From Thermococcus cleftensis (GTDB lineage Archaea > Methanobacteriota_B > Thermococci > Thermococcales > Thermococcaceae), in the NCBI RefSeq assembly GCF_000265525.1, contig NC_018015.1:1462322-1526321 (forward strand): a stretch of DNA of 64,000 nucleotides, written 5' to 3'. Under the pieces are notes generated by a model. It did not search any database and was not told the DNA's origin. It worked only from the letters and a program-made list of their open reading frames with translations. A program made the translations under genes and the position numbers. Below are positions 1 through 64,000 of the stretch, one piece after another (position 1 is the first letter of the stretch; each line of letters begins with the position of its first letter).

Positions 1-933
1 CTCCAGGTCCGGCTTCCATATCTCCACGTCGAAGTGGCCCGCGTTAGCCATTATAACGCCGTCCTTCATCAGCTCGAAGTGCTCCCTGCGAATACACTTT
101 ATGTTGCCCGTTGATGTAACGAAGATGTCGCCTACCTTCGCCGCCTCATTCATGTCCATGACCAGGAACCCGTCCATTCTCGCTTCTAACGCTCTAATCG
201 GGTCGACCTCCACAACTATGACCGTCGCTCCCAGTCCCCGGGCGCGCATCGCTATGCCCCTTCCGCACCAGCCGTAGCCGACAACGACGACGTTCTTGCC
301 TGCCACCAAAAGGTTGGTGGTTCTTATTATCCCGTCCCAGGTCGATTGTCCCGTCCCGTAGCGGTTGTCGAAGAGGTATTTCGTGTAGCTGTCGTTCACC
401 GCTATTATCGGGAACTTCAGCACGCCGTCCCTCTCCATCGCGCGGAGCCTTATAACGCCCGTTGTTGTCTCCTCGCTCGCGCCCCAGATTTCGTCGATAA
501 GCTCTCCCCTCTCTCGGTGAACAACGCTTATCATGTCTGCCCCGTCGTCGATGATGATGTTGGGCCTTATGTCCAGAGCGCGGTGCATGTTCTCGTAGTA
601 CTCCTCCCGGCTCTCTCCCCGAATCGCGTAGACCTTCACCCCTGCCTTCGCCAGAGCCGCGACGACGTCGTCCTGCGTTGACAGCGGATTGCTCGCGGCG
701 GCGGAAACCTCTGCACCGCCCGCCTTCAGGGTTAGGAGCAGAAAAGCGGTCTTCATCTCAAGGTGTAGCGTGGTCGCTATCCTTATCCCTTTGAATGGCT
801 TTCTCTTTTCGAAATCGGCCCTTATATGCTGAAGGACCGGCATGAACCTTGACACCCAGTCAATTTTTTTCTCCCCGCTCGGGGCGAGGGAGATGTCCTT
901 GACGCAGTAGTCCTTCGTGCATTCCACGGCCAT
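1..933 (-). CDS. ahcY: Adenosylhomocysteinase, C-terminus cut by window edge
   Basis: S-adenosylhomocysteine hydrolase: splits SAH into adenosine and homocysteine with bound NAD+, keeping SAM-dependent methylation going. The 311 residues visible from the ATG at 933 include the N-terminal substrate domain ([14 protein letters not shown], then [13 protein letters not shown] and the ENMHRALD region) and the NAD-binding loop [15 protein letters not shown]. Roughly the last 110 residues of a normal archaeal enzyme (about 420) lie outside the window. It is divergent from the cyclase-family gene that starts at 981, with only 47 bp between the starts. Identification is firm from the run of family-specific motifs. 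Confidence 0.95.
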
Positions 934-980
934 CACCGCAGGGTTTTTAATCTGGAGGGTTAAAAAGGGTTGGTGTGGCT

Positions 981-1556
981 ATGATAGTTGACCTCTCCGT
1001 CCCAATCTCAGAGGACACGTCCGTCTATCCAGACGACCCGCCGGTGAGCGTCAGGCTCTGGGCGGTCATCGACAGGGACGGTTACTACATGAACGTTCTG
1101 AAGATGGGCGAGCACACCGGAACCCACGTCGATGCTCCGGCCCACTTTGTTCCCGACGGCAAAACCATCGACGAGATGCCACTCGAACGCTTCATGGGGG
1201 AGGGCCTCGTTCTGGACGTCAGGAACGGCGATGGAAAGATCAGGCTCGATGAGATACCAGACTCTGGCTACTATGACAGGATCGTCCTGTTCCTGACGGG
1301 CGGGCGGGAGCTTTCGCCCGAGGTGGCGCTCTTCCTAGTGGCAGAAGGTGTCAAAGCCGTCGGTACCGATGCGATGAGCATCGGCGATGAGGCCGTCCAC
1401 AGGATACTCCTGAGTGAAGAGGTCCCCATCTTCGAGAACCTCGTCAACCTTGATTCCCTCATCGGCAGGAGGTTCACCTTTGTGGGTCTTCCCCTGAGAA
1501 TAGAGGGCGGCTCGGGAAGTCCCGTCCGGGCCGTGGCCATTATAGGACGGGATTGA
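981..1556 (+). CDS. Cyclase / kynurenine formamidase-like metal-dependent hydrolase
   Basis: The 191-residue protein carries the cyclase-family (PF04199) signature: N-terminal DLSVPI, then HTGTHVDAPAHF at about residues 45-56, whose His/Asp residues bind the catalytic metal. Relatives open or form amide or lactone bonds (kynurenine formamidase, polyketide cyclases); the real substrate cannot be told from sequence. I chose the ATG at 981 because a G-rich stretch with GGTTGG precedes it; a GTG at 975 adds two residues. It is a single-gene unit, followed by pyrimidine-rich tracts (about 1583-1600) that could terminate transcription. Confidence 0.85.
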   Translation: MIVDLSVPISEDTSVYPDDPPVSVRLWAVIDRDGYYMNVLKMGEHTGTHVDAPAHFVPDGKTIDEMPLERFMGEGLVLDVRNGDGKIRLDEIPDSGYYDRIVLFLTGGRELSPEVALFLVAEGVKAVGTDAMSIGDEAVHRILLSEEVPIFENLVNLDSLIGRRFTFVGLPLRIEGGSGSPVRAVAIIGRD

Positions 1557-1620
1557 ACGGGGTTTGATGAACTGCCACAGATTCTTCTTTCTTTCCGCGT
1601 TTTAACCTCGACGGGCTTTC

Positions 1621-1651
1621 GTTAAACGCAATTAAACGTTGTGAAACCTTC
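1621..1651 (+). promoter_or_regulatory. Upstream element with 10-bp-spaced TTAAACG repeats
   Basis: Two TTAAACG heptamers start 10 bp apart (1622 and 1632), about 113 bp upstream of the TATA box of the secreted protein gene at 1780. A similar 31-bp stretch (21 of 31 positions equal by eye) sits 114 bp upstream of the TATA box of its paralogue (61330-61360, minus strand). One-turn spacing suits a protein-binding site. The rest of 1557-1779 is AT-rich promoter DNA with no gene. Confidence 0.4.
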
Positions 1652-1721
1652 ATTAACGGTTAAAAAATGGAAACCGATTTTCAGAGCTTTTTTCTAAACA
1701 ATCGCCAACGTAAATTGACGA

Positions 1722-1747
1722 TTTCCTGAAAAAAGCTTAAATAGACC
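1722..1747 (+). promoter_or_regulatory. Core promoter (BRE/TATA) of CWB2-like gene
   Basis: An A-run (BRE region) followed by GCTTAAATAG (1735-1744) lies about 40 bp before the ATG at 1780, the normal archaeal position. The 26-bp stretch differs at only three positions from the promoter of the paralogue at 61203 (61233-61258, minus strand). Confidence 0.75.
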
Positions 1748-1779
1748 TTTTTTCATAGGGAGGGCTGAGGTGAAGAGCT

Positions 1780-2937
1780 ATGATGGGTAAGAAAGTGGTG
1801 GCGGTCCTGTTCGGACTGCTGATGTTGGCGATGCCGTTCACGATCAGCAGCGTCAGTGCTGAGACGAGCGTGACAGTCATACTCGTGAGCGACAACGCGG
1901 CCGATAAGGCCATTGCGGAGTACCTCGCCAACGAGACGGGGGCTGTGGTTGTCACGACGACGTGGGGAACTTACGACCCGAACGTTACGGCTGAGATCAT
2001 GAGCTACGCCCCGGACGAGGTCATCATAATCGGCGGTCCTGAGGCCGTCGTGGAGGAGTACGTCAGTGACCTTCAGGAGCTGGGGATAACCGTTGAACGC
2101 TGGGGCGGCCAGAACAGGTACGAGACCAACATTATGGTGATGGAACAGGCCCAGGTCAGGTTCCAGCTCCAGTTCAACGGAAGCGTTGTCGTTGCCGGCA
2201 ACGACACCCTCGCCATTCGGAACGCCCTTAGGATAGCCGTTCAGAACGGTGCCATGATAACCTACGTGAACGCCAGCACCAACGTGACCCGCCTGATGGA
2301 GAGACTCCAGGTCAGGAACGTGACTTTGATTTCCACCAACGCCTCCGAGACCGTGATGGAACAGGTCAAGAACCAGCTCCGCGCCTGCAACTGCACCTCC
2401 AAAGAGGTCAGGGCCAACGTCACCAGGGAGGACGTTCTTATGCTAATGGAGCAGGTGAGGGAGAGGCTGATGGAGATTGAGGCGATAGCGAACGTCACCA
2501 ACTCCACGGGGCTGATGGAGCAGGTTCGTCTGATGGAGCGGCTTATGGAGACCGCTAACCAGAGTATCCAGGAGGGACGGTACGAAGAAGCCTATGGAAC
2601 CTTGGTTAAGCTCCAGGCTCAGACGGAATTTGCCCTCAAGATGGCAAACGGTGAGATGAGGGTCGCCATGAAAACCAACCAGAGGCTCGCGCTTGAGGTG
2701 GAGATGGAGAAGCTGGAGGCCCAGATAAGGGTGATGGAAAAGGCCGGCATAGACGTGAGCGCCATAAACGCCCTGATGGAGCAGCTCAAGGAGGCCATAA
2801 AGAACGGTCAGTACGATGAAGCCAAGGAGATGATGAACCAGATAAAGACTATGCTGCGCGAGGCCTACACCAGCGGCCGAGACGCGATAAGGGCAAACGT
2901 GCCGGGCTCACGCGGGCCTGGAAAGTTCGGCCCTTGA
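1780..2937 (+). CDS. Secreted CWB2-like surface protein with helical C-terminal half
   Basis: 385 residues. A Sec signal peptide (about 1-27, ending SSVSA) precedes a domain resembling cell-wall-binding repeat 2: a Rossmann-like strand (TVILVSDN), VIIIGGPEAV and the signature RWGGQNRYETN near residue 110, followed by a second partial module. From about residue 125 it is mostly amphipathic helix, with the short unit LMEQ/LMER recurring about seven times, several N-x-S/T sites and a Gly/Pro-rich tail. The start follows GAGGTGAAGAGCT. A full-length paralogue lies at 59998-61203. Family CWB2 domains anchor bacterial proteins to wall polymers; in wall-less Thermococcales an S-layer or glycan-associated role is inference. 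Confidence 0.75.
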   Translation: MMGKKVVAVLFGLLMLAMPFTISSVSAETSVTVILVSDNAADKAIAEYLANETGAVVVTTTWGTYDPNVTAEIMSYAPDEVIIIGGPEAVVEEYVSDLQELGITVERWGGQNRYETNIMVMEQAQVRFQLQFNGSVVVAGNDTLAIRNALRIAVQNGAMITYVNASTNVTRLMERLQVRNVTLISTNASETVMEQVKNQLRACNCTSKEVRANVTREDVLMLMEQVRERLMEIEAIANVTNSTGLMEQVRLMERLMETANQSIQEGRYEEAYGTLVKLQAQTEFALKMANGEMRVAMKTNQRLALEVEMEKLEAQIRVMEKAGIDVSAINALMEQLKEAIKNGQYDEAKEMMNQIKTMLREAYTSGRDAIRANVPGSRGPGKFGP

Positions 2938-2995
2938 GGATTCACGCTGGGCACCACCAACGCCTTCCTAGGCTCAAATCAGGGGCTAAAATAAC

Positions 2996-3358
2996 CTAAC
3001 GCCCCACCCCCTTTCTTTTCCCCTTCTTCTCCCGCAGGTACGGGTAGCGCATTATGTGACCGCAGTTGAGGCACTTGACCACCACGTGGGGGTACGGCCT
3101 GCTCCTGAGCCTGACGCGGGCGTTCTTTCCGGGAACGAGGAACGAGTGGCACCGCCTGCAGTACCGCCTCTTCCACTTCCTCGGCATTCTTATCCTTGCC
3201 TTCTGCTGAACTGCCAGTGCTATCTCGACGTATCTGTTGGCGAGTTCCGGCTCGTAGGGGAAGGCCCTCTCCGCCAGCGTGAAGAGCGTCTCGATTCTCT
3301 CCCGGGCTATTCTCCTCTTTTCCCTCTGCTCCCTCTTCCTGATGAACTTCTTTCCCAT
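2996..3358 (-). CDS. rnp4: Ribonuclease P protein component 4 (Rpp21)
   Basis: A 120-residue basic protein of the RNase P complex that removes the 5' leader of pre-tRNA. It has the Rpr2/Rpp21 layout: two N-terminal helices rich in Arg/Lys, then a zinc ribbon made by CRRC (about 69-72) and CLNC (about 95-98). It follows the MCM-like gene on the same strand after a 4-bp gap, so the two are probably co-transcribed. The C-terminal tail is Lys/Arg-rich. Length and motifs agree with archaeal Rnp4. Confidence 0.95.
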   Translation of the reverse strand: MGKKFIRKREQREKRRIARERIETLFTLAERAFPYEPELANRYVEIALAVQQKARIRMPRKWKRRYCRRCHSFLVPGKNARVRLRSRPYPHVVVKCLNCGHIMRYPYLREKKGKRKGVGR

Positions 3359-3362
3359 TCTA

Positions 3363-4883
3363 TCACCGCACCAGCTTGAGCTTTCCGGGGAACGGCTCGT
3401 AAAGGTATCCGGTTTTTATGAACCTCTCCAGCAGTTCAAGGGCGTCCGTCCTGCTGAACCCGCGGCTCACGAGGGTCCGAACGACCTCCTCCGCGGTCAT
3501 CTCGCCCTCAGTGCTCGTGGCCGCGATGTCGTATATAAGCATGAGCGCCCTCTGTGCCCTGACGTCCCGGGGAACGTACCTCTCGTACTCCCGCTCGAGG
3601 GATATTAGGATTTCGGGGTTCTCCTTGATGACGACGGCCCAGTCGTTTATTATGGCCTCGCTTATTCCCACCACTTCCCTGACCACTCGCCTCCCGGGCT
3701 TCCCCCGGAACCTGCTCACCGCTCCGAAGAGCCTCGCATCGAGAACGTAGCGGGTTCTGTTGTTGAGGAAACTCGATGGCACGCTCAGGACCTCGAACTC
3801 CCTCCCGTACTCCCTCCTTCCCCACTCCCTGAGTTCAATGTACCTCTCCCTGAACTCCCGCATCACCTCGCCCCCAAGGGAAGTAACCTTTGCCCTGTGG
3901 AGGAACACGGTGACCAGGAGGTTGGGGAGGAGCTGGCGGAACTCTCTACTCTCCTCGAAGTAAGGCTTCTCCTCCCACGGCACCAGGACGAAGGGTGTCT
4001 CTGATATCCTTGCCAGCGCGTCCCGAGGGTTCGGCTCGCGGTTCTCGGGAATTAATCCTACCGACCTCTTGCCCGTCAGGAAGGGTTCCACCCACTTGGG
4101 CAGGGCTGAGAGGGCCTTCTTGGTGAGGGGCGTGTAGTACTTCACGTCGCTCCCGTTCGGGTTGCCCAGTCTAAAATCGATTCCCAGGAGTGGATCCTCG
4201 GTCTCGATGACCCTCTTCCTGCTCAGCCTCACTTCCCAGGGCAGGCCCTTGTAGAAGTACTTCAGGGCCTTCCACAGGGCCAGGAGGCCCGTTCCTTCCC
4301 CGTACCGGTAGACCGTGTACCCGAAGCCCTCCCCCCAGCTCCGCGTCTCCGGTAGGGGGGTGTAGGGCACGCCGAAGAGGGAGTAGATGAGGGCTTTCCT
4401 CATGTCATCGCGCAGGTAAACGGTGTTCTCAAACAGCTCCCCCACCTCGCGCCCGCTGAGAGCGAACTCGCTGTAGTCCCTCCAGTAGTCCGAGTAGTCC
4501 CTTCCCTCTATTTCCTTTGCGTGCACCATTCTGAGATTGCCCCAGGGATAGGCGTCGGTGATACCCCTGACCAAGACGTGGCTTCCCGGCCTGACCTCGC
4601 CCTTCATCTCGGTCATCTCAGTGGCTCTGATTACCAGGTACGTCCTGAACTCGCTCTTCCCGAGCGACGCGAGCTCCGAGGGCGGAATGGGTGAGAGGAG
4701 ATAGTAGGCACCGTCGAGCGGGGCGCCTGGCGGTTTCCTCCCGATTAGAAATCCTGCTACCTCAACCTCATCGCCGTTTTTCAAACTCTGTATCCTCTTT
4801 TGAAACTCTCTTAGCCTTTTCCCCGGACTGAGCGGTTCTCTCGCTCTCTCCAGCCCCAACAGTTCCAGTATTTCCCCCTCCAT
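3363..4883 (-). CDS. Degenerate MCM helicase-like protein (no functional P-loop)
   Basis: 506 residues with the order of an archaeal MCM. An OB-fold-like region (about 35-125, GDEVEVAGFLIGR and GSHVLVRGI) is followed by the segment before the AAA+ core (ALSGREVGELFEN...DDMRKALIYSLFGVPYTPLP, 141-178). Next comes a relic of Walker A, YGEGTGLLAL at 194-203, where GxxGxGKS would be expected; the Lys is missing. The lid is recognisable at 325-415 (LHRAKVTSLGGEVMREFRERY, PSSFLNNRTRYVLDA), and the last 50 residues read as a winged helix (GFSRTDALELLERFIKTGYLYEP). I see no Walker B or arginine finger, so ATPase activity is unlikely. This assignment is by eye and needs profile confirmation. It is the first gene of an operon with rnp4. 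Confidence 0.6.
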   Translation of the reverse strand: MEGEILELLGLERAREPLSPGKRLREFQKRIQSLKNGDEVEVAGFLIGRKPPGAPLDGAYYLLSPIPPSELASLGKSEFRTYLVIRATEMTEMKGEVRPGSHVLVRGITDAYPWGNLRMVHAKEIEGRDYSDYWRDYSEFALSGREVGELFENTVYLRDDMRKALIYSLFGVPYTPLPETRSWGEGFGYTVYRYGEGTGLLALWKALKYFYKGLPWEVRLSRKRVIETEDPLLGIDFRLGNPNGSDVKYYTPLTKKALSALPKWVEPFLTGKRSVGLIPENREPNPRDALARISETPFVLVPWEEKPYFEESREFRQLLPNLLVTVFLHRAKVTSLGGEVMREFRERYIELREWGRREYGREFEVLSVPSSFLNNRTRYVLDARLFGAVSRFRGKPGRRVVREVVGISEAIINDWAVVIKENPEILISLEREYERYVPRDVRAQRALMLIYDIAATSTEGEMTAEEVVRTLVSRGFSRTDALELLERFIKTGYLYEPFPGKLKLVR

Positions 4884-4906
4884 CGATGCCCACTTTGACC
4901 GTAAAC

Positions 4907-4914
4907 TTTATAAA
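4907..4914. promoter_or_regulatory. Palindromic TATA box shared by 5S rRNA and MCM-like gene
   Basis: TTTATAAA reads the same on both strands. It lies about 27 bp before the predicted 5' end of 5S rRNA (4937, plus) and about 27 bp before the ATG at 4883 (minus). Both transcripts could start from this one element, the minus-strand mRNA being leaderless. Confidence 0.6.
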
Positions 4915-4936
4915 CCCTCCGCGGCAGGTATGTATC

Positions 4937-5062
4937 GGTACGGCGGTCATAGCGGCGGGGTCACACCCGGTCTCGTTTCGACCCCGGAAGTTAAGCCCGC
5001 CAGCGATCCCGGGTGTACTGCCCTCCGAGAGGGGGCGGGAAACCGGGGACGCCGCCGGCCAC
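4937..5062 (+). rRNA. rrf: 5S ribosomal RNA
   Basis: The stretch matches the archaeal 5S rRNA as I know it from Pyrococcus/Thermococcus. The 5' arm GGTACGGCGGTCATAGCGG pairs with the 3' arm CCGCCGGCC to close helix I. Loop A/B carries TCACACCCGGTCTC, the conserved GGAAGTTAAGC is present near 4987-4997, and the GGTGTACTGCCCTCCGAGAGGG hairpin arm follows. It is a lone 5S gene without 16S, 23S or tRNAs nearby, normal for Thermococcales. The ends are predicted to within a few bases. Confidence 0.93.
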
Positions 5063-5069
5063 TATCTAA

Positions 5070-5786
<717 letters not shown>

Positions 5787-5825
5787 GCTTTTAAGCTTTT
5801 TCCCTCCCTTTTCCATGGTGGTAAT

Positions 5826-6455
5826 GTGGTAAGGCTCATAGCTTTTGACCTTGAGGGAACTCTCGTCAAGTCAATCTCGGGCTGGGTGGAGCTTCATAAG
5901 AGGTTCGGCACGTGGGAGAAGGGGAAGGAGTACGCGGAGCTTTTCTTCTCCGGAAAGATTGACTACGCGGAGTGGGCCGAGCTCGACGCGTCCCTCTGGA
6001 GGGGGCACACCAAGGAGGAGATAATGGAGTGGGTTCGCTCGGTCGAGTACATGGAAGGCGCGGGGGAGCTCATAGACTTCCTCCGGAGGAACGACTTCAG
6101 AATAGCCATTCTGAGCAGCGGCCTCTTGTGCCTCGCGAGAAAAGTGGGGGAAGAACTAGGCGTCGATTACGTCTTCGCCAACGAGCTGATATTCGACGAG
6201 AACGGCTCCATAACCGGGAAGGTGAATCCGATCGTGGACTTCAGGAGCAAGGGTGCCATACTGAGGGGCCTGAAGGAGGAGCTTAAACCGGAACTGACGG
6301 TGGCGGTTGGAGACGGCTACAACGACCTCAGCATGTTCCGCGAGGCGGACGTGGCAATAGCCATAAACCCGCACGAGGGCGTTGAGGGCGACCACGTCGT
6401 CGAGAGCCTCCACGAGGTCAGGGAGATAATCGAGGGCTTAATAGGGGGTCAGTGA
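5826..6455 (+). CDS. HAD-family phosphatase, SerB-like
   Basis: 209 residues, GTG start after a GGTGGT ribosome site. HAD motifs in order: motif I DLEGTL (nucleophile D8; the usual second Asp is Glu10), motif II LSSG (about 97-100), motif III Lys in DFRSKGAI, motif IV VGDGYNDLSMF (about 160-170). The closest named relatives are phosphoserine phosphatases, with a helical cap after motif I, but the Asp-to-Glu change means substrate and activity should not be assumed. Its 3' end overlaps a candidate C/D box sRNA on the other strand. Confidence 0.8.
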   Translation: MVRLIAFDLEGTLVKSISGWVELHKRFGTWEKGKEYAELFFSGKIDYAEWAELDASLWRGHTKEEIMEWVRSVEYMEGAGELIDFLRRNDFRIAILSSGLLCLARKVGEELGVDYVFANELIFDENGSITGKVNPIVDFRSKGAILRGLKEELKPELTVAVGDGYNDLSMFREADVAIAINPHEGVEGDHVVESLHEVREIIEGLIGGQ

Positions 6456-6502
6456 AGGGCGTGCTCCTCACCACTCGGCAAAGCAAAAGCTCATCATTCC
6501 CC
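6443..6502 (-). ncRNA. Candidate C/D box guide sRNA
   Basis: On the minus strand the order is AGGGGA, C box ATGATGA (6497-6491), 12 nt, D'-like CCGA, C'-like GTGGTGA, a guide stretch, D box CTGA (6451-6448), CCCCCT. The flanking AGGGG and CCCCT can pair to close the K-turn, and the C-to-D length of 50 nt is typical for archaeal sRNAs. C and D are consensus; D' and C' each deviate. It lies at the end of the HAD gene and in the gap to 6597. No target was identified. The rest of 6456-6596 shows only GC-rich inverted-repeat DNA. Confidence 0.5.
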
Positions 6503-6596
6503 TGTCGGCCCGGCCGGAACCCCCGGTTCACGATTCCCCAGGGAGGGCGGGCGCCGGGCCGTGCCCTAATCCGGTTTGGTGATTAAAAACTTACCC

Positions 6597-7802
6597 TCAC
6601 AGCCCGGCCATCTTGAGCTGTATCCACCAGAAGACGTCTCCCCAGAAGTAGCTTATCAGGAAGCCGAGGAAGAGCGCCGGCGCGAAGGGCATCGACTTCT
6701 TCCTTAAAAACCTGTTCTCCAGCCTTCCTTCCTCAACGAGGCGTCTCAGCTCCTCTATCTGCTCCTTCCTGAGTCCCTCGGCGGTTGGGGACGCTATGAT
6801 CCTTCCGTAGTCTGGCCTGAGGAGCGAGGGGTCGGCCATCGCGATGGCCCTCTTGATCCTCGTGAAGAGGTCGTCCCTGTCCCTTCCAACCTCGCCGTCT
6901 TTTTCGAAAATAGTCTCCCCCAGTATGTCCCACTCGCTCAGGGCCTCCACCGGAACCTCCTCCATGAGGACGTTCTTCCGCATGAACTTCACCAGCGAGA
7001 AGAACACCTTGAACGTGTAGAGCACCGCGAGGAGCCTGAGGAACGCCTCGGCCATCGGCACTGGGTCCCTATACAAGAGGTACGCCAGAACGGCCAGGCC
7101 CACGAGGTCTCCAACCCTCCTGAACTTGCCCAGAACGTATATCACGGCCACCGTGAAGATCCACGACCAGAGTCCCACTATCTCTATTCCCGCCGTATCA
7201 TAGATTACGAGCCTGAATCCCAGGGCGGCAATTATCCAGAGGGACACCTCGACGGTAAGCCTCGCTCTCTCGGTGAGGATCCTCCTGAGATCGTCGAACT
7301 GCTTTCTCAGTAGAATAACGCCGAGGGAGTAGATGAACACGAACGGGAACACCGCTATCAGGCTGTTGAGGAGTATTGTCAAGGGATACAGGGGATAGCT
7401 TAGGGCGTACGGCGGCACCGTGGAGGCACTCGCGGGGGGGTAGGGCAGGAGGGCCGAGAAGCCCGCCAGAATGATCGCGTCACCGCTCGCCCAGGCGCCG
7501 ATGTAGTAGAGAAGCAGTCCCAGGGTCAGGCCGAGGAGAAATCCGAGGACTCCGGAGGCGGCCAAAAGGAGGTCGTTCCCCTCGAGACCGCGGTAGAGGT
7601 AGTAGAGAACCCCAACCTCGACGGCGGGAATGGGGATCCTGTCGAGCGTTCCCTCGCTCTCCTCGCCCTCCCAGCCGCGGAGCTTCCCGATGAGCGCGAG
7701 GGTGGGAAAAACGTGTATGTCGTCAATGAACCCGGTCTTTAGATCGGTGTAAGAAGTAACGGCTCCCATAACCAGCCCCAGAAGGAGGGGGACGTATTCC
7801 AT
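6597..7802 (-). CDS. Archaeal prepilin peptidase (A24, FlaK/PibD/EppA-type)
   Basis: 401-residue polytopic membrane aspartyl protease. The two active-site motifs are visible: SYTDLKTGFIDD (about 17-28, catalytic Asp) and GAWASGDAIILAGFSALLP (about 105-123, the GxGD-like site). A long cytoplasmic segment (about 275-370) and a final membrane helix follow. These enzymes cut class III signal peptides before the hydrophobic helix of archaeal pilins. The gene directly upstream, 9 bp away, encodes such a prepilin, so substrate and enzyme are probably one operon. At 401 residues it is longer than FlaK (about 230). Confidence 0.88.
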   Translation of the reverse strand: MEYVPLLLGLVMGAVTSYTDLKTGFIDDIHVFPTLALIGKLRGWEGEESEGTLDRIPIPAVEVGVLYYLYRGLEGNDLLLAASGVLGFLLGLTLGLLLYYIGAWASGDAIILAGFSALLPYPPASASTVPPYALSYPLYPLTILLNSLIAVFPFVFIYSLGVILLRKQFDDLRRILTERARLTVEVSLWIIAALGFRLVIYDTAGIEIVGLWSWIFTVAVIYVLGKFRRVGDLVGLAVLAYLLYRDPVPMAEAFLRLLAVLYTFKVFFSLVKFMRKNVLMEEVPVEALSEWDILGETIFEKDGEVGRDRDDLFTRIKRAIAMADPSLLRPDYGRIIASPTAEGLRKEQIEELRRLVEEGRLENRFLRKKSMPFAPALFLGFLISYFWGDVFWWIQLKMAGL

Positions 7803-7811
7803 GATTCCACC

Positions 7812-7979
7812 TCAAAGGTCTTCGAGTATCTCCTGCCTGACCTGGGTTACGTAGTCGCTTATTGCCTCGTTCATGTTCTTTACTCCGTTGAGCACCACCC
7901 TGGTGGCCATGAGCACGAGCACCAGCACCGCAGCCAGCATGAAGAGGTACTCGATGGCGCTCTGGGCACTCCTTCTCAT
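7812..7979 (-). CDS. Class III signal peptide prepilin-like small protein
   Basis: 55 residues, MRRSAQSAIEYLFMLAAVLV followed by about ten more hydrophobic residues, then a short polar tail ending EILEDL. The leader (two Arg, then Q-S-A-I-E-Y before a membrane helix) matches the archaeal class III signal peptide (QxSxE) with cleavage expected before Gln6. AGGTGTGAG precedes the ATG, and TATA-like TTTTAAATCC lies near 8010-8020 on this strand. Without room for a globular domain it is a minimal pilin or pseudopilin. It sits 9 bp upstream of a prepilin peptidase. Confidence 0.85.
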   Translation of the reverse strand: MRRSAQSAIEYLFMLAAVLVLVLMATRVVLNGVKNMNEAISDYVTQVRQEILEDL

Positions 7980-8069
7980 CTCTCACACCTGACTTTACTT
8001 CGGCGCTAAAGGATTTAAAAGTTTCCATCAGCCTTTTAAGCGGGGCGGAAAAGTGGGGTGTGATGAAAG

Positions 8070-8408
8070 ATGAGGATTTATCACCTGAAAGTCCGCGACG
8101 AGTACCTCGACTTCATAAAGTCCGGGGAGAAGAGGATAGAGGTTCGCGTAGCCTACCCCCAGCTCAGGAAAATTCAGCCCGGCGACAAGCTCATATTCAA
8201 CGACTCGATTCCTGCCGTTGTAACTGAAGTTAAACGCTACGAGACCTTCCGTCAGGTGCTGAGGGAGGAGCCGATAAAGAAAATCTTTCCTGATGAACCT
8301 AGCTTCGAGAGGGCCGTAAAGCGGTTCCACAACCTCTACCCCAAGTGGAAGGAGAACCGCTACGGCGTCATCGTCATAAAGTTCAAGCTCCTCGGTGAGG
8401 GAAGATGA
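8070..8408 (+). CDS. ASCH domain protein
   Basis: 112 residues with the ASCH/PUA-like fold pattern: [26 protein letters not shown] (about 5-30), then [11 protein letters not shown] and a C-terminal strand [13 protein letters not shown] domains bind RNA or nucleotides and are linked to RNA processing or translation control; no specific role can be assigned. Its TGA overlaps the ATG of the next ASCH gene (ATGA), so the two are translationally coupled. A TATA-like CCTTTTAAGC lies about 35 bp upstream. Confidence 0.8.
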
Positions 8409-8974
8409 AGCACCTCGAGTTCGACGGGAGGTATAGGGAAGCGATACTGAAGGGTAAAAAGAGGGCGACGGTGAGGCTCGGCAGGAGGCCGAACCTGAAG
8501 GAGGGCGACACTGTCCTGATACACTCCGGCGGCTACGCGATAGGGAAGGCCGTAATCGAGAGGGTCGAGAGCAAGACGGTGAAGGAGCTGACCGATGAAG
8601 ACGCCTTCCTCGACGGCTTCTCGAGCAGGGAGGAGTTAATCAACGCTCTGAGGGAGCACTACAGGTGGGTGAACGACGACTCGAAGGCCCACGTCATAGT
8701 CTTCCGCCTCGTTGAGCGCTTTGATAAACCGGTTATGAGCTCCGACTACGCCTATGAGGGGAACCTGCCGGTCGAGATAGCGGAGAAGGCCCTAAAGCAC
8801 CTCAACCTTTCCGAGGAGGACAGGAGGCTAATCGAACTATTCCTCAAGACTGGCAGTCTCAGAAAAGCGGCCTACAGACTCGGCGGTCTTAACAAGAGAC
8901 ACCTCATAAGGGAGGCCCTGAGGCGGGCCTACGAGGAGCTGAAAAGGAAAGGCATCATGGGGCCGAGGCTTTGA
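8405..8974 (+). CDS. ASCH domain protein with helical C-terminal extension
   Basis: 189 residues: an N-terminal ASCH domain (about 1-105: [34 protein letters not shown]) followed by about 80 helical residues with a helix-turn-helix look ([28 protein letters not shown]). Pairing an RNA-binding-type fold with a small helical domain suggests a nucleic-acid-binding regulator, which is inference. It starts inside the stop of the preceding ASCH gene, and its 3' end overlaps the convergent gene at 8955 by 20 bp. Confidence 0.75.
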
Positions 8975-9236
8975 CGCTCTCCAGGAGCGTAACCGTCTCT
9001 TCTCCCCCGACCTCCCTCTTGATTGCGGAGAGCCTGACGGGCATGAGCTTGAAGGTGTTGCCATTGATTAGCCTTCTGAGGACCTTTTCAAACTCCTCCA
9101 TTTCCCTCTCGCTCGCGAAGTCCACACTGGCTATGAAATCGTACTCCCCGTAGAGCCAGTAGCCACTCACGGGGAGCCTTTCCAGAACCTCGTCTCGAAC
9201 CCCCCAGACGAGGAGTATAGCCTCGATTTTCCTCAC
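8955..9236 (-). CDS. Stand-alone Lrp/AsnC ligand-binding-like protein
   Basis: 93 residues from the GTG at 9236 (an ATG at 9281 is possible but lies in the promoter). The pattern EAILLVWGVRDEVLERL, then SGYWLYGEYDFIASVDF, resembles the RAM/ACT-like effector domain of Lrp/AsnC regulators without the DNA-binding part. Such proteins usually bind small molecules or partner with full-length Lrp proteins. A GGAGGTG lies at the start and a TATA-like GTTTTTATCATAAATC just upstream, flanked by an inverted repeat. The start codon is the least certain part. Confidence 0.6.
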   Translation of the reverse strand: MRKIEAILLVWGVRDEVLERLPVSGYWLYGEYDFIASVDFASEREMEEFEKVLRRLINGNTFKLMPVRLSAIKREVGGEETVTLLESVKASAP

Positions 9237-9251
9237 CTCCTGCACAACAGG

Positions 9252-9284
9252 AAGTTGATTTATGATAAAAACCTTTCTCAACTT
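9252..9284. promoter_or_regulatory. Inverted repeat flanking the TATA region of the Lrp-like gene
   Basis: AAGTTGA (9252-9258) and TCAACTT (9278-9284) are perfect inverted copies separated by 19 bp that contain the TATA-like element of the minus-strand gene. A dimeric regulator could bind here and block the promoter. Confidence 0.4.
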
Positions 9285-9386
9285 TTTCTGTCAGACGTCC
9301 AACTTATCGAAAGTTTTTTGATGGCCGTTCGTCTCCCCGGCGGGAAGCGTTTTAATCCTAAAGGAGAACGGGAAACGGTGGTGGAA

Positions 9387-10088
9387 ATGAAGGCCGTCTT
9401 CTTCGACTTCGTCGGGACGCTCATAACCAAGGAGGGCGAAAACGTAACCCACCAGAACATAGTTCGCGAGGTTCTGAAGAGGGCCGGGAGGGAAGACCTG
9501 GACTACCTGCGGCTGTGGGAGGAGTACGAGGAGGAAAGCTCGGTGATGTTCAAGGAGCTCGCAGGCAAGCCCTACGTCAAAATCCGGGACGTTGATATCG
9601 AGGCCATGAGAAGAGTGGCCGAGCGTTACGGCTTCACCGTTCCTGAGGACTTCTGGGAGATTAGTCTTGAGATGCACGCGAGGTATGGAAAGCTCTTCCC
9701 CGATGCCGTCGAGACGATTAAAGCACTTAAAGACCTTGGCCTGCACGTTGGCATAATCACCGACTCGGACAACGACTACATAGAGGCCCACCTAAAGGCA
9801 CTCGGCATCTACGACCTCTTTGACTCGATAACCACCAGCGAGGATGCCGGCTTCTACAAGCCCCACCCGAGGCCTTTCCAGCTCGCCCTTGAGAGGGCCG
9901 GCGTTGAAGCGAGCAAAGTTCTCTACGTCGGCGACAATCCTGCCAAGGACTGCGTCGGGGCAAAAAATGTTGGAATGCTCAGCGTCCTTCTCGACCCGAA
10001 GGGGGCGAGGAGAGAGCTCTGGGGAAACTGCGACTTCGTGGTCTCAAAACTTGGCGAGGTCGTTGAAATCGTTAAGGGGTTGATGTGA
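9387..10088 (+). CDS. HAD-superfamily hydrolase, PH1421-like
   Basis: 233 residues from the ATG at 9387, preceded by GGTGGTGG and by TATA-like CGTTTTAATCC about 35 bp upstream. Motif I is FFDFVGTL: nucleophile Asp7 is present, but the +2 general acid/base Asp is Val9. Motif II is ITDSD, motif III Lys is in GFYKPHPRPF, motif IV is YVGDNPAKDCVGAKN. The sequence resembles Pyrococcus horikoshii PH1421, which I recall as having the same DFVGTL, so the substitution appears to be a family trait. The substrate is unknown. Confidence 0.82.
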   Translation: MKAVFFDFVGTLITKEGENVTHQNIVREVLKRAGREDLDYLRLWEEYEEESSVMFKELAGKPYVKIRDVDIEAMRRVAERYGFTVPEDFWEISLEMHARYGKLFPDAVETIKALKDLGLHVGIITDSDNDYIEAHLKALGIYDLFDSITTSEDAGFYKPHPRPFQLALERAGVEASKVLYVGDNPAKDCVGAKNVGMLSVLLDPKGARRELWGNCDFVVSKLGEVVEIVKGLM

Positions 10089-10157
10089 GGGGTCGGCAAC
10101 GGCAGGGGTCTTCATCGCCCTGGCGGCTCGTTTAGCGAAATTTTCGTCATTCCCCTC
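10087..10157 (-). ncRNA. Possible degenerate C/D box-like RNA
   Basis: In the gap between two convergent genes the minus strand reads GAGGGGA, C-box-like ATGACGA (10150-10144), C'-like CGATGAAG, D-box-like CCGA (10096-10093), CCCCTC. The end sequences pair as in the candidate at 6443-6502, but C and D boxes each have one mismatch. Low confidence. Confidence 0.25.
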
Positions 10158-10161
10158 TTCT

Positions 10162-10734
10162 TCACTCCCTAAGCCTCTGGTAGGCGGCGTAAAGCCTCTG
10201 GAGGACGGTTATCCACGCCAGGACTGCAACTGCGTAAACACCGTACTCAACATGGCCGAAGAGCGCGGTGATGATTATTATCAGTAGCCTCTCGGCCCTC
10301 TCGGCTATCCCAACGGCCAGCCTTCCGGAGCCGGCCAGCTCGGCCCTGCAGCGCTCGTAGCTGACGAGGTAGCTCCCCATGAAGGCAATGAAAGCAACAC
10401 GCCAGTCGGCGAGGTTGCCCAGGGCTATCCCGAAGAGAACCGCACCATCGCTTATCCTGTCGAAGGTTGAATCCAGGAACGCTCCAAAGCGGCTCGTCTT
10501 TCCTGTCAGCCTCGCGAGCGTTCCATCGAGGGCATCGACGAGAGAGCCGAAGAGCAGAACGAGAGCCGCTATGATCTGCTCGCCGCGGTAGAAGAGGTAC
10601 GCCCCGGCGAGGCTTACCAGCAGACCGAGGACGGTTATCGTGTTCGGAGTCACTCCCGCCCTCGCGAGGGGTCTAACGATCGCTTCCAGGTAGCCCTTAA
10701 CGTTCTCGCGGTAGCGGTTGAGAACCATGAGCAT
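10162..10734 (-). CDS. Archaetidylinositol phosphate synthase (CDP-alcohol transferase)
   Basis: 190-residue membrane enzyme with the complete CDP-alcohol phosphatidyltransferase motif: D67-x2-D70-G71-x2-A-R75-x8-G84-x3-D88-x3-D92 (VDALDGTLARLTGKTSRFG, AFLDSTFDR). It also has the N-terminal GVTPNTITVLGL typical of this family, and about five hydrophobic helices. Archaeal members make archaetidylinositol phosphate from CDP-archaeol and inositol phosphate. It follows the tRNA methyltransferase gene by 3 bp, with GAAGTGAGGG as its ribosome site. Confidence 0.88.
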   Translation of the reverse strand: MLMVLNRYRENVKGYLEAIVRPLARAGVTPNTITVLGLLVSLAGAYLFYRGEQIIAALVLLFGSLVDALDGTLARLTGKTSRFGAFLDSTFDRISDGAVLFGIALGNLADWRVAFIAFMGSYLVSYERCRAELAGSGRLAVGIAERAERLLIIIITALFGHVEYGVYAVAVLAWITVLQRLYAAYQRLRE

Positions 10735-10737
10735 CCC

Positions 10738-11274
10738 TCACTTCAGCTCGATTACCCTCTTCCCCCTCTCCTGCGGGATTATCTTGAGTTTTGCATTCTG
10801 GAACTCCTTCCTCAGGCCCTGCCCTTCAAGGAGCCTGTCGAGGAAGACCGCCAAAGCGGCAACCTCGCTGTGGGGCTGGTTCCCCACGCCGACGTTGTAA
10901 TCTGCGATCTCATAGACGTCTCGGGGCACCTTCTCGGCACCGACGACGACGAGCACGTCCCTGCCTTCCTTCAGCTCGTCCCTGATTCTTGGCATCGCGT
11001 CGTCGATGTGGATCCCGTACATCGTGAGGTGGACTATCATTCCTCCTCGCTCCTTCCACTCCCTCATCAGCCGCTTCCAGCCCGGGTCGAAGGTTATCTC
11101 GAACGGTCCCCCCCAGCGCCTCACAACGTCCTCGACGCTCTCCCTCACGTGCTCGTCTTCTTCCGCAGCTATGACGATTTTATCCGCCCCAAACGCCCTC
11201 GCCGTCAGAGCGACGTGGGTCGTTATCCTCTTGTCCCTCTCAGGTCTGTGACCAAGGCGAAGCACGGTTATCAT
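10738..11274 (-). CDS. tRNA (cytidine(56)-2'-O)-methyltransferase, aTrm56
   Basis: 178-residue SPOUT methyltransferase that methylates the ribose of C56 in the T-loop of archaeal tRNAs, stabilising the elbow. N-terminal [28 protein letters not shown] is characteristic. The SPOUT knot is visible in [40 protein letters not shown]. Its start overlaps the stop of the upstream lipoprotein gene by 4 bp (ATGA) and it runs into the archaetidylinositol phosphate synthase gene. Confidence 0.93.
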
Positions 11275-12878
11275 CTCACATCACCCGCGAATATCCTCCA
11301 GTACTTCGTGAAGTCGTCGCTCCACGTCATGTCCCTGTAGAACTCGTACATGGTTTTTACGTTTTGCTCCATTCTCTTGGTGCTGTACTCCTCCACCACC
11401 CTGTTGAGCTCTTCATCGTTCGGGGCTGAGGCCAGGAGGAAGAGGGCGTAGAGCCTCTCGTTCTCGTTCAGGTTGTTGAGCACCATAGTGAGCTTGGAGC
11501 GGAGTTCCGGCTTCAGTCTGTCACTAACGACGCTCAGGAGCCTGTCCTCCAGGTTGGCCGTGAAGTCCCCGGTTATATCAACGTGGCCGTGTCCGCTGAG
11601 GTCCGTTGGGTTCTGGGCGACTATCCGGTATCCTTCCACCGTTATCATCTGGTACAGCCGCGGAAAGTAGGGGCTGGCGAGGTAGTCCTCCAGGGAGCCG
11701 ATGAACGAGTGCCTGATGTCTACGACGTACCAGCCGTCGGTCGTGTAGAACTCCGTCACCGGCCTTCTGGTGCAGTCCGTTCCGTTGTACACCGTGACGA
11801 CCCTTGCCGGGACGTCTATGGAGCGGAGCATCGCGGTCAGGAGTATCTGACCCTCGGCGTAGCTTATCCTGTCCTGGAGGAGTATCTTTTCCGGTTCCAG
11901 GGTCGAGGTGGTGTCCCCGAGGGAGTAGTTGCTTACCAGCCAGCTTAACAGCCTCTCCGCGGCACCCTCCTCCGAGCTGGTGTTCCCGATTATCCTAAGG
12001 GTAAGACTCCTTATCTCGGCCCTGTCGAAGGAGGGGGTTGAGTTGTAGAGGTCTGCCCAGTAGCCATCGACCAGATACCTGTCCGTTATCCAGTGGTACT
12101 TCAATCCGTAGGCTTCCCTGAGGGTTTCCTCGCTCTTCTCCCAGGGCCTCCACGTTATCTCAAGGGGTACGCTCTCGACGACGCTCTTCTCGGCGTCGCC
12201 TATCCTGTACCTGAGTATCGCCGAGACGTATCCCTTTCTGTAGGCGTAGGGTGCCTTGACGGTGTACCTGAGGGTAACCGTTTCCTCCCCGTTCAGCTCG
12301 TCCGGCAGCGCGTCGGCGGCGGTTACTTTCATTCCATCGAGGAGGTCGAGTCTAACATCAAGGAGATCCACCGGAACCTCCAGCCGGTTCCTTATGGTGA
12401 CGGTTATGGTCGAGACCTCTCCTCCCTCCAGCACTCCCGGCCCCTTCACGTCCAGTTCGACTTCCTCTGAGGGAAGAACGTCCCGTGAGACGGAGATCCT
12501 GAACTGTCCGTAGAAGCCCGTCCAGGTTCTTTTAAGCTCATCGGTCAGCTCGAGGGAGAGCTTGAGGTTGTAGTAACCGGGTATGGCAGGGGCCTTGAGT
12601 ATCCAGACCAGCTGAACGGACTGGCCCACGGGCAGAACGTCCGGGAACTTTGGCTCCTGGAGTATCTGGAAGCTGTCGTCGCCGAGAACGAGGGTTGCCC
12701 CCGTCAATCCGACCTTGCCCGTGTTGTTCACGAAGACGATGACGTGGAGCGTTCCGTCGGGAGCCACTACTGTTTTATCAACCGAGAATCTGACCTCGGC
12801 GGGAGGTTTGAAGAGACAGCCCGAGGCAACCACGATAAGAATCAGGAGCAGGGTGAGGGCGAGCCTTCTCATGGTCAT
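11271..12878 (-). CDS. Lipoprotein with Ig-like domains and an inactive transglutaminase-like domain
   Basis: 535 residues. A lipobox ([10 protein letters not shown]) gives a lipid-anchored extracellular protein. Residues about 25-250 look like two beta-sandwich (CARDB-like) domains: [15 protein letters not shown] and [19 protein letters not shown]. Around 340-400 comes a transglutaminase-like core: [22 protein letters not shown], then [17 protein letters not shown]. The Cys expected after EGQ and the His before the Trp strand are absent, so it is probably a non-catalytic fold. It is the first gene of an operon with aTrm56. Confidence 0.7.
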
Positions 12879-12919
12879 CTTCCAAACCCTTTAAAGCCCG
12901 AACCGTTAATAAGCTTTAG

Positions 12920-13708
<789 letters not shown>

Positions 13709-14272
13709 ATGGTAAGGCGCGGACTCTTCGTCGGCCGGTTTCAGCCGGTTCACAACGGGCACATAAAGGCCCTTGAGTTCGTTTTCTCGCAGGTTGATGA
13801 GGTCATCATCGGAATTGGGAGCGCCCAGGCGAGCCACACGCTCAAGAATCCCTTCACGACGAGCGAGAGAATGGAGATGCTGATAAGGGCCCTGGACGAG
13901 GCTGGGGTTGAGAAGCGCTACTACCTGATTCCGCTCCCGGACATAAACTTCAATGCCATCTGGGCGACCTACGTGGTGAGCATGGTTCCGCGCTTCGATG
14001 TGGTTTTCACGGGCAACTCGCTCGTTGCACAGCTCTTCAGAGAGAAAGGCTACGAGGTCATCGTCCAGCCGATGTTCAGGAAGGACATACTCTCGGCGAC
14101 CGAGATAAGAAGGCGCATGGTCGAGGGGCAGCCCTGGGAGGAGCTCGTGCCGAGGAGCGTGGCCGAGTTTATCAGAGAGATAAAGGGCTGTGAAAGAATA
14201 AAGATGCTCGCCACGAACCTGGAAAAGAACGAGAAGGAGCTCCAGGCGCCGATTAGGATTCCGGAGTTTTAG
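13709..14272 (+). CDS. nadM: Nicotinamide-nucleotide adenylyltransferase
   Basis: 187 residues. It joins NMN (or nicotinate mononucleotide) and ATP to make NAD+. The nucleotidyltransferase motif GRFQPVHNGH is at about 9-18 and the second signature ILSATEIRRRM near 126-136, as in archaeal NMNATs. TGA-ATG adjacency places it in one transcript with the SAM hydrolase. The roughly 20 C-terminal residues beyond the usual archaeal end are unremarkable. Confidence 0.95.
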   Translation: MVRRGLFVGRFQPVHNGHIKALEFVFSQVDEVIIGIGSAQASHTLKNPFTTSERMEMLIRALDEAGVEKRYYLIPLPDINFNAIWATYVVSMVPRFDVVFTGNSLVAQLFREKGYEVIVQPMFRKDILSATEIRRRMVEGQPWEELVPRSVAEFIREIKGCERIKMLATNLEKNEKELQAPIRIPEF

Positions 14273-14311
14273 AAGCCTTGAATCTCTTTACCTTTGAATT
14301 AGGGGGTATGT

Positions 14312-15064
14312 ATGGAGGCAGACTGGAAACTCGCTTTGGAAAAGTTTATTGAGGGCTGGAAAACTAAGGACTTCGTCGAGGCGGCCCTGCTAACTGGGAG
14401 CTATGCCCTCGGCCTCCAGACGGCGCGCTCGGACATAGACGTTTACATCGTGCTCTCCGATGACGTGGATTGGCGGGAAAGGGGAAACGTAGTCGTGGAC
14501 GGCTTCCTCATCGAGTACTTTGCAAACCCGGCGAGGCAGATAAGGCGCTACTTTGAGAAGGAGCTTGTCCAGAACAGCAGGAGTACGGCGAGGATTATCA
14601 CCATCGGAAAAGTTCTCTTCGACAAAACCGGAATAGCTGAAGCTCTCAAATCGGAAGCGCTGGAATACATGAAGAGACCCTTTGAACGGCCCGATGAGAC
14701 TTGGGTGGAAATAGCTAAGTACTTCCTCTGGGACATGCTCGACAGTCTGAAGGACGCTGAAGACAGGAACGATCCCAGCTCTGGCTACCTCTACAACTTG
14801 GCTCTCAACAGAGCCCTTGAGGTTTATTCGAAGTTCTTGGGTGTTGAAATTCCTCCAGCGAGCAAAGTTTACCGCCTTTTCAGGGACGAAAACTTTAGAA
14901 GGGCTTACCTCTACCTGGACTTCCCGGACGAAAAGTTCGTGAATCTCTTTCTCAGGGGCATAAAAGAGGTCAGAACCGAAAACGTCGAGGCTTTGATAAA
15001 CTACATCCTTGAACAGATGGGTGGCTTTAGAATAGACGGCTGGAGGCTCAGAATGCGGGTTTGA
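14312..15064 (+). CDS. Nucleotidyltransferase-domain protein
   Basis: 250 residues. The N-terminal Pol-beta-type nucleotidyltransferase core has LLTGSYALGLQTARSDIDVYIVL (about 27-49): the G-S motif and the D-x-D pair that binds metal, with a third acidic residue in the FLIEYF strand. The C-terminal 130 residues are helical and could be a HEPN-like or substrate-binding domain. A single nucleotidyltransferase like this may modify RNA, protein or an antibiotic; none can be chosen. It converges on the TumE-type gene with a 17-bp overlap. Confidence 0.78.
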   Translation: MEADWKLALEKFIEGWKTKDFVEAALLTGSYALGLQTARSDIDVYIVLSDDVDWRERGNVVVDGFLIEYFANPARQIRRYFEKELVQNSRSTARIITIGKVLFDKTGIAEALKSEALEYMKRPFERPDETWVEIAKYFLWDMLDSLKDAEDRNDPSSGYLYNLALNRALEVYSKFLGVEIPPASKVYRLFRDENFRRAYLYLDFPDEKFVNLFLRGIKEVRTENVEALINYILEQMGGFRIDGWRLRMRV

Positions 15065-15401
15065 TTCTTTCCTCGATGGCCTTCAGAACGTCCTCCAGTG
15101 AAACCTCCCTGGAAGGCTGAACGTTATCCTTGGAGCCGACGTGCTTATGATGTGGGAAAGTCTCTACATCCCTGTGGTGCGGCGCGTTATCCCAGCGAAC
15201 TATAAGCTCCCCATTCCTCTGCCACTGGAACGAGTAGTTGTAGTCATCCTCGGAGACGAACTCCCTGATGTACAGAACGCTCCCGTCTATTAGCTCTGCC
15301 TTGATTTTCAGGAAATAGAAGCTCTCTCCTTCTTTGTAATCGAGAATCTCGTAATCCTTAACAACGGGACTGCCATCAAGCAACTCTAACTCTCTGAGCA
15401 T
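15048..15401 (-). CDS. TumE-family toxin (DUF6516)
   Basis: 117 residues from the ATG at 15401, which has GGGAG seven bases upstream (a TTG at 15407 would add two residues). Family marks: LKIKAELIDGSVLYIREFV, then YSFQWQ and the His-rich NAPHHRDVETFPHHKHVG near 72-89, followed by SLEDVLKAI. This is the pattern of TumE-like toxin proteins. The gene begins 26 bp inside the 3' end of the upstream small helical gene, the tight coupling usual for toxin-antitoxin pairs. Catalytic activity is not established from sequence. Confidence 0.75.
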   Translation of the reverse strand: MLRELELLDGSPVVKDYEILDYKEGESFYFLKIKAELIDGSVLYIREFVSEDDYNYSFQWQRNGELIVRWDNAPHHRDVETFPHHKHVGSKDNVQPSREVSLEDVLKAIEERIKPAF

Positions 15402-15654
15402 GCTCAATCTCCCTGAGCCTGCTTTTGAGTTCTTCCAGTTTCTTTACGTAGGCCTTCCACTCAATGTAGTCGTCCCATGCCTCGAAAGACTCCTCCGAGC
15501 TTTTGAGTTTTTTCTCGAACTCTTCAATCGTCATCCCATATTTCTCCTCGAACATCCTGATTTTCTCGCGTATCGGAGCAAGCTCGGAGATTACCCTCAG
15601 CCTCTCGTGGGCCAGCACGTCCCTCTTCGAAATCACGACCTCGCTCATCGCCAT
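15376..15654 (-). CDS. Helical partner protein, putative antitoxin of TumE
   Basis: About 92 residues from the ATG at 15654 (a second ATG two codons later is also possible). It is almost entirely charged helix: KIRMFEEKYGMTIEEFEKKL, then SFEAWDDYIEWKAYVKKLEELKSRL. Small helical proteins of this look commonly precede DUF6516 toxins in archaea, so an antitoxin role is inferred from order and overlap. A TATA-like GTATTTATTCC lies near 15680-15690 on this strand, inside a decayed MFS gene end. Confidence 0.65.
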   Translation of the reverse strand: MAMSEVVISKRDVLAHERLRVISELAPIREKIRMFEEKYGMTIEEFEKKLKSSEESFEAWDDYIEWKAYVKKLEELKSRLREIEHAQRVRVA

Positions 15655-15661
15655 CACACCA

Positions 15662-15897
15662 CTAACTTGACCCACCGGAATAAATACCTTTTCCCGCCAG
15701 CCACCAGAACATCACTCCCGCCAGCAGGAACATCGCTAAGCTCGCCGCGTACGGGAGAGTTGCGTGGATGCTCGCTAAAGCACCCGCGATGAACGGCGTG
15801 ACGAGGCCAAGAACCTTCCGGTAGCTCGATATCGCCGCGTGGAACTCGCCCGGTGGGGCCTGGAAGAACGCAGGCGGGCGTTCATGGCCATCGTGGC
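15662..15897 (-). pseudogene. C-terminal remnant of an MFS transporter
   Basis: On the minus strand, after the GNAT gene stop, a frame reads PPGEFHAAISSYRKVLGLVTP, then FIAGALASIHATLPYAAS, then a hydrophobic helix (LAMFLLAGVMFWW) and a stop at 15662-15664. This is the last pair of helices of a major facilitator protein. Upstream the reading jumps frame near 15860 (MAMNARL in one frame, AFFQAPPG in the next), and the N-terminal 300-odd residues are missing. The toxin-antitoxin promoter lies within this relic. Confidence 0.65.
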
Positions 15898-16710
15898 TTA
15901 AACCAGCCTCTTCCTGAACGCCAGCACGTTAGGCTCCTCTGCCTCGTCCCAGAGGAAGAGGCCGAGCCGTTTTAACCCCGGCAGGAGCGGTTTAACCCCG
16001 CTCGGAAGCATCACGTCGAACTCTTCCCTGCCCCTCTCCCTCGCTACCCACGCCATCGCTGGAAGGATAGCCTTGAGCGTCGCGAGACCGACGTCCAGAG
16101 GCGTGAAAGTTGCTCCCTCCTTCGGGACCAAAAAGTGGAAGCCGTTGATGTCGTAGAGCTCGGCGTTTTCCTTAATCCACTCTAAGGCCTCCCTGCTCCT
16201 CCTCACGAAGCGCCAGCCGACGGGAACGGTGCCGAGCGTCAGGTCCTCAAGGGTCGGCTCTATCCGCTCAGGCTCCTCCGGCTCGAAGCTCTCGGTTTTT
16301 GCCCCGAAGACGAAGAACCTGGCCCTCACGTGGAAGCCCGTTCTCTCGGCCATTGCTATGCTCTCGCGGTTGAGGAAGTAAGTCGCGAACTCAAGGGCCT
16401 CAATCTTCCCCTCGCGGGCGAGCCTCTCGCCCAGTTCAAGCATAAAGCCGTGGAGCTTCCTCCCGTAGCCCCTACCTCTGTAATCCGGGTGAACCCTCAG
16501 CCCCTCAAGCCAGCCGACCTTTCCCGGGAGAAGCGTCAGCTTCGCCGTGCCGATTACCTTTCCATCAACCTCCAACACGTAGAAGTGGCCGTCTCTAAGC
16601 CATTCGTCGAAAACCCTTGCCAGGTAGTCTTCCCCGCCCCACGTGAGCCTTGAAATCTCCTCGATGAAGGGTCTGTCATCAGGTCTGGCTTCCCTTATGA
16701 GAGGTTCCAT
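15898..16710 (-). CDS. GNAT-family N-acetyltransferase
   Basis: 270 residues. The N-terminal 150 form a GNAT domain: IREARPDDRPFIEEI start, VIGTAKLTLLP, and the acetyl-CoA loop VHPDYRGRGYGRKLHGFML (about 73-91, matching R/Q-x-x-G-x-G/A). The C-terminal 120 residues form a second domain with weak GNAT character. The substrate is unknown. GGTGGT precedes the ATG at 16710. It lies just upstream of the MFS remnant, so it may once have been co-transcribed with that transporter. Confidence 0.82.
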   Translation of the reverse strand: MEPLIREARPDDRPFIEEISRLTWGGEDYLARVFDEWLRDGHFYVLEVDGKVIGTAKLTLLPGKVGWLEGLRVHPDYRGRGYGRKLHGFMLELGERLAREGKIEALEFATYFLNRESIAMAERTGFHVRARFFVFGAKTESFEPEEPERIEPTLEDLTLGTVPVGWRFVRRSREALEWIKENAELYDINGFHFLVPKEGATFTPLDVGLATLKAILPAMAWVARERGREEFDVMLPSGVKPLLPGLKRLGLFLWDEAEEPNVLAFRKRLV

Positions 16711-16778
16711 ACCACCACCCGTTGCCTGATTGGAAAAACGCTCTTAAGCACCTTTCGTTATTACGTTTGGTGGTGTTA

Positions 16779-17279
16779 ATGAATCGCCTCCTCGCGCTCG
16801 CCGTCGCGTTGCTCATCATTTCCGCCTCCCTTGGCTACGCATACCATCAGCAGGAAAGGGAGTTTGAGGCCACTCTGAATGGCATACTCGATGTTTCAAA
16901 CATCGCGGTCTTCTGCCTGGAAGACATGAACACCATCGGGATAATGCTCGATGGCAACGTGAGCAATGATGTCCTTAGGGAAAGGCTGAGCCGGTACACT
17001 TACTGCTCCGTGATGATGGAAAAGGCAGCGTTCTCCCTCTATCTGCTGAATGAAGATGAGAGGTACTGGAGGCTCCATGTGGCGGCCAGTAATCTGGAGG
17101 TCTACCTCCACACGGCCATGAACAGTCCAAATCCCGATGAAGTGCTCTCGGACGACGTGAAACTCCTCGATGAAATCTCAAGAGAACTGGGTGCGGTGCT
17201 CGAAAACGGAGGGGTGGGTGAACTGTCCCCCGCCCGCGCGGAGAGGCTGTTCAACCTGACGCAGAGGCTATCAAGCTGA
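16779..17279 (+). CDS. Small membrane-anchored or secreted protein of unknown function
   Basis: 166 residues. An N-terminal hydrophobic helix (MNRLLALAVALLIISASLGY) acts as signal anchor or signal peptide; the rest is helical and extracytoplasmic with two Cys. I do not recognise a family. The ATG at 16779 is chosen for the GGTGGTG six bases upstream. It is followed 23 bp downstream by a broken methyltransferase gene. Confidence 0.6.
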   Translation: MNRLLALAVALLIISASLGYAYHQQEREFEATLNGILDVSNIAVFCLEDMNTIGIMLDGNVSNDVLRERLSRYTYCSVMMEKAAFSLYLLNEDERYWRLHVAASNLEVYLHTAMNSPNPDEVLSDDVKLLDEISRELGAVLENGGVGELSPARAERLFNLTQRLSS

Positions 17280-17302
17280 GGCGAGGTTTTGGAGGTATCC
17301 TA

Positions 17303-17910
17303 ATGGAGCGCTGGGACTTCGACGGTTGGGCCAGGAGCTACGATGAAGATGTAAAAAGGGAGGACTGGATACACAAGGATTACTGGAAGGTCCTCAAACT
17401 CGTTGCTGAACGAGCTAGGGGCTTGTTGTGGACATCGGCTGCGGCACCGGGAACGTTCTGCGCTTCCTCGACCCTGAGAAGTACATTGGCGTCGAGCCTT
17501 CCGTCGGAATGCGTGAGAAGTTCAGGGAGAAGCACGGCTTCGAGCCCCTCGACGGGCACTTCTTAAGGATTCCCCTCACGGACGAAAGTGTGGACACCGT
17601 GATAACGACCTACGCCTTCCACCATGTTCCCGATGGGGAAAAGACGGACGCGATAAAGGAGATGCTCCGCGTTCTTAAGCCTGGCGGGAGAATCGTCATC
17701 GCCGATGTGATGTTTGAGTCAGAGGAGGAAAAGATGAGAATCGGGGAGGAGGACGGCCTAAAGAAGGAGATGGAGGACGAGTACTTCGCGACCGTCTAGG
17801 GGCTGGGGAAAATCTGCACCGCGCTCGGGCTGGAGTGCCGGTTCGAGAGGGCGAACCGCTACGTCTGGATTGCAGAAATTGAACTGCTCACCCCTGACCG
17901 GAAAGGCTAA
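17303..17910 (+). pseudogene. Class I SAM-dependent methyltransferase, frameshifted and with in-frame TAG
   Basis: A methyltransferase split by two lesions. The start (MERWDFDGWARSYDEDVKRE) runs in one frame until about 17420. SAM motif I (VVDIGCGTGNVLRFL) and the rest (TTYAFHHVPDG, LKPGGRIVIADVMF) continue in another, so one base has been lost near 17417-17422. A TAG at 17797-17799 then interrupts the same frame, after which the protein continues sensibly (GLGKICTALGLECRFERANR) to a TAA at 17908. Together these read as one roughly 200-residue gene that is no longer functional, unless sequencing errors explain both lesions. Confidence 0.8.
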
Positions 17911-17935
17911 AGGATTGACCACCCTACCCTTAAAC

Positions 17936-18373
17936 ATGGCCGACGAGGAACTCGCCAGGGAAGTACAGGAGCTCAGAAAGGCCCTTGAGGAGCTCAGGGA
18001 GAGCTTTGCGGTGGTTTCTCAGATGGCGCAGGCCTACCTCAGGCTCATCAACCTCTACGCCCAGTACGGGGGGCTCGGGATAGAAGTGGCCGTGCCAGAG
18101 GTTACCGACCCCATAGCGCGTGAGATAGTCAGAATTCTCTTCGACCTGAAGAGGGCGAACGTCAGCCAGATAGCCCGGGAGCTGAAGGGGAGGCGCGGAA
18201 AGGCCTCGCGGAACACGGTTCGGGCAAAGCTGAGAGAGCTGGTTGAGCTTGGCATCGTCGTTGAGGTTCCCGGCGAGAGGGGAAAGGCCTACGCCCTCTC
18301 AAAGCGAGTGGTCAAAAGGTGGCTCGAACTAATCGGAATGCCGATTAGGTTTGACCAGACTAATGATTACTGA
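17936..18373 (+). CDS. Winged-helix transcriptional regulator with N-terminal coiled coil
   Basis: 145 residues from the ATG at 17936. Residues about 1-45 are heptad-rich helix (ELAREVQELRKALEELRESF). About 60-140 form a winged helix: VRILFDLKRANVSQIARELKG, then the recognition helix NTVRAKLRELVELGIVVEV and wing GERGKAYALS. It is the first gene of a compact run with the helical protein at 18384 (10-bp gap) and the small membrane protein at 18869. The target may be this operon itself, which is inference. Confidence 0.72.
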   Translation: MADEELAREVQELRKALEELRESFAVVSQMAQAYLRLINLYAQYGGLGIEVAVPEVTDPIAREIVRILFDLKRANVSQIARELKGRRGKASRNTVRAKLRELVELGIVVEVPGERGKAYALSKRVVKRWLELIGMPIRFDQTNDY

Positions 18374-18383
18374 GGTGGTTGAT

Positions 18384-18872
18384 ATGGTGGACGAAAGGAC
18401 CGGAGCCAGGAAGCTGGAGGAGCTCCTCGACGAGCTGGTCGAGGAAATAAGGAACGCCCAGAGTGTGGAGGAGGTAGAGGTTCTCAAGAAGAAGGCCGAG
18501 ATCGTGGCGGATCTCATCGAGGCCTACGAGGGCGACAAAGACCTCGACAAGATACCGGCCCTCATGGATAAGGTTGGCGAGATGGTGGAGGACATACTCG
18601 AACCGCTCAAGGAGCTCCTCAACGAGCTCTACAGCCCGGAGAGAGTTCAGGCGATGGGAAAGAGCGTGGCGGAGTTCTACAAGAACCTGGCCGAGGCCGG
18701 AATGGATAGGGACGCTGCCCTTGAACTGACGAAGGAGTACATGGACGCTATAAACCCCGGCAAGAAGCTGATGGAGATGCTCGGCGAAATGGTGGGTGGA
18801 GGACGGCACCTCGGCCCCATTAACATCGTCCAGGGCGAACCCGGGGATAAACGAAAGGAGGACGGCGAGTGA
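18384..18872 (+). CDS. Charged helical protein of unknown function
   Basis: 162 residues, starting ATG after GAGGTGGTTGAT. The protein is very acidic and almost all helix (KLEELLDELVEEIRNAQSVE, EMVEDILEPLKELLNELY), with a short Gly-rich tail (MVGGGRHLGPINIVQGEPG). No family recognised. It is sandwiched between a winged-helix regulator and a small basic membrane protein whose GTG start overlaps its stop by 4 bp. Confidence 0.6.
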   Translation: MVDERTGARKLEELLDELVEEIRNAQSVEEVEVLKKKAEIVADLIEAYEGDKDLDKIPALMDKVGEMVEDILEPLKELLNELYSPERVQAMGKSVAEFYKNLAEAGMDRDAALELTKEYMDAINPGKKLMEMLGEMVGGGRHLGPINIVQGEPGDKRKEDGE

Positions 18873-19090
18873 GGTTCCTCCGCTCCGCCCTTTATCTTCT
18901 GTTTCTTCGCGTCCCGGTGATTCTGTTCAGGGTGGCGGGCATAGCTAGGGTGACCGGCAGGGCGAAGCGGCGGTTCCAGAGGGCGCTCGCTGATTACGAT
19001 CTTCTCGACGATGTTGTCGAGGTGCTCGTGGAGCACTTTGACCCCTCCACGCCGCTCAGGGAGATACTTTTCAGGTTTTCCAGGAGATAG
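18869..19090 (+). CDS. Small basic membrane-associated protein of unknown function
   Basis: 73 residues. The GTG start overlaps the upstream TGA (GTGA). An N-terminal hydrophobic stretch (RSALYLLFLRVPVILFRVAG) is followed by a basic helix (RVTGRAKRRFQRALADY) and an amphipathic end. Translational coupling to the preceding acidic protein suggests that the two work together. No family recognised. Confidence 0.55.
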   Translation: MRFLRSALYLLFLRVPVILFRVAGIARVTGRAKRRFQRALADYDLLDDVVEVLVEHFDPSTPLREILFRFSRR

Positions 19091-19101
19091 CCACCTCCCT
19101 C

Positions 19102-20988
19102 TCACCTCCACATTGCCCTGGCAGAGGTTTTGACACCCGGCTTGTCCCCGTAGAGCAGTATCAGGACGTCCATGTCCCCGTAGGTGGAGATCTCGATGTA
19201 AACCGCTTTTCCGTTTTTCTCGAAGAGGTCGTTGGCCACCAGGTGTCTCCTCTCATCGTGGGAGGGAAGCTCGACGTAGTCCCTCTCCACCCACCCTGTT
19301 TCGAGGAACGCTTTCTTGAGCTGGAAGTAGACTTCCATGCCGAGCCGGGCAGGATAGAACAGCACCACCGCTTTCGTGTCACCTGAGGCGTTCCCCTCCA
19401 GCTTGTATATGTACCCGTCGAACCTCAGTCCAGCCTTTTCCGTCCAGTTCCAGGGCCTCACGTCGTTCCTCAGTTTGCCGAAGGAGAGCAGCGCACCTGG
19501 ACTTGCTTCGCCCGTGCCGACCACGTGCCAGAAGAAGTCGCTGGTCGAGTACCTGGGCTTCTTGATGACGATGGCGAGGTAGTGGTTGTAGCGGTACTGG
19601 ACGAAGGCCGTTAGGGTGTCTGAATCCCGGGCGAAGGTTCTCGCGTAGGGTTCCCTTCCGTCGTCGGTTCTCTCCCAGCCTTCAGCCAGGAGCTTTTCGG
19701 TCAGCTCGTCGAGGGCTTTGAGATAGGCGGTGGCGTTCGGATAGATGAGGAACATGAACTCGACGTCGGCAGTTCTTCCGCTGTACCAGGCTGCCGCCGG
19801 GACATCGGGGATATCCACAAAGTCCGCCGTGATGTTGAAGTCCTCCCTGAGGTCATCGAGGACCATCGATATTACCATTTCAGGCTCCACGCTCCTCCCG
19901 CTGGCCGGCCTGAAAACGCCCCCTGGCACCTCTGCCCCCCGCTCGAAGGATAGCCCCTCCGTTGGGTCTCCTTCGGACCACAGGTCGTTTACGATGGCTT
20001 TGACCTCTCCGGACTTTCCGCGCAGGAGGGTGACGCGCTCCACGCCGGTGATCCTCGCCAGCTCTATGTAGGCCCCCGTGCCGTTGGCCTCGAAGTAGTC
20101 GCTCGCCACGAGATGTCCCGCCGGATCCCGGGTGTTTGTGTTGATGTACTCACCCTCAACCCAGCCGTTCCTGAGAAACGCCTCCTTGAGCTGGAGATAG
20201 ACCCCTCTGCCCTCGCCTGGCCGGTAGACGAGAAAAACCGCGCTGACGTTGGTTCCCTTAACCTTCCCCTCAAGGGCGTCCAGGTAGCCCGAAAACTTCA
20301 GACCCCTCTCCTCGCTCCAGTTCTCCGCGATCACTTTGGCCGGCAGGAAGGGGCCGAGAACCTCGCCGGGCCCGGGTCCGTAAGCGATGGCACTCTCCAG
20401 GAACCCCGAGAGTTTTTCCCTCCTTTCTTCTGTGCTCCCCCCGGTGACTCTCGCCACGGTCAGGACGTAAAAGTAACGTTCGTAGAATGGGAACACCAGG
20501 TAAGTCTCGTTTCCCTTCTCCCAGAAGATATCGTCTCCCCGCTGAAAGCCGTTCTCCCCCAGGAGTTCCACTACGTGATTCATGGCTTCTCTGGCCGCCG
20601 TTGAATTGGGATAAACAAAGAGGCCGAACTCGGTGCCGTTTGCCGTTCCGGTAAAGCTTGAGAGGCTCCTCTGAGGTTGGGGTATGCTCACCCTCCCCTC
20701 GGTGACGTTGTACCGTTTCGATAACCTGGAGACGACGTCAAGGATCGCGTACTCCGGCGGGTATGCGAACCAGTCCACTGTTTTCGGTTCGAATGTCCCT
20801 GCCGGAAACGTGGCTTTTACAGCCTCCGTAGGGAAAATGTTCACAGGGGTTCCATGTTCTCCACTTTTGAAGGCCTTTTCCGTTTCAGGGCTTCCGATTT
20901 CTTCTCCAGGCGGACCGTTGATGCACCCGCTGGACGTTGTGATCAGAATTATAAGGATCAGTGAAACAATAAGTTTGATGTGCCTCAC
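19102..20988 (-). CDS. Lipoprotein made of two tandem homologous halves
   Basis: 628 residues, GTG start. Lipobox IILITTSSGC gives a lipid-anchored protein. The body is an internal duplication. Half 1 (about 45-345) and half 2 (about 350-628) share the order FPAGTFEP/FRPASG, a DVVSRL/DDLRED helix, FGLFVYPNSTAA/FMFLIYPNATAY, and ENWSEERGLKFSGYLDALEG/WNWTEKAGLRFDGYIYKLEG. Both halves then carry VYLQLKEAFLRNGWVE/VYFQLKKAFLETGWVE and HLVASDYFEANG/HLVANDLFEKNG. I do not recognise a named family. The TATA-like TTATAATTTG lies near 21015-21025 on this strand. Confidence 0.75.
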   Translation of the reverse strand: MRHIKLIVSLILIILITTSSGCINGPPGEEIGSPETEKAFKSGEHGTPVNIFPTEAVKATFPAGTFEPKTVDWFAYPPEYAILDVVSRLSKRYNVTEGRVSIPQPQRSLSSFTGTANGTEFGLFVYPNSTAAREAMNHVVELLGENGFQRGDDIFWEKGNETYLVFPFYERYFYVLTVARVTGGSTEERREKLSGFLESAIAYGPGPGEVLGPFLPAKVIAENWSEERGLKFSGYLDALEGKVKGTNVSAVFLVYRPGEGRGVYLQLKEAFLRNGWVEGEYINTNTRDPAGHLVASDYFEANGTGAYIELARITGVERVTLLRGKSGEVKAIVNDLWSEGDPTEGLSFERGAEVPGGVFRPASGRSVEPEMVISMVLDDLREDFNITADFVDIPDVPAAAWYSGRTADVEFMFLIYPNATAYLKALDELTEKLLAEGWERTDDGREPYARTFARDSDTLTAFVQYRYNHYLAIVIKKPRYSTSDFFWHVVGTGEASPGALLSFGKLRNDVRPWNWTEKAGLRFDGYIYKLEGNASGDTKAVVLFYPARLGMEVYFQLKKAFLETGWVERDYVELPSHDERRHLVANDLFEKNGKAVYIEISTYGDMDVLILLYGDKPGVKTSARAMWR

Positions 20989-21121
20989 AGGGATCCCCCG
21001 ATACTTTTGGATTTCAAATTATAAGTATTTTTCCCTTGCAAGTTGTTGTCCAAGGATTGGCATTCGTCCGGTTCCCATTGCGGGGTTTAGGTGAGTTATT
21101 GGGGGATTAAGGGGATAAGGG

Positions 21122-22046
21122 CTAGAGGAAGGCAATGACCATCTCAATCCTCTCCCCCTCCCTCACTCCAAGGGCAACGCCTTCCCCCAAAACCTCTACC
21201 GAGCCGTTCTCCCAGGGCTTTCTCCTGCCCACCACTTCTCCCCCTCCGGGGAGTTCAACGATGACGGCGTTTCCTTCGAGCTCCCCGCCGACGAGAATGC
21301 GGTCTCTGGTGGCGAACATCGAAGTGGCGGTTCCCTCCCCGAGCGTGATGCCCCTCTTCCCTACCCGAACCCAGAAGTTCTCGCCGCGGTAGCCCGCGAG
21401 GACGAGCTTTTCACACCACAAACCGGCAGTCAGCGCTATCCCCTCCGCGAGGGCTTTCTCTCCGAGAAACTCTCCGCTGGAGCCAAAATCGAAGACCCTG
21501 ACCTCCCAGCGCCCGGTTTTCACGCTCCCGATGAGCTTGAAGCCGTTCTCAGATGGAAGAAGTGCCGTGAACCACGTCTTCCCAGTGCCCAAAGTCCCTC
21601 AGCCAGAGGAGTTCACCTTCGAGTGAGAGCCTTCCGAGGAAGAAGCCCTTGTCGCCGGGCCTTCCCGTCTCGCCGGCGATGAAGAGACCTTCCTCCGCTG
21701 GGAGAACCGAATAGGCCGCCCCGTTCTCCCTCACATCAATCTTCCGCTCCCAGAGGACGTTTAAGCTTTCGTCGAGTCTCGCGACGTAGGCCTTCCAGCC
21801 CTCGCCGCCGTCCGGTGTTGCAACGCCTTCGACGGCCCCGCCGATGATGTAGCCGCTGTCCAGTTCCGCTGCGCTGTGGCCCTCCCAGTCGTTTTCTCCA
21901 GCCAGAAAGCGGGTTTCAATGATTTCCTCCCATACAACCCTCGCCAGCATTATCCTGTAGTTCCTCCCGTCGTGGACGCTTCCAACTATCAGGTCGTCCG
22001 CTAGAGCTGCCGGAACCGTCTCAACGCCGAAGGAGTAGGTTCTCAT
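21122..22046 (-). pseudogene. Beta-propeller-like gene split by a frameshift
   Basis: Two abutting frames together make one roughly 305-residue protein of repeated beta blades: first MRTYSFGVETVPAAL to LWLRDFGHWEDV (frame ending 21549), then WFTALLPSENGFKLIGSV to the stop at 21122. The blade pattern (LVVWERKI, LFIAGETG, LFLGRLSLEGELLW; LVLAGYRGENFWVRV, ILVGGELEGNAVIVEL) continues through the junction near 21570-21590. Either a one-base indel inactivated the gene, or the sequence has an error there, or it is a real frameshift site. There is no homopolymer at the junction. Confidence 0.65.
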
Positions 22047-22120
22047 AGCTCACCCTCCAACGGCCATCGTTGTTACCACTCAAAAAAGTTTTTAAGGCTT
22101 ATCCATGACGATGAATTCAG

Positions 22121-22417
22121 GTGAAGCCAGTGAGGGAAGGCCTCTACGCCGCTGTCGTCTTGTTGGTGATAGCGGTATTCTTTGCCCCCACCATCATTCT
22201 TGGGCCGGTTTACCTGGCGCTCGTCCTCCTGTACCTTATTGTCCTGTATGCCTGCGAAAAATTTGCCCCGCAATGGGTTCAGGAGGCAGTCTCGGTGGTT
22301 TTCGTTCTAACCTCTGCCCACCTCCTGATGGAGAGGCTGGGGAGGTGGGACGTGAGGCTTTTCCTCCTCGTTGCCGTTCTCGCCACCGCATCTGCCCTCA
22401 GGAGGCTGAAAAAATGA
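22121..22417 (+). CDS. Small membrane protein, three predicted helices
   Basis: 98 residues from the GTG at 22121 (GTG 22130 is also possible). Three hydrophobic stretches: AAVVLLVIAVFFAPTIILG, VYLALVLLYLIVLYA, and RLFLLVAVLATASAL. A T-rich TATA-like sequence at 22088-22096 suggests a nearly leaderless message. Its TGA overlaps the ATG of the nitrilase-family gene, so the two genes are coupled. Function unknown. Confidence 0.65.
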   Translation: MKPVREGLYAAVVLLVIAVFFAPTIILGPVYLALVLLYLIVLYACEKFAPQWVQEAVSVVFVLTSAHLLMERLGRWDVRLFLLVAVLATASALRRLKK

Positions 22418-23076
22418 AGGTTGTCCTAATCCCGATGCGCGTTGAGGTTGGAAACTTCAAAGCCAACTGGAACGAGTTCAAAAAGCGCTTCAATGAGGCT
22501 TTGGAGTACGAGCCAGACTTCGTGGTCTTCCCCGAGTACTGCCTCACCGGCTTTGAGGAGTGGGACTTCAGGGGGGCAAAGCTGTACGATGAGATAGTCG
22601 GGCGGGTGAGTGAACTGGCCAGAGAGAACGGCGTTTACGTTGTCTTCGGCCTCCTTGAGCCCTACAAGAACTGCGTCTACAACTCCGCCCTGCTGATCGG
22701 TCGAAACGGCGAGGTGCTCCTCAAGCACCGCAAGTTCCAGGAGCCGATGAAGTTCTGCACCGGCAACACTGTGAGAACAACCAAAACCGAGTTCGGAAAG
22801 GTGGCGATAATAATCTGCGGCGACCTGTACAACAAGAGGATAGCGAAGTGGGTTAGACGGAAAAGGCCTGACTACCTCTTCGTGCCGATGGAGTACTCGC
22901 CGGAATATGGAGAAATGACATCAGAAAATGTCGAGGCGATGTCTGAGCGCGTTAAGCTCCTTGGCGTCAGGACCTTTGTTGTGAACAGCTTTCCGCCGGG
23001 CGGTGCGTGGGCCTTCAATGAGAACGGGACGCTCCTGGCCTCTTCACGGGGAGAACGGTTGCTTGTGGTCGGGTGA
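22414..23076 (+). CDS. Carbon-nitrogen hydrolase (nitrilase superfamily)
   Basis: 220 residues from the ATG at 22414. The catalytic triad of the nitrilase fold is in place: Glu41 in VVFPEYCLTG, Lys107 in LLKHRKFQEP, Cys135 in AIIICGDLYN. Members hydrolyse amides, nitriles or carbamoyl groups; the substrate cannot be read here, and the length is at the short end for the family (220 against about 260). Overlap with the membrane protein upstream suggests a shared job. Confidence 0.85.
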   Translation: MKVVLIPMRVEVGNFKANWNEFKKRFNEALEYEPDFVVFPEYCLTGFEEWDFRGAKLYDEIVGRVSELARENGVYVVFGLLEPYKNCVYNSALLIGRNGEVLLKHRKFQEPMKFCTGNTVRTTKTEFGKVAIIICGDLYNKRIAKWVRRKRPDYLFVPMEYSPEYGEMTSENVEAMSERVKLLGVRTFVVNSFPPGGAWAFNENGTLLASSRGERLLVVG

Positions 23077-23097
23077 AAATTGAAAGAGAACGGCCAG

Positions 23098-23829
23098 TCA
23101 CGGCCCCTTGCCCATTCCCTGGCCCGTCTCCATCGGGCTGTTGATTATTGCCTCGAACTCGTCCTTCGGCAGGACCTGCGGCTCATAGCTCACTCCCCTG
23201 CTCTCCAGCTGGCCGACGAACGAGCGAAGGTGGTTTCTCGAGCCCATCATCAGGTTCTCGTAGACCGTGATGATGTCTATCTTGTTTGTCTTTGATATCC
23301 ACTCCTGGAGGTCCTTTATGTCGGTCTCCTCTATGAGAGCGCCGACCTTGAGGGCATCGATTTCGCTCTTCATGCCCATCTCGATGAGCTGGTCGTAGAG
23401 GGCCTGGAGCTCCTCGTTCTGGAACTCACCGATACCCTCATCTGCCGTTGGATCTGTTAGATTGTACTTTTTGAGGAGCATTCTCACGGATTCCACGTGG
23501 GTGGTCTCGCTCTTGGCGATGTTGTTGAATATCGGAAGCCCCCACTTCTCGTAGAGCTTGGTGTAAACGTCGTGGGCGAGCTTCTCCTCCTCGACCATAT
23601 AGAGGAGACCCTCTTTTTCTGCGTCAGTAAGAGGTTCCGCCGGAAGCGAGTCTATATACTCCTGAAGATCCTGAGTGTTCAGGTCCCCGTTGGTGTCGCC
23701 CACGAGCGGAACGGTGTTGGTGGGCGAGGGACTCGTCTCGGTCGGTGTCTGGGTGCTGCTTATGCACCCTGCTACTGTGATGCTCAGCAGGAGCACTGTT
23801 AAGACGACAAGATAACGCCTTCCTCTCAT
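23098..23829 (-). CDS. DUF2202 ferritin-like lipoprotein
   Basis: 243 residues. The lipobox LLSITVAGC is followed by a Thr/Ser/Pro-rich linker (about 25-45) and a DUF2202 domain. It has the four-helix ferritin-like residues EEEKLAHDVYTKLYEKW, SETTHVESVRMLL, EETDIKDLQEW and SRNHLRSFVGQL, whose Glu/His residues would hold metal. DUF2202 proteins are extracellular in many archaea and bacteria; a metal or oxidative role is inference. A small hairpin (GTGGG-TC-CCCAC, 23831-23842) overlaps its ribosome-binding region. Confidence 0.85.
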   Translation of the reverse strand: MRGRRYLVVLTVLLLSITVAGCISSTQTPTETSPSPTNTVPLVGDTNGDLNTQDLQEYIDSLPAEPLTDAEKEGLLYMVEEEKLAHDVYTKLYEKWGLPIFNNIAKSETTHVESVRMLLKKYNLTDPTADEGIGEFQNEELQALYDQLIEMGMKSEIDALKVGALIEETDIKDLQEWISKTNKIDIITVYENLMMGSRNHLRSFVGQLESRGVSYEPQVLPKDEFEAIINSPMETGQGMGKGP

Positions 23830-23887
23830 GGTGGGTCCCCACGCAATAATCTTACCGAAGGTTCATAAATACCTTTTGGTTCATCGG

Positions 23888-23902
23888 CCCATTTGAAATG
23901 GG
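23888..23902. promoter_or_regulatory. 15-bp palindrome between two divergent TATA boxes
   Basis: CCCATTT-G-AAATGGG is a perfect inverted repeat. A TATA-like GTATTTATG for the DUF2202 gene lies at 23862-23870 (minus) and GATTTATCTG for the phosphatase gene at about 23915-23924 (plus), so the palindrome is almost equidistant. It could bind a dimer controlling both genes. Confidence 0.5.
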
Positions 23903-23955
23903 TATTCCGTCAAAAGATTTATCTGTAAGTCCCCGGAATGTTCAGAGGTGGTAGT

Positions 23956-24408
23956 ATGTGGAGCTCTGCCAGGTTCATCGATGAGGGCGTTGCCTTCTCA
24001 AGGATGCCGACGGTGGGTGAAATCGATCGGGTTGCGGAGACGTTCGACGCGGTAGTTGTCCTCGTCGAGGAGTTCGAGCTTCCTTATTCCATCGAGGAAT
24101 GGAAGAAAAGGGGCGTTGATGTTCTCCACAGCCCGATACCCGATTTCACAGCGCCGACGTTGAGCCAGCTCCTTGAAATCCTGCGCTGGATTGGGGGGAG
24201 GGTGAGGGAAGGCAAGAAGGTTCTGATTCACTGCCTCGGTGGCCTCGGAAGGAGCGGAACGGTGGCTGTGGCGTGGCTGATGTACTCCAAGGGACTCCCG
24301 CTGGGGGAGGCCCTTGGGAGGGTCAGGAGGATACGGCCGGGGGCCGTGGAAACCCCTGAACAGATGGAGATTTTAAAAGAACTGGAAAGCTTCCTCAGAA
24401 GCCGTTGA
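23956..24408 (+). CDS. Dual-specificity protein phosphatase (PTP fold)
   Basis: 150 residues from the ATG at 23956 (GAGGTGGTAGT upstream). The P-loop HCLGGLGRSGT at 92-102 gives nucleophile Cys93 and Arg99; Asp63 in SPIPDFTAP is a fitting general acid. The protein is short, without a regulatory extension, as in archaeal DSPs. It removes phosphate from Tyr/Ser/Thr of unknown partners. Its end overlaps the convergent nitroreductase gene by 14 bp. Confidence 0.9.
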   Translation: MWSSARFIDEGVAFSRMPTVGEIDRVAETFDAVVVLVEEFELPYSIEEWKKRGVDVLHSPIPDFTAPTLSQLLEILRWIGGRVREGKKVLIHCLGGLGRSGTVAVAWLMYSKGLPLGEALGRVRRIRPGAVETPEQMEILKELESFLRSR

Positions 24409-24958
24409 ATCCCACCACGTCCTCCAGCTTCTTCCTCCCGTACTTCGGCTTCGGGTCGGCGGGGTAACCAACGGGCAGTATCGTCTGGAGCTTGTATTCC
24501 GTAGGAGCCTTTAGAAGCTCCTCTACCGGTTTTGGGTTCGGCGGCGTGTAGGTCACGGTCCCGAGGCCTAACTCTTCCAGGGCCAGGAGAAGGTAGCCGA
24601 CGGCTATCCACGTTGACTGGAGCCAGTAGGGGGCTTTTGTGTGCCCGAAGACGAGTATCAGGTAGGGGGCCTCGCTGAGGAAGGGCTTCTCCGGCGTGAA
24701 GCCCTTCGCGGTGAGCCACGCCATCAAATCTCCCTTAGTTCCGGAGTAAAACTTCCTCTCTTCCCCCTCGCAGAGCTCCCTTACCTTCCCCTTCAGCCAG
24801 GGGTCGTCTATCACCACGAACTTCCAGGGCTGAGCGTTCATGCCGCTCGGCGCTTCCTTGGCCACCTTGATGGCCGTCATTATGTCCTCCCTTGGAGGCG
24901 CATCCGGGAGGAACCTCCTCACCGTCTTCCTCCGCCTGGCGAGCTCAAGGGTCCTCAT
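24395..24958 (-). CDS. Nitroreductase-family flavoprotein
   Basis: 187 residues from the ATG at 24958, preceded by GCTGGTGG (an ATG at 24976 adds six). The FMN-binding N-terminus is RRKTVRRFLPDAPPREDI, then KEAPSGMNAQPWKFVV, and the C-terminal domain has ALEELGLGTVTYTPPNPKPVEELL and LPVGYPADPKPKYGRKKLEDVV. These enzymes reduce quinones, flavins or nitro compounds with NAD(P)H; the substrate is unknown. It starts 13 bp inside the end of the ATPase gene upstream. Confidence 0.88.
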   Translation of the reverse strand: MRTLELARRRKTVRRFLPDAPPREDIMTAIKVAKEAPSGMNAQPWKFVVIDDPWLKGKVRELCEGEERKFYSGTKGDLMAWLTAKGFTPEKPFLSEAPYLILVFGHTKAPYWLQSTWIAVGYLLLALEELGLGTVTYTPPNPKPVEELLKAPTEYKLQTILPVGYPADPKPKYGRKKLEDVVGFNGF

Positions 24959-26333
24959 GGCCACCAGCTCCATCAAACTCCATGAAATCTTCCAAATCCC
25001 ATGCGAACCAGCCCTCTCTCCTCAGCCGTTCTTTTCCCATAACCTCTTTCGCGACGAGCCCGTAACCCTTTCCCCACCCTTCAAGGCCCATCAACCCTGC
25101 CTTGCGCTCCAGGTCCTTCAAAATTCCCCGGGCCTCCCTCTCGCCAAGTTCCTTCCACTTCACCTCCACGAGGAGGGCCCTTTTTTCCCGCTCGTCGAGG
25201 GCAACGATGTCTATTTCCTCGTTTTTATGCCACCACCTTCCAAGCCTGCTGGGCCTCAGCGGGAGCTTTCCCTCCCTTCCCAGCCTGACGAGGAACTCCC
25301 TGGAAACCTCCTCGAAGACTGAACCTAGGTATGTGCTGTATCCCTTCAGAAACTCCTCCCAGAAGTCGAGGCTCTCGAGCTCTATCTCGTCCCTGTACCG
25401 CTCAACGAACCTGAAGTAGAAGGCGAGGTATCTGTCAGATATTCTGTACCTTGTGTGCTTGGTCTTCGGTGGGGCGGTAACCGGAGTTTCCCTCCTTACA
25501 AAGCCGAGTCTTTCGAGGACTTCCAGGTACTTGAAGAGGTTCGAGCGGGGGATTCCTGTGTAGGTGCTTATCTCGTTGAAACGGATTTTACCCTCGGCGA
25601 TTGCCTTCAGGATGAGCTTGTACGTCCGCGGTTCCCTCAGCTCGCTTGAGAGCAGGAAATCCGCCTCGGCGTATAGGAATCCGTGCTTGCTGAAGGCGAC
25701 CCGTTTGATGTCCTCAAAGTGGCTGAAGAGGAGAAGATACGCCGGAACCCCGCCGGTCACGCCGTAAATCTTCACGGCTTCTTCAACGCCAACACCGAGC
25801 AGCTTCCAGGAGCTGAAGAAGTCGAGGGGGCCGAGCTTTATCTGGCCGTCTCTCCTGCCGTAGAGCGGGCTCTTCTGGCCCAGCACGTGCTCCTCCATCA
25901 TACCAACGCTCGAACCGACGAGTATGAGATAAATCCCGGAGTTCCTGACGATTTCATCGACTATGTACTGAAACTCGCTCAAAATCCTTTTGTCTGACTG
26001 GATGAGATATGGAAACTCGTCTATGACAACCACGACCTTCCCCTTCTCCGCGATGTACCTGAAAGCCTCCTCGAAGCTCGAGAACGACGACTCGTTCAGG
26101 AAGGGGGAGGAATGCACCTTGAGAACCTCCCGCGTGAACCCCCTCAGGTTGTCATGGTAGGTGCTGTTTCTGGCGAGGTAATAAACCGACGGTTTGTCCC
26201 CCATGAACTCCCCGACCAGGCGGGTCTTTCCCACGCGCCTCCTCCCGTAGATGGGAAGGAATGCGTTCTCCCCCTCCCAGAGTCTTTCCATGAACTCTAT
26301 CTCGGACTCCCGGTCAACAAAAGTTATTGGCAT
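24945..26333 (-). CDS. Archaeal AAA ATPase with C-terminal DUF234 nuclease-like domain
   Basis: 462 residues. Residues about 1-220 form an archaeal ATPase (PF01637-type): Walker A YGRRRVGKTRLV (29-40), Walker B VVVVIDEFPYLIQS, sensor LILVGSSVGMM. A winged-helix stretch (NEISTYTGIPRSNLFKYLEVL) follows. The C-terminus is DUF234 with the PD-(D/E)XK-like core EEIDIVALDEREKRALLVEVKW. Such proteins are abundant in Thermococcales and often mobile, with no known substrate. A TATA at about 26350-26358 implies a leaderless start with a palindrome on top. Confidence 0.9.
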   Translation of the reverse strand: MPITFVDRESEIEFMERLWEGENAFLPIYGRRRVGKTRLVGEFMGDKPSVYYLARNSTYHDNLRGFTREVLKVHSSPFLNESSFSSFEEAFRYIAEKGKVVVVIDEFPYLIQSDKRILSEFQYIVDEIVRNSGIYLILVGSSVGMMEEHVLGQKSPLYGRRDGQIKLGPLDFFSSWKLLGVGVEEAVKIYGVTGGVPAYLLLFSHFEDIKRVAFSKHGFLYAEADFLLSSELREPRTYKLILKAIAEGKIRFNEISTYTGIPRSNLFKYLEVLERLGFVRRETPVTAPPKTKHTRYRISDRYLAFYFRFVERYRDEIELESLDFWEEFLKGYSTYLGSVFEEVSREFLVRLGREGKLPLRPSRLGRWWHKNEEIDIVALDEREKRALLVEVKWKELGEREARGILKDLERKAGLMGLEGWGKGYGLVAKEVMGKERLRREGWFAWDLEDFMEFDGAGGHEDP

Positions 26334-26344
26334 AGTATGATACT
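26334..26344. promoter_or_regulatory. AGTAT-N-ATACT palindrome at the ATPase start
   Basis: AGTAT-G-ATACT directly precedes the ATG at 26333 (minus strand) and lies between the TATA element GTTATAAG (about 26350-26358) and the start, on the expected transcription start. A bound repressor would block initiation. Confidence 0.4.
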
Positions 26345-26371
26345 CGACTTATAACTTTTTAAGCATTGCGC

Positions 26372-27121
26372 TCACACGTAGAACACCATGCCGTCGTAGG
26401 CGACGAGAACCCTGTTTCCCCACCTTTTTCTAACGTACTCCGTCAGCTCAAGGAATGGCAGGTTCTTGTGGGAGATGTGGCTTAGAACCGTCCTCTCGGC
26501 GAGCCTGAGGCCCAGTTCGGCAGCTTCATCAACGTTGTTGTGGTAGGGATCCTTAATTCCCGGCGGGTAGGTTGCATCGACGATGGCGAGCCTGAGGGGA
26601 GCCTTCCCCTTCAGGAACTCCTCCGTCTCCTCGGGGAGGCCCTTGGTGTCGTAGAGGATTGCGATGGTCTTCCCGTCCTCCTCGATGAGGTAGCCGAGGG
26701 TTTCAACTTGGTGATTGAGCCTCAGGGCCGTTATCCTCAGCGTGTCCAGCTTAATAACGTCACCCGCTTTCACCACCCTTGGCTGGAGGTTCTTGGGCTC
26801 GCGGAGGATCAGGGCGTCGGCGTGCCCTTCCGGAGCGTAGAGCGGGGTTTCAAGTGCCATCCAGCGGAGCTTGTAGAGGCCGTAGATGTGGTCGTGGTGC
26901 CAGTGGGTCAGAAATATTGCCTCGAGGGGGACGTTGAGGTAATCCCTTATGTCCGTGCCCACGTCGAAGAGAACCGCTTTCCCCTTTTCGGTGATCACGG
27001 CGAGGGTCGAGGGCTTCCTCTGGGCGAAGCCGAACCTTCTCGCCTCGGTGCAGGTCGGGCAGGTGCAGAGGTGGGCGGGAATCCCCTCGCTGCCGCCGGT
27101 GCCTATGAAGTAGACTATCAA
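26372..27121 (-). CDS. PhnP/RNase Z-like MBL-fold metallo-hydrolase
   Basis: 249 residues from a TTG at 27121, five bases after AGGTGGTGGG (a GTG at 27130 is the alternative). N-terminal FIGTGGSEGIPAHLCTCPTC with a Cys pair as in PhnP-type proteins, then the metal-binding FLTHWHHDHIYGLYKL. Further metal ligands are in ILYDTKG and the late LSHISHKNLPF. Relatives act as phosphodiesterases on cyclic phosphates or RNA-like substrates. A perfect inverted repeat and a palindromic TATA lie just upstream, the TATA shared with the divergent Mut7-C gene. Confidence 0.85.
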   Translation of the reverse strand: MIVYFIGTGGSEGIPAHLCTCPTCTEARRFGFAQRKPSTLAVITEKGKAVLFDVGTDIRDYLNVPLEAIFLTHWHHDHIYGLYKLRWMALETPLYAPEGHADALILREPKNLQPRVVKAGDVIKLDTLRITALRLNHQVETLGYLIEEDGKTIAILYDTKGLPEETEEFLKGKAPLRLAIVDATYPPGIKDPYHNNVDEAAELGLRLAERTVLSHISHKNLPFLELTEYVRKRWGNRVLVAYDGMVFYV

Positions 27122-27132
27122 ACCCACCACCT

Positions 27133-27150
27133 ATTTCACGGCTGTGAAAT
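27133..27150. promoter_or_regulatory. Inverted repeat at the start site of the MBL hydrolase gene
   Basis: ATTTCAC-GGCT-GTGAAAT, 7-bp perfect arms. It lies between the palindromic TATA at 27155-27166 and the ribosome site of the minus-strand gene, over its predicted transcription start (about 27133). Operator or leader hairpin. Confidence 0.5.
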
Positions 27151-27154
27151 AAGG

Positions 27155-27166
27155 CCCTTATAAGGG
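27155..27166. promoter_or_regulatory. Palindromic TATA box shared by divergent genes
   Basis: CCCTTATAAGGG is a perfect 12-bp palindrome. Its centre is about 27 bp from the start codon of the Mut7-C gene (27185, plus, leaderless) and from the predicted start of the MBL mRNA (about 27133, minus). No second TATA is visible in this 63-bp gap. Confidence 0.6.
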
Positions 27167-27184
27167 TTGCCTCAACTTCCCAAT

Positions 27185-27643
27185 ATGAGGTTCATCGCCG
27201 ACATGATGCTCGGCCGGCTCGCGAGGTGGCTCCGGCTTTACGGCCACGACACCCTCTACGGAGTGGAGGACGATGATGAGATAATCCGGGTTGCCCTGCG
27301 AGAAGGCCGGATAATCCTCACGCGCGACTCCGGCTTGGCCGAGAGAGCGAAAAAACTCGGCGCGGAGGTTTTCCTCCTCTCATCGAACTCCCTCGAGGGG
27401 CAGGTGAAGGAGCTGATGGCCTCGGGGGTTGAGTTCAGCGAGCTTTTCCCGGCCAGCGCGCGGTGTCCTAAGTGCAACGGGCCCATAAAGCGCGTTTCGA
27501 AGGAAGAAATCAGGGAGAAGGTTCCGGAGGCGGTGTATTGGAAGTACGACGAGTTCTACGTTTGCACCAAATGCGGCCAAATCTACTGGCCCGGGAGGCA
27601 GTGGAGGGAGATGGTAAAAATGGACAGGAGGCTGAGGGATTGA
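27185..27643 (+). CDS. Mut7-C RNase-domain protein with zinc ribbon
   Basis: 152 residues. The N-terminal PIN-like Mut7-C core reads MRFIADMMLGRLARWLRLYG, then ILTRDSGLAERA and VFLLSS; the acidic residues (Asp6, Asp in LTRDSGL) would bind metal for RNA cleavage. The C-terminal zinc ribbon is CPKC (about 98-101) and CTKC (about 132-135). It is a predicted ribonuclease, unassigned in archaea. It precedes mptE by a single base and is probably co-transcribed with it. Confidence 0.85.
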   Translation: MRFIADMMLGRLARWLRLYGHDTLYGVEDDDEIIRVALREGRIILTRDSGLAERAKKLGAEVFLLSSNSLEGQVKELMASGVEFSELFPASARCPKCNGPIKRVSKEEIREKVPEAVYWKYDEFYVCTKCGQIYWPGRQWREMVKMDRRLRD

Positions 27644-27644
27644 A

Positions 27645-28352
27645 ATGAGATGGGAGGACTGGAAGCCGTTCTACGAGCGAATCGTGAGGGAGATGGGCTA
27701 CTCGGTCGAGGAGGACAGAAAATCTGCCGAGCTTTTGAGGGCGCTCCTGCTGGAGGGCGACGAGTACATTCTGCGGGAGGAGCTCGCGACTGTGGTTGGG
27801 AGGAAAGCCTACGTCTTCGGCGCCGGCCCGAGCCTTGGGCTGGCCTTGGAGGAGTTCGACTTCTCGGACGGAACGCTAATAACTGCCGACGGAGCGACAA
27901 CGGCACTCCTCGATGCCGGGCTACTGCCCGATGTTATCGTTACCGATCTCGACGGCAGGATACCCGACATAAAGCTCGCAAACGATAAGGGCGCTTTTTT
28001 GGTCGTCCACGCCCACGGCGACAACGTGGAGAAGATGGGCGTTTACGTGCCCATGTTCTCGCGCATACTCGGCACGTGCCAGACCGAGCCCCTCGACATC
28101 GTTTACAACTTCGGCGGCTTCACCGACGGCGACAGGGCCGCTTTTCTGGCCGAGGAGCTGGGCGCAAGGGAGATAGTTCTGGTGGGCTTCGACTTCGGCG
28201 ATACCGTTGGGAGGTGGAGCAAGCCGGGTCTCAGGGAGCACGCGCGGGTGTGGGAGAGCAAGAGGAAGAAGTTCGAGTTCGCCAAGGAACTGCTGGAATG
28301 GCTGGAAAAGAATGGAAGGGCGAAGGTTGAGTACCTCAGACCAGATCCCTGA
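27645..28352 (+). CDS. mptE: 6-hydroxymethyl-7,8-dihydropterin pyrophosphokinase, MptE-type
   Basis: 235 residues of the archaeal DUF115 enzyme that pyrophosphorylates 6-hydroxymethyldihydropterin with ATP in (tetrahydromethano)pterin synthesis, replacing bacterial FolK. Signature stretches: KAYVFGAGPSLGLAL (about 54-68), LPDVIVTDLDG, FLVVHAHGDNVE and IVYNFGGFTDGDRAAFLA, then LVGFDFGD. It starts one base after the stop of the Mut7-C gene and ends overlapping the convergent 28336 gene by 17 bp. Confidence 0.92.
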   Translation: MRWEDWKPFYERIVREMGYSVEEDRKSAELLRALLLEGDEYILREELATVVGRKAYVFGAGPSLGLALEEFDFSDGTLITADGATTALLDAGLLPDVIVTDLDGRIPDIKLANDKGAFLVVHAHGDNVEKMGVYVPMFSRILGTCQTEPLDIVYNFGGFTDGDRAAFLAEELGAREIVLVGFDFGDTVGRWSKPGLREHARVWESKRKKFEFAKELLEWLEKNGRAKVEYLRPDP

Positions 28353-29163
28353 GCTTCTTGACCTTTCCGGCCTTTATCTCGACGTAGCCCTGTCTCTTGA
28401 GGAAGCGAAGCACCTCCTCCAGGGCCTTTGGGGAGTAGTTGATGACCAGGGTTCCCTTCTCGGTTGGAATGGCTATCGGTGAGGCCCTCACGAAGCCCTT
28501 CACGAGCTCCTCCAGCTCCACCCTCTCGTCCCCTATGGCCTTCAGAACCTCCCCCGCCAGTATGGCCCTTCCGATGAGGGCGAAGTAGACCTTCAGCAGT
28601 AGCTCCTCCGGGAAGTACCTCGCCGCCACCTTCCCGAGGGCGTTTATCTTGCCTATGTCCAGCTCCAGTATCTCGAATTCGTACTCCATCGTGAGGTCGG
28701 CGAAGGCGAACTGCTTCGCTATCCTCTCGGCGCTTTCCGGGCTGTGGACGAGGTTGAAGGGGAACTTGAACTCGAAGCGGAGCTTTGTAACGTCCACCCC
28801 ATCGCGGAGCCTTATCACGCCGTCCTGGTAGTCTATCGCCCCGTTCCTGGTCAGCTGGTCGAGGAGCTCAGCCACCCAGGGGCCCTCCTGCAGGAGAGCC
28901 TCGAACCTCTCCCCGACCTTGATGTGCTCCAGTATGTGGTTCAGGCTCTCACGGAAGGACGTGAAGCCCTCGAGGAGCGCCTCCCTGTCGGCGCCCTCCA
29001 TGACATCTATCTGCGACCTTATCTCCTCCAGCGTTCCCTCGAGCATGTAACCCACGAAGCTCTCGTAGCCCAGTCTCTCGTTGAGCTCGAACCTTATCCC
29101 TTCCCTCTTCAGATCCTCGAGAAACGACCTCTTGACGGCCTCGTTCTTGGTCACGAACCTCAT
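28336..29163 (-). CDS. Conserved-looking protein of unknown function
   Basis: 275 residues, soluble, mixed alpha/beta. N-terminal NEAVKRSFLEDLKREGIRFE; a middle part with long helices (LLEGFTSFRESLNHILEHIK); a C-terminal winged-helix-like end (SPKALEEVLRFLKRQGYVEIKAGKVKKL). I do not recognise a family. It is a single-gene unit, divergent from the LSm-MobB operon. Confidence 0.6.
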   Translation of the reverse strand: MRFVTKNEAVKRSFLEDLKREGIRFELNERLGYESFVGYMLEGTLEEIRSQIDVMEGADREALLEGFTSFRESLNHILEHIKVGERFEALLQEGPWVAELLDQLTRNGAIDYQDGVIRLRDGVDVTKLRFEFKFPFNLVHSPESAERIAKQFAFADLTMEYEFEILELDIGKINALGKVAARYFPEELLLKVYFALIGRAILAGEVLKAIGDERVELEELVKGFVRASPIAIPTEKGTLVINYSPKALEEVLRFLKRQGYVEIKAGKVKKLRDLV

Positions 29164-29225
29164 TCTATCACCGAACCGGAAACGGTTAAAAGCCTTATAG
29201 GCTTTTGGTCTCTGGAGGTGAGCGC

Positions 29226-29441
29226 ATGGGCGAGAAGCAGTACCTCCTTGACAGGACCCTCGAGGCTTGGAAGGGGAAAAGGGTGGCCTTGGCCGTGAGC
29301 AACGATCACTCCTTCACTGGAATACTCAAGGACTTCGACGAGGAGGTCATACTCCTGAGCGACGTCGTGGACATAGCCGGGAACAGGGCGAAGGAGCTGA
29401 TAATCAAGATAGACGACCTGAACTGGATAATGTTGCTGTGA
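29226..29441 (+). CDS. LSm-like RNA-binding protein
   Basis: 71 residues after GGAGGTGAGCGC. Sm fold: ALEAWKGKRVALAVSNDHSFTG, then KDFDEEVILLSDVVD (Sm1) and KELIIKIDDLNWIML (Sm2-like). The canonical Sm2 RG motif is replaced by KIDD, so this is an Sm-like relative rather than the main archaeal SmAP. It probably forms a ring and binds RNA. Nine bases separate it from the MobB gene. Confidence 0.8.
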   Translation: MGEKQYLLDRTLEAWKGKRVALAVSNDHSFTGILKDFDEEVILLSDVVDIAGNRAKELIIKIDDLNWIMLL

Positions 29442-29450
29442 GGTGTTGAG

Positions 29451-30185
29451 ATGAGGGCCGTTGCTTTCGTCGGCTTCAAGAAGAGCGGGAAAACCACAAC
29501 GGTTGAGGCGGTTGCGAGGGTTCTGAAGGAGCGCGGTTACCGCGTTGCCATAGCGAAGAGCATGCACGCCGACTTTGACAGGGAAGGGAGCGACACCTGG
29601 CGCTTCTCAAGGGTCGCCGATGCCGTTCTGGTTAGAGCTCACGATACCGATGCGGTTCTCTTCAAGGCCAAGGACATCAACGCACTCTTCTCGATGGTTT
29701 CAGCCGATTTTCTTCTGCTCGAGGGCTTCAAGTCGGTCCAGCACGTGCCCAAGGTGATATGCGCGAGGAACGAGGAGGAGGTGAGGGAGCTCAACGGCGG
29801 CCTGGCGATAGCGGTGAGCGGGGTCGTAGCCTCCATCGGCGTTGAGGAGATAGACGGGTTGCCCGTTATAGACGCGACTAAAGAGCCAGAAAAGCTCGCC
29901 GATCTGGTGGAGAAGAGGGCCTTCATGCTTCCTAACATAGACTGCGGCCTCTGCGGCTTCCGCTGTGCGGAGATGGCGAAGATGATTGTTAGGGGTGAGA
30001 AAACCCTGAAGGACTGCGTTGTGCTCAGCTCGAAGCCGAAGGTCACGGTGAAGATAGACGGTCAGGTTCTCCCGATGAAGGACTGGGTTCAGGAGCTCGT
30101 CGAGAAGACGATTAAGGGCATGCTCTCTGCTATGAAGGGCTACCGCGAGGGCAGGAAGATAGAGATAGTGATAAGGGAGGATTGA
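29451..30185 (+). CDS. mobB: MobB-type GTPase fused to an iron-sulfur domain
   Basis: 244 residues. Residues about 1-150 are MobB, the molybdopterin guanine dinucleotide accessory GTPase: Walker A VGFKKSGKTTTVEAV (8-22), SMHADFDREGSDTWRFSRVAD, and LLLEGFKSV. A Cys-rich segment follows (NIDCGLCGFRCAEMAKMI, with a later Cys in LKDCVV) that would hold a 4Fe-4S cluster. A role in tungsto- or molybdopterin cofactor assembly is likely, matching the MoeA gene at 51417. It ends 1 bp short of the convergent JAMM gene. Confidence 0.85.
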   Translation: MRAVAFVGFKKSGKTTTVEAVARVLKERGYRVAIAKSMHADFDREGSDTWRFSRVADAVLVRAHDTDAVLFKAKDINALFSMVSADFLLLEGFKSVQHVPKVICARNEEEVRELNGGLAIAVSGVVASIGVEEIDGLPVIDATKEPEKLADLVEKRAFMLPNIDCGLCGFRCAEMAKMIVRGEKTLKDCVVLSSKPKVTVKIDGQVLPMKDWVQELVEKTIKGMLSAMKGYREGRKIEIVIRED

Positions 30186-30186
30186 G

Positions 30187-30585
30187 TTAGACAAGTTTAA
30201 CTTCCACCTCCCGGATTTTGTCTCCCTCCAGCACATAAGCCCCGTAGTTTCCCCTGTCGTCCACTATCAGCCAGACCACCGGCCAGAGGTTCATTCCCTT
30301 CAGATCGTGGCCGCTAGGTCTCGGTGGACACTTCAAGTGGGAGTGAAAGATGCCAACAACCTGCAGACCTCTCGCCTCGGCATCATCGATGGCCCTCACC
30401 ATCTCCAGTGGCTCCATCTCGAAGGCATTGGGTGAGTCCAGCCGATTGGTGATAAAGCTGACAATCTCGACACTCGCGTTCTCTCCTTCCCGCTTCCCGA
30501 AGAGGAAGCCGCATATCTCAACCTCGCTCTTTTCTGCCGTTTTGATAATCAAACTTAAATCCCCTTGTCGAATCATCAGCCGCAT
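30187..30585 (-). CDS. JAMM/MPN+ metalloprotease-like protein
   Basis: 132 residues from the ATG at 30585 (30576 also possible). The JAMM motif is complete: Glu23, then H81-S-H83-x7-S91-x2-D94 in VVGIFHSHLKCPPRPSGHDL. Archaeal stand-alone JAMM proteins remove SAMP/ubiquitin-like modifiers or act in Cys/molybdopterin-sulfur carrier handling, so the neighbouring MobB is suggestive. A TATA at 30606-30616, shared with the divergent gene at 30650, implies a leaderless start. Confidence 0.88.
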   Translation of the reverse strand: MRLMIRQGDLSLIIKTAEKSEVEICGFLFGKREGENASVEIVSFITNRLDSPNAFEMEPLEMVRAIDDAEARGLQVVGIFHSHLKCPPRPSGHDLKGMNLWPVVWLIVDDRGNYGAYVLEGDKIREVEVKLV

Positions 30586-30605
30586 ACCTAAATTTGGCCC
30601 GTTAG

Positions 30606-30616
30606 ATTTATAAGTT
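30606..30616. promoter_or_regulatory. TATA region shared by JAMM and 49-residue protein genes
   Basis: ATTTATAAGTT on the plus strand (AACTTATAAAT on minus) lies about 27 bp before the JAMM start at 30585 and about 39 bp before the ATG at 30650. It is the only TATA-like sequence in the 64-bp gap. Confidence 0.5.
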
Positions 30617-30649
30617 TTGAACAAGTGACAATGGGCTGTCGGTGATAGG

Positions 30650-30799
30650 ATGAAGTGGGCCCTCACACTTCACGGTGGTGACCACCACGGGACCACCATA
30701 GTCTTTGAGGCGGAAACCGCGGACGAGGCAAGAAGACTTGCCGTTCAGGAAATGAGGCGGAAGGACGCGAGGGTCTTCGAGCTGGAGAAGCTTGAGTGA
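30650..30799 (+). CDS. 49-residue protein, paralogue of the gene at 30992
   Basis: Predicted beta-alpha-beta miniprotein: a strand with a His-rich turn (LTLHGGDHHGTTIVFEAE), an Arg-rich helix (ADEARRLAVQEMRRK) and a last strand (ARVFELEKLE). GGTGATAGG precedes the ATG. The second half aligns with that of the 49-residue protein 190 bp downstream, including the EEM/QEM step and the closing (V/Y)xELE. Function unknown; the HGGDHH turn could bind metal. Confidence 0.7.
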   Translation: MKWALTLHGGDHHGTTIVFEAETADEARRLAVQEMRRKDARVFELEKLE

Positions 30800-30959
30800 T
30801 TCTCCTTCCTCAGTTATTCTTACCAGTGCCCTCCGCGGTGAAGCGACACTTGTGATCATTGGGATAATGTTGTACATTAATGCATATTTTGGTTCGTACT
30901 GTTGTGTACTTTGCTGTTGAAATCAGTGCAACAATGTTTTTAAATCTCTCGAACTCTTC

Positions 30960-30976
30960 TATCACTCGCAGTGATA
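30960..30976. promoter_or_regulatory. Thermococcales glycolytic motif (Tgr/TrmBL1 operator)
   Basis: TATCAC-TCGCA-GTGATA is a perfect match to the TGM consensus TATCAC-N5-GTGATA. It lies about 25 bp downstream of the TATA element TTTTTAAA (30937-30944), over the expected start site of the gene at 30992. A TGM downstream of the TATA box is the arrangement of glycolytic genes repressed by Tgr/TrmBL1 when sugar is absent. Nearby 30830-30930 is AT-rich with several GTAC repeats and no gene. Confidence 0.85.
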
Positions 30977-30991
30977 TATTGGGGTGATGGT

Positions 30992-31141
30992 ATGCTCGTG
31001 AGGATCGTCTACTACATGAACAACACCCTTCCCAAGGAGAAGATAGTCGTCACCAACGACATAAAGAAGGCCGAGAGGATAGCGAGGGAGGAAATGGAGA
31101 AGCTCCGCGCGAGGGGCTACGAGCTCGAGTGGATCGCTTAG
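30992..31141 (+). CDS. 49-residue protein under a Tgr/TrmBL1 operator
   Basis: 49 residues: MLVRIVYYMNNTLPKEKIVV strand region, then helix KKAERIAREEMEKLRARG and closing strand YELEWIA. GGGGTGATGGT precedes the ATG. The TATA element is at 30937-30944 and a perfect glycolytic operator sits at the start site, so expression should follow sugar supply. Its paralogue lies at 30650. It ends on the stop of the convergent gene at 31138. No family recognised. Confidence 0.75.
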   Translation: MLVRIVYYMNNTLPKEKIVVTNDIKKAERIAREEMEKLRARGYELEWIA

Positions 31142-31383
31142 CTCTCCCCCTCGATCTCTATGACCTTGACGTTTATGGGGAGCTCCCTCAGCTCGTTGGC
31201 TATCCTCTCGGCCGCCCTGCTTGAGCGGGCGAGCATGACGAAGGCGACGTCACCCTTGTAGCGGGCCTCGGTGAAGCTTATAACGTCGCCCCTCGCTATG
31301 CCGTGTCCGATGACCTTTCTAACCTCGTCCTCGTACTTCGGCACTAGCTTCTTAGGAATGCTGAGCAGCACGCCGTATATCAT
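31138..31383 (-). CDS. Small protein of unknown function, possible ferredoxin-like fold
   Basis: 81 residues from the ATG at 31383, six bases after GGAGGTG (an ATG at 31392 is less well placed). Order strand-helix-strand-strand-helix-strand: IYGVLLSIPKK, YEDEVRKVIGHGIARGDVISF, DVAFVMLARSSRAAERIANEL, INVKVIEI, compatible with an ACT- or ferredoxin-like fold. It overlaps the end of the membrane protein gene upstream by 32 bp. Confidence 0.6.
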   Translation of the reverse strand: MIYGVLLSIPKKLVPKYEDEVRKVIGHGIARGDVISFTEARYKGDVAFVMLARSSRAAERIANELRELPINVKVIEIEGES

Positions 31384-31837
31384 TCCCATCACCTCCCCGT
31401 TCCATTCCGATCAGCAGGAGCAGCAGGCCGAGCCAGGTGAGGGCGAAGTAGACCGTCAGGCTGAGGAGGTGGAGCGGGACGGCCGCGAGCATCAGAACGC
31501 CCCCGATCCGGGCCGTTCTCCCGAGGCCTCTCGATACGAGGTAGATGTGGTAGACCGCCAGCGTCTGGAGGGCCGTGAAGGTCAGGTAGACCCCCCACCA
31601 GGCCACCGGCGAGACCTCCAGCGGCGTTATCCCGAGGGTCTCGCTCCAGCCGGATATTCCAAGGGCCACCTTTGCGACGTATAGGGGTATTGACAGGCCG
31701 ATGGCCACCGCGGCCCTGCCCAGTTCTTCCCTGAACCCTGGCCACTCCCTCCTCAGCAGGAGGAGAGGTACGATGGACAGCGGGTAGAGGTACATCATCA
31801 GGACGACCGTGAGAAGGATCAGAAGGGGCTTTCTCAT
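31352..31837 (-). CDS. Polytopic membrane protein of unknown function
   Basis: 161 residues with four to five hydrophobic helices (LLILLTVVLMMYLYPLSIVPLL near the N-terminus, WWGVYLTFTALQTLAVYHIYLV and LTVYFALTWLGLLLLLIG near the end). No signature recognised. It follows the Cdc48 gene by 62 bp on the same strand and overlaps the small gene at 31138, so all three may share a transcript. Confidence 0.65.
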   Translation of the reverse strand: MRKPLLILLTVVLMMYLYPLSIVPLLLLRREWPGFREELGRAAVAIGLSIPLYVAKVALGISGWSETLGITPLEVSPVAWWGVYLTFTALQTLAVYHIYLVSRGLGRTARIGGVLMLAAVPLHLLSLTVYFALTWLGLLLLLIGMERGGDGNDIRRAAQHS

Positions 31838-31898
31838 GGAACCACCTTAAGGGTTTGGAAGAAGGGGGATATAAGGTTGCCCACCCCCCGTTCTCCGC

Positions 31899-34286
31899 TC
31901 ACCCGCGGGCCTGCTTGAACTGCTCCTGGACCCTTCTGTAGTACTCCATGGTCTCCTCGCTCACGCTGGGGCCTATCTTCTTCATGGCCTCCTCGAAGTC
32001 CTTCATCGTGACCTTGACCTTGGCCCTTATCTCGTCCGCCCTCATGCCGGGCCTTATGATGCCCTTCTGGAGCGCTCTGCGCATGGCGAGCATCGCGGCC
32101 TCTCTCACAACCGCCTCGATGTCGGCTCCCGTGTAGCCCTCGGTCCTCTTCGCCAGCTCCTCGAGCTTGACGTCCTCGGCGAGCGGCACGTTCCTGGTGT
32201 GGACCTTGAATATCTCCAGCCTGGCCTTCTCGTCCGGCGCCGGCACGAGTATGAGCCTGTCGAACCTTCCAGGTCTGAGCAGGGCCGGGTCGATGATGTC
32301 CGGCCTGTTGGTGGCGCCTATAACAACCACTCCGCTGTTCTCCTGGATTCCGTCCATCTCGGTGAGGAGCTGGTTGATGAGCCTGTCGGTGACGCGGTTG
32401 ACGTCGGTTCCCCTCCTCGGGGCTATCGCGTCGATCTCGTCGATGAATATCACCGTCGGAGCCGCCTGCCGGGCCTTCCTGAATATCTCCCTGATGTTCT
32501 TCTCGCTCTCGCCGACCCACTTGCTCAGCACCTCTGGGCCTTTGATGGCGATGAAGTTGGCCTCGCTCTCGTTGGCAACTGCCTTCGCGAGGAGGGTCTT
32601 ACCGGTTCCCGGCGGGCCGTAGAGGAGTATTCCCTTCGGCGGGGTTATGCCGAGCCCAAGGAAGGCCTCCGGATACTTGAGCGGCCACTCGACGGCTTCA
32701 CGAAGCTCCTCCTTGACGTCCTCCAGGCCGCCTATGTCCTCCCAGCGGACGTTCGGAACCTCGAGGAGCACCTCTCTCAGCGCCGACGGCTCGACCATCT
32801 TGAGGGCCTCGTAGAAGTCCTTCCTCGTGACCTTGAGATCCTCAAGGACCTCCTTGGGTATGTGCTCGGCCTCGAAGTCAATCTTGCCCTCCTTGATGAG
32901 CCTCCTGAGCGCCGCCATGGCTGCCTCCCTTGCCAGCGCCGCGAGGTCGGCACCGACGAAGCCGTGCGTGACCTCTGCCAGTTCCTCAAGGAGAGCATCG
33001 ATGAGCCTGGCCTTGACCTCGTCGTAGAGCTTCTCATCTATGCCCCTGAGTATCTCGGGAATCTCCTCCTCCTTGGCGTCCTTGACCTTCATGAGTGCCC
33101 TCTCGGCGCTCTCGCGGTAGGCGTCGTTCCTCTCAAGCTCCTCGAGTATCTCGATGACCCTGCCCTTCCTGAACTCCGGCTCGATGGGCATTCCCCTCGT
33201 GTGTATCTGGAGTATCTCCTTCCTGCCCTGCTTGTCCGGAACGCCGACTTCGAGCTCGCGGTCGAACCTTCCTGGCCTCCTGAGGGCCGGGTCGATGGCG
33301 TCGGGCCTGTTGGTGGCGCCTATGACTATGACCTTGCCCCTGCTCTTCAGGCCGTCCATGAGCGTGAGCAGCTGGCTCACAACCCTCTTCTCGACCTCAC
33401 CGTGGGTTTCTTCCCTCTTCGGAGCAATCGCGTCTATCTCATCGATGAAGATTATCGCCGGGGCGTTCTCCTCGGCCTCCTTGAAGACCTCCCTCAGGCG
33501 CTCCTCGCTCTCACCGTAGTACTTGCTCATTATCTCCGGCCCGTTGATGGCTATGAAGTGGGCGTTGGCCTCGTTTGCAACGGCCTTGGCGAGGAGGGTC
33601 TTACCGGTTCCCGGCGGGCCGTAGAGGAGAACTCCCTTCGGTGGCTCAATGCCGAGCTTCTCGAATATCTCCGGGTGCTTGAGCGGAAGCTCTATCATCT
33701 CCCTGACCTTCTGAATGACGTCGCTCAGTCCACCGATGTCCTCGTAGGTGACGCCGAGGGCTGCGGTCTTTGACACCTCCTTGACGGGCTTCTCGCTCAC
33801 CTGGAACTCGGTGAACTCGGTTATCTGGACTATCCCTGCCGGAGTCGTTGCGGTGACCACGAAGGTCAGCTCCTGGCCGAGGATTCCGATCTTGATGTAG
33901 TCTCCCCTGACCACGGGCCTCCCGACGAGCCTGCTGTGGAACCACTCGACGAAGTCGTGCCCGAAGCGGATCGGCTCGGTCGGGGCGACTATGACCTTCT
34001 TCGCCTCCTTGACGTCGGCCCTCCTGACGGTCACCTCGTCACCGAGGCCAACGCCGGCGTTCTTCCTTATGGTTCCGTCCATTCTGATTATGCCGAGTCC
34101 TTCGTCCTCGGGGTAGGCCGGCCACACCACCGCGGCCGTGTTCTTGGTTCCGATGATCTCGATTATGTCACCGCTCTGGACGCCTATCTCGCGCATCGCC
34201 TTGCGGTCTATCCTAACTATTCCCCTCCCAACGTCCCTCTGGTAAGCAGAGGCGACCTTGAGCTTGACCTCTCTCTTTTCGGCCAT
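31899..34286 (-). CDS. cdc48: Cdc48/VAT AAA+ ATPase, hsp20-linked copy
   Basis: 795 residues: VAT-N double-psi barrel (about 1-95), N-terminal C domain, D1 (Walker A GPPGTGKT near 222; [11 protein letters not shown]) and D2 (Walker A near 557; [11 protein letters not shown]). It is a homohexameric unfoldase that feeds the proteasome and handles damaged proteins. It lies 138 bp downstream of hsp20 on the same strand, the arrangement I recall for P. furiosus, where both are in the Phr heat-shock regulon. Its own TATA (about 34337-34346, minus) has a GC hairpin just upstream. A second copy is at 47778. Confidence 0.95.
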
Positions 34287-34346
34287 TTTTCACCACCTCC
34301 AAACTTTTCGTGACCGATGATCGTGAGATTCAACGTTCTTATTTTA

Positions 34347-34360
34347 CCCGCTTGTGCGGG
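34347..34360. repeat. GC hairpin between hsp20 and cdc48
   Basis: CCCGC-TTGT-GCGGG, a perfect 5-bp stem, abuts the TATA-like TAAAATAAG of the minus-strand cdc48 gene. It could end the hsp20 transcript or be a regulatory site. The rest of the 138-bp gap has only a Phr-like half-site at the cdc48 start region. Confidence 0.4.
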
Positions 34361-34423
34361 CAGCAGCGCGGGTTTGATGACAGGGAGGACGGAAGGTAGT
34401 CCCCCTCAAAAACGAAAGGGTCG

Positions 34424-34909
34424 TTACTCGATCTTCACCTCGAAGCCCTCTCCCTCGGTCTTCTTCGGAGCCTTCTTGGGCAGCTCTATCTCGAGGACCC
34501 CGTTGTTGTAGCGGGCCTTGGTCTTCTCTGGAATGACTTCCTCCGGGAGCCTGATGACCCTTCTGTAACCGCTGTAGTAGCGTTCGATCCTTATCGCGCC
34601 CTCCTCCTCGAGCTCCTTCTCGCGCTTCACCTGGGCCTCAAGGTAAACCGTGTCCTCGGTGACGCGGAGCTTGATGTCCTCCTTCCTGACCCCTGGAAGC
34701 TCGACGGTTATGACGAACCTGTCACCGCGGTCGAAGATGTCCACGAAGGGCTCGCGCCAGGTCTCGCTGACGGCTATGCTCTCGCCGGGCTCGCGGTAGC
34801 CCCAGAGCCTCGGCCCGCGCATGACGTCCCTGAATATGGCGTCGATCTCCTCCTGAATCTCCCTCATCAGGTCGAAGGGGTCCCAGTAGCGGTCCCTCCT
34901 CCAGACCAT
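34424..34909 (-). CDS. hsp20: Small heat shock protein Hsp20
   Basis: 161 residues from the ATG at 34909 (GGGGGTGAGAGC upstream). The N-terminal WRRDRYWDPFDLMREIQ is followed by an alpha-crystallin domain (about 50-145) with the dimer strand, GVRKEDIKLRVTEDTVYLEA and the VIRLPEEVIPEKTKARYNNGVLEI block. The C-terminal IEI/V-x-I anchor is ELPKK, FEVKIE. It holds unfolded proteins until refolding. Its promoter carries two Phr operators, one on each side of the TATA box. Confidence 0.95.
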   Translation of the reverse strand: MVWRRDRYWDPFDLMREIQEEIDAIFRDVMRGPRLWGYREPGESIAVSETWREPFVDIFDRGDRFVITVELPGVRKEDIKLRVTEDTVYLEAQVKREKELEEEGAIRIERYYSGYRRVIRLPEEVIPEKTKARYNNGVLEIELPKKAPKKTEGEGFEVKIE

Positions 34910-34928
34910 GCTCTCACCCCCCAACCCT

Positions 34929-34951
34929 TTTGGTTACCAGTAGTAACTAAA
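34929..34951. promoter_or_regulatory. Phr heat-shock operator, downstream of TATA
   Basis: Fits TTT-N2-T-N2-C-N5-G-N2-A-N2-AAA at every fixed position (minus strand). It covers the expected start site of hsp20; the TATA (TTTATAAA, 34961-34968) is just upstream. This is the classical position at which Phr blocks transcription below heat-shock temperature. Confidence 0.85.
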
Positions 34952-34977
34952 AGCTGACCCTTTATAAACTTTTCGAT

Positions 34978-35000
34978 TTTAGTCCCCGGTCGTTACTAAA
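34978..35000. promoter_or_regulatory. Second Phr-consensus operator, upstream of TATA
   Basis: Also matches TTT-N2-T-N2-C-N5-G-N2-A-N2-AAA at all fixed positions, 27 bp from the first site and on the other side of the hsp20 TATA box. It overlaps the last codons of the MBL gene (stop at 34996). Confidence 0.65.
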
Positions 35001-35853
35001 TCCTCAGCCCCGTGTTGGGCTCTATGGACTCGGCAGTATAACCGAGTCCCCTCAGTATCCTCGCGAATTCCCGGGCGAAGCCGTAGACCGTGAAGACCCT
35101 TTCCGGGTTTACCTTCTCCACAATCCTCATCAGCTCCCAGAAGTCGGCGTGGTTGCTGAGCTTCAATCTTCCAAAGCCTGAAACCGTCAGTTCCCAGGGA
35201 GATAGGGAGTTCTTCACGCGCGGAGAGCGGTAGGAACGGAGAACGACCTCGCCATCGGGATCGATGTTTCCAAAGGTTACCCCGAACTTCGAGTAAACGC
35301 GCGCCACCTTGAGAATCTCCCGTGAGGTCTTGACGGTGTAACCGTGTGCCTCCAGTATCTTCATGACCTCCTGAGCCTTTCCGGTCTGGTTCACATAGAG
35401 AACCGGCCTTTTTCCCCTGTCGAGGGCCTCCTCCACGAAGGCTATCAGCTTCTTCTCCGCCTCCCTCGGAGCTGGAAAGGTGAAGCTCGGAACGCCGAAG
35501 GTGGCCTCCATGACCAGGAAGTCCGCCCTCGGAAACCTGCTCCTTTCTGCCGTCCTGAGCTTGAACCACTTGGTGTCACCTGTGTAGAAGAGCGTCCCGT
35601 TTTCCAGCCAGAGCTTTATTCCTGCCGAGCCGAGCATATGACCCGCTGGATAGAGCTTCGCCCTGAATTCATCGAGGTAAAAGGTTTTCCCGAACTCGAT
35701 TTCCCTGTAAAAGCCGCCCTTCCGGAGGTGACTGAGGAATTTGGTCGCCTTGGTAGCGAAAATGGCCTCCCCGCTGACGAAGTGGTCTGTGTGGGCGTGG
35801 CTCTGAAAGGCGAAGCGCGCGGAGCTGTCGAGGCCTACGTTACCTATTATCAT
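34996..35853 (-). CDS. MBL-fold exonuclease-like protein (beta-CASP type)
   Basis: 285 residues from the ATG at 35853. Metal-binding motif FQSHAHTDHF (about 17-26, HxHxDH), then LYPAGHMLGSAGI, FYTGDTKWF and VMEATFG. The C-terminal half (RPVLYVNQTGKAQEVM, LRSYRSPRV, KLSNHADFWEL) fits the beta-CASP/SNM1-type nucleases that process DNA or RNA ends. The last codons overlap the upstream Phr operator of hsp20. Confidence 0.82.
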   Translation of the reverse strand: MIIGNVGLDSSARFAFQSHAHTDHFVSGEAIFATKATKFLSHLRKGGFYREIEFGKTFYLDEFRAKLYPAGHMLGSAGIKLWLENGTLFYTGDTKWFKLRTAERSRFPRADFLVMEATFGVPSFTFPAPREAEKKLIAFVEEALDRGKRPVLYVNQTGKAQEVMKILEAHGYTVKTSREILKVARVYSKFGVTFGNIDPDGEVVLRSYRSPRVKNSLSPWELTVSGFGRLKLSNHADFWELMRIVEKVNPERVFTVYGFAREFARILRGLGYTAESIEPNTGLRI

Positions 35854-35928
35854 CACATTGAATAAGGGTTAGTCGGCCTTATTTATCTTCGCCCGGCCTC
35901 GTTGGACTGATGGACAATTTATCCAAAA

Positions 35929-35944
35929 TCAAGGCCGGCCTTGA
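35929..35944. promoter_or_regulatory. 16-bp palindrome upstream of the mutase TATA box
   Basis: TCAAGGCC-GGCCTTGA is a perfect palindrome, 14 bp before the TATA element TTTTTATA (35958-35965). Upstream of TATA/BRE is where archaeal activators, or repressors that block TFB/TBP, bind. Elsewhere the 35857-35997 gap holds only the promoter. Confidence 0.55.
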
Positions 35945-35997
35945 GTTATGTAAAAGCTTTTTATAGGCCGGCGCCCAAATAGGGGCAGGTGGTAGGC

Positions 35998-37686
35998 ATG
36001 ACCTTCGATAAGGAGAAGCTCGCGAAGATTAGGGAGGAGGAGAAGCGCTGGGAGGAAACGACCGTTAAAAAGTTCATCGAGAAGAGGCCCGAAAGAAAGG
36101 AGAAGTTCATGACAGACGACGGTTTTGAGATAAAGCGCGTTTACACTCCCGCCGACCTCGGGGAAGACTGGGACTACCTTGAAAAGCTCGGCTTCCCCGG
36201 TGAGTACCCGTTCACCCGTGGAGTTTATGCAACCATGTACCGCGGAAGGTTCTGGACGATGAGGCAGTACGCCGGCTTCGGAACCGCTGAGGAGAGCAAC
36301 AGGCGCTACAAGTACCTGCTTGAGCAGGGTCAGACCGGGCTTAGCGTTGCCTTCGACCTGCCCACCCAGATAGGCTACGACTCCGACCACCCGATGAGCG
36401 AGGGCGAGGTCGGAAAGGTCGGCGTCGCCATTGACTCCCTCTGGGACATGCGCATACTCTTCGACGGAATCCCGCTCGACAAGGTTTCAACGAGCATGAC
36501 CATCAACTCGACGGCCGCCAACCTGCTCGCCATGTATATCCTCGTGGCTGAAGAGCAGGGGGTCCAGCCCCACCAGCTCCGCGGAACTGTTCAGAACGAC
36601 ATCCTGAAGGAGTACATAGCTAGAGGGACCTACATCTTCCCGCCGCAGCCGAGCATGCGCCTCACGACCGATATCATAATGTACTGCGCCGAGAACGTCC
36701 CCAAGTGGAACCCGATTTCGATAAGCGGCTACCACATTCGCGAGGCAGGCGCGAACGCCGTCCAGGAGGTCGCTTTCACCCTCGCCGACGGTATCGAGTA
36801 CGTCAAAGCCGTCATAGACAGGGGCATGGACGTCGACAAGTTTGCCGGAAGGCTGAGCTTCTTCTTCAACGCCCACAACAACTTCTTGGAAGAGATCGCC
36901 AAGTTCAGGGCTGCCAGAAGGCTCTGGGCTTACATCATGAAGGAGTGGTTCAACGCCAAGAACCCGCGCTCGATGCTCCTGCGCTTCCATACCCAGACGG
37001 CCGGCTCAACTCTCACCGCCCAGCAGCCTGAGAACAACATAGTGAGAGTTGCCATTCAGGCCTTAGCCGCTGTCCTCGGCGGGACGCAGAGCCTTCACAC
37101 CAACTCCTACGACGAGGCCCTGAGCCTGCCCACCGAGAAGAGCGTCAGGATAGCCCTCAGGACCCAGCAGATAATCGCCTACGAGAGCGGCGTCGTTGAT
37201 ACGATAGACCCGCTCGGCGGTTCCTACTACATCGAGTGGCTCACCGACCACATCTACGAAGAAGCTTTGAAGTATATCGAGAAGATCCAGAAGATGGGCG
37301 GCATGATGAGGGCCATCGAGCGCGGCTACATTCAGAAGGAGATAGCGGAGAGCGCTTACAAGTACCAGAAGGAGGTCGAGGAGAAGAAGCGCATCATCGT
37401 CGGTGTGAACGAGTTCATCGTCGACGAGCCGCTCGACGTCGAGATACTCAAGGTTGACCCGAGCATCAGGGAGAAGCAGATCGAGAGGCTCAAGAAGCTG
37501 AGGAGCGAGCGCGACAGCAAGAAGGTCGAGGAGGCCCTCGACAGGCTCAGAAAGGCAGCCGAGAGCGAGGACGAGAACCTCATGCCCTACATCATCGAGG
37601 CCCACAGGCACCTCGCGACCCTTGGAGAGGTCACCGACGTCCTGCGCGAGGTCTGGGGCGAGTACAGGGCGCCGCTGATATTCTGA
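35998..37686 (+). CDS. Methylmalonyl-CoA mutase, large (catalytic) subunit
   Basis: 562 residues from the ATG at 35998 (AGGTGGTAGGC upstream). It converts (R)-methylmalonyl-CoA to succinyl-CoA. The TIM-barrel catalytic domain is clear: [97 protein letters not shown] and [18 protein letters not shown]. No B12-binding domain follows; the small subunit must be encoded elsewhere, as usual in Thermococcales. Confidence 0.95.
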
Positions 37687-37804
37687 TCCCGCCCTTTCCA
37701 TTTCTATCCCCATTCTCCCAGAAACCCTGAAACCCCACGAAAAAGCTTAAAAAAGGATAGCCAAAGCATCAACAGGCATCATGATAATCCCCGGAGGTGT
37801 AGTT

Positions 37805-37960
37805 ATGGCGAGAAACAAGCCGCTTGCGAAGAAACTCAGGCTTGCAAAGGCCGCCAAGCAGAACAGGCGCATTCCGGTCTGGGTCATAGTCAAGACCAAC
37901 AGGAAGGTCATGACCCACCCCAAGAGGAGAATGTGGAGAAGGACCAAGCTCAAGGAGTGA
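37805..37960 (+). CDS. rpl39e: Ribosomal protein L39e
   Basis: 51 residues: [20 protein letters not shown], then [20 protein letters not shown] and a last basic stretch RRMWRRTK. This is the short, all-basic L39e of the exit tunnel. GGAGGTGTAGTT precedes the ATG and AAGCTTAAAAAAGG at 37743-37756 is the promoter of the operon that continues with L31e, eIF6 and LX. The 37687-37804 gap holds this promoter only. Confidence 0.95.
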
Positions 37961-37971
37961 GGTGAGTTAAG

Positions 37972-38241
37972 ATGATCAAGCCCGGAGAGGAGGTCATATT
38001 CGTCGTTCCCATCAAGAAGATAAAGAAGCGCGTTCCGCGCTGGAAGAGGGCCCCGAGAGCAGCTAAGTTCGTCCGCGAGTGGATAGCCAGGCACGCCAAG
38101 GCCGACGAAGTCATCATCGGCACCGACGTCAACGAGAAGCTCTGGGAACGCGGAGCGGAAAAGCCGCCCAACAAGCTCCGCGTCAAGGTCATTGTGGAAG
38201 AGGAAGAGGGCAAGAGGATAGCCAAGGTCTCCCTCGCCTGA
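37972..38241 (+). CDS. rpl31e: Ribosomal protein L31e
   Basis: 89 residues with the L31e layout: [26 protein letters not shown], then [20 protein letters not shown] and [22 protein letters not shown]. Component of the large subunit near the exit tunnel. It follows L39e by 11 bp and precedes eIF6. Confidence 0.95.
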
Positions 38242-38268
38242 TCCCTTTTAATTTAACGAGGTGACGAG

Positions 38269-38955
38269 ATGCACATAGAAAGACTCGATTTTGAGAACTC
38301 TCCGTACCTTGGCGTTTACGGTACCGCCACCGATAAGTTAGCCCTGATCAGGGAGGGCCTCGGCGAGAAGAAGCTCGGGGTTCTCAGGGAGGTTCTCAAG
38401 GTTCCGCTCATTGAAACGAGCATAATGAAGTCCCGCATAGTCGGCATATTCGCGGCCGGAAACTCCAGTGCCATAGTCGTCCCCTGGTACGTCTGGGACG
38501 CCGAGCTGGAGCACATCAACGGTCAGCTTAAGGAGTACGGAATAGACACCGAGATAGTCCCGTTCCAGAGCACGCTGACGGCCTTCGGCAACTTGATCCT
38601 CGCCAACGACAGGGCCGCGCTGGTGAGCGCGAAGTTCACGCGAGAAGAGGCTAGGAAGCTCGAGGACATACTCGGCGTCGAGGTCGAGAGGGGTATGATA
38701 GGGGACTACCACGCCGTCGGGAGCGTTGGAGTGGTGACCAACAGGGGCGGGCTGGTTCACCCCGAGGCAACCGACGAGGAGCTGGAATGGCTCCGCGACC
38801 TGTTCAAGGTTGACATCTACGTCGGAACCGCCAACATGGGCGTTCCCTTCGTTGGCTCCTGCATGCTCGCCAACTCTCACGGTGTCGTCGTTGGGCACCT
38901 GACCACCGGTCCGGAGATAGTGAAGATTGAGGAAGCCCTGGGCTTCCTTGACTGA
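38269..38955 (+). CDS. eif6: Translation initiation factor 6
   Basis: 228 residues with the five-fold alpha/beta repeats of the IF6 family: MHIERLDFENSPYLGVYGTA, ALVSAKFTREEARKLEDILGVEV, TNRGGLVHPEATDEELEWL, FVGSCMLANSHGVVVGHLTTG. It binds the 50S subunit at the L23-L14 site and prevents premature joining to 30S. It is the third gene of the L39e-L31e-eIF6-LX operon. Confidence 0.96.
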   Translation: MHIERLDFENSPYLGVYGTATDKLALIREGLGEKKLGVLREVLKVPLIETSIMKSRIVGIFAAGNSSAIVVPWYVWDAELEHINGQLKEYGIDTEIVPFQSTLTAFGNLILANDRAALVSAKFTREEARKLEDILGVEVERGMIGDYHAVGSVGVVTNRGGLVHPEATDEELEWLRDLFKVDIYVGTANMGVPFVGSCMLANSHGVVVGHLTTGPEIVKIEEALGFLD

Positions 38956-38972
38956 TGATGGAGGTGTGAGCT

Positions 38973-39206
38973 ATGGAGGTTAAGGTCTTTCGCGTTAAGG
39001 GCGTTTTCGAGAGGAACGGGAAGAAGGAGAGGTTCACCAGGGAGTACCGCGGCCTCAAGGCCGAGGACGTGCTCGAGATACTCTACTCCGAGATAGGCAG
39101 CAAGCACCGCGTCCCGAGAACCAAGATATGGGTTGAGAGCGTCGAGGAGATAAAGCCCGAAGAGGCCGAGAATCCGATAGTCAGGAAGCTCAGCCTCGAG
39201 CTCTAA
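38973..39206 (+). CDS. rplX: Ribosomal protein LX (L18Ae/L20a)
   Basis: 77 residues: [61 protein letters not shown]. This is the short archaeal form of L18Ae. It is the last gene of the operon, and its end overlaps the convergent PP-loop gene by 17 bp. Confidence 0.93.
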
Positions 39207-39807
39207 TTTCCTTTTCCTTCCACCCCATAACCCTCGACTGGTAGTGCTTCTTCGGAAAAATCGTCAGCGGGTCGATTCCATTCTCCCTCAATATGTGCCT
39301 CAGCTCTACCTCGTAGTCTGCTTTTTCCAGCTCCTCGCTCTCTCGAATTTCAACGATGAAAAGCCTCTCCGTCAGCTCGCGGATAGTTTTGTAACCCAGG
39401 CCGAGGAGGGGCCTTACGTAGGCGACGTTGAAGCGGTCTTCAAGAGATCTCGTCTTCGGCAGGTCGAGGAGTGGAACCCTGTCGTCCCTTCGCGTTCCGT
39501 CGCTGACCCTTTCTACCTCCGGGAGAGAAGCGAGCGCTTCTAATGCCCTCTCGTGAAGGAACTGTATGGCATTGTTCGGGTGGCTGTCTCTAATGGCAAT
39601 CTCGGCCGCCTTTTCCAGAATTTCCCTGGGCAGGTAGAGGACATCGTGCTCGAAGCCGAGCTTCTCGGCGGTTTCCCCGGCGAAACGCCAGTTGTCGAGG
39701 AGGCCGAAGCTCACCGTTACGAGTTTAACCTCGTAGCCGAGCCTGGTTAGAATCCACGCGGCTAAACTTGAGTCCTTTCCGCCCGAGTAGAGATGGTGAA
39801 CGAGCAT
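39190..39807 (-). CDS. PP-loop ATP pyrophosphatase-like protein
   Basis: 205 residues. The N-terminal PP-loop [13 protein letters not shown] (9-21) binds ATP; downstream are [21 protein letters not shown] and a Thr/Arg-rich active-site segment [11 protein letters not shown]. The family adenylates or thiolates RNA or small substrates, but these short archaeal members have no defined reaction. Two TATA-like stretches (about 39848-39870) lie between its start and the divergent YhbY/S19e operon. Confidence 0.8.
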
Positions 39808-39903
39808 AGCCTCACCCCTTCTCCGTAGGTTATTGTTGCCAACACCTTTAAAAGGCCAACCTTTATAAGGCCCTCACCCGCGAGAGGCTTAGGGGTGAGA
39901 GAG

Positions 39904-40320
39904 ATGGAGAAACGCTTGCCTGGTAAAGTGAGACGCGCCATGAGGGCGAGATACTACGACATTCCCCCGCGAGCCTGGATAGGTAAGAGGGGACTTGACG
40001 AGGGCGTGATAGAGGAGATAAACACCCAACTCGAGAAGGACGGTGTGCTCAAGGTTGAGATTCGGAAGGGCGCGCTCATAAGCACTGGCCTGGACAGACA
40101 GGAGCTGGCAAGGAGGGTTGCCGAGCTGACCGACAGCGAGCTAATCGACGTGCGCGGCAAAAGGTTTATATTGTTCAAACCGAGGGAAGGTTGGGAAAAG
40201 TATTTAAGGAAGCTCCAGAGAAAGGAGCTTTCGAAGGAAAAGCGGGAGGAGAAGCCCGTTAAGAAAGTCAAGCTCGACATCGCTCAGTTCAGGAGGAAAT
40301 TCAAGAAGGGGAGGGATTGA
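39904..40320 (+). CDS. CRS1-YhbY (CRM) domain RNA-binding protein
   Basis: 138 residues from the ATG at 39904 (GGGGTGAGAG upstream). The N-terminal [20 protein letters not shown], then [26 protein letters not shown] and [33 protein letters not shown] shows the CRM fold with a GxxG-like IGKRG loop. A basic C-terminal tail (about 100-138) follows. CRM proteins associate with pre-ribosomal particles; the next gene encodes ribosomal protein S19e, with an overlap-like 2-bp gap. Confidence 0.85.
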
Positions 40321-40322
40321 AA

Positions 40323-40775
40323 GTGGCGACCGTTTACGACGTTCCCGGTGATTTGCTCGTTGAGAGGGTTGCTCAGAAGCTCAAGGAGATAGAGGCGATA
40401 AAGCCGCCCGAGTGGGCCCCGTTCGTCAAGACCGGGAGGCACAAGGAGAGGCTTCCCGAGCAGGAGGACTGGTGGTACTACCGCGTTGCCAGCATACTCA
40501 GGAAGGTCTACATCGATGGGCCGGTCGGCATCGAGAGGCTCAGGACCTGGTACGGCGGCAGGAAGAACCGCGGCCACGCCCCGGAGCACTTCTACAAGGC
40601 CGGTGGGAGCATCATTAGGAAGGCTCTCCAGCAGCTCGAAGCGGCTGGCTTCGTCCAGAAGGTTCCGGGCGAGGGAAGGGTCGTTACCCCGCAGGGACAG
40701 AGCTTCCTTGACAAGATAGCCACCGAGCTCAAGAAGGAGCTCGAGGAGCAGATACCCGAGCTCAAGAAGTACTGA
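40323..40775 (+). CDS. rps19e: Ribosomal protein S19e
   Basis: 150 residues from the GTG at 40323, with GGGAGGG seven bases upstream (a TTG at 40317 would add two). Motifs: [84 protein letters not shown] and [16 protein letters not shown]. It is needed for 30S head assembly. A T-rich run (40785-40791) follows and may terminate the transcript. Confidence 0.95.
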
Positions 40776-40780
40776 GCTCG

Positions 40781-40792
40781 GCCTTTTTTCAA
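40781..40792 (+). terminator. T-rich terminator after rps19e
   Basis: GGCCTTTTTTC directly follows the S19e stop. Thermococcal terminators are typically such T-runs without a strong hairpin. No gene lies between it and the decayed gene at 40902; a TATA-like CGTTTTTAGG at about 40829 belongs to the latter. Confidence 0.4.
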
Positions 40793-40901
40793 ACCTCTGC
40801 CCCCTTCTGCCGGCTTTCTGTGCCAGGAAACGTTTTTAGGGCCACCTCGAATTTTTCTATGGGTTTCGATTGATACCCCGAACGCTACCTAAGGTGAGGA
40901 C

Positions 40902-41880
40902 ATGTCGCTGAGGAAAACCCTCACGGTCCTCGCTGTGCTGTATCTGCTCATCCTCCCTCTTGATAGTGCCGGAGAGTTCCGTCTGAGCTCCATAACGGTC
41001 ATCTCCAACGGCAAGGACGCTTTCCTGCTGGCCACCTGGTGGCTCTATGACTATCGGTGCCAGTGCCCGGGAACCGAGCCGTGCTGTTCCCCCGCACCGG
41101 TCTCCGCCTGGGTTGACATCTACCACTTCAACGGCACCTCCCTTAGCTACGTTGGAAGATCGGGATACGCAGGGGACTTGCCGGTCGCCTTTGTACCTCC
41201 GGGTTTCCCAGATCTGCCCTCCAACGCATAGCTCGTCTTCAACGGCACCCACCTGTTCTGGTTCATACCCGGAGAGAAATGCGTTCGCACGCTGGGCGAG
41301 CTCCGACAGGATTCAGGAAGTGTGAGACTCAATCCTCCGGACGTTTACGTTGCCCACCGCAACGGGACGTTCGAGGTTTACCGCGTTACCGAAGACGCTT
41401 CCTTCAGGGTAAACGAGCCCGCCGGGGAGCACGTCTCTTACGTTCCACCCTGGTTCAACGTCAGCATCTACGGTCAGAGCCTCGTGGTTGAGGGCGGTGG
41501 AGAGCGGTACGAGATACCCATCGCGGAGCTGGAGGAATACTACTCCAGGCAGGACCTCGAGCATCTCGCGGCGGTTCCGGTCGCCGGTGGGGGTGCTCAT
41601 CTACTACGTTCCCGGTCATCACCCGGACAACAGTTCGATTCCCATTGAGAACCCCTCCGAAGTTCCACTGCTCTTTTATCGCGGCGGAACTCCCGCGGTG
41701 TACACCCTCGTAGAACCCGCTTATACGGGGTCGTCAGCTTCTTGGCCCGGATTGGTCAGTTTCAATTATTCCTTATGTCCCAGCGGCCCTGAACCCTCTG
41801 AAGATTTCACAACGGCGGTGTGGCTCATCGTGGCGGTCCTTGGGGTAATGGCTCTCGTCCTGGTCCTGGGGAGAAGGTGA
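40902..41880 (+). pseudogene. Decayed secreted/membrane-anchored protein gene (TAG and frameshift)
   Basis: Signal-like N-terminus (KTLTVLAVLYLLILPLDSAG), then a Cys-rich extracellular segment (YDYRCQCPGTEPCCSPAPV) interrupted by TAG at 41229-41231. The same frame continues (LVFNGTHLFWFIPGEKCV, RLNPPDVYVAHRNGTFEVY) to about 41595. There a one-base insertion near the G-run at 41586-41596 shifts the frame to VGVLIYYVPGHHPDNS and a final helix WLIVAVLGVMALVLVLGRR ending at 41880. The whole made a roughly 325-residue membrane-anchored surface protein. Two separate lesions argue for real decay. Confidence 0.75.
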
Positions 41881-41940
41881 AGCCCTGAAACGCAAAGCCT
41901 TTTAACCCCCTCCCCAATCTTAACCCCGGAGGTGAGGGCC

Positions 41941-42279
41941 ATGGCCGAGGACATAGAGGAGATCAGGAAGCGCAAGCTCATGGAGCTCCAGAGGAAGTAC
42001 CTCGAACAGCAGAAGGCCCAGGAGGAGGCTCTGAGGCAGGAGATGGAGCTCGAGGCCCAGCTCGATGCCATAATGAGGAGGATTCTCACGCCCGATGCCA
42101 GGGAGAGGCTTGGCAGGGTTAAACTCGTCAAGCCAGAGCTCGCGAGACAGGTTGAGCTAGTTCTGGTTCAGCTATACCAGGCGGGCCAGATAAGGGAGCC
42201 CATCGACGACGCCAAGCTCAAAAGGATTCTGGCCCAGATAGACGAGAGGACGCGCAGGGACTACAAGATTAAGTGGTAA
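41941..42279 (+). CDS. PDCD5-like DNA-binding protein
   Basis: 112 residues from the ATG at 41941 (GGAGGTGAGGGCC upstream). The family's three-helix core is visible after a charged helix: MELQRKYLEQQKAQEEALRQ, DAIMRRILTPDARERLGRVK, LVKPELARQVELVLVQLYQAG, and KRILAQIDERTRRDYKIKW. Archaeal PDCD5 homologues bind nucleic acid weakly; the cell role is unclear. Neighbour to a small conserved-looking gene and TFB, as one transcript. Confidence 0.9.
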   Translation: MAEDIEEIRKRKLMELQRKYLEQQKAQEEALRQEMELEAQLDAIMRRILTPDARERLGRVKLVKPELARQVELVLVQLYQAGQIREPIDDAKLKRILAQIDERTRRDYKIKW

Positions 42280-42294
42280 CCAGAAGGTGACTCC

Positions 42295-42573
42295 ATGGAC
42301 GCCAGGCAGATAGTGGAGATTCTCGACGAGAAGGGAGAGGTTAGTCTGGACACTTGGAAGGCCGTCTCGGTTAAGAAGAACAAGGACGGAACGGTCGATC
42401 TGCTCTACCGCAACCTTCACGTTGGGAGTGATGACGACCCAGTGTTTCTGTGGATCTATGCCAACATCGTTGAGGAGGACTGGGACGTCCGTGTCCTGGA
42501 GAGGATAACCTTCAAGCGTGAGGACCTTGCCTGGTTACTCCGCTATGTGGTTAAAAAAGGCGAAGGTTTATAA
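42295..42573 (+). CDS. Small soluble protein of unknown function
   Basis: 92 residues: DARQIVEILDEKGEVSLDTWKAVSV, then beta strands TVDLLYRNLHVGSDDDPVFLW and VRVLERITFKREDLAWLL. No family recognised. Position between PDCD5 and TFB, 15 bp after the former, suggests the same operon. The promoter of the TFB gene overlaps its 3' end. Confidence 0.7.
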   Translation: MDARQIVEILDEKGEVSLDTWKAVSVKKNKDGTVDLLYRNLHVGSDDDPVFLWIYANIVEEDWDVRVLERITFKREDLAWLLRYVVKKGEGL

Positions 42574-42611
42574 GGGCCATATAAAATAGCCGGCCGGTTG
42601 GGGGTGTTGGA

Positions 42612-43511
42612 GTGAGCAATCGTAGGGTTTGCCCGGTCTGCGGCTCGACGGAGTTCATCTACGATCCGGGTAGGGGCGAGATAATCTGTAAGGTCTGCGG
42701 GTACGTTATAGAGGAGAACGTCGTTGATATGGGGCCGGAGTGGCGCGCATTTGACGCGAGCCAGAGGGAAAAGAGGGCCCGTGTTGGCGCCCCCGAGAGC
42801 ATTCTTCTTCACGATAAGGGCCTTTCAACCGACATTGGAATCGACAGGAATCTCTCCGGGCTGATGCGTGAGAAGATGTACAGGCTCAGGAAGTGGCAGA
42901 GCAGGCTCAGGGTGAGCGATGCCGCCGAGCGTAACCTCGCCTTTGCCCTCAGCGAGCTGGATAGAATAGCGAGCCAGCTCAAGCTCCCGAGGCATGTGGA
43001 GGAGGAAGCGGCAAGGCTCTACCGTGAAGCCGTCAGGAAAGGCCTGATAAGGGGCCGCTCGATTGAGAGCGTTATAGCGGCCTGCGTCTACGCCTCCTGC
43101 AGGCTCTTGAAGGTTCCCAGGACGCTCGACGAGATAGCCGACATCTCCCGCGTTGACAAGAAGGAGATAGGCAGGAGCTTCCGCTTTATCGCGAGGAACC
43201 TCAACCTCACGCCGAAGAAGCTCTTCGTCAAGCCGACCGACTACGTGAACAAGTTCGCGGACGAGCTGGGCCTGAGTGAGAGGGTGAGGAGAAGGGCCAT
43301 CGCGATACTCGAGGAGGCCTACGAGAAGGGCCTCACCAGCGGAAAGAGTCCTGCAGGTTTGGTTGCCGCGGCGCTCTACATAGCCGGTCTCCTGGAGGAC
43401 GAGAAGAGGACCCAGCGCGAGGTGGCCGAGGTGGCGCGCGTCACCGAGGTCACCGTCAGGAACAGATACAAGGAGCTAGTGGACAAGCTCAACCTGAAGA
43501 TACCGGTTTGA
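42612..43511 (+). CDS. tfb: Transcription initiation factor B (TFB)
   Basis: 299 residues, GTG start. The N-terminal zinc ribbon is CPVCGSTEFIYDPGRGEIICKVCG (Cys pairs about 7/10 and 26/29), then the B-finger and two cyclin-like repeats (about 105-195 and 205-295). The second repeat ends with the BRE-contacting helix-turn-helix RTQREVAEVARVTEVTVRNRYKEL. It recruits RNA polymerase to TBP-bound promoters. Thermococcales usually have two TFBs; the ribosomal neighbourhood suggests the housekeeping copy, which is inference. It converges on fen with a 13-bp gap. Confidence 0.97.
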   Translation: MSNRRVCPVCGSTEFIYDPGRGEIICKVCGYVIEENVVDMGPEWRAFDASQREKRARVGAPESILLHDKGLSTDIGIDRNLSGLMREKMYRLRKWQSRLRVSDAAERNLAFALSELDRIASQLKLPRHVEEEAARLYREAVRKGLIRGRSIESVIAACVYASCRLLKVPRTLDEIADISRVDKKEIGRSFRFIARNLNLTPKKLFVKPTDYVNKFADELGLSERVRRRAIAILEEAYEKGLTSGKSPAGLVAAALYIAGLLEDEKRTQREVAEVARVTEVTVRNRYKELVDKLNLKIPV

Positions 43512-43524
43512 GGAAAAGAAAAGG

Positions 43525-44550
43525 TCAGCGCTTCCCGAACCAGCTTTCCAGCGTTGCCTGCTTTCCTGCCTTCACCGCCTTCTTCAGCCTTTCAATGCCG
43601 TTCTTAACGCGCTCTTCACTGAAGTCGTGCTCGTCGCAGAGGAACCTGATGATACCCTCCTCGTCCGGCTCGCGCCACTTAAGCTCGTATTCATCGGTGA
43701 CCGGGGGGTTGAGGAAGAACTCCTTTATGGCGTACAAATCAACGTCGCTGTCCTTCTGGTACTTCCTGAGCGGGTCCTTGGTTCTTTTGACTATGGTCAA
43801 AGCCTTCTTCGGACCGATACCCTTAATTCCGCCGGGGTTGTAGTCGGTTCCAACGAGTATGGCCATCTCGATAAGCTTTTCCCTGTCTACCCCGAGCTCC
43901 TTGAGAACTTCCTCCAGAACCACGAGCTCGGGCTTAACTTCGACGTAGGCGTTCTTTCCAGGGAGCTTCCTCCTACCGGTTATGGTTAGGTTTCTAACCA
44001 GCCTCGGCGCGCCGAAGAGGAGCGAATCGTAGTCCTGGCTGGCCGAGGCGTAAACCTTCTTTTTGGCGGCCATGTAAGCTGCCTGGGCCTCTCCCTCGCT
44101 CGGTGCCTGGATCACCGGAATCCCCATCAGCTCGAGCAGTTTCTTGGCGTCGTTTATGAGCCCCTCGTTCACCCTGGTGGCGCGCATCGCGTACTTCTTG
44201 GCCTCCTCAAGGTCGCCCCTTTCGAGGGCCTCGTGCCACCTCTCCTCGGCCTTTTCCCTCGCTTCACGGCGCTTTTCAATCTCCTTTCGCTTGAATTCTG
44301 GTGGCTTTCCGTCGAAAACGTAAGCCGGTTTTATACCAGCCTCCATGAGATTGATGGTCCGGTAGAAAAAGCCGCTCAGGTGGGAGGTTATCCTCCCTCT
44401 GGAGTCCATGAGCGGCGTCCCGTCGCGCTGCCTTATCGTTGAGAGGAACTGGTACATCGCGTTGAAGGCATCTATCGCCACTTTCCTCCCGTACAGTCCT
44501 TCTAGCTCTATCTCCTTCCTCGGAACCAGCTCGCCAATCTGAACCCCCAT
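43525..44550 (-). CDS. fen: Flap endonuclease 1
   Basis: 341 residues from the ATG at 44550 (GGGGTGGT upstream). It cuts 5' flaps during Okazaki-fragment maturation. XPG N domain with [14 protein letters not shown] (catalytic Asp27) and the helical arch with [10 protein letters not shown] (Glu152/154), [12 protein letters not shown] and [19 protein letters not shown] (helix-hairpin-helix). The C-terminal PIP box [11 protein letters not shown] matches QxxLxxWF for PCNA. The start lies 11 bp after the PsiE stop. Confidence 0.97.
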
Positions 44551-44561
44551 ACCACCACCCC

Positions 44562-45011
44562 TCACGTGTTCTCCTCGATCCCGTGTTCTATCATGAACTC
44601 CGTGTGGGCGTCCTCCCTCTGCCGCTCTCTGGTGTAGACCCAGCCCATAGCCGCTATAAGCGCGGCAATCCCGAAGAGCATCTGCCAGCCGAGCTCCGCC
44701 AGGTCAATGTTCACGAGAAGTTCCTTCACCAGCGCTAGGACGCCTATCTCGACGACGCTCTTCATGGGCACGTGGTGGTAAGCGATGTACATCACGATTA
44801 TCTCGAAAACCTCCAGGAATATCAGAATCAGCACGATCCCCTGGAGCGCGTCCTCTGGAACGAAGTGCCTGAAGGAACTTATCGCGAGGTCGATGATCAT
44901 TCGAATGACGTACACCATAGTGAGCGTTCCCAGCGCTATGACCACGAAGTCGAAGAGAATGCTGAGGACGTGCAGGGCCCTCTTCTCAGTTCGGCCTTCA
45001 AGCGCTTTCAC
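44562..45011 (-). CDS. PsiE-family membrane protein
   Basis: 149 residues, GTG start after GAGGTGATAAC. Four hydrophobic helices, with the PsiE pattern: [61 protein letters not shown] and [16 protein letters not shown]. The bacterial name comes from phosphate-starvation control; the biochemical function is unknown. It starts on one side of a 187-bp divergent gap with acdA. Confidence 0.85.
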
Positions 45012-45198
45012 GTTATCACCTCTCCTTGATTCGAAGGCCGGGCTAATAAGAATTTTGGAGAGGTTCTGAATCTTCGGTGCTCAACCTTCGGTTCTTTTAA
45101 CGTCCGTCGATTCGGCTATCGTCAAAACGAGAAGAGAAAAGTTATAACCGCTTTTACTGACCGGAAAATGTGACTCTCATCGAAGTGAGGTGATTGAG

Positions 45199-46593
45199 AT
45201 GGACAGGAACCTTGAGGCACTTTTCAGGCCGAAGAGCATCGCCGTCATCGGCGCTTCTGAGAAGCCAGGCAAGATTGGCTACGCCGTCATGAAGAACCTC
45301 GTGGAGTACGGCTACGAGGGCAAGATCTACCCCGTGAACATCAAGGGCGTCGAGATAGAGATAAACGGGAAGAAGTTCAAGTCCTACAGGAGCATTCTTG
45401 ACGTTCCGGACGAGGTCGATATGGCCGTCATCGTCGTGCCGGCCAAGTTCGTCCCGCAGGTCGTTGAGGAGGCCGGCAAGAAGGGCGTCAAGGTTCTCCC
45501 GATCATCAGCTCGGGCTTCGGCGAGCTTGGCGAGGAGGGCAAGAAGGTCGAAAGGCAGATAGTCGAGACCGCGCACAAGTACGGCATGAGGATCCTCGGC
45601 CCCAACATCTTTGGCGTCGTCTACACTCCCGCCAAGATGAACGCCACCTTTGGTCCCACCGACGTCATGCCAGGCAACCTGGCCCTCATCAGCCAGAGCG
45701 GTGCACTGGGAATAGCCCTCATGGGCTGGACCATCCTTGAGAAGGTCGGTCTCTCTGCCGTGGTCAGCGTCGGGAACAAGAGCGACATCGACGATGCCGA
45801 CCTGCTCGAGTTCTTCAAGGAGGACGAGAACACCAAGGCGATACTCATCTACATGGAGGGCGTCAAGGACGGGAGGCGCTTCATGGAGGTCGCCAGGGAG
45901 GTCAGCAAGGAGAAGCCGATAATCATCATCAAGGCCGGAAGGAGCGAGCGCGGTGCCAAGGCTGCCGCTTCCCATACCGGTTCCCTCGCCGGCGCCGACA
46001 AGATATACGAGGCGGCCTTCAAGCAGAGCGGCGTTCTGAGGGCCCTCACCATCGGCGAGGCCTTCGACTGGGCCAGAACGCTGAGCAACCTCCCGGAGCC
46101 CGAGGGGGAGAACGTCGTCATACTCACCAACGGCGGTGGAATAGGAGTCATGGCCACCGACGCCGCCGAGGAAGAGGGACTTCACCTCTACGACAACCTC
46201 GAGGACCTCAAGGTCTTCGCCAACCACATGCCGCCCTTCGGAAGCTACAAGAACCCGGTTGATCTTACCGGTATGGCCGGCGCGGAGAGCTACGAGGGTG
46301 CCGTCAGGGACGCCCTTGCCAACCCGAACATGCACAGCATAGCGGTGCTCTACTGCCAGACGGCCGTGCTTGACCCGCGCGACCTTGCGAAGATAGTTAT
46401 CCGCGAGTACAACGAGAGCGGCAGGAAGAAGCCCCTCGTCGTTGCCATCGTCGGCGGCATAGAGGCCAAGGAAGCAATAGACATGCTCAACGAGGAGGGC
46501 ATTCCTGCCTACCCGGAGCCGGAGAGGGCGATAAAGTCCCTCGCGGCCCTCTACCGCTGGAGCAGGTGGAAGGCCAAGCAGAGGAGGGAGTGA
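45199..46593 (+). CDS. acdA: Acetyl-CoA synthetase (ADP-forming) alpha subunit
   Basis: 464 residues from the ATG at 45199 (GAGGTGATTGAG upstream). It makes ATP from acyl-CoA, ADP and phosphate, the energy-yielding last step of sugar and peptide fermentation in Thermococcales. CoA-binding Rossmann domain: LFRPKSIAVIGASEKPGKIG. Ligase domain: ISQSGALGIALMGW, and the phosphohistidine segment AAASHTGSLAGADKIYEAAF. The beta subunit is not adjacent. The TATA AAAGTTATAACC lies at 45139-45150. Which paralogue (ACS I to V type) this is cannot be told. Confidence 0.93.
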   Translation: MDRNLEALFRPKSIAVIGASEKPGKIGYAVMKNLVEYGYEGKIYPVNIKGVEIEINGKKFKSYRSILDVPDEVDMAVIVVPAKFVPQVVEEAGKKGVKVLPIISSGFGELGEEGKKVERQIVETAHKYGMRILGPNIFGVVYTPAKMNATFGPTDVMPGNLALISQSGALGIALMGWTILEKVGLSAVVSVGNKSDIDDADLLEFFKEDENTKAILIYMEGVKDGRRFMEVAREVSKEKPIIIIKAGRSERGAKAAASHTGSLAGADKIYEAAFKQSGVLRALTIGEAFDWARTLSNLPEPEGENVVILTNGGGIGVMATDAAEEEGLHLYDNLEDLKVFANHMPPFGSYKNPVDLTGMAGAESYEGAVRDALANPNMHSIAVLYCQTAVLDPRDLAKIVIREYNESGRKKPLVVAIVGGIEAKEAIDMLNEEGIPAYPEPERAIKSLAALYRWSRWKAKQRRE

Positions 46594-46683
46594 TTTTCCA
46601 TTCCTTCCCATCTCTTCTCGGTTCTCTTCTGTATTCGGTAAGTGTTTTTAACGTGCGTTTCCCATGTAAACGGGGGAAGTGTC

Positions 46684-47391
46684 ATGCTCATCGCCCTCGT
46701 AAGCGACATTCACTCCAACCTTGAAGCGCTGAAAGCCGTTTGGCGGGAAGTCAGAAGGGCCGACGCGGTACTCTGCATGGGCGACCTCGTCGGATATGGA
46801 GCCAGTCCGAACGAGGTTGTGGAGTTCGTAAGGAAGCAGATGGAAAAAAGAACTTTCCTCTGCGTCCGCGGCAACCACGACAACGCGATAGCCTTCGGCG
46901 CCGAGTGGGGCTTCAACCCCCACGCGAGGCAGGCTGTAAGGTGGCATCAGCGCGTGATGACGAGCGAGAACCTCGAGTTCCTCAGGCGCCTTCCGGTAAG
47001 GCAACTCTTCACCGACGATGCCGGGAGGAGCTACCTCCTGATCCACGGCTCCCCCCGGGCCCCTCTGGACGAGTACCTCTTTCCCTGGCTCCCGGAAGGG
47101 GAGTTCCGCGCCGTTCTGAGCTACGTTAAACAGGACGATCTCCTGGTCGGCCACACTCACGTCCCGATGCTCAAGATAATCGACGGAAGGAGGATAATAA
47201 ACCCCGGCGGCGTTGGTCAGCCCCGCGATGGGGATTGGAGGGCCGCCTATGCACTTATCAACACGGAAGAAGAGACTTCCGACAATCTTGAATTCCACCG
47301 CGTTGAGTATGACGTTGATGATGCCGCCAGAAAGATACTGGAGGCGGGACTTCCCCGCTTCCTTGCGGAGAGGCTCTACGAAGGATATTAA
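46684..47391 (+). CDS. Calcineurin-like metallophosphoesterase (YfcE-like)
   Basis: 235 residues from the ATG at 46684 (GGGGGAAGTGTC upstream). All five metal motifs: ALVSDIHSNLEAL (1), CMGDLVGYGASPNEVV (2), RGNHDNAI (3), LIHGSPRAP (4), VGHTHVPML (5). Family members hydrolyse phosphodiesters or bis(5'-nucleosyl) compounds. It is a lone transcript. It ends 13 bp before the convergent PRC-barrel gene. Confidence 0.9.
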   Translation: MLIALVSDIHSNLEALKAVWREVRRADAVLCMGDLVGYGASPNEVVEFVRKQMEKRTFLCVRGNHDNAIAFGAEWGFNPHARQAVRWHQRVMTSENLEFLRRLPVRQLFTDDAGRSYLLIHGSPRAPLDEYLFPWLPEGEFRAVLSYVKQDDLLVGHTHVPMLKIIDGRRIINPGGVGQPRDGDWRAAYALINTEEETSDNLEFHRVEYDVDDAARKILEAGLPRFLAERLYEGY

Positions 47392-47404
47392 CGGGGAGCC
47401 GGAA

Positions 47405-47701
47405 TCACTCGGAGGGCTTCGGTGAGGGCGGCCTTCTCAGCTTGGACTTGACCGCGAGCTTGGTGGAGTCAATTATTATTACCTCGCCTATGCTCTTGAC
47501 CGCGCTGATCGGGACGAGGAGGAGTCCCTCGTGGTCGGTGACGAACTCGCTCGTGTCGAGGTCTTCGTCCGGTTCGGCAACTATGACGAGAATGTCGCCG
47601 GTTTCTTCGTCAAAGCTGAGGTCGTAGACCCAGCCGAGCCTTACACCGGTGTCGGTTATGAGCTCGACGTCCCTAAGCTTGGAAGCCATTATCTTGACCA
47701 T
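47405..47701 (-). CDS. PRC-barrel domain protein
   Basis: 98 residues from the ATG at 47701, five bases after GGGTGG (another ATG at 47689). PRC-barrel pattern: VELITDTGVRLGWVYDLSFDEETGDILVIVAE, then GLLLVPISAVKSIGEVIII, with a basic Pro-rich tail. PRC barrels occur in RNA-processing (RimM-like) and photosynthetic proteins; in archaea the small stand-alone type is found next to cell-division or RNA genes. TATA TTTTATACG is at about 47748-47757. Confidence 0.8.
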   Translation of the reverse strand: MVKIMASKLRDVELITDTGVRLGWVYDLSFDEETGDILVIVAEPDEDLDTSEFVTDHEGLLLVPISAVKSIGEVIIIDSTKLAVKSKLRRPPSPKPSE

Positions 47702-47777
47702 CTTCGCCACCCCTCGGTTTAATCGTGTAGCCTCTTGGGCACCAACGTATAAAACTTTTTCCAAAAGGTGAGGAAAG

Positions 47778-50288
47778 TCAGAAGGTGTAGTAGTCTGGCC
47801 CTCCCTTCCTGCCCTCCACCTTCTTTCTGTTCTCCTCGAAGCTGCGGTAGTACTCCACCATGTAGGGGGTTATGCTCGGGCGGACCTTCTTGAGGGCCTC
47901 CTCGAAGTCCCTCCGCGAGACCTTCAGCCTCTCCAGGAACTCCTCGCTCTCCTCTTCGACCAGCTCCTCCGGAAGCTCCGCTATCGCCCTGCGCATCGCC
48001 AGCAGGGCGGCTTCCCTTACAAGGGCTTCCAGGTCTGCACCGGAGTATCCCTCGGTCTTCTTCGCCAGCTCGCGGAGGTTTACGTCCTTGGCCAGAGGCA
48101 CGCGCCTGGTGTGGACCCTGAGTATCTCCAGCCTCGCTTTCTCATCGGGTGCCGGAACGAGTATGAGCCTGTCGAACCTTCCAGGCCTCAGTAAAGCCGG
48201 GTCTAGTATGTCAGGTCTGTTCGTTGCCGCTATCACAACGACACCACTGTTCCTCTCTATGCCGTCCATCTCGGTGAGGAGCTGGTTGATGAGCCTGTCG
48301 GTGACGCGGTCGCCTTCCATTCCTCTCGCTGGGGCTATTGCGTCGATCTCGTCGATGAATATCACCGTCGGAGCCGCCTGGCGAGCCTTCCTGAATATCT
48401 CCCTTATCCTCTTCTCGCTCTCACCCACCCACTTGCTCAGAACCTCCGGCCCACGAATGCCGATGAAGTTGGCCTCGCTCTCCGTCGCCACTGCCTTGGC
48501 GAGGAGCGTCTTACCGGTTCCAGGCGGGCCGTAGAGGAGAACCCCCCTGGGCGGCTCAATTCCGAGCCTCTGGAAGGCCTTTGGATACTTGAGCGGCCAC
48601 TCTACCGCCTCCTTCAGCTCCTGCTTGACCTCATCAAGGCCGCCTATGTCCTCCCAGCGGACGTTGGGCATCTCGATGAGCACTTCCCTGAGCGCACTTG
48701 GGTCCACCATCTTGAGGGCCTCATAGAAGTCCGCCTTCCTAACGCGGAGCTCCTGAAGAACTTCGGGAGGAATCCTCTCCTGCTCCGGGCTTATCTTGCC
48801 CTCGTTGATGAGCCTCCTGAGCACGACCATAGCGGCTTCCCTTGCCAGAGCCGCGAGGTCGGCCCCAACGAAGCCGTGGGTCTTGTCCGCTATCTCCTCC
48901 AGCATTCTGTCGATGAGCCTCGCCCTGACCTCGGGGTAAATCTCGCTCTCGCTCTTGAGTATCTCCTTGATTTCCTCCTCGCTCCTGGCCCTCTCGACGC
49001 GTTCCGTCAGCTTTCTGAGGGCCTTTTCGTCGAAAGCCTTCCTCCTGGCGAGTTCCCTCAGCACCCTCAGCACGGTCTCCCTGTCGTAGTCCGGCTCGAG
49101 CGGCATGCTCCTCGTGTGTATCTGGAGTATCTCCTTCCTTCCCTGCTTGTCCGGAACGCCGACCTCGATCTCCCTGTCAAAGCGCCCGGGCCTTCTCAGG
49201 GCCGGGTCGAGGGCGTCGGGCCTGTTGGTGGCGGCTATGACTATCACCTTTCCGCGTCCCTTGAGGCCGTCCATCAGCGTGAGAAGCTGGCTCACAACGC
49301 GCTTCTCGACCTCACCGACAACCTCCTCCCTCTTGGGGGCTATAGCGTCAATTTCGTCTATGAAGATGATGCTCGGCGCGTTCTCCTCGGCTTCTTTGAA
49401 TATCTCCCTCAGGCGCTCCTCGCTCTCACCGTAAAACTTGCTCATTATCTCCGGCCCGTTGATGGCTATGAAGTGAGCGTTGGCTTCGTTGGCCACCGCC
49501 TTGGCGAGGAGCGTCTTACCCGTTCCCGGCGGACCGTAGAGGAGAACTCCCTTTGGCGGCTCTATTCCAAGGCGCTCGAAGAGCTCGGGGTGCTTTAGGG
49601 GAAGCTCGACCATCTCACGGATTTTTTGAATCGCGTCGCTTAGACCTCCGATGTCCTCGTAGGTGACCTCGGGGATAGCTTCCTCGCGGACTTCAACCGC
49701 CTGGGGGAGGACTTCAACCTCCGTGTTGTAGGTTATCTGGACTATGCCCTTGGGGTTCGTGTTCACGACCACGAACTTCAGCTCGCCGAAGCCGAGGGGC
49801 ATCGTCTCGAAGAGCCCTCTCAACAGTTCGTCGAAGGGCGAGCCGCCGTAGTAGGTCTCGCTCCTGCTGCTGGCCACTATGAGGTCGCCCTTAACGACCG
49901 GCCTTCCGAGGAGGTTCTGCTTCACCATGTCGCCGGGTATCTGAATGAAGACCCCCTTCTGGGCCGGGGCTAAGACAACCTTCTTCGCCTCCTGCACCTC
50001 GGCCTTGGCGACGGTGACGTAGTCTCCTATGCTCACTCCAGCGTTCCGCCTGATGTAGCCGTCCATTCTGATGATGTCCAGCCCGCGGTCGTCCGGGTGG
50101 GGGTTTGCAACTATCGCTGCTGTAGTCCTCTCCCCGATCAGCTCGACGATATCTCCAGGCTCGACTCCAAGCTGCTTCTGGTACTTTCTATCGAAGCGTA
50201 CTATCCCCCTTCCTACGTCCCTCTTCAGGGCCTCGGCGACGCGGAGCTTAATCTTCTCGTACCTCTCCTCATCTTTTCCAAATATCAT
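47778..50288 (-). CDS. cdc48: Cdc48/VAT AAA+ ATPase, second copy
   Basis: 836 residues with VAT-N, D1 (Walker A near 253, [11 protein letters not shown]) and D2 (Walker A near 588, [11 protein letters not shown]). Compared with the 795-residue copy it has about 20 extra residues in the N domain ([20 protein letters not shown]) and an acidic insert in the D2 lid ([16 protein letters not shown]). Its start overlaps the stop of the RNase H-like gene upstream by 4 bp, so it is driven by that promoter, with no Phr site. This is therefore probably the housekeeping copy. Confidence 0.95.
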
Positions 50289-51058
50289 CGTGACCTCCTC
50301 CCGATCCCCTTTTTGTGCCTTTCTATTGCCTCCTCCAGCGTGATGTTGCCCAGGGCAACCTCCCGCGCCAGTCTGGAGGATATCGTGATGTTCCCGCTCA
50401 GCTCCCGACTGCGCCTCTTTATGTCCTCTATCTCCCTCTTGGTCGGCTCCCTGACATCGAGCAGCTCGCCGATTGGAACGGTTCTTCCCTCGCGCAGGCC
50501 GATGTTTATGGCCGCCACTATGTCCTGAACCTGCGAAACCTCGACTCCCCCCACCTTGGGGGTCGTCCGGTACTCGTTCACCACTATGACGGGATAATCG
50601 TAACCCAGCAGGTCGGCGAGGGCCTTCAGCATGAGCACCCTCTGCCTCTTCGCCCCGTGGCCAATCTTGATTTTAGCGCCTGGATACTTCTCCAGCAGGT
50701 CGAGTATTATTCCAACGTCCCGGGGACTTTTGAGGTGGTGAACCTCAAGCACGCGGTTGTCGGCGACGACGCTCAGCCCGGGCCTCTCCCCGGGGTCTAT
50801 GGAGATGTAAATCCTCTTAAACCTCTCCCTTCCCTCGAGCTTTGCTAAGAGCTCGTCTATGAAGTTCTCGTCCTTCACGACGACCTTGACAGGAAAGCGA
50901 ACACTATCCCGGTCCCTCTCGCCGGTGAGAACAACCTCGACGTCAAAGGGTATCCTCTCACCAACCCTGAGGCTGTGGAAGGGAATGCCATACTCCTTCA
51001 GCACCCGTGCGGCGGTGTAGTAAACCCTAGCATCGCTTGTTACAATAGCAACCCTCAT
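50285..51058 (-). CDS. Putative RNase H-fold (RuvC-like) protein
   Basis: 257 residues from the ATG at 51058. N-terminal third ([20 protein letters not shown]) followed by a core like RuvC/Yqg[16 protein letters not shown] (Asp about 94), [20 protein letters not shown] (Glu about 166) and [18 protein letters not shown] (Asp about 183), then a helical tail. Those acidic positions suit two-metal nuclease chemistry, but the assignment is by eye. It is coupled to cdc48 (ATGA overlap). A palindromic site and TATA lie just upstream. Confidence 0.6.
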
Positions 51059-51067
51059 GGTCTTCAC

Positions 51068-51080
51068 TTGGTCTGACCAA
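51068..51080. promoter_or_regulatory. TTGGTC-N-GACCAA palindrome between TATA and start
   Basis: A perfect 6-bp inverted repeat with 1-bp spacer, between TATA-like GGTTTTTAA (about 51081-51089, minus) and the ATG at 51058. It covers the expected transcription start of the RNase H-like/cdc48 operon. Confidence 0.5.
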
Positions 51081-51188
51081 TTAAAAACCTTTCTAACCGT
51101 CCCAATCAGAAAATTTGGAGACGAAAGGCTTTGATTCGATAGAAAAAAGTTTATAAGCCATTATCGGAATGTGGGAACGGGGATAGTG

Positions 51189-51338
51189 ATGCAGCCTCCC
51201 AAGAAAAAGAAGGACGTTGAGGAGTTCGACGAGGAGCTCTTCGAAGAGGAAGAGGAGTGGGAGCTCGAGGAGGACGAGCTTGAGGACTGGGAGGAGGAGT
51301 GGGAGGAGGAAGATTGGGAAGAGGACGAGGAGTGGTGA
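51189..51338 (+). CDS. 49-residue Glu/Trp-rich acidic miniprotein
   Basis: Starts MQPPKKKKDVEEFDEELFEE and continues as alternating Glu runs and Trp (Trp at 24, 33, 37, 43, 49), ending EEDEEW. About half of all residues are Glu or Asp. TATA AAAGTTTATAAGCC at about 51146-51159 and GGGGATAGTG precede the ATG, so it looks like a real gene. Such a polyanion with periodic Trp might mimic nucleic acid or bind a basic groove; that is inference. No family recognised. Confidence 0.75.
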   Translation: MQPPKKKKDVEEFDEELFEEEEEWELEEDELEDWEEEWEEEDWEEDEEW

Positions 51339-51416
51339 GCTTTCCTTTTCTCGTTAAACACTCCCGCTTACGCAACCCATTTATAGAGACGCGTTTTCTT
51401 TTCTCCGGGTGATAGA

Positions 51417-52619
51417 ATGGCGTTCCTGAAGGTCGTTCCCCTCGAGAAGGCTTTGGAGGTAATCGACTCATTTCCCTTAGAGCCGGAAACCGAGAAGGTC
51501 CCCCTGAGCGAAGCCCTCGGCAGGGTTCTTGCTGAGGAGGTAGTTTCCCCAGTAGATGTCCCGCCCTTCGATAGGGCGACTGTGGACGGCTACGCCCTTA
51601 GGGCAGAGGATACCTTCATGGCGAGCGAGGGCGAGCCGGTGAGGCTGAGGGTCGTCGGTGAGGTGAACGCCGGTGACTTCCCCGACTTCGAGCTCAAGCC
51701 GGGCGAGAGCGTTTACATATCCACCGGTGCACCCCTTCCGAGGGGAGCAGATGCGGTTATACAGTTCGAGGACGTGGACAGGGAAGGGGACGAGGTAATC
51801 ATTTACAAGCCTGCTTATCCTGGTCTCGGTGTCATGAAGGCCGGGGCGGACATTCCGAAGGGCAGGCCCCTCCTAAGGAAGGAGACAAAGCTCGGCTTCA
51901 AGGAAACCGCCCTCCTCTCCGCCGTTGGGATTTTTGAGGTCCCCGTTTTCAGGAAGCCCAAGGTGGCGGTGATAAGCACCGGCAACGAGCTCGTTCTCCC
52001 GGGGGAGGAGCTAAAACCTGGCCAGATTTACGACATCAACGGCAGAGCAATAGCCGACGCCGTGAGGGAGCTTGGAGGTGAAGCCGTTTTCCTAGGCATA
52101 GCAAGGGACGACCGCGAGAGCCTCAAGGCCCTCATCGAGAAGGGAGTCGAGTGCTGTGACATCGTCCTCCTCAGCGGTGGCGCGAGCGGTGGGATCAGGG
52201 ACCTCACCAGCTCGATAATCGAGGAGCTCGGGGAGGTGAAGGTACACGGCATAGCGATTCAGCCAGGAAAGCCGACGATAATAGGCTTAATCAACGGAAA
52301 GCCGGTCTTTGGCCTGCCCGGCTATCCTACGAGCTGTCTCACCAACTTTACCCTTCTCGTTGCACCGCTCCTCAGGAGGCTCCTCGGCAGGGAGAGCGAG
52401 GTCAGGAAGGTGAAAAAAAGGCTCGCCCACAAGGTCTTCTCGGTTAAGGGCAGGCGTCAGTTCCTCCCCGTCAGGATAGATGGGGGGAAGGCAGTGCCGA
52501 TACTCAAGGGGAGCGGGGCGGTCACGAGCTTCATCGATGCCGACGGCTTCATTGAGGTGCCGGAGAACGTCGAGATACTCGAGGCTGGAGAAGAGGTAGA
52601 GGTTACGTTCTTCGGCTGA
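51417..52619 (+). CDS. moeA: Molybdopterin molybdenumtransferase MoeA
   Basis: 400 residues. It inserts Mo or W into adenylylated molybdopterin; in Thermococcales the metal is mostly tungsten. Signature: VPPFDRATVDGYALRAEDTF (about 48-67), GEVNAGDFP, YISTGAPLPRGADAVIQFED, VAVISTGNELVLPGE (about 183-197), GQIYDINGRAI, LLSGGASGG, GKPTIIGLINGKPVFGLPGYP. TTTATAG promoter and GGGTGATAG precede the ATG. Single-gene unit, followed by serS after 73 bp. Confidence 0.95.
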   Translation: MAFLKVVPLEKALEVIDSFPLEPETEKVPLSEALGRVLAEEVVSPVDVPPFDRATVDGYALRAEDTFMASEGEPVRLRVVGEVNAGDFPDFELKPGESVYISTGAPLPRGADAVIQFEDVDREGDEVIIYKPAYPGLGVMKAGADIPKGRPLLRKETKLGFKETALLSAVGIFEVPVFRKPKVAVISTGNELVLPGEELKPGQIYDINGRAIADAVRELGGEAVFLGIARDDRESLKALIEKGVECCDIVLLSGGASGGIRDLTSSIIEELGEVKVHGIAIQPGKPTIIGLINGKPVFGLPGYPTSCLTNFTLLVAPLLRRLLGRESEVRKVKKRLAHKVFSVKGRRQFLPVRIDGGKAVPILKGSGAVTSFIDADGFIEVPENVEILEAGEEVEVTFFG

Positions 52620-52692
52620 GGCTGTCGTTCTTCCAAATCCCTCATCAAAACCTTTTTTAAACTCCCGTTCCTTCTTCTCCCAGGTGTTGGCG

Positions 52693-54060
52693 ATGCTGGA
52701 CATAAAGCTCATTCGTGAAAATCCAGACCTGGTCAAGGGCGACCTCATAAAGCGCGGGGAGATTGAAAAGCTCAAGTGGATAGACGAAATCCTTGAGCTT
52801 GACAGGAAGTGGCGTGAGAACCTGAGGAAAATCAACACCCTCCGGAAGGAGCGCAATCAGCTGGCGGTTCAGATAGGCAAGCGCAAGAAGGCCGGCGAGC
52901 CGATCGATGACCTCCTAGCGAGGAGCAACGAGATAGTGAAGCAGATTGAGGAGCTTGAGAAGGAAGTTGAAGAGCTCAGGAAGAAGATAGACTATTACCT
53001 CTGGCGCCTGCCGAACATCACCCACGAGAGCGTCCCTGTCGGGGAGAGCGACGAGGACAACGTTCCCATAAGGTTCTGGGGCAAAGCCAAGGTCTGGGAG
53101 GGCTTTTTGGAGAGCTTTAAAGAGCAGAGCCTTGGAAAGATGGACTACGAGGTTTTAAGCTGGAGGCCGAGGCTCCACGTGGACATGCTGGAGCTCCTCC
53201 GCGGTGCTGACCTCGAGAGGGCCGCGAAGGTGAGCGGTTCGCGCTTCTACTACCTCATGAACGAGCTCGTCATACTTGATTTGGCACTCCTACGCTTCGC
53301 CCTTGACAAGCTCATCGAGAAGGGCTTCGTCCCGGTCATACCGCCCTACATGGTGCGCAGGTTTGTAGAGGAGGGAGTCACCAGCTTCGGCGACTTCGAG
53401 GACGTCATCTACAAGGTTGAAGGCGAGGATCTCTACCTGATTCCGACTGCCGAGCACCCCCTCGCTGGAATGCACGCCAACGAGATAATCGAGGGGAAGG
53501 ATCTCCCGCTCCTCTACGTCGGAGTGAGCCCGTGCTTCAGGAAAGAGGCAGGAACCGCTGGAAAGGACACCAAGGGGATATTCCGCGTCCACCAGTTCCA
53601 CAAGGTCGAGCAGTTCGTCTATTCGAGGCCCGAGGAGAGCTGGGAGTGGCACGAGAAGCTCATAGCTAACGCAGAGGAGATTTTCCAGGAGCTTGAGATT
53701 CCTTATCGCGTCGTGAACATCTGCACCGGCGACCTGGGCTACGTGGCTGCCAAGAAGTACGACATAGAGGCCTGGATGGCCGGCCAGGGCAAGTTCAGGG
53801 AGGTTGTGAGCGCGAGCAACTGCACCGAGTGGCAGGCGAGGCGCTTGAACATACGCTTCCGCGACAAGACCCATGAGAAGCCAAAGTTCGTCCATACCCT
53901 CAACTCGACGGCCATAGCCACCTCGAGGGCCATCGTGGCAATCCTCGAGAACCACCAGACGGAAGAGGGCGTCGTGAAGCTTCCAAAAGCCCTGTGGAAG
54001 TACACGGGCTTCAAGGAGATCCTGCCCGCGAGCATGAAGGAGCGCTGTTGCGAGGGCTGA
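52693..54060 (+). CDS. serS: Seryl-tRNA synthetase
   Basis: 455 residues from the ATG at 52693. The N-terminal antiparallel coiled coil that holds the tRNA-Ser long arm is at about 30-105 (RKINTLRKERNQLAVQIGKR and EKEVEELRKKIDYYLWRLPN). The class II core has motif 2 (FRKEAGTAGKDTKGIFRVHQF) and motif 3 (STAIATSRAIVAILENHQ) with the serine pocket (LIPTAEHPL). It is the common bacterial/eukaryal type, not the methanogen type. Confidence 0.97.
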   Translation: MLDIKLIRENPDLVKGDLIKRGEIEKLKWIDEILELDRKWRENLRKINTLRKERNQLAVQIGKRKKAGEPIDDLLARSNEIVKQIEELEKEVEELRKKIDYYLWRLPNITHESVPVGESDEDNVPIRFWGKAKVWEGFLESFKEQSLGKMDYEVLSWRPRLHVDMLELLRGADLERAAKVSGSRFYYLMNELVILDLALLRFALDKLIEKGFVPVIPPYMVRRFVEEGVTSFGDFEDVIYKVEGEDLYLIPTAEHPLAGMHANEIIEGKDLPLLYVGVSPCFRKEAGTAGKDTKGIFRVHQFHKVEQFVYSRPEESWEWHEKLIANAEEIFQELEIPYRVVNICTGDLGYVAAKKYDIEAWMAGQGKFREVVSASNCTEWQARRLNIRFRDKTHEKPKFVHTLNSTAIATSRAIVAILENHQTEEGVVKLPKALWKYTGFKEILPASMKERCCEG

Positions 54061-54085
54061 GACTCCCCTTTCCTTTTCTCTGCAT

Positions 54086-54107
54086 CTTGTACTGTACGGA
54101 GTACAAG
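54086..54107. promoter_or_regulatory. Perfect inverted repeat upstream of ATPase TATA
   Basis: CTTGTACT-GTACGG-AGTACAAG: 8-bp arms, 6-bp spacer. It directly precedes the TATA box TTTATAAA (54110-54117). A second, imperfect copy follows the TATA at 54121-54139. Confidence 0.6.
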
Positions 54108-54120
54108 AATTTATAAAGGG

Positions 54121-54139
54121 TTGTACTGTATGTAGTCCA
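54121..54139. promoter_or_regulatory. Second copy of the operator at the ATPase start site
   Basis: TTGTACTGTATGTAGTCCA repeats the left arm and spacer of 54087-54105 (15 of 19 positions equal), 34 bp away. It overlies the expected start of the mRNA of the gene at 54149. Confidence 0.5.
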
Positions 54140-54148
54140 TGATGGGCC

Positions 54149-55405
54149 ATGATTGAAAGGGAAACTTGGGCCGAGGTGATTCTCGATTACCGTTCACTGC
54201 CCTTCGAGGGGGTGGAACGAGAAATCGACGTGAGAATCCCCAACACCCAGATGGCACTGGCGATAATCGGGCCGAGGAGAGCAGGGAAAACCTACCTCAT
54301 GCGTCAAATCATCGAGAAACTCAGGTCGGAGGGTGTTCCGGAGGAGAAGGTCGTCTACGTGAACCTCGAGGACCCGAGGCTTGTGGGGGCTTCCCTTGAG
54401 GATTTGATGACACTCTTGGAAGTCCTGAGGGAGATGGGTGGGGAGAAACTCCACCTCTTCCTCGACGAGGTTCAGGCCGTTGATGGCTGGGAGCGCTTCG
54501 TCCGCTACCTCCTCGATATGGGTAACATGGTCTTCGTATCAGGCTCCTCCTCAAAGCTCCTCTCGAAGGAGATAGCGACCCAGTTAAGGGGGCGCTCGGT
54601 ATCGGTTCGCGTCTTTCCCTTTTCCTTTGGGGAGTTTTTGAAGGCAAGGGGATTTGCGGTTAAGCGCTACCTCTCAAGTGCTGAGAAAGTGGAGCTTAGA
54701 ATTCTTCTGCGGGAGTACCTCGAATGGGGGGGCTATCCAGAGGTCGTGCTCAACCCCCACATGAGGATTGAAGTCCTTAGGGGAATCCTCGACCTCGCAA
54801 TCTATCGCGACATCGTGGAGCGATGGGGGGTCAGGAACGTCTCGGCTTTGAGGCTTCTTTTGAAAATCCTGGCCCGTTCAAGCCATCTCACACTTACCAA
54901 GGCGTATTCGACGATGAAGAGCCTTGGAGTTTCGATAGGCAAGGGAACCCTCGCCGATTACCTCGAATACCTGAGCGATGCGTTCATTCTGCACCGTCTC
55001 CCTCCCTATGTGAAGTCCTACAAAAAGGCGGAACTGCTCGGCTTCAAGCCCTACCTCGTTGATAACGGCCTGCTGAGGATTACTGGGGTTAAGGACAGGG
55101 GAAGACTGCTTGAAAACCTCGTCATGGTTGAACTTCTGAGGCGGGGCTTTGAGCCGGGAGAGGATTTGTTCTACGTTCCCGGCGATGACTGGGAGGTAGA
55201 TTTCCTTGCTGGAGACGAGCTGATTCAGGTCAGCTACGAGCTTCATACCCTTAACCGGGAGCGCGAGCTTAAAGCCCTTGTTAGTGCCTCGGAGCGGATT
55301 GGTGCGGAGAGGCTTACAGTGATTACGTTCGCCGACCGGGAGAGGGTTGAGCTGAGGGGCAAAAAAATCGATGTCGTTCCCCTCCAGGATTGGCTTCTTC
55401 GCTAA
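54149..55405 (+). CDS. AAA ATPase with DUF4143 domain
   Basis: 418 residues from the ATG at 54149. Walker A IGPRRAGKTYLMRQI (about 37-51), Walker B LHLFLDEVQAVDGW, and the DUF4143 segment EYLEWGGYPEVVLNPH followed by a wHTH-like region (YSTMKSLGVSIGKGTLADYLEYL). A PD-(D/E)XK-like end (DDWEVDFLAGDELIQVSYEL) follows. Widespread, probably mobile ATPase of unknown substrate. Two operator copies flank its TATA, suggesting tight or self-control. It overlaps the convergent nucleotidyltransferase gene by 4 bp. Confidence 0.9.
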   Translation: MIERETWAEVILDYRSLPFEGVEREIDVRIPNTQMALAIIGPRRAGKTYLMRQIIEKLRSEGVPEEKVVYVNLEDPRLVGASLEDLMTLLEVLREMGGEKLHLFLDEVQAVDGWERFVRYLLDMGNMVFVSGSSSKLLSKEIATQLRGRSVSVRVFPFSFGEFLKARGFAVKRYLSSAEKVELRILLREYLEWGGYPEVVLNPHMRIEVLRGILDLAIYRDIVERWGVRNVSALRLLLKILARSSHLTLTKAYSTMKSLGVSIGKGTLADYLEYLSDAFILHRLPPYVKSYKKAELLGFKPYLVDNGLLRITGVKDRGRLLENLVMVELLRRGFEPGEDLFYVPGDDWEVDFLAGDELIQVSYELHTLNRERELKALVSASERIGAERLTVITFADRERVELRGKKIDVVPLQDWLLR

Positions 55406-56106
55406 ACCCCTCCCCGCTCCCTCACCTTCCTCCTCACGTTGGGGTCGCGGTCGGCGATGATTTTCAGGGCCTCCTCAAAGGTCAGCCAGTCTGGGACCTC
55501 TTCGTTCAGATAGATGCCAGTCCTCCCAATCGCGTCCCTCCTCGTTAGAACGTGGACGCGCTCGGTGACGATGTCCACGCTCACGCCGAGGGTTCTGGCA
55601 ACTTCACTTTCCCTTCCGACAACTTCCCTCTCGATGTGGCCTTTCTCCGTCGGAATTATCAGGATGAGCTTTTTATTCACGCCGGGAACGCGCTCCTCCG
55701 TCTTCACGCCCCGCAAATCAACCGCCCCGCCCCACCGGTAGAAGTCGAGCTCCCTGTCGGTAGGCTCTATTAACGGGAACGTTACGGTCGTTTCCTCGTC
55801 TATCTCGATGACCCCCTTGATGAGGTGCCAGGGCGTCGCCATGACTATCTTCCTTCTCCTCACGAGCCCCTCAAGGGCTAGCTCCACCAGGTAGCTCGGG
55901 ACCCTGTAGGGTATGAAGATGTCCACGTCGCTGTCCTTTCTCACGTCGCCCCTTGCCACGCTGCCGTAGAGGAGGGGGTCGAACTGGCTAAGCCTCTCCA
56001 TTATCTTGAGCGCCTTCTCGCGCTTCTCCCGGAGGTAGTGCCACCTCTTTGGGGTGTAGATTACCTCCCTCTCGTCCCAGATCCTAACGACTTTTTCCCT
56101 GGCCAT
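55402..56106 (-). CDS. Nucleotidyltransferase-domain protein
   Basis: 234 residues. Central Pol-beta core: DPLLYGSVARGDVRKDSDVDIFIPY (about 43-67, G-S and D-x-D), with a preceding helix and a C-terminal part (about 150-230) containing a helix-turn-helix look (VARTLGVSVDIVTERVHVLTRRDAIGRTGIYLN). The nucleotide and acceptor are unknown. Its TATA-like CTTTAAACTTTCC is at about 56119-56131, 35 bp from the divergent promoter of the next gene. Confidence 0.82.
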   Translation of the reverse strand: MAREKVVRIWDEREVIYTPKRWHYLREKREKALKIMERLSQFDPLLYGSVARGDVRKDSDVDIFIPYRVPSYLVELALEGLVRRRKIVMATPWHLIKGVIEIDEETTVTFPLIEPTDRELDFYRWGGAVDLRGVKTEERVPGVNKKLILIIPTEKGHIEREVVGRESEVARTLGVSVDIVTERVHVLTRRDAIGRTGIYLNEEVPDWLTFEEALKIIADRDPNVRRKVRERGGV

Positions 56107-56187
56107 CGCTGGAAGTTGGGGGGAAAGTTTAAAGCCCTACCGATAGCGTTTTATATAAACCGATCGACTTCGGGGTGGTGAAAGAAA

Positions 56188-56613
56188 ATGCCAGTACTCG
56201 GGTTCAACATAACCAAGGTTGAAATGGAAAAGCTCGGTGTCTCCGCTCCGTCGGGCCAGATAGAGGTCAGGCTCTCCCCCAAAGTTAAGGAGATGCGCCT
56301 CGGGGAGATACGCACCCCGACCGGAAAGATGAACGGCATCGAGGTCCTCTTCAGGTACGAGATTGACTACAACCCTAGAATCGCCCAGGGTGCCATAGAG
56401 GGCGCCATACTCTACCTTCCGCCGCAGAAGGACAAGATAGATGAGATACTTGGCCTGTGGGAAGATGAAAAGAAGATAGACCCCGTCACCTTCGCGGAGG
56501 TCGTGAACTTCATAACCAAGGAAGTTTCCCCGATGCTGATGCTCCTCGCGAAGGAGATGCGCCTTCCGTACCACATACCCATTCCGAGGGTTGAGGTCAA
56601 GTCCTCTCCCTGA
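56188..56613 (+). CDS. Conserved-looking archaeal protein, possible SecB-like fold
   Basis: 141 residues: FNITKVEMEKLGVSAPSGQIEVRL, then IEVLFRYEIDYNPRIAQGAIEGAILYL, ILGLWEDEKKIDPVTFAEVV and NFITKEVSPMLMLLAKEMRLPYHIPIP. The run of long strands, a Trp turn and a C-terminal helix ending in Pro-rich LPYHIPIPR recalls the SecB/SecB-like chaperone fold, but no diagnostic residue confirms it. TATA TTTTATATAAACC at about 56149-56161 and GGTGGTGAAAG precede the ATG. Confidence 0.7.
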   Translation: MPVLGFNITKVEMEKLGVSAPSGQIEVRLSPKVKEMRLGEIRTPTGKMNGIEVLFRYEIDYNPRIAQGAIEGAILYLPPQKDKIDEILGLWEDEKKIDPVTFAEVVNFITKEVSPMLMLLAKEMRLPYHIPIPRVEVKSSP

Positions 56614-56623
56614 TTCTCCTTTT

Positions 56624-57787
56624 TCAGCCGTACCCCTCGGCCGCGTGTATCTTCTCCAGCACTTCCACGAGCCCGTCCCTTCTCATGGCCTTTTCCGCCA
56701 GCTCCAGCGCCTTGGTGTGTTTGTTCCTGCCGAGGTAGTATTCAATGTTCTCGATGTCGTCGAGGACGTCCTCCCTGCCGTTCTCGGCGGCGAACTTCTT
56801 GAGGACGGCTATTCTAACGCGAACCCTTGCCGGCATCGTGCTCCTCGTCTCGAGGGCGCTCTTGTAGGTTCCCATCGCCTCCTCCAGCTTCCCTATGCCT
56901 ATCAGCGCCTCGCTCAGCTCCACGAGCTTCTCCGCCGCCTTCTCATAGTCCCCCCTCGAGCGGTGGGAGCTTATGACCTGGTAGAGCATTCTTGCCGTGT
57001 TGAGGCCAATGAGCTTGGCCCTGTTGAAGTTTCTGGCTAGGAGGTACGCATATTGGGCCTTCACGAGACAGCTCGTCGTCCCATCGAGGTCGCCGTTGGA
57101 GTAGGCGGTTTTGCTGGCCTTCTCGAAGTTCTTGGCGGCGGTGTCCATCATTTCTATGAAGTGTATGTCGTAGCCGAAGAGCGCCCTTGTGAATCCTGCC
57201 AGGTGGTAGAAGGCTTTGGCTGCCCCTTTCGTGTCTCCACTCTCCAGCCTGCTCTCGGCCACCTGGCCGTAGAGGGTTATAAGTGTCTCTGCTATCCTCT
57301 TGTACGCCTCCTCGTTGCCCATCAACTTGTAGTACCTGTAGGCCGTCTCGTAGGCCCGTATGGCAATTTCTAGATCGTCGTTCTCCTGGTAGGAGTTGCC
57401 AAGCTCCTCGTATATGCCCGCAAACTCCTCGGCATACTTCTCAAGGTTCTTCTGGTCGTTCAGGGTGGCGAATATCTCAAGAACGCTGAAGCAGTACTCG
57501 TCGAGGGTGTCTATGTCCACGTCCGGCTTGGATATCTCCCTATCGATTAAATCCAAGTAAAGGTAAGCGCTCTTTAGAAGGGAGGGGCGGGCCTTTTCGA
57601 TGGACCCTGTTCTCTCGAGGAGCACGTAGCCCAGGTATTTGAAAAGCCTGGCGGCGTCCTCAGCCTTTCCCTCCTCCTCGTAGCCCTTTGCGGCTCGGAG
57701 CATGAGCTTGAGGCCCTCTTTTAACTCGCCGCTGTTGATTTTCTTGATGGCGAGCTGCTCGAGGTCCTCCGGCCCCTCCAGTCCCAT
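56624..57787 (-). CDS. TPR/SNAP-like helical repeat protein
   Basis: 387 residues from the ATG at 57787. A superhelix of paired helices with TPR-like units: INSGELKEGLKLMLRAAKGY, YEEEGKAEDAARLFKYLGYV, LGNSYQENDDLEIAIRAYET, SGDTKGAAKAFYHLAGF, NGDLDGTTSCLVKAQYAYLL, RGDYEKAAEKLVELSEAL and GKLEEAMGTYKSALE. It is probably a scaffold for protein-protein contacts; partner unknown. Its promoter TATA GCTTAAATATTG is at about 57850-57862 with a TTGCC-N8-GGCAA repeat next to it. Confidence 0.8.
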   Translation of the reverse strand: MGLEGPEDLEQLAIKKINSGELKEGLKLMLRAAKGYEEEGKAEDAARLFKYLGYVLLERTGSIEKARPSLLKSAYLYLDLIDREISKPDVDIDTLDEYCFSVLEIFATLNDQKNLEKYAEEFAGIYEELGNSYQENDDLEIAIRAYETAYRYYKLMGNEEAYKRIAETLITLYGQVAESRLESGDTKGAAKAFYHLAGFTRALFGYDIHFIEMMDTAAKNFEKASKTAYSNGDLDGTTSCLVKAQYAYLLARNFNRAKLIGLNTARMLYQVISSHRSRGDYEKAAEKLVELSEALIGIGKLEEAMGTYKSALETRSTMPARVRVRIAVLKKFAAENGREDVLDDIENIEYYLGRNKHTKALELAEKAMRRDGLVEVLEKIHAAEGYG

Positions 57788-57871
57788 ATTGCCCACCAAA
57801 TCTCTCACCTCACATGATTCGAGTCCGCGAATGTTGCCTAAATCTTGGCAATCACAATATTTAAGCGTTGT

Positions 57872-58891
57872 CTATGCCCAGACTATCCTGTATCCGGCCG
57901 CCTTCCTCAGCCTGTTCATGACCGCGAAGCCCAGGCCTTTCTCCTCAACGCCCTCCGCGATTATGACGTCTACCCCTCGCCTGTCGAGCTCCCTCAGGGC
58001 CTTGAAGAGGTTTCTCGCGACTTCTTCCTCGCTCCTCCCGAGGTGGAAGAACTCGTCGGCCTCGAACTCCTCCGTTGCCATGACCCCAACGCGATAGCTT
58101 TTTGAGCGGTACTCCCTCACCAGCTCCTCGATCTTTGCCCTCACCCGTTCCCTGCGCCCTTCCACCACTATGACCTGGGCGTTCGGTGAGTAGTGCCTGT
58201 ACTTCATTCCCGGGGCGCGGGCGACGTCTATCAGCTTCCCCCTCACCGCCGGGTGTATCTCCACTGGACCTATCACCCTCTCGATCTCCTCCAGCGGCAG
58301 GCCTCCTGGTCTCAGGAGGGTGGGTTTCTCGGAGCTGAGGTCTATCACCGTCGATTCCACGCCTATCCTCGTCTCTCCCCCGTCTATTATGGCCTTGATT
58401 TTTCCGTAGAAGTCGTCAATCACGTGCTCCGCAAGTGTTGGGCTAGGTTTCCCACTTATGTTGGCGGAAGGGGCAGCAATCGGCGTGCTGGCCCTTATTA
58501 GGGAGAGTGCTATCGGGTGGGAGGGCATTCTAACCGCGACCGTGTCAAGACCCCCGGTGGTTACGAGCGGGACTTCTTCCTTCCTGGGAAGAACGAATGT
58601 CAGGGGGCCAGGCCAAAACTCCTCGGCCAGAAGTTTCGCCTCCTTCGGAACCTCTGACGCGAGCTTTTTCAGGTCGCTGAAGTCCGCTATGTGGATTATT
58701 AGGGGATTGTCTGCCGGCCTGCCCTTCGCCTCGAAAATTCTCCTCACGGCTTCCCCGTTGAGGGCATCGGCTCCCAGTCCGTAAACCGTCTCGGTCGGGA
58801 AGGCCACCAGCTTGCCCTCCAGTATGAACCTCGCGGCGACCCTTATCTTTCTCTCATCGATCCCGTCTCGCATGTTGATTATTACCGTCAT
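57872..58891 (-). CDS. sua5: Threonylcarbamoyl-AMP synthase (Sua5)
   Basis: 339 residues from the ATG at 58891 (AGGGTGAGAGA upstream). It makes threonylcarbamoyl-adenylate for the universal t6A37 modification of ANN-decoding tRNAs. YrdC domain: VAFPTETVYGLGADALN, IFEAKGRPADNPLIIHI, WPGPLTFVLPR, VAVRMPSHPIAL, PIAAPSANISGKPSPT and the STVIDL loop. A linker (MKYRHYSPNAQVIVVEG) leads to the C-terminal Sua5 domain. Confidence 0.96.
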   Translation of the reverse strand: MTVIINMRDGIDERKIRVAARFILEGKLVAFPTETVYGLGADALNGEAVRRIFEAKGRPADNPLIIHIADFSDLKKLASEVPKEAKLLAEEFWPGPLTFVLPRKEEVPLVTTGGLDTVAVRMPSHPIALSLIRASTPIAAPSANISGKPSPTLAEHVIDDFYGKIKAIIDGGETRIGVESTVIDLSSEKPTLLRPGGLPLEEIERVIGPVEIHPAVRGKLIDVARAPGMKYRHYSPNAQVIVVEGRRERVRAKIEELVREYRSKSYRVGVMATEEFEADEFFHLGRSEEEVARNLFKALRELDRRGVDVIIAEGVEEKGLGFAVMNRLRKAAGYRIVWA

Positions 58892-58931
58892 TCTCTCACC
58901 CTGGAGAGGGCGAGAAAAAGCGGTTAAAAAC

Positions 58932-59960
58932 CTATCCCAGGACGGACTCGTAAACCTTCTCAACTTCCCTCGCAACCTTCTCCCAGGAGTAGATCTTTGA
59001 AACGTGCCTTCCGGTTGAGCCGGCTTTCCTGTTTGCCTTTGGTTCGAGGAGCTTCCCCACAGCCTCAATGAGTTCGTCGAAGCTTTGGAAGGTCAGTCCG
59101 TTCTTGCCCTCGCGTATCAGCTCGGGAACCGCGCTCACCCTCCTTCCAACTGCCGGAACCCCAAGGCTGTTAGCCTCGATAATAACGAGTCCGAAGCCCT
59201 CCCTCCTCGAGGGGAGAACCAGGAGCCTGCTCTCCGAGAGGATTCTATCAACGTCCTCCCGGTAGCCGAGGAAGCGGACGTTTTCCGGCGCTTCCCTCTC
59301 AAGCCTCTCCCTCAGCGGGCCGTCGCCCACCACCAGGAACTCCTCGCTCGGGAAGTGTCTGGCAAGCTCGATGAAGGTTTCCGGGGATTTGTACTCTCTG
59401 AGCGCACCGATGAAGGTTACGTACCTCCTGGCTCCAGGAACACTTCTCAGCTCCCTCACGCCGTTCGGAATGACCCTGACCCTCTCAGCTCCGAGGTCGA
59501 GCGCTTTCCTCGCCAGCCAGTGGCTGACCGCTATTATCTCGTCCGCCGCGGCCAGGGTTCTTTTCACGTAGAACCTCCCGAGTCTCAGCTTTGCCGTGTG
59601 CTCCAGGTCGCTCCCATGGGCGGTCACGACGAGCGGGAGGTTTAGCCTTTCCTTCGCTAGAACTCCGGCGAAGCTCGTTGTTCCAACGAAGTGGGCGTGG
59701 ATTAAATCAAATTCGAACTTCCCCTGGAGCCTCGTTATCCTCCCTGCTCCCAGGAACGCGAAGCTCGTCCCCCTGAGACCGTAAACCCGGGGAACCTTCA
59801 CCTGGTGAACCAAATCCCTCTCGAACTCCCTCGGCTTGATTGGGCCGTATGTGAGAACGTGGACCTCGTGCCTCTTCCTCAGCTCCCTCACGAGGCCGTC
59901 GAGGTGGTTAGCAACTCCTCCCCCGTGCGGCGGGTAGTGGCCGACCATTAGAATCCTCAT
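58932..59960 (-). CDS. Glycosyltransferase family 4 (GT-B)
   Basis: 342 residues. N-terminal acceptor domain starts MRILMVGHYPPHGGGVANHL; donor domain has FIGALREYKSPETFIELARHFP and the retaining GT4 motif LPSRREGFGLVIIEANSLGVPAVG (E-x7-E). It transfers a sugar from a nucleotide-sugar to a lipid or glycan. The surface-protein gene downstream at 59998 makes a role in glycosylation plausible but unproven. TATA-like TTTTTAAAACC at about 59982-59992. Confidence 0.88.
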   Translation of the reverse strand: MRILMVGHYPPHGGGVANHLDGLVRELRKRHEVHVLTYGPIKPREFERDLVHQVKVPRVYGLRGTSFAFLGAGRITRLQGKFEFDLIHAHFVGTTSFAGVLAKERLNLPLVVTAHGSDLEHTAKLRLGRFYVKRTLAAADEIIAVSHWLARKALDLGAERVRVIPNGVRELRSVPGARRYVTFIGALREYKSPETFIELARHFPSEEFLVVGDGPLRERLEREAPENVRFLGYREDVDRILSESRLLVLPSRREGFGLVIIEANSLGVPAVGRRVSAVPELIREGKNGLTFQSFDELIEAVGKLLEPKANRKAGSTGRHVSKIYSWEKVAREVEKVYESVLG

Positions 59961-59997
59961 TGTGACCGGAAAAAATTGGGAAGGGTTTTAAAAAGGC

Positions 59998-61203
59998 TTA
60001 TGGTTTCCCCTTATCCCTTCCAGATGGCGGCCCGGGAGGCCTCGGAATGCCTCCCTTCCAGACGGTCTCCTCGGCTATCTTCTCCTTGATCATCGGTATG
60101 AGGTCGTTGATGAGGTACGAGTAGTCGCCCCTCTCCAGGGCCCCCCTTGCCTCTTGGAGGAGCTCCTCGGCCTCGCTCACGTCGTAGCCCCTGGCTTTTA
60201 AAACTTTGAGCATAGCCTCGAGCTGGGAGAGCTGAACCTGGAGCTTTATCTTGGCGGAGCCTTGGTATATCGTCCTGACCTCGCTGTAGGCCCTCGCTAT
60301 CACGAAATCCGCTTCACCACTTGCCCTGACGGATAGAGCGTAGGCTTCCACGTAGTCCCCGGCGCCGTAGGCTTCCCTCGCTTTCTGGAGGAGCCCCCTT
60401 GCCTTCTCAAGCCTCTCCCTTGCTTGGGGTATCTGGAGGCCGTCAAGAAGCTCCTCCGCCCTCGTGGTTCGGTTCTCGGCAACGGCCAGCTGTATCAGGG
60501 CATCTCTCGGTCCAGGAGGAGATGTCCTCTCCTCCACGCTGACGTTTCCACCGAAGTGTTCCCTAACGAACCCCTGAATTGCCCCCTTGTTGAGGGGAAA
60601 CATCGGCCTTCCATCGTCCTCCGTCGCTATGTAGCGGATTTTTCTAATTTCTGTCAGCCGTGATAGGGCTTCGAGGGTCTCATTGGTCTTTCCCTCGTCC
60701 GTGAGAACGAGGAGCGGCTTCTCTCCCGTGCCAGCGGTGATGGAATTTGCGTACTCCCTGAGGGCGAGGGCGTCTCTCCCGTTGGCCACGACCACCGTGC
60801 TCACGTCCCTTAGAACCTCTGGGAACTCCCTGGCGAGTCCTTGTATGACGGCGAGGTTCGTGCCGTACCTGGTCTCACCGTACCAGCGCTCGTAGGGTAT
60901 TCCGAAGTCCTTCAGGTCGCCCGTGTAGTCCTCCGGAAGGGCCACGGGACCGCCGATGATTATCACCATTCCCGGTGCGGCGCTGAGTATCTCGGCGCTC
61001 ACCTCGGGGCTGTACGTTCCCCAGGGACTTACCACAACCTCCGCCCCGAGAAGTTCCGCCGCACCCTTGGCCACCGCCAGATCGGCCTCGTTGTCCGTGA
61101 CGAGTATCACTATCCCGCTCTCCGCGCCAGATGCGCCCGGCAGGGGGAGCAGTGACAGCACGATGAACCCTATGAGAATGACCCCAGTTGCCTTTCCCTT
61201 CAC
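59998..61203 (-). CDS. Secreted CWB2-like surface protein, paralogue of the 1780 gene
   Basis: 401 residues, GTG start. Signal peptide MKGKATGVILIGFIVLSLLP to ASGA; CWB2-like module (GIVILVTDNEADLAVAKGAA, VIIIGGPVALPEDY, YERWYGETRYGTN near residue 115) and a second half-module with VVVANGRDALALREYA. From about residue 235 it is coiled-coil helix, ending in a Pro/Gly-rich tail. It aligns with the protein at 1780 over its full length, including the last helices (DVSEAEELLQEARGALERGD vs DVSAINALMEQLKEAIKNGQ). It shares the same core promoter sequence. Confidence 0.78.
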   Translation of the reverse strand: MKGKATGVILIGFIVLSLLPLPGASGAESGIVILVTDNEADLAVAKGAAELLGAEVVVSPWGTYSPEVSAEILSAAPGMVIIIGGPVALPEDYTGDLKDFGIPYERWYGETRYGTNLAVIQGLAREFPEVLRDVSTVVVANGRDALALREYANSITAGTGEKPLLVLTDEGKTNETLEALSRLTEIRKIRYIATEDDGRPMFPLNKGAIQGFVREHFGGNVSVEERTSPPGPRDALIQLAVAENRTTRAEELLDGLQIPQARERLEKARGLLQKAREAYGAGDYVEAYALSVRASGEADFVIARAYSEVRTIYQGSAKIKLQVQLSQLEAMLKVLKARGYDVSEAEELLQEARGALERGDYSYLINDLIPMIKEKIAEETVWKGGIPRPPGPPSGRDKGKP

Positions 61204-61232
61204 CTTCTCTCACCACTCTATCCATCGAAAAG

Positions 61233-61258
61233 GGCCTATTTAAGCCTTTTTCACGAAA
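61233..61258 (-). promoter_or_regulatory. Core promoter of the second CWB2-like gene
   Basis: On the minus strand, TTTCGTGAAAAA followed by GGCTTAAATAGGCC; 23 of 26 positions equal those of the promoter at 1722-1747. The GCTTAAATAG TATA ends about 33 bp before the GTG at 61203. Confidence 0.75.
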
Positions 61259-61302
61259 CCGTTTGCCCCGGTTAGCTCTGCGAGCGGGAAAAAACGTTGA
61301 GA

Positions 61303-61316
61303 TGCCCCCTTTGGGG
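61303..61316 (-). terminator. GC hairpin downstream of asnB
   Basis: GCCCC-CTTT-GGGGC, a perfect 5-bp stem, lies 30 bp after the asnB stop and before the promoter of the next gene on the same strand. It may stall or end the asnB transcript. Confidence 0.35.
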
Positions 61317-61329
61317 CGGAAACATTAAA

Positions 61330-61360
61330 GAACGTTCAGGAACGTTTATCCCCGTTTAAA
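61330..61360 (-). promoter_or_regulatory. Upstream element matching the one at 1621-1651
   Basis: On the minus strand TTTAAACG and ATAAACGTT are spaced 10 bp apart, 114 bp upstream of the TATA of the second CWB2-like gene; 21 of 31 bases equal those at 1621-1651. It overlaps the last codons of asnB, so part of the match could be coding constraint. Confidence 0.35.
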
Positions 61361-62788
61361 CGTCTCAATGAAAAGTTTCTCAGCGTATTCTCTCAGCCTC
61401 AGCCCTTCGCTTTTTGCGAGCCTCTCGAGGATTTTCTGCGAACCGCTGCCGTACTGGGCGGCTTTCTTCTCCCTCCATGCCACTTCCTCTGGGAGTCCGA
61501 GCTTTAACGCCGCCTTTCTGAGGACGACCTTCCTCCTCCCGCCGGAAATCTTGGCCTCCAGTGGCGTGTTCAGCGCCGCCGAGACAACCGGCAGGGAGAG
61601 GAAGGGGAAGCGGCCCTCGACCGAGTTGAGCATCGCTATCTTGTCGTCGCGCGCGAGGTTCTTCTCACCTATTTCCTCCAGGTCGCGCTCCATCAGCTCG
61701 GGCCTCTCGAGGTACTTGGCGTAGCCGCCGAAGAGCTCGTCCGCCCCCTGCCCGCTGAGGAGCACCCTGGCCCCGTCTTTCCTGGCCAGCTCCGTGGCGA
61801 AGTAGAGGGGAACCCCTATGGCCAGGTTCATCGGGTTCGGCTCCTCAATGGCGAAGGCGACCCTGGGGACGGCATCTCTCACGTCGTCGATGTCGAAGAC
61901 CCTCTCCCTCAAGGGAAGCCCCAGAAGGTCGGCGACCTTCCTCGCCCACTCGAGGTCCTGGCTCCCCTCGGCCCCGGCGGTGTAGAGGACGACGTCCGAG
62001 TACTCCGAAGCGATGAGGGCGATGGTCGAGCTGTCCAGCCCGCCGGAGAACAGGATCCCGGTTCTCTTCCCAACCCGGTGCCTGGTGGCGCAGGTAAGGG
62101 CTCTGGCAACCGCTTCGACGGCCCTTTTTGGGTCGAGGGGCTTTCTCCTCAGCCGGGCTAGGGAAAAAACTGTCTCCCGCTTGATGGTATTTCTGTCGAT
62201 GATGACCAGCTCCCCGGGCCTAACGGGAATCGCCTCCTCGCCTATCGACCATAGAACCTTCCTCTCGCTGGCGAAGAAACCCCTGGGCGAGAAGTATAGG
62301 GGCCTTATCCCAATGGGGTCGCGGAAGAGGTATATCCTCTCCCCGTTGGAGAAGGCAACCGCGTAGTCCCCTTCAAGCATTCCCATCGCCCTTCCGACGG
62401 CCTCAGAAACGCTCATTCCCCCATCGAGGAAGAACTCGATGAGCCTCAAAATAACCTCGCTGTCCACGTCGCTCTCGAAGGAGACGCCCTTTCCCTCCAG
62501 CCAGGCCCTCAGCTCACGGTGGTTGTATATCTCGCCGTTGTGGACCAGGGCCAGCTCGTTCACGAAGGGCTGGGTAAACGCTTTGGAGCCGGTCATGGCA
62601 AGCCTGCACTGGAGGAGACCTATCCTTCCGTCCGGAATCTCCGAGACTCTGGAGAAGTCGCCTGATTTGAACACTCCTCCGTCGGTCCAGACGCCGAAGC
62701 TGTCTTCTCCCCTGTGCTTTCCTGCGAGTATCATCGTGACGAACCTTTCCCTCAGATTTGAACCCACTCCGCCGGCAATCAGGCACAT
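61346..62788 (-). CDS. asnB: Asparagine synthase (glutamine-hydrolysing)
   Basis: 480 residues from the ATG at 62788, so the catalytic Cys is residue 2 (MCLIAGGVGSN) as needed for the N-terminal nucleophile glutaminase. Glutaminase domain: HRGEDSFGVW, LALVHNGEIYNHREL, SDVDSEVILRL. Synthase domain: PP-loop GILFSGGLDSSTIALI, VLLSGQGADELFGGY. It makes Asn from Asp, Gln and ATP; relatives also amidate cell-surface or archaeal cofactor intermediates. TATA GTATTTAACGC at about 62803-62813. Confidence 0.9.
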   Translation of the reverse strand: MCLIAGGVGSNLRERFVTMILAGKHRGEDSFGVWTDGGVFKSGDFSRVSEIPDGRIGLLQCRLAMTGSKAFTQPFVNELALVHNGEIYNHRELRAWLEGKGVSFESDVDSEVILRLIEFFLDGGMSVSEAVGRAMGMLEGDYAVAFSNGERIYLFRDPIGIRPLYFSPRGFFASERKVLWSIGEEAIPVRPGELVIIDRNTIKRETVFSLARLRRKPLDPKRAVEAVARALTCATRHRVGKRTGILFSGGLDSSTIALIASEYSDVVLYTAGAEGSQDLEWARKVADLLGLPLRERVFDIDDVRDAVPRVAFAIEEPNPMNLAIGVPLYFATELARKDGARVLLSGQGADELFGGYAKYLERPELMERDLEEIGEKNLARDDKIAMLNSVEGRFPFLSLPVVSAALNTPLEAKISGGRRKVVLRKAALKLGLPEEVAWREKKAAQYGSGSQKILERLAKSEGLRLREYAEKLFIETFKRG

Positions 62789-62850
62789 CTCTCCCACCGC
62801 GTTAAATACACAGTCGCCGAGATAAGGCTTCCCGCTTTCGATGTGGTGTA

Positions 62851-62908
62851 GTGATGAAACGGAACCGGAAACGCTGAACGTTCGTCCAGAAAAGGGACGA
62901 AAAACTGA
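62851..62908 (+). ncRNA. Possible C/D box-like RNA or hairpin in the asnB-GPN gap
   Basis: Plus strand: C box GTGATGA (62851-62857), 16 nt, CTGA (62874-62877), then an inverted repeat TTCGTCC-N7-GGACGAA (62881-62901) and a final CTGA (62905-62908). C, D' and D boxes are consensus and the 58-nt size is right. No clear terminal stem is seen and the internal hairpin is atypical for a guide RNA. The rest of the 128-bp gap is the asnB promoter. Confidence 0.3.
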
Positions 62909-62916
62909 ACCTGGAA

Positions 62917-63660
62917 TTATGTGAGGTCGCCGCAGGTGCAGCGGTGCTCGTGGGCGAGGGTTTCAAGCTCGTCGAAGCCCTCCCCCGTTCTTGCCGAGAG
63001 GTAGACCACCCTCGTCGGCGGCGCCAGCTCCGGCAGGGCGGAGCACATCTTGTGAGCTAGAAGCCCCTGTGTCGAAGGTTCCAGCTTTAGCCTTGCGGTC
63101 AGGTACTCGATATCGTCTAGGAACTTTCTGTATCCCTCAAGGTCCTCCACGGTGTCCACCTTGCTGAGGGCCGGAACCGTCGTCGTGCCCAGGCGGAGGT
63201 CTATCATGAGGCTGAAGAACCGGACGAAGCAGAAGTCGTGGGGCTCCTTCAGTATCTCCGGGCCGAAGAGGTAGACCGCGAGCGGCTCCGGGAGGCTCTC
63301 CATCAGCCTCACGCCGAACTCGTGGAAGAGAAACGTCTCCATCTGCCCCGGCGTGTCCACCATGATGTAGTCCCTCTCCCCGTCCAGCCTGGCTATTCTG
63401 GAAGCGTACTCGTCCACCTCCGGCAGAAGTCTGTCGTAGCTCTCCACTATGGCCCCGTTCGGACCGAGGCCCTCCTCCATAAGCTCCCATGCGGTGACGC
63501 TCTCCCTCACGTCGACGTCCGGCCGGTAGGGGAGGCTCTTGACCCCGGTGTCCAGGTTCACGTACCCCACCGAGTATCCGTTCTCCTCTAGGTACCTTCC
63601 GAAGGCCGCGCTGAGGGTGGTCTTCCCGCTTCCAGCGGTGCCTATGAACACCAGTATCAT
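62917..63660 (-). CDS. GPN-loop GTPase
   Basis: 247 residues. P-loop IGTAGSGKTTLSAAFG (6-21), YVNLDTGVKSLPYRPDVDV, the defining GPN loop EEGLGPNGAIVESYD (about 62-76), switch II DTPGQMETFLF, and ALSKVDTV for guanine recognition. Eukaryotic relatives (GPN1/2/3) assemble RNA polymerase II; the archaeal role is thought to be similar but is not shown. Its start overlaps the end of the ParA/MinD gene by 4 bp. Confidence 0.95.
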   Translation of the reverse strand: MILVFIGTAGSGKTTLSAAFGRYLEENGYSVGYVNLDTGVKSLPYRPDVDVRESVTAWELMEEGLGPNGAIVESYDRLLPEVDEYASRIARLDGERDYIMVDTPGQMETFLFHEFGVRLMESLPEPLAVYLFGPEILKEPHDFCFVRFFSLMIDLRLGTTTVPALSKVDTVEDLEGYRKFLDDIEYLTARLKLEPSTQGLLAHKMCSALPELAPPTRVVYLSARTGEGFDELETLAHEHRCTCGDLT

Positions 63661-64000
63661 CGCATCACCCTCGCCTTGAACCCCGCTATCCTCGTTATCC
63701 TCTCGGCCAGCTCCATGAAGGCCTTTGCGCCCGGCGAGTTGGGCTTGTACTCTACCACAGGAACCCCCTCAAGCGTTGCCTCCCTGACCGGCGGATCCTC
63801 GGGAATAACCGCGAGGAGAGGAATCTCCATAACTTCCTCAGCGACGTCCGGAGGTATGTCGTTATCGCTCCTGCCGTAGCGGTTGAGGACGAAGCCAAGA
63901 ACAGCTAAGCCGGCTTTCCTGAGAACCATTCCGACCTTCATTGTATCGGTTAGGCAGGAAATCTCGGGATTGGTGACTAGGAGAACCTCCTCACCGCTCA
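63657..64000 (-). CDS. ParA/MinD-family ATPase, N-terminus outside the window
   Basis: The last 113 residues of a MinD-type P-loop ATPase: GEEVLLVTNPEISCLTDTMK, GLAVLGFVLNRYGRSDNDIP, EVMEIPLLAVIPEDPPVREA, and a C-terminal helix. The P-loop half lies beyond 64000. These proteins position other proteins or nucleoids on membranes or DNA; in archaea several copies exist with unknown cargo. It precedes the GPN gene with a 4-bp overlap. Confidence 0.9.
   Translation of the reverse strand, partial: SGEEVLLVTNPEISCLTDTMKVGMVLRKAGLAVLGFVLNRYGRSDNDIPPDVAEEVMEIPLLAVIPEDPPVREATLEGVPVVEYKPNSPGAKAFMELAERITRIAGFKARVMR

Follow-up and report, generated by a model that had tools for sequence, protein, structure and literature searches.

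A conserved MCM relative without recognisable ATPase motifs, encoded next to 5S rRNA and RNase P genes in Thermococcaceae

Most Thermococcaceae genomes keep a second, apparently motor-dead copy of the MCM helicase, usually located between a 5S rRNA gene and an RNase P gene. The gene, here called pseudo-MCM, is an intact open reading frame on the reverse strand at positions 3363-4883 of the window, i.e., the whole stretch of 64,000 nucleotides which was analysed. It is found at the coordinates originally given, starts with ATG and codes for 506 aa. The source genome is a single contig of 1,950,313 bases. In the open-licence PMC literature we found no earlier description of the family; with respect to these papers, pseudo-MCM is an archaeal pseudoenzyme without prior description.

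Detection and distribution

Used as a single query the window protein has no believable match in Pfam, NCBIfam or among PDB sequences. Ordinary annotation would therefore label it hypothetical. YajC (0.26) and angiogenin (0.11) came up in these searches as chance matches. The proposed likeness to MCM does not surface at this level, as plain Pfam or PDB searches with one sequence returned no MCM. Since all that they produced was chance matches, such searches were not counted as evidence against an MCM origin.

A genome scan with the window protein alone likewise yielded nothing; an alignment as query did find matches. Orthologues are present in 35 of 61 related genomes, and the 28 orthologues aligned with the window protein are 38-63% identical. 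When 115 genomes of the phylum were searched with the family profile, pseudo-MCM turned up in about 79 of the 94 from Thermococcaceae (counted from the table of matches) and in none outside this family. The scan was given no information about MCM. After the orthologues, the best matches in many genomes were the winged helices of true MCMs, with E-values down to 3.5e-6. Another protein, encoded by open frames of about 270 aa in four genomes (G085, G027, G015 and G009), has a stretch that is matched weakly by the profile in its winged-helix section (about 450-501).

Descent from the MCM helicase

Profile comparison leads to MCM. Against an alignment of 18 archaeal MCMs pseudo-MCM has an hhalign score of 68.6; 100 column-shuffled controls reached 28.2 at most (mean 17.9) and the reversed MCM alignment reached 22.0. 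Columns 76-508 of the pseudo-MCM profile pair with MCM 179-683. The winged helix alone scores 69.4, the shuffled maximum being 19.6. With the winged helix removed, residues 1-435 score 43.3 versus a shuffled maximum of 27.8; this signal stems from the strands of the OB barrel, from the pre-AAA helix and from the region of the P-loop. Taken by themselves, residues 210-440 give no profile signal to MCM in hhalign.

Structure prediction points in the same direction. An AlphaFold2 model of the whole protein, built with 17 sequences, has a pLDDT of 87.1 and a pTM of 0.84. It was searched with Foldseek against 350,542 PDB chains, many other AAA+ proteins among them, and the best 50 matches are all MCM chains (top E-value 4.4e-11). 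The low TM-scores, 0.3-0.4, are expected for displaced domains and a longer target. When folded on their own, residues 136-438 gave a poorer model (pLDDT 68.3); its best 50 Foldseek matches are again all MCM (top E-value 1.4e-5). Taken together, model, hhalign and Foldseek display OB barrel, pre-AAA region, AAA+ domain, lid and winged helix collinear with those of the MCM helicase. The original prediction had read just this order, with YGEGTGLLAL as a P-loop remnant, and the AlphaFold2 model and hhalign confirm it.

Might an unrelated protein with an OB barrel and a winged helix merely resemble MCM by chance? The empty Pfam, NCBIfam and PDB searches would fit such a view, and so would residues 210-440, which possess no sequence signal of their own. 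It is hardly compatible with a segment that beats every shuffled control without its winged helix, or with a middle domain which, folded alone, has only MCM among its best 50 of all PDB chains searched. The condition set beforehand for refuting kinship with MCM, a match lacking in profile and structure searches or confined to an unrelated wHTH protein, did not arise. We consider a chance resemblance very improbable, and descent from the MCM replicative helicase nearly certain. As to a specific origin from a Thermococcales MCM, the winged-helix scores show no preference for the MCMs of Thermococcaceae over those of sister lineages.

What was kept and what was lost

The coordinates of the protein regions and of neighbouring features are collected in Table 1.

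Table 1. Features of the pseudo-MCM locus and its surroundings (positions in the window)
Feature	Position	Strand	Remarks
Secreted-looking protein, weak CWB2 domain, long charged helical tail	1780-2937	+	found next to Rpp21 in some relatives only
Rpp21 (RNase P protein component 4)	2996-3358	-	PF04032, E-value 2.6e-20
C-terminal winged helix, residues 441-506, ending YLYEPFPGKLKLVR	3366-3563	-	closest of all parts to true MCM
Degenerate MCM AAA+ domain with lid, residues 136-438	3570-4478	-	only MCM among its best 50 PDB matches when folded alone
Position of the MCM arginine finger (SRFDL), here SETPFV	3990-4007	-	E295 invariant in the family
P-loop position, residues 193-203	4275-4307	-	no Walker A Lys here or in 43 orthologues
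Pre-AAA motif, residues 153-171, with VYLRDDMRKALIYSLFG	4371-4427	-	matches SIYG..DVKKAIALQLFGG region of MCM
OB-fold barrel, residues ~38-128	4500-4772	-	from the model; PF01336 in 6 of 29 orthologues
Palindromic TATA box TTTATAAA	4907-4914		23 nt to the pseudo-MCM ATG, 24 nt to the 5S start
5S rRNA gene, divergent	4939-5060	+	starts 55 bp from pseudo-MCM
C/D box RNA snoR9	6436-6561	-	Rfam RF00065, 125 bits; end of a HAD phosphatase gene
Two tandem ASCH-domain genes	8070-8974	+	ends overlapping

The N-terminal A domain is reduced. In the model only about 36 residues precede the OB barrel, compared with about 100 in a full MCM. The pre-AAA helix bearing DDMRKALIYSLFGV is H159-168, and the YGEGTGLLAL stretch at the P-loop position comes after strand 188-193. 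The distance from the P-loop to the arginine-finger site is about 96 residues versus 133 in MCM.

The catalytic residues fared worse. Walker A (GDPG.AKS) is gone in 44 of 44 orthologues examined. Walker B (DEFDK) is absent from the window protein. No SRF arginine finger was found in the 44 sequences, save that a single orthologue (locus L100) matched a pattern which combines Walker B and arginine finger. The predicted absence of Walker A Lys, Walker B and arginine finger holds for the window protein and, with respect to Walker A, for all 44 sequences; L100 is the exception regarding the combined pattern. At the finger site the family carries S/A-E-T/x-P with an invariant Glu. None of the 44 sequences, which have 0-2 cysteines each, contains a C4 zinc finger; the window protein has none and hence no zinc finger. 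As read from these motifs, pseudo-MCM cannot be a helicase.

True MCMs, when compared between lineages, are best conserved in the AAA+ domain (51-62% identical), and the winged helix is among the worst conserved parts (24-36%). Judged by the profiles this situation is reversed in pseudo-MCM, i.e., the winged helix is the part which they still recognise; PF21120 is found in 4 of 29 orthologues. Its retention as the recognisable part points to a partner surface which has been kept.

Relatives with and without a motor

The source genome has one clear true MCM gene (G000:C1:593035-598305; loci L001-L003 and L005). It is a single open frame of about 2026 aa in which the MCM matches are split into four pieces, and the insertions that break it look like several inteins. 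The expectation of several MCMs in Thermococcales is correct for T. kodakarensis, which has three (PMC3307487, PMC3984812), but not for the source genome. In common with the MCM helicase (PF00493, PF21120; TK1620/MCM3 in T. kodakarensis) pseudo-MCM has the domain order, the pre-AAA motif, the MCM-specific AAA+ fold and a YEP..G winged helix. Unlike the helicase it is devoid of Walker A, arginine finger and zinc finger, Walker B was not found, the N-terminal A domain is short and the AAA+ core is shorter. The non-essential MCM1 and MCM2 of T. kodakarensis and the plasmid or viral MCMs are likewise extra MCM relatives in Thermococcales. These are recognisable as MCM, whereas pseudo-MCM is a conserved pseudoenzyme of the chromosome whose neighbours are fixed.

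The closest likeness in kind is eukaryotic. MCMBP (MCM-BP, ETG1) is described in PMC9018068 as MCM-derived, without Walker A and kept beside active MCM; Fig. 3 of the same source shows it with Walker B and arginine-finger positions. MCMBP is regulatory and not catalytic, and an MCM-like domain without Walker A is common to both proteins. Orthology was not borne out: MCM_bind (PF09739) does not match at the pseudo-MCM locus in eight genomes, its single weak match being located beside the winged helix of a true MCM. MCMBP and pseudo-MCM are probably independent inventions. Inactivated archaeal RecJ/Cdc45-like proteins (PMC3307487) have taken the same route, a replication enzyme being kept after loss of its active site, yet differ in fold and family.

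Genomic context and a common TATA box

Rpp21 begins 4 nt past the pseudo-MCM stop codon on the same strand, in agreement with the predicted operon, and it is located downstream of pseudo-MCM in 32 of 36 fetched loci. On the other side, 39 of 44 loci have a 5S rRNA gene immediately upstream, mostly in divergent orientation. That both share a promoter had been proposed, and the sequences bear this out: one palindromic TATA box is common to 5S rRNA and pseudo-MCM in 30 of 44 loci. Its spacing is near-constant: it lies 21-22 nt from a motif by which the start of 5S was marked and, in about 30 of 44 loci, 20-24 nt from the ATG; one of these has TTTATAAG as its TATA box. The geometry of TATA box and ATG predicts a leaderless pseudo-MCM mRNA. 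The TTTATAAA box joining both genes makes a neat archaeal promoter that works in two directions and whose geometry is conserved. Archaeal TATA boxes are expected to have an A-rich element upstream; judged by eye, this element fits the 5S direction better. In six loci pseudo-MCM is further away, and there a second TATA-like box belongs to it alone. In one locus (L014, genome G012) the 5S rRNA gene is apparently cut at its 5' end, the shared promoter is missing and the pseudo-MCM start is fused directly to the 5S gene; either the deletion is genuine or the assembly is in error here.

In one genus group (g11, genomes G061 and G062) Rpp21 is elsewhere and pseudo-MCM is near DUF357/DUF555 genes, an assignment which in G061 is based on sequence similarity; in G062 a tRNA-guanine transglycosylase gene is directly upstream. 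In another group (g12), labelled Pyrococcus-like by inference, only two of nine genomes have pseudo-MCM. One of these (L100) has the order RtcB, pseudo-MCM, Rpp21. In five Pyrococcus-like genomes (L131-L135) RtcB is followed directly by Rpp21 and pseudo-MCM is cleanly absent. RtcB and Rpp21 thus persist after its clean loss from between them; the gene can be dispensed with, and neither RtcB nor Rpp21 requires it. The RtcB of L133 has 937 aa and carries an intein (PF14890, LAGLIDADG).

In the sister family (L126-L130) a true MCM gene adjoins Rpp21 or is near it, convergently, in all five genomes examined, with a GINS-like gene (PF05916 in L126) ahead of it. We considered this as an ancestral locus; against it, the orientation is convergent, and the surroundings of Rpp21 retrieved for two other archaeal phyla (30 and 19 loci) showed no adjacency of true MCM and Rpp21. 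The proximity may be a coincidence.

Possible functions

Tentatively, we propose that pseudo-MCM regulates or chaperones MCM or its loaders, a role to which we attach a little less than an even chance. We infer a non-catalytic partner whose winged helix, still with an MCM-type YEP..G wing, and AAA/lid surface would bind the MCM ring or winged-helix partners, Orc1/Cdc6 and MCM itself being in view. Such binding would serve to chaperone, cap or unload the helicase, much like MCMBP in eukaryotes. The promoter common with 5S rRNA would tie its expression to growth. MCM descent, lost catalysis, purifying selection, retention of the winged helix and the shared TATA box all argue for this role. Against it, Rpp21, RtcB, 5S rRNA and, in one genome, the transglycosylase are RNA or RNA-processing genes and not replication genes, and PF09739 has no match. 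Further, most Pyrococcus-like genomes keep MCM without pseudo-MCM, which therefore does not belong to the core replication factors. In the portion of PMC3820547 that deals with the P. abyssi MCM pull-down, XPD is reported and no such partner is named; P. abyssi may well lack the gene.

The main rival draws on the same neighbours. A former MCM might now bind RNA with its OB barrel and winged helix, together with RNase P or RtcB, or in the assembly of 5S rRNA and ribosomes. Rpp21 directly downstream in most loci, RtcB upstream in L100, the adjacent 5S rRNA gene with its common TATA box and the transglycosylase of G062, where Rpp21 is elsewhere, are consistent with this. RtcB and Rpp21 are nevertheless side by side without pseudo-MCM in the five Pyrococcus-like genomes. 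Two general points are also adverse: archaeal RNase P reconstitutes from Pop5, Rpp21, Rpp29, Rpp30 and L7Ae, and archaeal operons often combine replication and translation genes. Although encoded in an operon with one subunit of RNase P, pseudo-MCM, unlike these subunits, is missing in genomes that keep Rpp21, and no relation to them in sequence or fold was found. We regard a role in RNA processing as somewhat unlikely. Rather unlikely, too, is the wider proposition that a motor-stripped helicase fold was recruited to RNA metabolism (RNase P, RtcB, 5S rRNA) or, via the shared bidirectional promoter, to a circuit that couples ribosome production and replication.

A competitive inhibitor or decoy is doubtful. 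Here, a dead subunit would enter or cap MCM rings and poison them, e.g., to limit initiation or to block plasmid or virus MCMs. A protein that keeps the AAA+ and lid fold while lacking an ATP site and an arginine finger would suit this purpose. Against it, the N-terminal A domain is reduced and the zinc finger is lost, both of which serve in contacts within rings and double rings, and about 36 residues are missing between P-loop and arginine-finger position. We know of no MCM poison of this kind. A point in its favour is that mobile elements have introduced MCMs into archaeal genomes (Krupovic et al., 2010, cited by PMC3307487 and PMC4158269).

Finally, the fast divergence (pseudo-MCM is about 61% identical where Rpp21 keeps about 86% in the same genome pairs) and the loss from several genomes could suggest a decaying pseudogene without function, a reading which is refuted for practical purposes by open frames (no stop codons in the orthologue matches of the profile scan), dN/dS values of 0.06-0.17 in close orthologue pairs, about 0.1 in many, and about 50 invariant positions over 29 sequences. 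A dN/dS of about 0.1 means that the protein is maintained, and purifying selection indicates that it does something without ATP hydrolysis.

Implications

Pseudo-MCMs are known from eukaryotes in the form of MCMBP, and assembly and removal of the MCM ring are an active question there. If pseudo-MCM is a partner of the helicase, as we tentatively favour, T. kodakarensis, which is genetically tractable and has a single essential MCM, would offer a minimal test of a dead MCM controlling a live one. If it works in RNA processing instead, the fold of a replicative helicase would have taken up a new trade, which is unusual.
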